Shown: positions 1-33,702 of the stretch, in pieces
Numbering within the stretch: the first letter of the stretch is position 1
Layout of the letters: each line of letters starts with the position of its first letter
Source: Chromatiales bacterium
GTDB lineage: Bacteria > Pseudomonadota > Gammaproteobacteria > Thiohalomonadales > Thiohalomonadaceae
Length of the DNA: 33,702 nucleotides
Reading direction: 5' to 3'
Assembly (NCBI GenBank): GCA_030640985.1
Contig: DAOWII010000052.1
Span: 1-33,702 of the forward strand
Made by a program: the position numbers and the translations under genes
The notes under the pieces: model-generated
What the model was told of the DNA's origin: nothing
Seen by the model: only the letters and a program-made list of their open reading frames with translations
The model's database searches: none

Positions 1-505
1 CGGCCATGTCCATAAACGAAGTATCCAGCTGTAAATCCGGTACTTCTTCTGCCTGAGCCAACACCACGCCGGGCTCAGCCATATCCATGCCTGATACATC
101 CACTTGTAACGCCGGCACTTCCTCTGCAGCAACCAGAATTACACCGGGCTCATCCACCGTGACATTTTCCATAGCGCCTATCGTAGGCGCTTGTGTCAGT
201 TGTTCAGGGCTTGATGTACTCTCCTGACTCACTGTTGCTGCGGGAGTAACAGATGCCGGTTTTTGAGCGGCTGCTAAATTTATAATCTCTGCAACAGCCC
301 CCGCCTTATGCAGGGCAAGTTTGTACTTTCCCGCTGTTTGTTGATCGACACCTTTTTTAATAACAACACGCTTGCCCGAAAAAAGATGCTCAACTTTTGT
401 CGCATCCAGCTTAAACAACTGAGCGAGATTGGTTCTTACCTGGGCAGGATCTGCGCCCTCAACCAATTGACCACTAAATGCTACTGCAAACGTATTCTCA
501 CTCAT
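1..505 (-). CDS. Partial hypothetical protein (C-terminus beyond window edge); N-terminal ~70-aa domain followed by a linker and 25-aa tandem repeats
   Basis: Manual translation from ATG at 505-503 (-): MSENTFAVAFSGQLVEGADPAQVRTNLAQLFKLDATKVEHLFSGKRVVIKKGVDQQTAGKYKLALHKAGA...; open to the window edge. The N-terminus resembles a small uncharacterised domain common at the start of gammaproteobacterial proteins. Confidence 0.75.
   Translation of the reverse strand, partial: MSENTFAVAFSGQLVEGADPAQVRTNLAQLFKLDATKVEHLFSGKRVVIKKGVDQQTAGKYKLALHKAGAVAEIINLAAAQKPASVTPAATVSQESTSSPEQLTQAPTIGAMENVTVDEPGVILVAAEEVPALQVDVSGMDMAEPGVVLAQAEEVPDLQLDTSFMDMA
2..151 (-). repeat. Two in-frame 75-nt (25-aa) tandem repeats: EPGVILVAAEEVPALQVDVSGMDMA / EPGVVLAQAEEVPDLQLDTSFMDMA
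   Basis: Direct translation; 18 of 25 residues identical; unit 1 = 151..77, unit 2 = 76..2; the array probably continues outside the window. Confidence 0.85.
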
Positions 506-523
506 TATAAAACTCCAACAGCC

Positions 524-886
524 CTACAATTCAATATCGAATATAGCTTCAATCTCGTGGCTCCCCGCCTTGAGGCGAATCACCTTGGTATCCAGGCGTA
601 TGTCTATACTGTCCTTGTTACCTATGGGGATTTTTGCCCGGATTGAACTACTTACCGGCTCAGCATATTCATAAAGGGCTTCATCCAGAACGCTCCCTTT
701 TTTCAATTTCTTTTGCCAGCCGGGAGGCAAGCTTCCGCCACGTGAAACCTTCTTTTTTAACCCGGAAGGCAACTGCACGGGAAAATGATTTTCCACCCTG
801 GGATAATGCCCTTTCCCTTCCGGTGGCTTGGCATACAACGAGGGGCTTGCACACAGACCAATAACTAACAGCATAATTATTCTCAT
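524..886 (-). CDS. Small secreted/periplasmic protein, RcnB/CigR-like
   Basis: 120-aa ORF, N-terminal signal peptide (MRIIMLLVIGLCASPSLYA), 'GGSLPPGWQKKLKKG' motif resembling the LPPG(x)AKKL motifs of the RcnB/CigR group. Confidence 0.6.
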   Translation of the reverse strand: MRIIMLLVIGLCASPSLYAKPPEGKGHYPRVENHFPVQLPSGLKKKVSRGGSLPPGWQKKLKKGSVLDEALYEYAEPVSSSIRAKIPIGNKDSIDIRLDTKVIRLKAGSHEIEAIFDIEL

Positions 887-999
887 ACTGGCACTCCTGA
901 TACTTGCTTCTGATAACTTAAGTGTAATTATAGTTCCAACTGTACAGGAAAGGGTAAAAAACCGTCCAGGTGCAGAGTCATCTTCTTAATAACCTTACC

Positions 1000-2397
1000 C
1001 TACAGTGCCAAAAGATCCAGTTGCTCCCCCTGTCCAGGCGTAATAACCCGGGCATGGGTTTCCGATATTAGTCTTTCTTCCAGGGCATCCATCGCTTCAG
1101 GCTCACCATGCACCAGTGCCGTTAGCGGATTCCCCTCAAAATGACCATGCCAGTTTACCAGGCCGTCACTGTCAGCATGGGCTGAAAGACCTCCAACGGT
1201 ATGAATCTTTGCTGCCACTCTCATGGTTTCACCCCATAAACGAATGCTGTCTGTACCATCGACAAGGGCACGCCCAAGCGTACCACGTGCCTGAAAGCCA
1301 ACAATAATCAACTGGCAATCATTCCGCCAGATATTGTGTTTAAGGTGGTGCTTGATTCGCCCGCCACTACACATACCGCTACCGGCAATAATAATGGCAC
1401 CATCGCTGATTTGATTAATGCCCATAGACTGTAGTGCCGTACGACTAAACGTTAGATTGGGTAGAGAAAACAGTCCACCCTGTTCATGGGCATGTTTTGT
1501 CGCCTCGATATCATAGAGATCACTATGCCGGGCATAAACATCCGTCGCCGCGATGGCCATCGGGCTGTCGAGAAAAATATGCCAGCGTCCCATATCCCAT
1601 GCTTCGTAGTGACGGGCAAAGGTATATAACAACTCCTGCGTTCGACCCACTGTAAAAGCAGGAATCAATATATTGCCATGGCCTTTTCTCGCTTGTATAA
1701 ATATCTGCGCCATTTCCTCCCAGGTCTCCTCCCAGGAGCGATGCAAACGATCGCCATAGGTACTTTCCATCACCACCAGATCCGCTTGTTTTATAGCTTC
1801 CGGATCACGCAATATGGCGGCGCCTCGATGACCCAGATCTCCACTAAACACCAGCTTGCGTGACTCACTGCCTTCATCCAGCCATACTTCGACGATGGAT
1901 GAACCCAGTATGTGCCCAGCATCCCTAAAACGTATTGTTACCCCCGGTATAATTTCCTTTTTTTCACCATAGACCATGCCTCGAAATCGATGCATAGCAG
2001 CTTGTGCTTCCTGCACCGTATACAGCGGCTCTAATAAAGGTTGATGTTTTCTTTCCCGTTTACGGTTTTCCCACTCCGCTTCTTTCTCGTTAATATAACC
2101 AGCATCCTTGAACATGATTCGGCAGAGATCCAGGCTCGCCTCATGGGTGTAAATGGGCCCCTTAAAACCTGCCTTTACCAGCATAGGGATACGCCCGGAA
2201 TGATCCAGATGGGAATGGGTTAGCACCACCGCATCAATCTGTGCAGGGTTAAATGGAAAAGCTTCTGCATTGCGCGCTTCATCCGCTTTTGAACCTTGTA
2301 TCAGACCACAGTCCACCAGAACCTGTCTTCCTCCACAGTGGAGCAGAAAACAGGAACCGGTTACTTCACGGGTTGCACCCAGGAATTGAATATTCAT
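1000..2397 (-). CDS. MBL-fold metallo-hydrolase with beta-CASP domain (RNA-processing exonuclease-like)
   Basis: 465 aa; HxHxDH motif 'LTHSHLDHSGRIP', 'VMESTYGDRLH', 'GSGMCSGGRIKHHLKHN', C-terminal 'VGGLSAHAD'. Confidence 0.92.
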   Translation of the reverse strand: MNIQFLGATREVTGSCFLLHCGGRQVLVDCGLIQGSKADEARNAEAFPFNPAQIDAVVLTHSHLDHSGRIPMLVKAGFKGPIYTHEASLDLCRIMFKDAGYINEKEAEWENRKRERKHQPLLEPLYTVQEAQAAMHRFRGMVYGEKKEIIPGVTIRFRDAGHILGSSIVEVWLDEGSESRKLVFSGDLGHRGAAILRDPEAIKQADLVVMESTYGDRLHRSWEETWEEMAQIFIQARKGHGNILIPAFTVGRTQELLYTFARHYEAWDMGRWHIFLDSPMAIAATDVYARHSDLYDIEATKHAHEQGGLFSLPNLTFSRTALQSMGINQISDGAIIIAGSGMCSGGRIKHHLKHNIWRNDCQLIIVGFQARGTLGRALVDGTDSIRLWGETMRVAAKIHTVGGLSAHADSDGLVNWHGHFEGNPLTALVHGEPEAMDALEERLISETHARVITPGQGEQLDLLAL

Positions 2398-2422
2398 ATG
2401 TTTAGTTCACTTCACCGCTTAG

Positions 2423-5101
2423 TTAAGCACTACTATATATCCAGCCTTTGCGTGTCATCCATTTCTCTATCTCTACTGCTACAAAGACTACCATGGCCAA
2501 AGCAAAACATATCAATAACTCGTACATTGCCAATGGCTCGGTTTTGAAAATAAGGTTTAACGCGGGCATATAGATCACCGCCAATTGCAGACCCACGGTC
2601 ACTATCACGGCCACAAGCAAGGGACGATTGCTAAATAAACCAATTTTAAACAGCGATTCACTTTCGGAACGAATGGCCAGCACATGGGCCAGTTGGGAAA
2701 TAGTCAGCACAGTAAAGACCATGGTTTGCCAATGTGCTGGGGCATAGGTGATTGCCCAGGCCTGGGCCAGCAGTGACACTCCACCGATCAATAAACCGAC
2801 CCAAAGAATGTGCTGCCACATGCCATGGGCGAAAATATTCTCCTGGGGAGGCCGTGGCAATCGCCCCATGACACCCTTCTCTTCGGGCTCCACCGCCAGG
2901 GCGAGTCCCGGCAAACCGTCTGTCACCAGGTTGATCCACAGAATATGGATTGGCAGCAAAGGGATGGGCAGGCCGAGAAAGGGAGCCAACAGCAGTGTCC
3001 ATATTTCGCCAGAATTACTGGTCATGGTATATCGGATAAATTTGCGGATGTTGTCATAGATACGCCGCCCCTCACGTACGGCGACAACGATGGTGCTGAA
3101 GTTGTCATCCAGCAACACCATGTCCGAAGCCTCACGGGCGACTTCGGTACCCTTCTGGCCCATGGCCACGCCGATATCGGCACGCTTCAATGCGGGGGCA
3201 TCGTTGACCCCGTCTCCGGTCATGGCGACAAACTCACCTTGCGCCTGTAGCGCCTCGACAATGCGAATCTTCTGCTCCGGCGTGACCCGAGCATAGACCC
3301 GGATACTGGACACCCTGGCGGCAAAATCCTGTTGGGATATCTGTGCCAGTTCACTCCCGGTCATCACCTCATCGGCCTGGATTGCGATGCCCAAACGTAG
3401 CGCTATAGCGCGGGCTGTTTCGGGATGATCGCCGGTAATTAATACCGGAGTGATACCCGCGGACTGACAATCGATGACCGCCTGTGGCACTTCTTCCCTC
3501 GGGGGATCAATGAGCGCTACCAGACCTAACAGCGTAAGTTCAGACTCTACTTCAACGGCATCCATAACCTTCGGGACTTGCTCAAACCGTCGATAGGCCA
3601 GCGCCATGACCCGATAGCCCTCGGCGGCCAGTTGTGATGCCTGCTGCAACAGGCTTTCCGCTTCCAGGTTCACTTCACCCGCTTGCTGCAACTGCCTGCG
3701 GCACTGTGCCAGCACCTGTTCCGGTGCACCCTTGGTAAAGGCGATTGCCCCGCCATCGCCGGGATGCCCACTATCGCAAGGATGCAGGGTGGTCATGCAC
3801 TTACGTGTCGCGTCAAAAGGAATTTCTGCCAAACGGGGAAACTGTTGTTCCAGTGTCGGTTTATTGAAACCCGCTTGCTCTGCCACCCGGTACAGTGCCA
3901 GCTCGGTAGGCTCTCCTGAAATGCTCTCCCCGGGCTGGATCAATACATCACTGTTCAGGGCAAGGGCCTGCCCCATTAACTGCCAAACGGTTTGTTCGCT
4001 ATTTTCCGGTATCTGGCTTATCCGTTGTCCATCCACCACAAACAGATCCACAGTCATTTCATTTTTGGTCAGGGTGCCGGTCTTGTCCGAACAGATGTAG
4101 GTGACCGAACCCAGGGTCTCCACCGCTGGCAAGGTGCGGATCAACGCCTTGTGGCGACTCATCTTGTGGGCACCCAGGGCCAGGGTCAGGCTCACCACCG
4201 CTGGCAGGGCTTCCGGGATGGCCGCCACCGCCAGGCTGATGGCCGTCAGGAACATCAATAGCAAAGGCTCGCCACGTAACAGACCAGCGGCAAAGATAAG
4301 CGCAGAGATTCCCAGCACCACCAGGGCCAGACGCCTTCCCAATTGCGCCAATCGTTTTTGCAGTGGCGTTTTAACCTCTTCAGCCTGCTGCAACAGCTGT
4401 GCAATAGCGCCAAGTTCCGTCACCATGCCCGTCGCCACCACCATGCCCTCGGCACGGCCACTGGCCACCTGGGTACCCTTGAAGGCCATATTGAGCCGAT
4501 CCGCCAGGGGTTGATCCGGTTCAAACACCTGTTCATTTTGCTTGGCGACCACGGTGGACTCACCGGTCAGGGCGGACTCATCCAGCTTCAGGTCTGCCAC
4601 CTGCGACAACCGCATATCCGCAGGCACCACATCTCCCGCACCCAGCAATACCACATCTCCCGGCACCAACTCCGTGGCAGGTAAACGGATAATGCGCCCT
4701 TCCCGGCGCACCCGTGCCTCCGGGGCAGCCATCTCACGCAGAGCCTGCACCGCCCTTTCCGCCCGGTATTCCTGAATCACGCCGATCACTGCATTCATCA
4801 GCACAATAAACATGATGGCGGCCGCATCCACCGGCTCCCCCACCAGCCCTGAAATCAACGCCGCCACCAGCAGCACCAGGATCATGAAATCACTGAACTG
4901 GCTCAACAACATACGCCAAAGGGGACGACGGGGGGCCACCTGGATTGCATTCAGGCCGTGAATTTGTCTACGCTGAATCACACCTGCAGCATCAAGCCCC
5001 AGATGCGGATCCGCATCCAGTTGCTGTGCGACTTCTTTATTCTCCAGGCTATGCCAGTGAGTAGTATTCGTATCCATTGGGCCTTTCTCGAAACGAGACA
5101 T
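2423..5101 (-). CDS. Cation-translocating P-type ATPase (calcium-type, P2 subfamily)
   Basis: 892 aa; 'LDESALTGES', phosphorylation motif 'CSDKTGTLTKNEMT', 'MTGDGVNDAPALKRADIGVAMG', 'AAIPEALPAVVSLTLALG'. Confidence 0.95.
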   Translation of the reverse strand: MSRFEKGPMDTNTTHWHSLENKEVAQQLDADPHLGLDAAGVIQRRQIHGLNAIQVAPRRPLWRMLLSQFSDFMILVLLVAALISGLVGEPVDAAAIMFIVLMNAVIGVIQEYRAERAVQALREMAAPEARVRREGRIIRLPATELVPGDVVLLGAGDVVPADMRLSQVADLKLDESALTGESTVVAKQNEQVFEPDQPLADRLNMAFKGTQVASGRAEGMVVATGMVTELGAIAQLLQQAEEVKTPLQKRLAQLGRRLALVVLGISALIFAAGLLRGEPLLLMFLTAISLAVAAIPEALPAVVSLTLALGAHKMSRHKALIRTLPAVETLGSVTYICSDKTGTLTKNEMTVDLFVVDGQRISQIPENSEQTVWQLMGQALALNSDVLIQPGESISGEPTELALYRVAEQAGFNKPTLEQQFPRLAEIPFDATRKCMTTLHPCDSGHPGDGGAIAFTKGAPEQVLAQCRRQLQQAGEVNLEAESLLQQASQLAAEGYRVMALAYRRFEQVPKVMDAVEVESELTLLGLVALIDPPREEVPQAVIDCQSAGITPVLITGDHPETARAIALRLGIAIQADEVMTGSELAQISQQDFAARVSSIRVYARVTPEQKIRIVEALQAQGEFVAMTGDGVNDAPALKRADIGVAMGQKGTEVAREASDMVLLDDNFSTIVVAVREGRRIYDNIRKFIRYTMTSNSGEIWTLLLAPFLGLPIPLLPIHILWINLVTDGLPGLALAVEPEEKGVMGRLPRPPQENIFAHGMWQHILWVGLLIGGVSLLAQAWAITYAPAHWQTMVFTVLTISQLAHVLAIRSESESLFKIGLFSNRPLLVAVIVTVGLQLAVIYMPALNLIFKTEPLAMYELLICFALAMVVFVAVEIEKWMTRKGWIYSSA

Positions 5102-5184
5102 GAGCGTACCCTACTATAACAAGGCCATTATAATTTTGAATCTTTCATGAAAATCTCCCAAACAAACGCCTGGTAGTAAAGATC

Positions 5185-6162
5185 ATGCTTACCGATATCC
5201 TGATTCTTTTTATCGGCATCGTCAGCATATTATTTCTGGCGGAGGTGATCATTCGTAACGCCATTGACTGGGCGCGCTATTACCAACTCTCCGGCAGTTT
5301 TGTTGGCCTGACCCTGCTCTCGATAGGTACCAGCATTCCAGAACTCATGACCCACCTGGTGGGTAGTGTGAACATTCTGCAGCGGCCTGAGGCGATTAAT
5401 ATCATTTCCGGTTTATTAATCGGCACCAATATCGGCTCAGATATTTTCCAGCAGAACTTTATCCTGCCAGTGGTTGGGCTGGTGGGCACTCTCATTGTAA
5501 TGCGCCGCCACCTGCATGCAGAGGTTGGCGCCATGACCGGAGCAGCAGTCTTAACCTGGTTTTTTTGTCTTGGTGGGCAGGTCACTCGACTTGAAGGTGT
5601 GATGCTGTTGCTGGCCTATGCCGGTTACCTGCTCTATCTGTGGAAAAGTCCAGACTTTACTATTCAGCACGATGATAATGCGGGTCAGGCAAAAAACAAT
5701 GTCATTTTGCCCTCACTGATTATACTGGTGGCCTTTATCCTCATGGCCGTGGTCACCGATCAAGTCGTTGGCGCGGCCAGCCGTATGGTTGAGCAACTAC
5801 CCATCAGTGCATCGCTGTTCGGTGTGCTTATTTTAGGTATTGCCACTTCACTACCAGAGCTATCCACTGCGCTGACCTCTATCTACCGTGGACAAAAGGG
5901 AATTTCCGTGGGCATTCTGGTGGGCAGTAATATTACCAATCCCTTATTTGGTATTGGCCTTGGTGCTGTCATATCCACTTACACCGTACCGGATGTGGTC
6001 AACTTCTATGACCTGCCGGTTAATATTGCCACAGCACTATTGCTCTATGCCTTTTTATGGCGCAAGGAGGGCTTGACTAAAAAAGAGGCGCTTATTTTAA
6101 TTCTGTTGTTTGTGATGTACCTGCTGTTCAGGCAGGTATTTTTCCCGGAGGACTTCCCCTAG
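5185..6162 (+). CDS. Calcium/sodium antiporter-type protein (CaCA family, YrbG-like)
   Basis: 325 aa, multiple TM segments, two alpha-repeat-like motifs 'GLTLLSIGTSIPELMTHLVGS' and 'GVLILGIATSLPELSTALTS'. Confidence 0.9.
   Translation: MLTDILILFIGIVSILFLAEVIIRNAIDWARYYQLSGSFVGLTLLSIGTSIPELMTHLVGSVNILQRPEAINIISGLLIGTNIGSDIFQQNFILPVVGLVGTLIVMRRHLHAEVGAMTGAAVLTWFFCLGGQVTRLEGVMLLLAYAGYLLYLWKSPDFTIQHDDNAGQAKNNVILPSLIILVAFILMAVVTDQVVGAASRMVEQLPISASLFGVLILGIATSLPELSTALTSIYRGQKGISVGILVGSNITNPLFGIGLGAVISTYTVPDVVNFYDLPVNIATALLLYAFLWRKEGLTKKEALILILLFVMYLLFRQVFFPEDFP
6118..6143 (+). terminator. Possible intrinsic terminator hairpin inside the 3' end of the antiporter CDS
   Basis: TACCTGC-7 nt-GCAGGTA stem (6118-6124/6132-6138) followed by TTTTT (6139-6143). 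Confidence 0.4.
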
Positions 6163-6172
6163 GACCTCCTAC

Positions 6173-6910
6173 CTATAGCCCCATATTTCGGCTGATCTTT
6201 TTCTTTTGTTTTAAAAAATATTTTGTGCGTGCTGCAGGGTTATGCTTTACCGGACTGGTGAGGCTTGCTGCAAGTTCTATCGCTTCATTCATAGAGAGCT
6301 TTGCGGCACTCTTACCCCAGTAATGACGTGCCGCAGCATCGACACCGTACAAGCCCCGACCAAACTCCGCCACGTTAAGATAAATTTCCAGAATTCGCCC
6401 TTTACTTACATTTCGCTCCAGCGACAAAGTCAGCCAAAGCTCATGCCATTTTCGGATAGGGTTACGTGAAGGCGTCAGCAACATATTTTTGATCATTTGC
6501 TGAGAGATCGTGCTACCGCCATAACCTATTTTGTAATTCTCAATATTGTATTCCATGGCCTCTTTCAAGGCCTGGGTATCAATCCCTTCATGTTGATAAA
6601 AGCGACTATCCTCAGCGACGATCGCCGCACGAATAATATTTTGTGAAATAGAAGAAAGAGCCACGGGGCGCCAGCGTAAAGATGGCAGTTTTTTATCTGT
6701 TGCCCGCTGATATTCATACGTCTTGATGAACATCGACTTCTGCACAGGCCCCCGCTCATAATGATGCCAGTCAGGCATCGACCCCCAGATATAGCCAAGA
6801 TCAATAAGCAGGCCAAGTACCAACAAACGTATCGCCCAACGTGAATATTTAGCTAAGCGCTTGCCGCGCGCCTTGTAATTTTGCAATTTATATCGAATAT
6901 TCCAGAACAT
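6173..6910 (-). CDS. mtgA: Monofunctional biosynthetic peptidoglycan transglycosylase (GT51)
   Basis: 245 aa; 'AIVAEDSRFYQHEGID', 'YGGSTISQQMIKNMLLTPSRNPIRKWHELWLTLSLERNVSKGRILEIYLNVAEFG'. Confidence 0.93.
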   Translation of the reverse strand: MFWNIRYKLQNYKARGKRLAKYSRWAIRLLVLGLLIDLGYIWGSMPDWHHYERGPVQKSMFIKTYEYQRATDKKLPSLRWRPVALSSISQNIIRAAIVAEDSRFYQHEGIDTQALKEAMEYNIENYKIGYGGSTISQQMIKNMLLTPSRNPIRKWHELWLTLSLERNVSKGRILEIYLNVAEFGRGLYGVDAAARHYWGKSAAKLSMNEAIELAASLTSPVKHNPAARTKYFLKQKKKISRNMGL

Positions 6911-6999
6911 TGATTTTCAACTTTAAGTATTACTATTCATTTTTATTATAGTTGAAAAGTACCTCATCGCTCCTACGGGCACTTTTTGAAAATGCTGAT

Positions 7000-7650
7000 T
7001 TAGCCCGTTTCAAAATTGATGGCCATATGCCTTCCATCACAGAAGGGTTTGTTATTGGAGGCTCCGCAACGGCATAGCGCCGTTTTGTCACCACAAAAGG
7101 CTTTACGGCCACTTGCCGCATGGATAGTAACAGGCCCTTCAAACACCAAGGGCCCGTTCTTTAACCCTTTAATTTTTAGACTCGCCGGGTTCTGACTCTC
7201 CGCTGTACAGTCAGACGCGATAGCACCGGAATCCTTAAAGCCGGCTTTTCCATGGCTGCCATCACAAAAAGGTTTGTTGCCTGATGCACCACAACGACAT
7301 AAAGCAACTTTGCTTTGAATATGCTGGAAGGGATTATTAATATTTTGTAAATCCAGATCGCCTTTCACATAAAGTGGCCCATCGGGCGATACCATCACTG
7401 AATTAAAGTCAACAACCGTATCTTCGCCACCATCATCCAGGCGCTTATATCTCAATGCGCCTGTCGGGCAGCGTTCAACAACTGCAGCAGCCACATCGGC
7501 CGACACTGCATCTGGATCACACCAGGGATCTTTTTCCACGTTAAACAATGCTCTGGAGCCACGGCCACATTCCGCTGCATGGATACAAAGCCTGCGGTCA
7601 TAAACAATCTCAATATCTTTTCCTGTGTAAGTGCTTACCTGCTCTTTCAT
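7000..7650 (-). CDS. CDGSH iron-sulfur domain protein with N-terminal divergent 4Fe-4S (Fer4_19-like) domain
   Basis: 216 aa; two CDGSH-type motifs 'CRCGASGNKPFCDGSH' and 'CRCGASNNKPFCDGRH'; N-terminal 'CIHAAECGRGSRALFN...VVERCPTGAL'. Confidence 0.92.
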   Translation of the reverse strand: MKEQVSTYTGKDIEIVYDRRLCIHAAECGRGSRALFNVEKDPWCDPDAVSADVAAAVVERCPTGALRYKRLDDGGEDTVVDFNSVMVSPDGPLYVKGDLDLQNINNPFQHIQSKVALCRCGASGNKPFCDGSHGKAGFKDSGAIASDCTAESQNPASLKIKGLKNGPLVFEGPVTIHAASGRKAFCGDKTALCRCGASNNKPFCDGRHMAINFETG

Positions 7651-7689
7651 GGCTATGCCTCCCTACTGTTAAGGAACTGACACTACTTA

Positions 7690-8271
7690 TTATTTCCTGA
7701 TGCCCTCAATAAACAGACGCAATTTCATATCATCAGATAAAGGCCCCAGGTTGTGGTTCATATCGAAATCACTGCGTTTGATTTTTGTATGGCCAACATA
7801 ACCGCGACGATAGCCGCCCCAGGGATCATTTCCGGCACCCACAGAATCAACCTTGATTGTGATCTCTTTGGTCACGCCATGCAGGGTTAACTTCCCTTTA
7901 ATGGAACCACCCTTATCACCCACTTTTGCACTGGTGCTCTCGAATGTGGCTTCCGGGAATTTTTTTACATTAAGAAACTTTTTATCGCGAAGGTGCTTGT
8001 CACGCTCGGCATCATTAGTATCGACACTATCTGTCTTAATCACTACAGAAATCGAAGTGGCCCTGGGTTTTCCTGGCACATAGGTAAAGTTTCCTGACAG
8101 GGTTTCGAAGTTCCCTTGCATAATACTGAAACCGAGATGGGAGATTTCGAACTCAACACCGGAGTGGCGCGGATCGATACGATACTCCTCTCCGAAAGAC
8201 GTCTGTGCATATCCACTGAGTAATACTGCTGCCACTGGAACAATGAACAACTTGCTAAGGCTACATTTCAT
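7690..8271 (-). CDS. YceI family periplasmic protein
   Basis: 193 aa; signal peptide; 'YRIDPRHSGVEFEISHLGFS...GNFTYVPGKP...KFPEATFES...GKLTLHGVTKEI'. Confidence 0.93.
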   Translation of the reverse strand: MKCSLSKLFIVPVAAVLLSGYAQTSFGEEYRIDPRHSGVEFEISHLGFSIMQGNFETLSGNFTYVPGKPRATSISVVIKTDSVDTNDAERDKHLRDKKFLNVKKFPEATFESTSAKVGDKGGSIKGKLTLHGVTKEITIKVDSVGAGNDPWGGYRRGYVGHTKIKRSDFDMNHNLGPLSDDMKLRLFIEGIRK

Positions 8272-8307
8272 TTTGCATCTCCTGTTAATGGTTTTTATTA
8301 CTTACGT

Positions 8308-8868
8308 TCATTTCTCATCCTTACTACAAATCCCTAGCATTCGGGATAAAGTGCCGTCTTTATCAATAAACTGGTGTTTCAGTGCTGCTGCCATATGTAG
8401 CAAAACCAGGCAGGCTGTCCCGTATGCGAGGTAAAAATGAATCTCTCCAGCCAAATCTTCTAAATTCTCATAGGCAGGTAAAATACCGGGTATCGCATAC
8501 AAATTAAAAAAACTTACCGCATCACCTTCTGCCGATGAAATAGCATAACCACTAAACGCTATCAGAACGATCATACTGAACAATATGATGTGGACAACAC
8601 GTGCGGCTAGAACCTCCCAGGACTTATGACTGCGTAAAGGTGCCGGGTGATTTACATAGAGACGCCAGCCAATCTGCACAATAGCCAGTTCAAATACCAA
8701 TATGCCCAGTGACTTGTGCACCATATAAGCAAGATTATAATCAGAATCAGTATAGCTAAGATCCATCATATACCAGCCAAGGATAAACAGGCCGATCATC
8801 AGCAGTGCCATCAGCCAGTGCAAACTGACAGACACTAGTCCAAAACAGTTATCGGAATTCTTCCACAT
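8308..8868 (-). CDS. Cytochrome b561 family protein
   Basis: 186 aa, four TM segments; 'VSLHWLMALLMIGLFILGWYM', 'HKSLGILVFELAIVQIGWRL', 'HFYLAYGTACLVLLHMAAALKHQFIDKDGTLSRML'. Confidence 0.92.
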   Translation of the reverse strand: MWKNSDNCFGLVSVSLHWLMALLMIGLFILGWYMMDLSYTDSDYNLAYMVHKSLGILVFELAIVQIGWRLYVNHPAPLRSHKSWEVLAARVVHIILFSMIVLIAFSGYAISSAEGDAVSFFNLYAIPGILPAYENLEDLAGEIHFYLAYGTACLVLLHMAAALKHQFIDKDGTLSRMLGICSKDEK

Positions 8869-8952
8869 GGGCTGATTATAGACCCTGTGTGCGCTACTCT
8901 GCGAATGACACCCAGATTAAATACCACATATAATTAATGGAAATAGTCGCCA

Positions 8953-9684
8953 TTAACTTTCCAGGATTGGTCTTAGCCATCGCATATAGATGCTGTCAGC
9001 CGCCTTTTGCAGATTTTGAGTTCTGTCCGTTAGATTATCCAGCTGCTGCTCGACCGACTGTATGCTTTTAGATGGCTCGGCCAGCTCGTCACTAAACCTG
9101 TTTGTCCACTCTCTTACCAGATCCTCTGTCATTTCAATATGGCACTGTAGCGCCAGGCTATTACCAATAACAAAACCCTGATTGGGGCAGTATTGACTAC
9201 TAAGAACAGGCATTGTTCCGGGGGGGAGGCTGAAGGTTTCGCCATGCCAATGGTAAGCATCAAAACTTGACGGCACTTCTGCCAGCCATTCATCGGCTGC
9301 ATTATTATTCTGTTTTGTTACTTTATGCCAGCCAAATTCTTTGACAGGGTTTTGCGTGATGACACCACCCAGGGCCTTGCTCATTAATTGTCCACCCAAA
9401 CAATGCCCAAGTACCGGGATATTTTTGTCGATTGCCCGCTTGACAAGATCAAGCTCTTCAGTAATCCAGGGAAGTTTGTCGTTAGCGCTCATGGAGCCAC
9501 CCATGAACACCAATGCAGATACATCATTGATCTGAGGTGGCACAGGCTCTCCCCGATCAACCTTTATCAGTTCGAAATCAAGCCCGTTACGCTCTAACAC
9601 ATCAACAAGATAACCCGGCCCTTCACAGTCTACGTGGCGAAAGATGCGTATTGGTTTATCCATTAAATGCTTCATCTGATTCAA
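8953..9684 (-). CDS. Class I glutamine amidotransferase-like protein (start probably at internal Met, 9663)
   Basis: 243 aa; nucleophile elbow 'VLGHCLGGQLMSKALGG', 'LVFMGGSMSAND', 'HWHGETFSLP'. Confidence 0.88.
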   Translation of the reverse strand: MNQMKHLMDKPIRIFRHVDCEGPGYLVDVLERNGLDFELIKVDRGEPVPPQINDVSALVFMGGSMSANDKLPWITEELDLVKRAIDKNIPVLGHCLGGQLMSKALGGVITQNPVKEFGWHKVTKQNNNAADEWLAEVPSSFDAYHWHGETFSLPPGTMPVLSSQYCPNQGFVIGNSLALQCHIEMTEDLVREWTNRFSDELAEPSKSIQSVEQQLDNLTDRTQNLQKAADSIYMRWLRPILES

Positions 9685-10210
9685 GGTAATCTATTTCTTC
9701 TCTTGTACTTTCTCTACCAAGGATCGGGTTGCGATGTGGGAAGCGACCAAACCTGCGCACAATCTCTCGATGATGCCCGGCCCATTTTAGATTATTATCC
9801 AGCCCTGCCTTTTCAAAAAGACTTACAGAAAGATCCTGGTCGCTTAATTGTTCACTGTGCATAAATGGTAGATAAAGGAAGGCCTTCATTTCATTATTTA
9901 GTTTTTGATCTAAACCCTTCTCAATAGCTTTTTTTGCCACCTCGACAGCCAGTGCTTCGCCTGAAAATGACTGGGGTAAATTCCTGAACATATTTAATGG
10001 TAATTGATCGAGCACAATAATCAGTGCCAAGACTCCCTCGGCTGACTCTTCCCAATGGGCTAACTCACCATTGATCGCGTTATCAAACAACTTTTCATAA
10101 CTCTCCTTAATTTTCGCATCAAATTCAGGTGTCGAATTAAACCATAATGAGCGCACCTCCGGTGAAAACCAGAAGTCTAATATTGTCTGTGTTTTTATTT
10201 CCATGAGCAT
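9656..10210 (-). CDS. DUF924 family protein
   Basis: 184 aa; 'ILDFWFSPEVRSLWFNSTPEFDAKI', 'ALIIVLDQLPLNMFR', 'FLYLPFMHSEQLSDQDLSV', 'RRFGRFPHRNPILGRESTREE'. Confidence 0.92.
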   Translation of the reverse strand: MLMEIKTQTILDFWFSPEVRSLWFNSTPEFDAKIKESYEKLFDNAINGELAHWEESAEGVLALIIVLDQLPLNMFRNLPQSFSGEALAVEVAKKAIEKGLDQKLNNEMKAFLYLPFMHSEQLSDQDLSVSLFEKAGLDNNLKWAGHHREIVRRFGRFPHRNPILGRESTREEIDYLESDEAFNG

Positions 10211-10222
10211 GGTCCTGATTTA

Positions 10223-10645
10223 TTAACCCGTAATCAACCTGGCTTGTAACAAGGCCTGCATCTCTTCGATTCTCTTTTTCATTTCTTCATCGCCGTAAGG
10301 AACTGCCTCACCATATCCCCATACCGGAGCTGGCCATGCAGGGTCTGCTGCATATCGCAGCACATGATGGACATGTAATTGCGGCACTATATTTCCTAAC
10401 GCGGCTATGTTTAGTTTGTCAGCCTTGAAGTGCATCATAATCTGCTCCGACAGAAATGAAGATTCCGCCAGCAGTGTTTGCTGATCTTCTTTACTTAACT
10501 GATATATTTCAGAGATACCTTCTTGCATAGGCACCAGAATAAACCACGGGTAACGGCAATCATTCATCATCAGAAGCTGGCATAAATTGAAGCGGCCAAG
10601 CACGATACAGTCTTCATGCAAACGAGGATGGAGTAAATATGTCAT
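10223..10645 (-). CDS. HIT domain protein
   Basis: 140 aa; 'NIAALGNIVPQLHVHHVLRYAADPAWPAPVWG' (HxHxH-type motif), 'YPWFILVPMQEGISEIYQLS'. Confidence 0.9.
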   Translation of the reverse strand: MTYLLHPRLHEDCIVLGRFNLCQLLMMNDCRYPWFILVPMQEGISEIYQLSKEDQQTLLAESSFLSEQIMMHFKADKLNIAALGNIVPQLHVHHVLRYAADPAWPAPVWGYGEAVPYGDEEMKKRIEEMQALLQARLITG

Positions 10646-10659
10646 AGATTATGTTTCAA

Positions 10660-10860
10660 CTATTTTCTAAAAAACCACATAATAAGGGAGATAACCAGAC
10701 TTACCAGTATCATGGTAGTGATAGGAATATAGATCTTGCTTTGAGGCCTTTCAATGATGATATCCCCGGGGAGGTGTCCAAGGGGAATCTTGCCAAGCCA
10801 GGGCCACAAAATACCCAGGCCGATCGTTACCAAACCGATAATAATGAGTATTCTTTGCAA
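10660..10860 (-). CDS. DUF2905 family small membrane protein
   Basis: 66 aa; 'GLGILWPWLGKIPLGHLPGDIIIERPQSKIYIPITTMILVSLVISLI'. Confidence 0.85.
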   Translation of the reverse strand: MQRILIIIGLVTIGLGILWPWLGKIPLGHLPGDIIIERPQSKIYIPITTMILVSLVISLIMWFFRK

Positions 10861-10864
10861 GCCA

Positions 10865-12046
10865 CTATACCGAAATATTCTTTTTCTTTAGCAAAATTGC
10901 ACATCCCTTTAATCCGACCGAGGTAAACATATTTAACAAAAATGCAGCAAATATCAATACAGAAAATATTTTGTCATCCAGCAGGCCCATACTCAGACCC
11001 AGAGATGCGAGAATAAATGACATCTCTGCCCTGCCGCACATACCCACACCCACTGACAGTGCCTCGGGCCAACTCAAGGCCAAGCGTCTTGCCATTCCTC
11101 CCGCACTCAATATCTGGCCAATTATCACCGCAATAGACAAAGCTAGCATAAACCAGATTTCCGGGCCTTTGAAGATGTCAAAGGTAATATGAAATCCGAG
11201 GGAAATGAAAAAAATGGGACCAAGAAATTCATATGCAATTCCGTACAAACGTCCACGTACCATTTGTATTAATTTCTCATCAGCGACTTCTACATCAAAG
11301 AAAAGACCCGCCATGTAAGCACCGAAGATCATGTGTAAACCGATAAACTCTGCAAATAGCCCCATCCCCAGACCCAGCACTAATATAAAAGTGAAACCTT
11401 TTCCTTCCCTATGCCGAAAAGGATGACGGAGAAGGGGGTAAAGAAAGTAACCAACCACCAGCGTAACACCGAAAAAAATTATTATCTTTCCAAGTGTAGT
11501 CGCCATTTCTGTCATATTAATGGCCTCGCCATTTAACATGCCTAGAATCATGCTGAACAATACTAAGGTTAGTAATACATCATTCATACATGAGGCAATA
11601 ATAATCCGCGCAAAGCGTGCATTCTGTAAACCAATGTCTTCCAGGATCTTTATAGTGATAACAACCGCCGTCCCTGTCATCACCAGGCCAACAAAAACCG
11701 CCTGCTCTGTCGCCAGTCCAAACAGTGTTGCAATGCTAAAACTCACCGTGAAGGGAACAAGTGCGCCCACTACTGCTACACCATAAGATCGCTTTAAGGC
11801 TGCAAAAAACTCTTTAGCATTTGTCTCCACACCTGCATGCAGCATGAGAAAAAATATACCCATTTCAGCAAGAACGGAAATTATTTCATTGGGTTGTACC
11901 CAGCCAAGCACGGCGGGACCAACAATTACCCCACCAGCCAGCTCTCCCATGATGCTAGGAATACCGAATTTGCGCAGGGTGACAGCAACCATCCAAATGA
12001 CGGCCATAAGAATAAGTAGTGACTGGAAGATGGGTTCAATGGACAT
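10865..12046 (-). CDS. Cation:proton antiporter (CPA2/Kef-type)
   Basis: 393 aa, ~12 TM segments; 'GIPSIMGELAGGVIVGPAVLGWV', 'GMCGRAEMSFILASLGLSMGLLDDKIFSVLIFAAFLLN'. Confidence 0.92.
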   Translation of the reverse strand: MSIEPIFQSLLILMAVIWMVAVTLRKFGIPSIMGELAGGVIVGPAVLGWVQPNEIISVLAEMGIFFLMLHAGVETNAKEFFAALKRSYGVAVVGALVPFTVSFSIATLFGLATEQAVFVGLVMTGTAVVITIKILEDIGLQNARFARIIIASCMNDVLLTLVLFSMILGMLNGEAINMTEMATTLGKIIIFFGVTLVVGYFLYPLLRHPFRHREGKGFTFILVLGLGMGLFAEFIGLHMIFGAYMAGLFFDVEVADEKLIQMVRGRLYGIAYEFLGPIFFISLGFHITFDIFKGPEIWFMLALSIAVIIGQILSAGGMARRLALSWPEALSVGVGMCGRAEMSFILASLGLSMGLLDDKIFSVLIFAAFLLNMFTSVGLKGCAILLKKKNISV

Positions 12047-12202
12047 GAATCGCCTCTTGCGATTGCCTAAAAGTCGTACCTGCTACTTAAGCTTAGCAAA
12101 CCTTGTTCTTATTCCCTAACTTTCACTCTTTCAGGTATATTTCCGACTATTTTTGTACGATAATTCATTACATGGTGACATGATTACAGCACCATATTCA
12201 TA

Positions 12203-12898
12203 ATGGGTATTGTCATGGACATTTCTGCGACACATTCTGCACTCCCCGGCCAGATTTCGGCACAAGGCCGATTTTCATCCACAGTAAATAATCAAAAAGC
12301 AGAAGATGGACACAAACTTAACGAAAAAACAGGATCAGACATAGCTTCTGCTCCATCGAGTGAGTCACATTCAGATAATGAACCTGCCACTAACAAAGAC
12401 GCACTAACGCAACAAGAGCTACGCGAAATCGAAGTTCTCAAGGCTCGTGATATTGAAATCAAAGCCCATGAACGGGCACATGTTGCGGCAGCTGGCTCAT
12501 TGGCGGTCAGTGGCGCCAGTTTTTCTTATTCTCGGGGGCCGGATGGCAGGCGTTATGCCACTTCAGGCGAGGTGGGGATTGATACATCAAAAGTACCCGG
12601 TGATCCCCAGGCGACTATTAGCAAGGCACAACAAGTACGACGAGCAGCACTTGCGCCCGCCTCACCCTCTGCACAGGATAGAAGCATTGCAGTAGCTGCC
12701 AGCGCAATGGAACAGCAGGCACGTGTGGAACTAGCCGGGCCTGAAAAAGAAGAATTAACCGAAACTGAAAAACAATCTTCTGAAAATAATAAAAACCCTG
12801 ACGAACCACAACACACAAACCTACCGGCTCACTCTCAGAATAAACCACGCTATTCAGATGAAGTCGATGCTGGCAAATATCTGGATGCCTTCGCCTGA
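12203..12898 (+). CDS. Putative metalloprotease, SprA-related / CJM1_0395-type family
   Basis: 231 aa; 'KARDIEIKAHERAHVAAAGSLAVSGASFSYSRGPDGRRYATSGEVGIDTSKVPGDPQATISKAQQVRRAALAPASPSAQDRSIA' with HExxH (HERAH). Confidence 0.85.
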   Translation: MGIVMDISATHSALPGQISAQGRFSSTVNNQKAEDGHKLNEKTGSDIASAPSSESHSDNEPATNKDALTQQELREIEVLKARDIEIKAHERAHVAAAGSLAVSGASFSYSRGPDGRRYATSGEVGIDTSKVPGDPQATISKAQQVRRAALAPASPSAQDRSIAVAASAMEQQARVELAGPEKEELTETEKQSSENNKNPDEPQHTNLPAHSQNKPRYSDEVDAGKYLDAFA

Positions 12899-13022
12899 TT
12901 ATTTTATCGCAGTCAATGGCTCTAGATTTTTATATAATTTCTCACTTGTAAAAGTTACTTACAGTCATAGATAATAACCGCATACTATTAAATTCCACTT
13001 TCTTAACCACAGGAGAGCCCAC

Positions 13023-13262
13023 ATGCTTGGTGAGCACCATGACCTCGCCCATGAATTCCCCGAATATAAAGAACGAATTCATGATCTCAAAATGAGTGAC
13101 TTACATTTTGCAAAACTTTACCAGGAGTATGAAAAACTCGACAAGGAAATCTATCGTATCGAACAACAAATAGAAACGCCTTCTGATGAATATACTGAAC
13201 AACTAAAGAAGAAACGGGCACTACTGAAGGACAAACTTTATGCACTACTTAAAAGTCCATGA
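13023..13262 (+). CDS. YdcH / DUF465 family protein
   Basis: 79 aa; 'HDLAHEFPEYKERIHDLKMSDLHFAKLYQEYEKLDKEIYRIE...KKRALLKDKLYALL'; preceded by GGAGAG RBS. Confidence 0.92.
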   Translation: MLGEHHDLAHEFPEYKERIHDLKMSDLHFAKLYQEYEKLDKEIYRIEQQIETPSDEYTEQLKKKRALLKDKLYALLKSP

Positions 13263-13296
13263 CAAAGTATCACTTTTATTTAAACGGGTGTTACTT

Positions 13297-13875
13297 TCAA
13301 GAACCTTTGATTATTTTCTTGAAGCCATCCACAACTTCACACCCCGAACCTTCCGGCAATATTAACCATAATCTTTCTAAATGATCGGGTGCGTCTGTTC
13401 CAAACACAAGTTGTAACAGATCAATAAATCGCTCCGGTTTAAAACCACCATGTCGGGTGCCCAGCATTGGCAAACCCAGTGATTTGATTCCCCGTTGCTC
13501 CACTTCATAAAAAACCCCTTCCAGAGAACTCGCTATCCAGGCCTCCTGCCAGGTTGGATCGCTCTCAATGTCGTGCACGATGGCAAGCATTTGAATGGGG
13601 TCTTTTCCCCGAACAAGCACCGTACCCGGCACTTCTGTTTGCTCTCTGTCCAAAACATTAGCCAGATACCAGGCCGGTTTTTCTGACTCCTTTATTGCCT
13701 GTGCTTCCCCCATAATCAGGGAGGTATCCTGCTCTACGACCATTGCATCCACAGCAAAAGGTGGAAAACCTTCCAGTGCTGCAGTAATCTGGATGCCACC
13801 CACATTAATCTGGCAACGACTGGAATCCCATACCAGTCGTAAAAAAGAGTGAGGGTCGTTTTTGTTTTTGTCCAT
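13297..13875 (-). CDS. Hypothetical protein, divergent macro-domain-like
   Basis: 192 aa; 'FAVDAMVVEQDTSLIMG' resembles the macro-domain 'VDAIVNAAN..L.GG' region; 'VPGTVLVRGKDPIQMLAIVHDI'; 'GIKSLGLPMLGTRHGGFKPERF' resembles the macro-domain C-terminal 'SIAFPALGTG.GG' motif. Confidence 0.55.
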   Translation of the reverse strand: MDKNKNDPHSFLRLVWDSSRCQINVGGIQITAALEGFPPFAVDAMVVEQDTSLIMGEAQAIKESEKPAWYLANVLDREQTEVPGTVLVRGKDPIQMLAIVHDIESDPTWQEAWIASSLEGVFYEVEQRGIKSLGLPMLGTRHGGFKPERFIDLLQLVFGTDAPDHLERLWLILPEGSGCEVVDGFKKIIKGS

Positions 13876-14006
13876 AATCGTTGCTGTATAAAACCGTGTC
13901 TGCCGTCAGTATGGAAACGTTTATCGGAGATTCTTAATGAGAAGCTCCTTAATCAGGATAGACCTATATAAGATATATCACAGTAAAAGGCCACAGGGGT
14001 AAACAA

Positions 14007-15347
14007 GTGCAAACAATTACAAATATTTTAAATGACGCCAGCAGTTTTATCTGGGGCCCAGTGATGCTGGTGCTACTGTTAGGTGCCGGCGTTTACCTCA
14101 CCATTGGCCTGAAAGCCATGCCCTGGCGCAAGCTGGGGGCCGGATTCAAGCTAATGTGGCGTGGACGTCACGCTGAAGGCGAAGGTGATATCACCCCCTT
14201 CCAGGCCCTGATGACCGCCCTTGCTGCCACCATTGGCACAGGTAACATCGCCGGTGTGGCTACGGCCATTTTCCTGGGTGGACCGGGCGCGGTATTCTGG
14301 ATGTGGATTACCGCCCTGGTCGGCATGGCGACCAAATATGCCGAGGCCGTGCTGGCGGTTCGCTATCGTGAAGTGGATTCCCGTGGCAAACACGTCGGTG
14401 GCCCCATGTATTACATTAAAAACGGCCTTGGTGAGAGATGGCACTGGCTTGGCTTCCTGTTTGCCCTGTTTGGCATGATTGCCGCCTTTGGCATTGGTAA
14501 CATGGTACAGGCCAATTCGGTGGCAGATGCCGTGCAAAGTACCTTTGAAATACCTACCTGGGTAACAGGACTCGTCATTACCACACTTACCGCTGCCGTC
14601 ATTCTTGGCGGCATTCACCGTATCGGTGTGGTTGCCAGCAGACTGGTGCCCTTTATGGCCATAATCTATGTGCTCGCCGCTCTGTTTATTATCATCACCC
14701 ATCTGGATCAGGTGCCTGCTGCACTGGGTACCATCGTCAGCGATGCCTTCACCGGTACCGCAGCAGCGGGTGGCTTTGCCGGTGCCGCCGTTTGGGCCGC
14801 CATCCGCTTTGGTGTTGCCCGTGGTATTTTCTCCAACGAAGCGGGCCTGGGTAGTGCCCCTATCGCCCACGCGGCGGCGGCCACCAATAACCCGGTAGAA
14901 CAGGGCATGATCGGTATGCTGGGTACTTTTATTGATACCATCATCATCTGTACCATGACCGCACTGGTGATCATTATTACCGGTGTCTGGACCAGTGGTG
15001 ATAATGGTGCGGCACTCTCAGCCCTTGCCTTCAGCACCGCACTGCCCGGTATAGGCTCCCATATTGTTACCTTTGGCATTATGGTATTTGCCTTCACTAC
15101 CGTGCTTGGCTGGAGTTATTACGGGGAACGCTGTGCAGAATTTATTTTTGGCGTGAAGGCCATCATGCCCTATCGCATATTATGGCTGGTTGCCATTCCA
15201 CTGGGGGCCATGGGCAAACTCACTTTAGTCTGGTTAATGGCAGATGTACTTAATGGTCTGATGGCCATCCCTAACCTGATTGCACTGATTGCCCTCAGTC
15301 CGGTAGTATTTGCCATTACCCGAGAGTATTTCAGCGACAAGAAATAA
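14007..15347 (+). CDS. Sodium:alanine symporter family protein (AGCS)
   Basis: 446 aa, GTG start; 'FQALMTALAATIGTGNIAGVATAIFLGGPGAVFWMWITALVGMATKYAEAVLAVRYR', 'GVARGIFSNEAGLGSAPIAHAAA', 'GWSYYGERCAEFIFG'. Confidence 0.95.
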   Translation: MQTITNILNDASSFIWGPVMLVLLLGAGVYLTIGLKAMPWRKLGAGFKLMWRGRHAEGEGDITPFQALMTALAATIGTGNIAGVATAIFLGGPGAVFWMWITALVGMATKYAEAVLAVRYREVDSRGKHVGGPMYYIKNGLGERWHWLGFLFALFGMIAAFGIGNMVQANSVADAVQSTFEIPTWVTGLVITTLTAAVILGGIHRIGVVASRLVPFMAIIYVLAALFIIITHLDQVPAALGTIVSDAFTGTAAAGGFAGAAVWAAIRFGVARGIFSNEAGLGSAPIAHAAAATNNPVEQGMIGMLGTFIDTIIICTMTALVIIITGVWTSGDNGAALSALAFSTALPGIGSHIVTFGIMVFAFTTVLGWSYYGERCAEFIFGVKAIMPYRILWLVAIPLGAMGKLTLVWLMADVLNGLMAIPNLIALIALSPVVFAITREYFSDKK

Positions 15348-15354
15348 CCGCTTT

Positions 15355-15392
15355 ACCCGCCAGATCAGTTATCAACTTTTGATTTGGCGGGT
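15355..15392. terminator. Probable bidirectional terminator between convergent genes
   Basis: ACCCGCCAGATCA (15355-15367) / TGATTTGGCGGGT (15380-15392), one G-T wobble; its right arm codes the last residues of the 15372..16292 ORF. Confidence 0.6.
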
Positions 15393-16292
15393 CTTCCCAT
15401 TCAGCATCTTTTGCAGATTTAACTGATTCTTCCGTTCCTTGCGTTTTGACACCAGATACTCAGTTTTATTCAGCTCGTGTAGCTGAATGGCAAAGTGCTC
15501 CGTTAGATCAAACCAGTTATTGATACGCGCCTCAAAACGCTGATCTTCCGGTAGACCCAAAGTATCAAAGTAACTCTTTAATGCCAGGTAATACCGCATG
15601 GCATTACGCTCAATCACCCCTTCAACTCCACCTACATAGACGGGCTCACCATTGGCTTTTTTACCGGTCACTGTAAAGCCCACCTTGCCATGGCCGAGTG
15701 TTGCCAAATAAAAACTCGTTCCCATCCGGCTACGCACACTGGGTTGATAGGAAGAGTGAATACGTATAAAACTTCCATTGCCCACTCGGGTAGCTTCAAT
15801 AGTAATTTGATAATCCTTCGTGCCGAAAGGGCCTTTCTCCGCACTCAAGGTGACTTCCATGTAATCGGCGGTATTGGCAACTAACTGGTAATCATATCCA
15901 AGTGCATAAGTTTTTTCCGGTGGCTCATAAAATTTGCGTCCGGCATAAAAGGTCATCTGAGTTTGCTTACCACTACTTTGTGTCGTGCATGCCTTTATAT
16001 TCAGGGTCAGCGGCATAAAATCGCACCAGTTATCGGGATTCCCCAATGCTCCCGCCAGTGAGGTATAAGGTATTTCAATGACACCAAACACATCGGCACT
16101 TAATCTCTTTTTACTGATATCGGAAATTACATCCAGCGGTAGTCCAAAACCCTGCTCTGAAGGGTGTTCTGAAATTACCTGATATTGTACCAATAATGCC
16201 TGCACGCCAATCCCCTGAGACCAGACGAACGTCGGGCTACCGAGGCACATCAGCAAAACCATCAATCGGGTTAAATTTAAGGAAATACGCAT
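15372..16292 (-). CDS. Uncharacterised secreted protein
   Basis: 306-aa ORF; N-terminal hydrophobic signal (MVLLMCLGSPTFVWSQG); no family recognised. Confidence 0.75.
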   Translation of the reverse strand: MRISLNLTRLMVLLMCLGSPTFVWSQGIGVQALLVQYQVISEHPSEQGFGLPLDVISDISKKRLSADVFGVIEIPYTSLAGALGNPDNWCDFMPLTLNIKACTTQSSGKQTQMTFYAGRKFYEPPEKTYALGYDYQLVANTADYMEVTLSAEKGPFGTKDYQITIEATRVGNGSFIRIHSSYQPSVRSRMGTSFYLATLGHGKVGFTVTGKKANGEPVYVGGVEGVIERNAMRYYLALKSYFDTLGLPEDQRFEARINNWFDLTEHFAIQLHELNKTEYLVSKRKERKNQLNLQKMLNGKTRQIKS

Positions 16293-16401
16293 AAACGACA
16301 GGCCAACCCTAATCTGTGAAACTTCACCAGTAACAAAAACTCTAATCTCTTATACACTAGACAATAAGAATAGCTGAATTACTGCACAATACAGGAGCCC
16401 T

Positions 16402-17337
16402 ATGTCTCAAATTCATACACAGATGCAACAGGTGGTCAGCCAGACTGGAAGCGTCATTCTCGGTAAGGAGACCCCGATTCGACTTGCCCTTACCTGCCTG
16501 CTGGCCCGAGGCCATTTGTTGATTGAGGATTTGCCTGGTGTCGGCAAAACCATGCTGGCCCACGTGCTGGCCACCAGTCTGGGCCTTAAATTCAATCGTA
16601 TCCAGTTCACCAATGACCTGTTGCCCGCCGACATCCTCGGCACCGCAGTATTCGAGCGGGAAAGTGGTGAGTTCAAATTTCACCCCGGCCCCATCTTTAC
16701 CCAGGTGATCCTCGCCGATGAGATCAATCGCGCCACCCCCAAGAGCCAGAGCGCGTTGCTGGAAGCCATGGAAGAACATCAGGTCACTGTAGAGGGGGAA
16801 ACCCGCCCTCTCCCAGAGCCATTTTTCGTCATTGCCACCCAGAACCCGTCCTATCAGGTAGGTACTTTTCCCCTGCCCGAATCCCAACTGGACCGCTTCC
16901 TGATGCGCATTGAGCTGGGCTATCCCGATGCCGACGCCGAACGCAACCTGCTGGCAGGGCGGGATCGGCGGGAAATGCTGGCAGAATTAAAACCCGTCAT
17001 GAGCCCCGAAACCTTGCAACAGGCACAACAGGCCGCCACCGAGGTACATACCTCCGATGCACTACTGGACTATATACAGGCCCTACTCACTTTCAGTCGC
17101 CAATCGCCCTATTTTCTCACCGGGCTATCACCCCGCGCCGGGCTGGCCCTGGTTCAAGCCGCACGGGCCTGGGCCTTACTCGCGGGCCGTGACCACGTGC
17201 TCCCGGAGGACGTGCAACAGGTGTTACCCCATGTGGTTGCCCATCGCTTACAAGGCTCTGGTGTCAAAGAGGGTTCGAGTGAAACGTCAACTACCACCGC
17301 CCTTATACAGGTATTCAGCGAAGTGCCCATTCCCTAG
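16402..17337 (+). CDS. MoxR family AAA+ ATPase
   Basis: 311 aa; Walker A 'DLPGVGKTML', 'GPIFTQVILADEINRATPKSQSALLEAMEEHQVTVEG', 'FFVIATQNPSYQVGTFPLPESQLDRFLMRIELGYP'. Confidence 0.96.
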   Translation: MSQIHTQMQQVVSQTGSVILGKETPIRLALTCLLARGHLLIEDLPGVGKTMLAHVLATSLGLKFNRIQFTNDLLPADILGTAVFERESGEFKFHPGPIFTQVILADEINRATPKSQSALLEAMEEHQVTVEGETRPLPEPFFVIATQNPSYQVGTFPLPESQLDRFLMRIELGYPDADAERNLLAGRDRREMLAELKPVMSPETLQQAQQAATEVHTSDALLDYIQALLTFSRQSPYFLTGLSPRAGLALVQAARAWALLAGRDHVLPEDVQQVLPHVVAHRLQGSGVKEGSSETSTTTALIQVFSEVPIP

Positions 17338-17340
17338 ATT

Positions 17341-18300
17341 ATGAGCCAGATACCCAAGGCCAAACTCAATTTATCCCGTTTCTTTACAGGTGTTGGCCCA
17401 GAAACCGGTCCCATCCTGCTGGATCGACGACGAGTTTATATTTTGCCCAGTCGCAGTGGTGTTATCTTTGCCCTTGTACTGTTCGCCATGCTGCTCGGGG
17501 CCATCAATTACAGCAACAGCCTTGCCCACGCACTCACCTTTTTACTGGCCAGCCTTGGTACCGTTTCCATGCTCCATACTTTCCGCAATCTGCGAGGACT
17601 AAAGTTCCATCCGGGCCAGTGCCACTCGGTCTTCGCTGGGGAAACAGCACTGTTTCCGCTGCGAATAGAAAACAACGGCGACCCACGCTTTGCCATCAAA
17701 CTAGCCTGGCCAGGTCAGGCACCCATTATCGTCGATCTCGCTGCCAGCGATTCCCGCTGGATCAATCTGCCGTGCCCCACTTCACAACGTGGTCGCCTCA
17801 AAATGCAGAAGGCCAACATCTATAGCCGCTTCCCCCTGGGTATTTTTCACGCCTGGGGACATGTACAGTTTAAAACTGAATGCATCATCTACCCCCGTCC
17901 CAGCCCGGAGCGGGAATTACCCCTTCAGTCTATTTCCCACAGTGAGGCTCAGGGCGATCGGGGACGGGGCAGTGATGATTTTGCCAGTCTACGTTCCTAT
18001 CACGCGGGTGATTCCCTGCGACATGTGCACTGGAAAGCCTTTGCCCGGGAACAGGGTCTGCTAACCAAACAATTTGGCGGCGAACAAACCGACGAGCTAT
18101 GGCTTAATTGGGAAGCCCTGGCCGGGCTTGATGTTGAAACACGGTTGTCACGCCTTTGCCGCTGGATACTGGAGGCCGATAAGCTGGGTCTGGACTATGG
18201 TCTGAGCCTGCCCGATAAGCAACTGCCACCCGGACACGGCGAGACTCATCGCCACGCCTGCCTCAAAGCACTGGCTCTATTTGGCAACGAATCAAAATGA
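17341..18300 (+). CDS. DUF58 domain membrane protein
   Basis: 319 aa; two N-terminal TM segments; 'DDFASLRSYHAGDSLRHVHWKAFAREQGLLTKQF'. Confidence 0.94.
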   Translation: MSQIPKAKLNLSRFFTGVGPETGPILLDRRRVYILPSRSGVIFALVLFAMLLGAINYSNSLAHALTFLLASLGTVSMLHTFRNLRGLKFHPGQCHSVFAGETALFPLRIENNGDPRFAIKLAWPGQAPIIVDLAASDSRWINLPCPTSQRGRLKMQKANIYSRFPLGIFHAWGHVQFKTECIIYPRPSPERELPLQSISHSEAQGDRGRGSDDFASLRSYHAGDSLRHVHWKAFAREQGLLTKQFGGEQTDELWLNWEALAGLDVETRLSRLCRWILEADKLGLDYGLSLPDKQLPPGHGETHRHACLKALALFGNESK

Positions 18301-20309
18301 GACTGCGGCAAAAATCTAAAAACACCTTCAGTGAAGAGCGGGTTATCCCACCCCGTATCGGTCTGCTGTGGTTGCTCGGTGCCGTAGTACTGGTGCTTTC
18401 ACCACACCTGCTTCGCCAGCCCCTTTGGCTTAGCCTGTTTTGCCTGGCTGTACTCGGCTGGCGCGGGTTTCAGCTTCTGCGTAACTGGCCTGCTGTAAAT
18501 AAATGGATCCGTATTTTTTTTACCTTTGCCGGTTTCATCGCGGTACTTCGTTCCTACGGCACCATTACCGGGCGCGATGCCGGGCTTGCCCTGCTCACGG
18601 TGATGCTCTGTCTGAAATTGCTGGAAATGAAAACCCAACGCGACACCATGCTGGTCATATTTATCGGCTACTTCCTGGTCATCGGCCAGTTCCTCTATGA
18701 CCAGGCCATCTTTATCGGCCTTTATCTCTTTTTAGCCGTACTGGTGCTCACCACGGCGCTGATCTTTCTTAACCATCCCGGCAGTCAACGTAGCCACTGG
18801 CGCTACAACATAAAAACCGCTGGCGGCATGTTGCTCCAGGCCATGCCCATGATGGTATTGCTATTCATTCTCTTTCCACGCATTCCCGGCCCTTTATGGG
18901 GGCTGCCCAATCAGGAGACTATGGGCCGCACCGGTCTCAGTGATGAAATGAGCCTTGGTAGCATTACTAACCTGGTGAACTCTGAAGAAATTGCCTTCCG
19001 CGCGGCATTCGAAACGGACATTCCACCTGCCAATCAACTCTACTGGCGCGGCCCTGTTCTATGGCACACCACCGGCCGCCATTGGCGGGGTATTGCAGAA
19101 ACCGACCCGCTTACCCAGCGGCCACCACCCGATTTCACCGCCAGCGGCGAGGCAAGCCTCTACACCGTTACCCTCGAACCTCACGACAAACGCTGGTTAT
19201 TTGCACTGGATCTGCCCGCCTCCATTTCTATCGCGGCCCGCAGCCGGGTAGATTATCAATTGCTCGCTACAAAAAAAGTCACCGAACTGACCCGCTACCA
19301 GGCCAGCTCCTATCTCCAATATCAAGTCAGCAGCCTGGCACCCGATCTGGAAACCATTGCGCTCCACCTACCCCTCCGCGCCAACCCCCGCACCCGGCAA
19401 CTGGCACAAGAGTGGCGACAAAAAGGCTTGTCCACCAACGAAATCGTTACTCGAGCAATGGCTTACATTAGTGAAGGCAACTTCTTCTATACCCGTCAGC
19501 CTCCGGCTTTAACCGGACCAAACCCGGTCGATAGCTTCCTGTTCGATACAAAACGCGGATTTTGTGAGCATTATGCCGCCAGTTTCACCACATTAATGCG
19601 AGCCGCCGGAATCCCTGCCCGAGTCATCACCGGCTATCAGGGAGGTGAACTTAATACCCAGGGCAACTATCTACTGGTGCGCCAATCCGATGCCCATGCC
19701 TGGAGTGAAGTCTGGCTGGATGATCGGGGCTGGGTAAGAATTGATCCCACTTCGCTAATACCGGTGGAGAATGTTGAAACGACTATCGATGCATCTCGCT
19801 TTCGCTCCACTCTGGCCAAATCATTACGATATGGAGATATTTCCTGGCTGACTCGGGGCCTAAGTCAAATGCGCCAAAACTGGGATGCCGTCAACCACGC
19901 ATGGAATCAATGGATACTAGGTTACGGACCAGAAACCCAGGATGAATTTCTAACTAAACTGGGCCTCGGTAAAATGAACTGGCAGCAGATAATTGCCCTG
20001 ATGTTTGGTCTTATTATTCTAGTGTTGCTACCAGTGGCGGCTTATCTGTTATTACGCCAGGCACCTGCTACCGATCCTGTTAATCGACTTTACCAACGCT
20101 TTTGTCAGCAACTGGCCAAGCGTGGCTTACCACTAAAACCCGGGGAGGGGCCGGTGGATTACGCAAATCGAATTATCACCGCACAGCCGGAATGGGCTTC
20201 ACCAGTACAACAAATTACAGCGCTTTATACTGCCCTGCGTTATGCGAAAGTATCCCATCATGAACAATTTCTGGAATTAAAGAATCGCGTGGCAGATTTT
20301 AAGCCATGA
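18297..20309 (+). CDS. TgpA-type transglutaminase membrane protein (DUF3488 / transglutaminase core)
   Basis: 670 aa; multiple TM segments; 'DSFLFDTKRGFCEHYAASFTTLMRAAGIPARVITGYQGGELN...QSDAHAWSEVWLDDRGWVRIDPT' (Cys-His-Asp); ATGA overlap with the DUF58 gene. Confidence 0.95.
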   Translation: MRLRQKSKNTFSEERVIPPRIGLLWLLGAVVLVLSPHLLRQPLWLSLFCLAVLGWRGFQLLRNWPAVNKWIRIFFTFAGFIAVLRSYGTITGRDAGLALLTVMLCLKLLEMKTQRDTMLVIFIGYFLVIGQFLYDQAIFIGLYLFLAVLVLTTALIFLNHPGSQRSHWRYNIKTAGGMLLQAMPMMVLLFILFPRIPGPLWGLPNQETMGRTGLSDEMSLGSITNLVNSEEIAFRAAFETDIPPANQLYWRGPVLWHTTGRHWRGIAETDPLTQRPPPDFTASGEASLYTVTLEPHDKRWLFALDLPASISIAARSRVDYQLLATKKVTELTRYQASSYLQYQVSSLAPDLETIALHLPLRANPRTRQLAQEWRQKGLSTNEIVTRAMAYISEGNFFYTRQPPALTGPNPVDSFLFDTKRGFCEHYAASFTTLMRAAGIPARVITGYQGGELNTQGNYLLVRQSDAHAWSEVWLDDRGWVRIDPTSLIPVENVETTIDASRFRSTLAKSLRYGDISWLTRGLSQMRQNWDAVNHAWNQWILGYGPETQDEFLTKLGLGKMNWQQIIALMFGLIILVLLPVAAYLLLRQAPATDPVNRLYQRFCQQLAKRGLPLKPGEGPVDYANRIITAQPEWASPVQQITALYTALRYAKVSHHEQFLELKNRVADFKP

Positions 20310-20336
20310 GGTATCAATACGGTTCTGTAAAACAAA

Positions 20337-20789
20337 CTATGGTGTAGCTACCCAATCTAGCTGCCAACAATTTTCATCGCTTTTGGATAAACAGACAATC
20401 GTACCTGTCTCAAAACCGAGATGCCTGGTAGCTTCTGCATCACGAATCAGTCGTGAAAGCAGACTGGGAATAAAGGGCAAATGACTGGCTACCAAAGTAT
20501 CTTCCTGCCAGTAGTTGATCTCTTCCAACAATATGTCTGGATCATCATTCGGCTTAATATGAGTGTGCATAGCTATTGAAGCATCTGGAGCAATAATACG
20601 GCCCATTATTTCGGCCGTTTCCCGCGCCCGTTTTTTCTCGCTATGGAAAACCTGGCTAAAACTCACTCCCTGGCCGGCCAGCTCCCTGGCCAATCGTTCT
20701 ATCTCTGCCTTACCTGCATCATTTAAACCTAATTCCGGATCGATAGTGGCATCAGAATATTTGCCATGGCGCATTAATAATAATTTCAC
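20337..20789 (-). CDS. sixA: Phosphohistidine phosphatase SixA
   Basis: 150 aa; 'MKLLLMRHGKYSDATIDPELGLNDAGKAEIERLA', 'EEINYWQEDTLVASHLPFIPSLLSRL'; GTG start overlapping the upstream stop. Confidence 0.88.
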   Translation of the reverse strand: MKLLLMRHGKYSDATIDPELGLNDAGKAEIERLARELAGQGVSFSQVFHSEKKRARETAEIMGRIIAPDASIAMHTHIKPNDDPDILLEEINYWQEDTLVASHLPFIPSLLSRLIRDAEATRHLGFETGTIVCLSKSDENCWQLDWVATP

Positions 20790-20995
20790 CGCAACTCCTT
20801 TACTTCCGTTTCAGGTGATTGATCTTGCTTTATATCAGATGCACCATTCCGGTTCTCACTTATTATTTGGATAAATTTACTGCCTATCCCAAGGTTGTGC
20901 ATAGAGACGGTCGGTCTGACTATAACAAGAGACCATAGTGCCACATAAATACCAAACCCAAAAATTATTATCGCCACAATCCCCAAAACTGACAT
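20786..20995 (-). CDS. Small hypothetical membrane protein
   Basis: 69-aa ORF, one N-terminal TM segment; its TGA overlaps the sixA GTG start (GTGA), consistent with coupling. Confidence 0.5.
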   Translation of the reverse strand: MSVLGIVAIIIFGFGIYVALWSLVIVRPTVSMHNLGIGSKFIQIISENRNGASDIKQDQSPETEVKELR

Positions 20996-21089
20996 AACTA
21001 AAGTAATTATTACTATATACTTTTCCTCTAAGATATATCCTTAGATCAAGCATACAGGCTCCCGTTAAATATAATGGAAAATACAATAT

Positions 21090-21821
21090 ATGCATAATGC
21101 TCTGTATAAACAAATGCACGCGCTTGAGGATCGTCATTGGTGGTTCAATGGACGGCGACGTATTGTGGATGAGATGGTCCTGCGACTACCACTACCACCA
21201 CAGCCTCGCATCCTTGATGCAGGCTGTGGTACCGGTGGCAATCTACAGATGCTCACCCACCATGGCCAGGTTACCGGTATGGAATACGATGCTACGGCCG
21301 CCGCCATCGCTCGTGAACGTGGTGTAGGGAAAGTGGTGTGCGGCAGCCTGCCGAAAAACCTGCCCTTCGCAAATACCACATTTAATTTGATCACCTTATT
21401 GGATGTACTGGAGCATATCGACGATGATCAAGCCAGTTTATACAGCCTGAGTAATTTATTAGCGCCAAAAGGCTATCTTCTGCTAACGGTACCAGCCTTC
21501 CCTTTCCTGTGGGGGCCACATGATACTGAACATCACCACAAACGCCGCTATCGTGCATCGAGCCTGAGCCAGTGTATTAAAGAAGCGGGACTAGAGCTGC
21601 AATGGTTAAGCTATTACAACACCAGCCTGTTTCCTGCTGTGGCTGCAGTACGCCTATTTCGCAAACTAGTACCTGGTCAGGTGGTAGGAGGGGAGCTTGC
21701 TTTACCGCCGGCATCCATCAATAGAATACTTGAAGGACTGTTCGCCGCCGAACGACACTTACTAGGACGATTACCATTGCCATTTGGTGTATCTCTCATA
21801 GCTGTAGCACGTAAACTGTGA
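21090..21821 (+). CDS. Class I SAM-dependent methyltransferase
   Basis: 243 aa; motif I 'ILDAGCGTGGNLQML', 'LLDVLEHIDDD', 'LAPKGYLLLTVPAFPFLWGPHD'. Confidence 0.92.
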   Translation: MHNALYKQMHALEDRHWWFNGRRRIVDEMVLRLPLPPQPRILDAGCGTGGNLQMLTHHGQVTGMEYDATAAAIARERGVGKVVCGSLPKNLPFANTTFNLITLLDVLEHIDDDQASLYSLSNLLAPKGYLLLTVPAFPFLWGPHDTEHHHKRRYRASSLSQCIKEAGLELQWLSYYNTSLFPAVAAVRLFRKLVPGQVVGGELALPPASINRILEGLFAAERHLLGRLPLPFGVSLIAVARKL

Positions 21822-21825
21822 GACG

Positions 21826-22221
21826 TTGGCCGTGATCCTCAACAGCACCCTGACCCGCTTTGGTGTAACTGGCGTGCTAGCTACCGCCACCCATACCCTC
21901 GTAATGGTAGCATTCGTTGAATGGCTTGAAGTATCTCCGGTTTTTGCCGTGATACCCGCATTCCTTGCGGCCTTATTAGTATCCTACGTCTTTAATTATC
22001 GCTGGACGTTCAAGGCCTCAGCTCCCCACAGAATAATGCTACCACGCTTTTTATTAGTAGCCCTGAATGGCCTCATGCTCAACCTTCTCATAATCTATTG
22101 GGTGGTTGATGTGGCCAACTACTGGTATGGTTATGGCCTGATATTGGTGGTGATTATAGTACCCTTGATCACCTTTGCCTTAAGCAAATTTTGGGTATTC
22201 CTAAAAGATGAGGCTCCGTAA
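21826..22221 (+). CDS. GtrA family protein (TTG or GTG start)
   Basis: 131 aa, four TM segments; 'FGVTGVLATATHTLVMVAFVEWL', 'LVSYVFNYRWTFKA', 'FALSKFWVF'. Confidence 0.87.
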   Translation: MAVILNSTLTRFGVTGVLATATHTLVMVAFVEWLEVSPVFAVIPAFLAALLVSYVFNYRWTFKASAPHRIMLPRFLLVALNGLMLNLLIIYWVVDVANYWYGYGLILVVIIVPLITFALSKFWVFLKDEAP

Positions 22222-23209
22222 CATGGCAGAAAAAGTCCCATTACAAACACTACGATCGGACAGTTTTTTGCTATCCATCATCGTGCCCACCTACAATGAA
22301 GAGGAAGTATTACCCGAAATGTATCAGCGCACCATCTCCGTCATTGATAATATTGACGCCGATGTTGAACTTATATTTGTTAATGATGGCAGCAGCGATG
22401 AAACATTAACAATTTTGACGCAACTACATGCAACAGACTCTCGCATTAGTATCATCGATCTAAGCCGTAACTTCGGTAAAGAAATAGCCATGACGGCTGG
22501 GCTTGATTATAGTTGTGGTGATGCAGTAGTTTTAATTGACGCGGATCTTCAGGATCCACCCGAACTGATTCCACAGATGATAGATGAATGGCAGGCAGGC
22601 TTCGATGTAGTATATGCCCAGCGTACTTCTCGTGCTGGCGAAACAGCTGTAAAGAAGGCCACCTCTCATTTGTTCTATCGGCTAATGAAGTATATTAGTC
22701 AAGAGCAAATTCCTGCAGACACAGGTGACTTTCGTTTATTAAGTCGCCGAGCGGTGAATGCACTCTTAAAACTTCGTGAACAACATCGCTTCATGAAAGG
22801 ATTATTTTCATGGATCGGTTTTCCTCAAAAATCTATTCCGTATCAGCGTGATGCGCGCTTCAGTGGCAACTCAAAATGGAATTATATAAGGCTATGGAAC
22901 TTCGCACTTGAGGGCATTACATCATTTAGCACTTTACCACTTAAAATTTCGACATACTTAGGAGTGACAACAGCTCTTGGAGCCTTCCTCTACGGTATAT
23001 TTATACTTTTTGATACCTTATTAATTGGCAACCCTGTTCCAGGTTATCCATCTTTATTGGTAGTCGTATTATTCCTCGGAGGCATTCAACTTATTGCATT
23101 AGGAGTAATTGGAGAATACCTTGGCCGAATGTTTCTCGAAACCAAGAATCGCCCACTCTATCTAATTAAAGGCTATGAACCGAGTAAGTTCTCCGTAGAG
23201 AACGGTTAG
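22208..23209 (+). CDS. Glycosyltransferase family 2 (DPM1/GtrB/ArnC-like; start probably at internal Met, 22223)
   Basis: 333 aa; 'SIIVPTYNEEEVLPEMY', 'IFVNDGSSDETL', 'DADLQDPPELIPQMIDEWQAGFDVVYAQR', two C-terminal TM segments. Confidence 0.94.
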   Translation: MRLRNMAEKVPLQTLRSDSFLLSIIVPTYNEEEVLPEMYQRTISVIDNIDADVELIFVNDGSSDETLTILTQLHATDSRISIIDLSRNFGKEIAMTAGLDYSCGDAVVLIDADLQDPPELIPQMIDEWQAGFDVVYAQRTSRAGETAVKKATSHLFYRLMKYISQEQIPADTGDFRLLSRRAVNALLKLREQHRFMKGLFSWIGFPQKSIPYQRDARFSGNSKWNYIRLWNFALEGITSFSTLPLKISTYLGVTTALGAFLYGIFILFDTLLIGNPVPGYPSLLVVVLFLGGIQLIALGVIGEYLGRMFLETKNRPLYLIKGYEPSKFSVENG

Positions 23210-23252
23210 ATAGTAAATTTTACTTTCAAGAATTACTATACCTACCTTGAAC

Positions 23253-24944
23253 TTATATGCGATTTTGCAGTTGTTGGGTTATTAGTTGGTACTGCCTAGC
23301 TTCTTGTGTGTAGCCCAAACTTCTGTAAACCATAGCTAAATTGTAACTGGCAACCGCATTAGCAGGGTCTGCTTTAAATGCCTCCTGATAATATTCTAAT
23401 GCCTGTTCCGTATCTTTTCGTGCAAGTGCATTATTTCCTAAACCTACCCATGCTGATGAATGTTTTGGCGCTTTATTTATAACATCTTTATAATAGTATT
23501 CACTTTTCTCTATATCCCCATCTTGACCATAAAGTAATGCTACTTTTTCTATAAATTCAATGTAAACCATATCATCATTAGTTAATGAAGCCCCTTTAAG
23601 CAACGCTTCAACAATTTTTGGCGTATTATTGGCTCTTTCATAAAATAATACTAAACCTTTATACGGCCTATATGACTCTGGACTGGCAATGGCTGCTTGC
23701 GTATAAAAAACCTCATCATTTTTCCAGTCATTTATTTCAACTACTGAAAGTGACATAAATATAATTGTAACTATAGACCAGCATGTAACAATCAAACGTT
23801 GAGTGGTTACTCTACTATAAAAATATAACCCGGCAACGAGTAGCGCAAGCCCAATGGAGGGGGCGTAGAGTACGCGAATAGCAAATACTGGTTCCTTCAG
23901 CAAGGATATCGATAACGCCGGGGCTAATGTCACCAAAATACAGCATATGGAAAAGGCAAAAAACGGAAACGTTTTCTTAGATAGCTTTGTTGTTAAATAT
24001 AACAGTGCAAATATAATACATGCACCGGCAACAATATTTAAAATATTATTGCCCAGTTTGCCATAATAGTACTCTAGAGGCCACGGCACAAAAAGCAACT
24101 GGAAGTAATATGCAACAAACTGTAGCAGCACATCCCAATTCTCAATATTATAATATAACCCAGCCTGAACCAGAACTGCATCACGTATAATTAAATATAA
24201 AATAAATAGTATCCCGTAAGGGATATATCTCCGAATGTAAAATTTCTTTTCAAAAAGAATGTCATAGAAAACCATTAACAACGGTAAAAATATTACAGAC
24301 TCCTTACTAAGAAGTGCCGCTAAATAACTTGTTACCGCAAGAACTCCAAAAACCACCTTCCGAGTTGCACTGTATTTTAGATAAAAAATAATTGTACTAA
24401 GAATAAACAGTGTGGCTAATAAATCTGTTACACCTGAAATCCAGGCAATTGATTCTACGTGTGTTGGATGGACAGCAAATAATATCGCGCCAAGCGGGGC
24501 AGCTATATGTAGCTTAGATTCATTACCTGACTTCTGCAGTAATAATATTATTAAATAAAATACCAACAAGCTATTAATGATATGTAATATCAAATTTACA
24601 GCGTGATATGCTAAAGAACTTTCTCCCCATAACTGGTATTCCAAATTAAGTAATAATAAAAATAATGGCCGATAATTCCTGAAATCCGCCAAATCGACTT
24701 CATCTGCCCAATCGGTATTTGCCCAGACCCCCTGGGTAAAATAATTTGGAATATATTTAATTTCGGTAATCTGTGAATTTTCTTTTACAACAGGCCAGTC
24801 GTCCATTATATAACCGCCGAACAAGCTACGCCCGAAGGTTAAGACACAAAGCAGAGTGATTACCAGTGCAGAAAATAACAATGGATGCGTACTGAATCTG
24901 TGTTTTATTTTTTCTTTGAGTTTTGAATTTATTTTTATAGACAT
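23253..24944 (-). CDS. Multi-TM protein with C-terminal TPRs, TMTC/O-mannosyltransferase-like
   Basis: 563 aa; 'GGYIMDDWPVVKENSQI...NYRPLFLLLLNLEYQLWGESSLAYHAVNLILHIINSLLVF', C-terminal TPR units ('SSAWVGLGNNALARKDTEQALEYYQEAFKADPANAVASYNLAMVYRSLG'). Confidence 0.88.
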   Translation of the reverse strand: MSIKINSKLKEKIKHRFSTHPLLFSALVITLLCVLTFGRSLFGGYIMDDWPVVKENSQITEIKYIPNYFTQGVWANTDWADEVDLADFRNYRPLFLLLLNLEYQLWGESSLAYHAVNLILHIINSLLVFYLIILLLQKSGNESKLHIAAPLGAILFAVHPTHVESIAWISGVTDLLATLFILSTIIFYLKYSATRKVVFGVLAVTSYLAALLSKESVIFLPLLMVFYDILFEKKFYIRRYIPYGILFILYLIIRDAVLVQAGLYYNIENWDVLLQFVAYYFQLLFVPWPLEYYYGKLGNNILNIVAGACIIFALLYLTTKLSKKTFPFFAFSICCILVTLAPALSISLLKEPVFAIRVLYAPSIGLALLVAGLYFYSRVTTQRLIVTCWSIVTIIFMSLSVVEINDWKNDEVFYTQAAIASPESYRPYKGLVLFYERANNTPKIVEALLKGASLTNDDMVYIEFIEKVALLYGQDGDIEKSEYYYKDVINKAPKHSSAWVGLGNNALARKDTEQALEYYQEAFKADPANAVASYNLAMVYRSLGYTQEARQYQLITQQLQNRI

Positions 24945-25228
24945 AACTAAGCTAAGTAATAGGGTAGGTTGCTGTTGGATATTAATTTTTGGGTAATTCT
25001 AATTACAAAAAACATCTCTATACTACTTATCTCCCAGATTCTCTACAAGCACCCTGCTTCAAAGATGCTCATCCTCACTATTATTTTTATTGGCAGACAG
25101 ATCGCATTGTAATTATAAGGGCCAACACTATTATTAAATTCTTATTGCCCGGGTATTATTAACCATTAAGGTGTGTTGTTAGAGATTTTACCGCTTGCAT
25201 CAATGTTCCGGGTTTTAAAATAAATTAT

Positions 25229-26569
25229 TCACTTACCAATACAAAAACTAGTAAATATTTCACCCAAAAGATCGTCTGAGTGGAATTCACCGGTGATTTT
25301 CGACAGTGATTTCTGTGATTGGTGGAGATCCTCAGCCAACAACTCTCCGGAACTATAGGTTTCAAGCTGTTTTCGGCCATTTTCGAGGTACTGCTCAGCC
25401 TTATCGATGGCTTCCAGATGGCGGCGGCGGGCAATAAATCCGCCCTCACTAGCCTGATAACCCATTACAGCCTTAAGATGCTCACAAACCAGCCCCACTC
25501 CATCCCCTGTTTTTGCTGAAATTCTTATTTCTTTTCCCACTTTTATTTTATTTATGTCGGATTTTTCGGGACATAAATCCATTTTGTTCATAATTATGGT
25601 TATTGGCAGGTTTTTGGGCATTTTCTCAAGTATTTTCTGATCTTTTTCCGTAATACCCAGTCCTTCATCCACCACTAGCAACACCCGATCGGCGCGACTG
25701 ATCTCATCCCAGGCGCGGCGAATGCCTTCCTGCTCAATCTGATCGCCACTTTCTCTTAACCCGGCAGTATCTACTACGTGTACCGGCATGCCATCAATGT
25801 TGATCTCTTCCCGCAGTACATCGCGGGTAGTGCCCGGTATCTCAGTGACAATTGCTCGCTCCTGGCCAGCCAGGGCATTAAGCAAGCTGGATTTTCCCGC
25901 ATTGGGCTGACCGGCAATTACCAGAGTCATGCCCTCTTTTAATAAACAACCTTGTTTTGCAGCGACCTTGACTGCTGCCAACTGGCTTTGCACTTGTTCC
26001 AGGCGTTCCGCCACATTGCCCTCAGAAAGGAAGTCGATCTCTTCTTCTGGGAAGTCGATGGCCGATTCCACATAGATGCGCAACTCGATGAGCTTTTGCA
26101 CCAGTTCGTGAACCTGATGGGAAAATTCACCCTGCAATGAGCGCACCGCGGATCGGGCAGCCTGTTCCGAAGCACTGTCGATAAGATCAGCTATGGCCTC
26201 TGCCTGAGCCAGATCCAGTTTGCCATTAAGGAAGGCTCGCTCAGAAAACTCACCCGGTTGTGCGGCCCGAGCCCCCAATGCCAACACGGTCGAAAGCAAC
26301 ATATCTAGTACGACCGGACCCCCGTGGCCATGCAGCTCCAGTACGTCTTCACCGGTAAAGGAATGGGGGCAGGGAAAGTAGAGCGCGATGCCATTGTCGA
26401 TGACTTGACCGCCGGTATCCTTAAAGGGTAGATAATCCGCCTGGCGCGGTGCGGGACATCGACCCAGCACCTGGTTGGCAATATCCGCTGCCTTGTTGCC
26501 GGAAACCCGGATGATTCCCACCCCGCCGCGACCGGGAGGAGTAGCAACGGCGGCGATGGTCTCCGTCAT
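25229..26569 (-). CDS. mnmE: tRNA uridine-5-carboxymethylaminomethyl modification GTPase MnmE
   Basis: 446 aa; '[21 protein letters not shown]', G1 '[14 protein letters not shown]', 'GTTRDV', 'DTAGLRES', 'NKMD', C-terminal 'CIGK'. Confidence 0.98.
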
Positions 26570-26575
26570 GCCGTG

Positions 26576-28243
26576 CTACTTTTCTCCGCGCTCGATCTTG
26601 CGGGTGATGTACCACTGTTGAGCAATAGAGAGCGTATTATTAGCCACCCAGTAAAGCACCAGACCTGCCGGGAAGAAAGCAAAGAACACGGTAAAGATGA
26701 TAGGCAACATCATCATCACCTTGGCCTGGATGGGATCCAGGGGTGTCGGGTTGAGTTTGAACTGGATCAACATGGTGGCGCCCATGAGCAGCGGCAACAC
26801 GAAATATGGATCCGCCGACGACAAGTCATTGAGCCAAAGGATGAAATCGGCCTGACGAAGTTCCACACTTTCCAGCAATACCCAGTAGAGAGAGATAAAC
26901 ACAGGGATCTGCGCCAGGATAGGTAAACACCCACCCAATGGATTGATCTTCTCTTCTTTATACATGGTCATCATCGCGCGATTCAATGCTTCGCGATCAC
27001 TGCCATGGCGTTCCTTGATGGCCGCCAGCCGCGGCTGCAATTTACGCATATTAGCCATAGAACGGTAAGAGGTTTCAGAAAGCTTGTAGAAAGCCAACTT
27101 AATAAAGATGGTGAGAATAATGATTGACCAACCCCAATTTTTCACTACGCCATGGATCTTATCCAGCAACCAGAACAAAGGTTCTGCAATCAGGGTTAAG
27201 ATGCCATAGTCTACCGTCAGCTCCAGACCGGGAGCGACTTCTTCCAGGGAGTCCTGCAATTTCGGGCCTACATACAATTTTGCCTGAAGAGTTCCCGTTT
27301 CACCGGCAGCGATGGTGTTTTCCTGACCAATCATGCCAATAATATAACGGTTATTACCCGGTGATTTGCTGTAGTAATGGTTGCCTTCTTGCGCCGCGGG
27401 CACCCAGGCACCGAGGAAATAGTGCTGAATCATTGCTCCCCAGCCACCGGTAATATCCCGGGAAAAGGGCTTATCTGCCATGTCAGAAAAATCGATTTTT
27501 TCGTATTTCTCTTCCTCGCTGTACACAACGCCGCCGGTGTAGGTATACAGAAACATACTCTCCCGGCCGATTTCGCTACGCTGCAGCTGACGATACATAT
27601 GGCCCTTCCAGTCCTGGCCACTGTTATTTTTCAACTCATAGCGGACACCCACTTCATAACTGCCACGGTGAAAAGTGTAGATCTTGATGACTTGCACACC
27701 CTTGCCATCATTCCAGTACATGCGGACATCCAGTGTATCCTGACCGTCCGCGAGTGAGTACTCACTTTTGTTGGATGTGAATACTGCATGATGGTTAGGC
27801 GCCGCACTGCCTGGCATATTGGAAGAGGGCAACAGACCTGACTGTGCAATAAATACATCGGCACCACTATCATTCATCAAGCGAACCGGAACCTCGGGAT
27901 GATTCGCTTCTTTCGGATAATTCAGTAAATCTACCAGGCGTAGATCCCCACCCGTAGTATCGATTTCCGCATGGACCAAATCAGTATTGATACTGATCCG
28001 CTGACCGACCTTCATACCCGGTGCACTTGGCTGAGCACTTGGCGTATCGCTGTTACTCATTACCCCCTGAGTTGCTGTGGTTACAGTCGGTGCACTGGGT
28101 GTATCTTTGCTAATCTCCGCCTCGGTAGAACTGATCGCTGTAGGCTGTACTGGTTTTAGACCATAGTCTTCTTTCCATGCCTCCCAAAGCATTAGCAAGG
28201 TAAAGGACAAGGCCAACCAGAGAATTAATTTTTGGAAATCCAT
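26576..28243 (-). CDS. yidC: Membrane protein insertase YidC
   Basis: 555 aa; long periplasmic domain; 'NWGWSIIILTIFIKLAFYKLSETSYRSMANMRKLQPRLAAIKERHG', 'PLGGCLPILAQIPVFISLYWVLLESVELRQA', 'GLVLYWVANNTLSIAQQW'. Confidence 0.98.
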   Translation of the reverse strand: MDFQKLILWLALSFTLLMLWEAWKEDYGLKPVQPTAISSTEAEISKDTPSAPTVTTATQGVMSNSDTPSAQPSAPGMKVGQRISINTDLVHAEIDTTGGDLRLVDLLNYPKEANHPEVPVRLMNDSGADVFIAQSGLLPSSNMPGSAAPNHHAVFTSNKSEYSLADGQDTLDVRMYWNDGKGVQVIKIYTFHRGSYEVGVRYELKNNSGQDWKGHMYRQLQRSEIGRESMFLYTYTGGVVYSEEEKYEKIDFSDMADKPFSRDITGGWGAMIQHYFLGAWVPAAQEGNHYYSKSPGNNRYIIGMIGQENTIAAGETGTLQAKLYVGPKLQDSLEEVAPGLELTVDYGILTLIAEPLFWLLDKIHGVVKNWGWSIIILTIFIKLAFYKLSETSYRSMANMRKLQPRLAAIKERHGSDREALNRAMMTMYKEEKINPLGGCLPILAQIPVFISLYWVLLESVELRQADFILWLNDLSSADPYFVLPLLMGATMLIQFKLNPTPLDPIQAKVMMMLPIIFTVFFAFFPAGLVLYWVANNTLSIAQQWYITRKIERGEK

Positions 28244-28248
28244 CAGTT

Positions 28249-28491
28249 TTAATCTTTCTTTTCAGGTACGGGATCAAAGCCACCTTCATGCCAGGGGTGA
28301 CAACGGGATAAACGGCGCACGGTTAACCAGGAACCGCTAAATACACCATGATTTTGTATTGCCTGTTGAGCATAACAGGAACAGCTGGGATGAAAGCGAC
28401 AGTTATTTCCCAGGAAAGGACTCACAAGAGAACGATAGACACTAATTAACAGGATGAAGAATTTTCGCATTTTTTCGCCAATCTCTGCCAC
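28249..28491 (-). CDS. yidD: Membrane protein insertion efficiency factor YidD (start probably at internal Met, 28470)
   Basis: 80 aa; '[62 protein letters not shown]'. Confidence 0.96.
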
Positions 28492-28856
28492 TGTTGCTCC
28501 AGGGTTAGATGTAACTCAGCGTTTTCGATCCTGGCTATGCCCACACGACTCAATATTACGATATCAAGGGATCCTATTGCCTGTTGATGCAGGCGAAAAT
28601 TTTCCCGGATACGTCGCTTGATTCGATTTCGACCAACGGCCGTTTTTACATGCTTCTTGGAAATAGCCAGACCCAGACGCGGGTGACCTAATTCATTTTT
28701 CCTGCTCAGCAAGGTCAGGTACTGATTGCCTACCCGGCAAGATTCATCAAATACCCGTTTAAACTCAGCTGGCTTCAGCAGTCGTAGCTGTCGTGGAAAA
28801 GCTTTTGTATCTGAGGGGTTTTGACTTCCCTGCAGGTCTCCGCCACGACTAGCCAA
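28446..28856 (-). CDS. rnpA: Ribonuclease P protein component
   Basis: 136 aa (TTG start); '[25 protein letters not shown]', '[29 protein letters not shown]'. Confidence 0.95.
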
Positions 28857-28868
28857 GATCTCAGGGTA

Positions 28869-29003
28869 TCAAGCGCTCAGTCGGGCACGACCCTTGGCAC
28901 GACGGGCTTTGATTATTGCGCGACCACCTTTGGTGGCCATACGCGCACGAAAACCATGGGTACGCTTACGCTTGAGATTACTGGGTTGGAACGTCCTCTT
29001 CAT
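28869..29003 (-). CDS. rpmH: 50S ribosomal protein bL34
   Basis: Manual translation: [44 protein letters not shown] (44 aa); not in the supplied ORF track because it is short. Confidence 0.98.
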
Positions 29004-29317
29004 TACAGCACCTGATAAATTTCAAATAAATATTAAACACTATGCGAAACGCAACCAGCACTCCGCGGAAAAAAGAGGAGAAAGATACTTCGATCAAGGG
29101 GTTAATGTCAATGAAAATAACGCTTTTCAGCACTAAACAAGTATATCCAGCAATATAATACATGGTGTAATTTTATTAGTCTTTTCATTCATGACACCTT
29201 TATGGGGCATAACGCACCCCGCCTCAATCTGAGCACTGGTCCAAAATACCAATATGCAGGCATTTAGCTCCCTTTCTGGATTACAATTTCTGCTCTTCAA
29301 AAATACTCTCTAAAGGG

Positions 29318-29326
29318 TGTGGATAA
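29318..29326 (-). promoter_or_regulatory. Consensus DnaA box upstream of dnaA
   Basis: TGTGGATAA on + = TTATCCACA on -, exact match to the R-box consensus, ~83 nt before the dnaA start. Confidence 0.85.
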
Positions 29327-29408
29327 CTTTTCCCAAGATCGTTAGACTGAGCTTCTTTTCTGTTATTCAATTGTACAGATAACCCACTCCTATGAGGCTT
29401 TACCGCTT

Positions 29409-30749
29409 GTGACTAGCCCCCTGTGGCAAAAATGCCTGAAATGGTTGGAGGATGAACTATCCCCTCAACAATTCAATACCTGGATTCGCCCTCTTCAAGC
29501 GGTGGAAGACGATGGTGTATTGCGCCTGCTCGCGCCTAACCGCTTCGTACTAGACTGGGTAAATGAGCATTTTCATGAGCGTATTAGTAGTATTGCCGAT
29601 CAGAACTCCGATGGACGTGAACTGACAGTGCTGGTTGAAGTGGGTAGTAAGGCCCCTCCTCCCAAACCAGAAAAAACTGAACCCGTTCACAAAGAACCCC
29701 TTCCCCCTGGCAAGAAATCTAGCGAAAGACGCAATACCATTAACCCAAATTCCACCTTCGAGGCTTTCGTAGCAGGTAAATCCAATCAACTGGCCCGTGC
29801 TGCAGCCCAACAAGTAGCCGAAAACCCCGGGCTTGGATATAACCCTTTATTTATTTATGGTGGTGTCGGCCTGGGTAAAACTCATTTGATGCATGCTGTG
29901 GGTAACATGATCCTGCAACACCGCCCGAATGCCAACGTGGTATATCTGCACTCTGAACGATTTGTCGCAGATATGGTTAAAGCACTGCAACACAATGCTA
30001 TTAACGAATTCAAACGTTACTATCGTACCGTTGATGCCTTACTTATTGATGATATTCAATTTTTTGCTGGTAAAGAACGCTCACAGGAAGAGTTTTTCCA
30101 CACATTTAACGCCTTACTGGAAGGTCAATCACAAATCATTCTTACCTGTGATCGTTACCCAAAAGAAGTACAGGGCCTGGAAGAAAGACTTAAATCCCGC
30201 TTTGGCTGGGGACTCACCGTCGCCATTGAACCTCCTGAACTGGAAACTCGTGTTGCTATTCTGAAAAGTAAAGCCGCTCAATCCAATATAGACTTACCCA
30301 ATGATGTGGCTTTTCTTATCGCCCAGGGGATTCGCTCTAACATCCGTGAGCTTGAAGGTGCACTACGCCGGGTTATTGCCAACGCTCACTTTACTGGTAA
30401 ACCGATCACCCTCGAGTTTGCCAAAGAAGCTCTCAGAGACTTGCTTGCCTTACAATCTAAATTAATTAGTATCGAAAATATCCAGAAGACTGTTGCAGAA
30501 TATTATAAGATTCGAGTAGCAGATTTACTTTCCAAGCGACGCCCTCGTTCAATTGCCAGACCACGACAACTGGCAATGGCGCTAGCCAAGGAATTAACCA
30601 ATCATAGTTTGCCAGAAATTGGCGATGCTTTTGGCGGTCGGGATCATACAACGGTGTTACATGCTTGTCGGAAAATTCAAGAGTTAAAAGAGAGCGATCA
30701 ACGGATAACTGAAGACTATGCCAACCTGTTGAGAACTCTGTCGACATAG
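29409..30749 (+). CDS. dnaA: Chromosomal replication initiator protein DnaA
   Basis: 446 aa, GTG start; '[22 protein letters not shown]', '[26 protein letters not shown]', '[24 protein letters not shown]'. Confidence 0.99.
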
Positions 30750-30972
30750 TCTGTATAAACCTGTGGATAATACTGTGGACTTATTTAATCTAAATATACA
30801 CACATGTTACCCACAGAAAAGTAAGTGCCTTTACACAGAGTTGTGGGCAACTTATTACAAAGTAACTTATTGATTTTACTACTAAAAGTGTGTTTAATCA
30901 CATACTCACAGGACTAGTAGTAATAATAATAAGTTTTATATATATATATTTAATAATAATCAGGAACACATA
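30750..30972. other. oriC: Probable oriC / unwinding region between dnaA and dnaN
   Basis: Exact DnaA box at 30762-30770 (TGTGGATAA), near-matches at 30807-30815 (TTACCCACA) and 30842-30850 (TGTGGGCAA), then an AT-rich tract 30915-30960 with TAG/TAA triplets and a (TA)n run. Confidence 0.7.
30762..30770 (-). promoter_or_regulatory. Consensus DnaA box downstream of dnaA
   Basis: TGTGGATAA on + strand = TTATCCACA on - strand. Confidence 0.85.
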
Positions 30973-32073
30973 ATGAAATTCCGGATTTCCAGAGAAGATT
31001 TACTTAAACCACTTCAAATGGTCAGTAGCGTTGTCGAGAAAAGACAAACATTACCTATTTTATCTAATGTGTTTGTTCAAGCTGAAAAAGGCAAACTAAC
31101 CCTGGTAGGTACTGATCTTGAAGTCGAGCTAATGGCTGTGACTTCTTTACAGGATGCAGAAGATGGGGATATCACTCTACCGGCACGTAAATTTGTTGAT
31201 ATCTGTCGGACACTTCCTGAAGAAGCAGATATTACTATCAGTGTGAACGATGCTAAGGCAACGGTACGATCAGGCCGTAGTCGATTTACTTTGGCTACTT
31301 TGCCTGCCTCTGAATATCCTGCTGCTGAAAATGTTACCGGAGCTTTTGAGTTTAGTGTTGAGCAAAAAGATCTAAAAAAACTTCTGGAACAAACACAATT
31401 TTGTATGGCTAATCAGGATGTACGTTATTACTTAAATGGTCTTCTATTCGAAGTGGATAGTAAAACATTGAGAACTGTTGCTACAGATGGTCATAGACTT
31501 GCCCTGTGTGAGACTACTTCTACTGCAAATAGTAGCGAAAAAAAGCAAGTAATCATTCCTCGTAAAGGTGTTGTTGAACTGAGTCGTTTGTTAAGCGATA
31601 GCGATGGTAGCTGTGATATTAAATTTAATAATAACCAGATTAAGTTTAGTCTGGATGGCGTTACCTTAACTTCAAAGCTTATAGATGGCCGCTTTCCTGA
31701 TTATGATCGGGTTATTCCTTCAGAGGCGCCTCAGACAATAATCGCTGATCGGGAAACTCTTCGCCAGGCTTTAGTTCGTGCTTCCATTCTCTCTAATGAA
31801 AAGTATCGTGGTATTCGTCTGCAGCTGGAAAATAACCGAATTCGGGCCTTTGTGAATAATCCTGAACAGGAAGAAGCTGAAGAAGAAATTGAAGTTCAGT
31901 ATCAGGGAGATGAATTTGAGATAGGTTTTAATGTCTCTTACCTGTTGGATGCACTTAATGCAGTCAAACAGGATCAGGTTGAGCTTTCCATGATTGATGC
32001 TAATAGCAGTTGTCGTATTAAAGGGGTTGGTGACGATTCCAGTCAATATGTCGTCATGCCCATGCGTTTGTAA
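30973..32073 (+). CDS. dnaN: DNA polymerase III beta sliding clamp
   Basis: 366 aa; 'MKFRISREDLLKPLQMVSSVVEKRQTLPILSNVFVQ', 'RYYLNGLLFE', C-terminal 'YVVMPMRL'. Confidence 0.99.
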   Translation: MKFRISREDLLKPLQMVSSVVEKRQTLPILSNVFVQAEKGKLTLVGTDLEVELMAVTSLQDAEDGDITLPARKFVDICRTLPEEADITISVNDAKATVRSGRSRFTLATLPASEYPAAENVTGAFEFSVEQKDLKKLLEQTQFCMANQDVRYYLNGLLFEVDSKTLRTVATDGHRLALCETTSTANSSEKKQVIIPRKGVVELSRLLSDSDGSCDIKFNNNQIKFSLDGVTLTSKLIDGRFPDYDRVIPSEAPQTIIADRETLRQALVRASILSNEKYRGIRLQLENNRIRAFVNNPEQEEAEEEIEVQYQGDEFEIGFNVSYLLDALNAVKQDQVELSMIDANSSCRIKGVGDDSSQYVVMPMRL

Positions 32074-32085
32074 TTTACTAACAAA

Positions 32086-33162
32086 ATGAAGCTCAAAGGT
32101 CTGAAAGTTAAAGACCTGCGCAACCTCGCAGAGGTTAATCTTGACCTCTGCCCTCACCTTAATGTCATTCTGGGTCTAAATGGTAGTGGTAAGACCAGTT
32201 TGCTTGAGGGTATCCACCTTGTCAGTTTGGCCCGATCTTTCCGTACTCAGCAAAACCGTCCTTTAGTAAGGCATGGAACCAATGAATTAACGGTCTTTGC
32301 TCTTATTGAGAGTCCATCAGGTGTACACAAACTTGGTGTACGTAAAAATAGTAAAGGTGAAACAGCCCTTCGCCTGGATGGGCAAAAGGCTAAAAACAGC
32401 TCTGCTCTGGCTTCTTTGCTACCTATTCAACTGATTACCCCCTCTAGTCACGAGTTGCTTGAAAGTGGCCGAAAACAACGGCGGGCTTTTATAGACTGGT
32501 CATTGTTTCACGTGAAACATGATTATCTTGAGTTATGGCAACGATATGTACGGACGGTTAGACAGCGAAATGCCGCTTTACATCAATCACAACAGGCAGC
32601 CATTGTCTGGAATGAAGCACTACTTAAGTATGGTGAGGAAATTAACAGGGAACGGCAGCAGTTTGTGGTGAGCTTTTCAATGCTGGTTGCACCCTATATT
32701 CAGCAGTTACTGGATAATATAAGTATTGAATTTGATTACTACCCTGGGTGGGCCAAAGGGAAAGATTTTTCGCAGGCGCTTGCTGATAGTCAGGAAAGTG
32801 AAAAATCTATGGGATATACGACCGTTGGCCCTCACCGGGCTGATTTACGCATTCGAATAGATAAACATCCAGCGATTGAAATACTGTCCAGGGGGCAACA
32901 AAAGCTCCTGGTATGTGCAATGCGTTTGGCTCAACTTGAACATCTTAGGCTAGAAACAGGTAAAACCGGGGTGGTTTTAATTGATGACCTACCTTCCGAG
33001 CTGGATAGCGAGCATCGTTCACGACTGCTGTCTTTGCTGGAGAAGACAGGTGCGCAGGTATTTGTAACTGCAACTGAGTCAGAGCTTATTGATACCACTG
33101 TCTGGCCTGCAGTAAAGGTGTTTCACGTGGAACATGGACAGGTGAAAGAAGTGGTACAATAG
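32086..33162 (+). CDS. recF: DNA replication/repair protein RecF
   Basis: 358 aa; Walker A '[28 protein letters not shown]', '[11 protein letters not shown]', '[17 protein letters not shown]', '[12 protein letters not shown]'. Confidence 0.98.
32504..32519. promoter_or_regulatory. parS: parS centromere site (perfect 16-bp palindrome) inside recF
   Basis: TGTTTCACGTGAAACA, exact match to the conserved bacterial chromosomal parS consensus. Confidence 0.93.
33119..33134. promoter_or_regulatory. parS: Second parS site (one substitution) inside the 3' end of recF
   Basis: TGTTTCACGTGGAACA, 15/16 match to TGTTTCACGTGAAACA. Confidence 0.85.
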
Positions 33163-33185
33163 AGGGTCAAAGGTGGAGTACATTT

Positions 33186-33702
33186 ATGTCTGAGCAATAC
33201 GATTCAACTCAAATCAAGGTTCTTAAAGGTCTGGATGCTGTTCGCAAGCGTCCCGGTATGTATATTGGTGATACCGATGATGGTACCGGCCTGCACCACA
33301 TGGTGTTTGAAGTGGTTGATAATTCCATCGATGAAGCCTTAGCTGGTCACTGTAGTCAGATTGATGTGGTCATCCATAGCGATAATTCCGTTACTGTGGG
33401 TGACAATGGTCGAGGCATCCCCGTTGATATTCATGAAGAAGAGGGTCGTTCTGCTGCAGAAGTCATTATGACTGTACTCCATGCGGGCGGAAAATTTGAC
33501 AGTAACTCCTATAAAGTTTCCGGTGGTTTGCATGGCGTAGGTGTTTCGGTGGTGAACGCCCTTTCAACCACCTTAAAGTTAACTGTTAAGCGCAATGGCA
33601 AGCTGCACCAGGAAGAAGATACCCACGGCGAACAAATGGCGCCACTGGCAGTGATTGGCGAGACCAACTACACTGGAACCGGGGTTCGTTTTTGGCCAAG
33701 CC
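33186..33702 (+). CDS. gyrB: DNA gyrase subunit B (partial, truncated by window edge)
   Basis: ATG at 33186 after [116 protein letters not shown]... Confidence 0.98.

Follow-up and report, generated by a model that had tools for sequence, protein, structure and literature searches.

Paired parS sites written in recF codons near the replication origin of a gammaproteobacterium and in most of its class

The window, that is, the whole stretch of 33,702 nucleotides analysed here, carries the gene order dnaA-dnaN-recF-gyrB, with two parS sites inside recF. The relevant features are listed below.

29409–30749, + strand: dnaA (TIGR00362, E 2.1e-184)
30750–30972, + strand: probable oriC, the dnaA-dnaN intergenic region, with DnaA boxes and an AT-rich stretch
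30973–32073, + strand: dnaN (TIGR00663, E 1.1e-115)
32086–33162, + strand: recF, 358 aa, host of both parS sites (TIGR00611, E 2.1e-106)
32504–32519, + strand: parS site 1, TGTTTCACGTGAAACA, a perfect palindrome; L-F-H-V-K-H in the recF frame, RecF residues 140–145
33119–33134, + strand: parS site 2, TGTTTCACGTGGAACA; V-F-H-V-E-H in the recF frame, RecF residues 345–350; recF ends 28 bp later
33186–33701, + strand: gyrB, truncated by the window end (gyrB models, E about 1e-81 to 1e-95)

RecF scores 355.9 bits against TIGR00611, for which the cut-off is 172. The dnaA-dnaN gap contains a perfect DnaA box at 30762 (− strand) and a second box with one mismatch at 30807, its AT-richest 40 bp begin at 30921, and the GC-skew minimum, at 30570, is close by. 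Taken together, the perfect DnaA box, the AT-rich stretch and the turn in skew put the probable origin ~1.5 kb from parS site 1 and ~2.2 kb from parS site 2. The original prediction had set them at about these distances from a putative unwinding region, which fits the position of the AT-richest 40 bp.

The two sites are spaced 615 bp apart and share a reading frame, TG-TTY-CAC-GTG-RAA-CA, which gives LFHVKH at site 1 and VFHVEH at site 2. Both have zero mismatches to TGTTYCACGTGRAACA, of the 16-bp palindrome class TGTTNCACGTGNAACA. The claim that two exact parS sequences lie within recF was confirmed in position, frame and peptide. A third match in the window, at 7532, has three mismatches and is chance-like; none of 100 window shuffles equalled the match count at up to three mismatches. 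Across the 1.77 Mb of the host genome 0.0018 exact copies of TGTTYCACGTGRAACA are expected and two are observed. A scan for scattered copies at up to one mismatch (1.77 Mb, 203 contigs, 78.85% complete) returned the two recF sites and nothing else: parS copies in this 79% complete genome are few and clustered, not scattered. As the host genome is an incomplete MAG, additional parS sites could be absent from the assembly.

A chromosomal-type ParB is encoded in the same genome, on contig C163 (PF02195, E 4e-40; TIGR00180, E 6.5e-62), which answers the question, raised with the original prediction, of whether a ParB is present. Its ORF, of 295 aa, is intact and has an N domain of the chromosomal type as well as a canonical HTH. 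The gene (L006:1387-2274 on C163) is followed by atpI-like and atpB-like frames, as usual. No parA frame was found in the ~960 bp upstream of parB, where a parvulin-like gene lies on the opposite strand instead, and in the window mnmG-rsmG-parA do not come after mnmE. The parA gene may have been relocated, or may belong to a contig absent from the assembly.

We determined how widely the arrangement occurs with a class panel of 232 genomes drawn evenly from Gammaproteobacteria, in 195 of which (125 families) the RecF DNA could be read. A site was counted as intact when the inner 14 bases GTTYCACGTGRAAC were present. By this measure site 1 is intact in 156 of the 195 genomes, site 2 in 147, both in 130 and at least one in 173; counted by family, both sites occur in 85 of 125 and at least one in 111. 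Alignment of Pseudomonas RecF with the 195 panel sequences places the intact sites at the same RecF codons and in the same frame. Moreover, 305 of the 386 parS-like sites (at most one of the 16 bases mismatched) found in these 195 genomes fall in the recF ORF. Two recF sites are present in 127 genomes, 103 of which have no other parS-like site, and the commonest number of parS-like sites per genome is two (134/232). Hence, parS embedded in recF is not peculiar to the host genome and is common to most of the class. Named loci were fetched partly by a pattern that included the site peptide; they serve below as examples and for Enterobacterales, not for frequencies.

In 25 genomes from the phylum's other classes, RecF had no parS at either place. 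In the tree gammaproteobacterial RecF forms a supported clade against these outgroups, and most deep branches of that clade bear intact pairs; the recF pair is therefore probably ancestral to the class. Four genomes for which no clear RecF was recovered (G151, G138, G227 and G181) have exactly two parS-like sites each, whose starts are separated by 36 to 722 bp, which points to a pairing independent of recF. At locus L337 (G152) recF is divided between two frames and both parS sites are kept; selection on the sites is apparently independent of an intact frame there, or the split is a sequencing error.

Codon choice allows selection on DNA to be told from selection on protein. In genes bearing FHV[EK], codons were compared with the expectation from the same genes' own codon usage. 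At site 1, CAC is used in 158 of 160 cases (71 expected), GTG in 158 of 160 (53 expected) and RAA, that is GAA or AAA, in 160 of 160 (85 expected); the counts at site 2 are 150, 152 and 154 of 154, respectively. The bias amounts to z scores of 10 to 18 and holds with one genome per family. Among 98 conserved degenerate RecF columns the six lowest synonymous entropies are those of H142, V143, E144, H347, V348 and E349, with normalised values of 0.11–0.32 against 0.75 for the seventh column and a median of 0.94. That these six columns are the least variable in synonymous choice argues that the DNA is under selection. The predicted selection at the DNA level is thereby borne out, the FHV[EK] codons being frozen class-wide at synonymous positions. 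From the sequence comparisons, the DNA itself appears to be selected as a ParB-loading centromere, with ParB binding in the host organism a prediction.

The further proposal, that the palindrome imposes the FHV[KE]H peptides on RecF, is upheld in part. It stands for the synonymous positions, for V-E at site 1 and for H at site 2, but F-H at site 1 and F-V-G at site 2 also belong to RecF itself. In Enterobacterales devoid of parS, site 1 still has F and H (DWGCFHNEP) and site 2 F, V and E (FRVEQG), and outgroup RecF often keeps a C-terminal F..V...G. The constraint that parS adds thus falls on V-E at site 1 and on H at site 2, and in both sites on the synonymous positions. Since parS-less lineages and outgroups retain part of the peptide, the overlap sits where RecF already nearly spelled parS.

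The two sites also change together. In five genomes, apart from one another on the tree, both have departed jointly from the CACGTG core. G101 carries TGTTTCATATGAAACA twice (CATATG core), with V replaced by M in both peptides; no further copy occurs in the G101 genome, and a genome scan found canonical parS absent. G043, which is 91% complete, lies outside the class panel and came in through the search for relatives, carries TGTTCCACATGGAACA twice (CACATG core), again with V to M twice and only two in its genome. G170 has CCATGTGG twice (CATGTG core) through the synonymous His codon change CAC to CAT, and G022 has the same variant at both sites in opposite orientations. In G050, with CTACGTAG and CCACGTAG, both sites have moved toward CTACGTAG. 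Core variants at one site only are rare (G029, G070 and G095). For the association between variants at site 1 and site 2, computed with kinship ignored, p is 3e-7, and 5e-6 if one case is left out. Paired change would be expected if one protein, ParB, reads both sites.

The ParB proteins of G101 (L389) and G022 (L394) have N-T-M in the region of the recognition helix, where most panel ParBs have N-L-L. This is possibly a specificity change; canonical genomes vary there too.

Loss of the sites was also followed. Sixteen genomes of enterobacteria and Orbaceae lack a chromosomal-type ParB, their best TIGR00180 match being plasmid-like (E 6e-39 or weaker); none of them has an intact recF site, and remnants such as TGTTCCGCGTGGAACA are found. 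Within one family both sites are kept in the ParB-bearing G046 and decayed in the ParB-less G165 and G248. When ParB loss and site loss are compared on the tree, there are three independent pairs, on starred branches, and the sign test gives p 0.5, reflecting few independent events. Ten panel genomes that encode ParB retain neither recF site, and hence the recF location is not obligatory. Among ParB-bearing genomes that have lost the recF copies, Marinomonas and Salinicola have parS-like sites elsewhere in the genome. In family f119, G137 (L329) and G226 (L336) lack the C-terminal site 2 and have an in-frame parS-like site at nucleotide 913 of the recF ORF, a relocation within recF. Sites elsewhere in the genome or elsewhere in recF indicate that the function can move.

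Several loci of Vibrio and one unclassified Vibrionales (L059, L076–L079 and L116), together with Photobacterium L069, have lost site 1, which Photobacterium L053 has kept. Site 2 persists at the Vibrio, Vibrionales and Photobacterium loci as a variant with a CATGTG core, and some of these genomes have more CATGTG-core sites near the origin.

We consider it very probable that the two palindromes are chromosomal parS, a ParABS centromere written in recF codons and loaded by the genome's own ParB. A chance match, in favour of which there is the short length of the sites and nothing more, has a negligible probability: about 0.002 copies are expected and two are found 615 bp apart, at places that are filled in most families. 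This reading is refuted by the copy expectation, the shuffles and the class-wide position. FHV[EK]H might instead be a protein motif that RecF uses twice, the palindrome being a by-product of its codons, and the persistence of F and H at site 1 and of F, V, E and G at site 2 in Enterobacterales or outgroups without parS fits such a motif. It remains highly unlikely, because synonymous codons are fixed far above the genes' own usage, the six site columns are the most frozen of the 98, and G170 has made a synonymous change at both sites. Moreover, V to M at both sites in G043 and G101 makes no sense for two unrelated positions of a protein, and in P. aeruginosa protein-neutral mutants lose ParB affinity. 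As the sole explanation, the protein motif is ruled out by the codon tests and the paired synonymous changes.

We give equally little credence to the idea that a different protein reading CACGTG-type palindromes binds the sites in place of ParB; the 16-mer is identical to the consensus parS established for the ParB of P. aeruginosa, both recF sites of that species included, a ParB is encoded in the same genome, and the sites decay where chromosomal ParB is absent. That the sites are inherited relics without a present role in the host lineage could be argued from the ten ParB-bearing panel genomes that do without both. It is nevertheless very improbable here, as both sites are exact although the host RecF is only about 35–46% identical to its relatives, they are the sole sites in the assembly, and the ParB is intact.

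With the sites read as a ParABS centromere, the host ParB would load at the two codon-embedded sites, spread across dnaN-recF-gyrB and pass the freshly replicated origin on to ParA (as well as to an SMC-type condensin if present), such that sister origins would separate just after initiation. Binding, spreading and the role in segregation in the host organism we infer by analogy with P. aeruginosa. As RecF already required Phe-His and the C-terminal F..V...G, the sites could have arisen without harm to the protein, and later selection on the DNA would have frozen the synonymous positions.

It is likely that the recF pair is ancestral to Gammaproteobacteria and makes up the whole parS set of many chromosomes, and that shifts in the core specificity of ParB move both sites, even at the cost of the same RecF residue change twice, which would make the pair a natural record of ParB-parS co-evolution. 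A bacterial centromere held at constant codons of a repair gene across a class makes selection on DNA and selection on protein cleanly separable, and the five lineages with a joint core change are ready material for tests of co-evolution between ParB and its site. It also carries a warning: a conserved FHVE in RecF should not be taken as protein function.

The window is a further case of the recF-parS arrangement already published for P. aeruginosa. In the literature searched we found no report of the class-wide conservation, the paired changes or the occurrence beyond Pseudomonas; the principal comparative work, by Livny et al. (2007), lay outside that literature and may mention part of this. 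The parS sites closest to oriC in P. aeruginosa are in recF (PMC3909081), with parS1 as well as parS2 located inside that gene (PMC5521831). They have the sequences TGTTCCACGTGGAACC (parS1) and TGTTCCACGTGGAACA (parS2), and both bind ParB tightly (PMC3909081, PMC5521831, PMC4368675). Base changes designed to be protein-neutral weaken ParB binding; segregation requires one of the four origin-proximal parS sites, and one is enough (PMC4368675).

P. aeruginosa is therefore like the window in having two parS sites inside recF and near oriC, of high affinity in that organism, and in our alignment the parS1 and parS2 sequences of Pseudomonas loci sit at the RecF positions of site 1 and site 2. The two differ in that P. 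aeruginosa has eight further parS sites, of which parS3 and parS4 are also of high affinity and origin-proximal, whereas the 79% complete host genome has the recF pair only. Furthermore, site 1 of the window is a perfect palindrome (AAACA), whereas its P. aeruginosa counterpart ends in C. Like parS of ParABS (Spo0J/ParB) systems in general, the window's sites are origin-proximal 16-bp palindromes of the class already given, with a ParB encoded in the genome; unlike them, they are embedded in codons and positionally homologous across the class. In Caulobacter crescentus extra parS sites introduced experimentally are favoured in two hot spots, one of which spans recF-gyrB (PMC5815017). The native parS cluster of C. 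crescentus lies outside recF, whereas the pair in the window lies within it.
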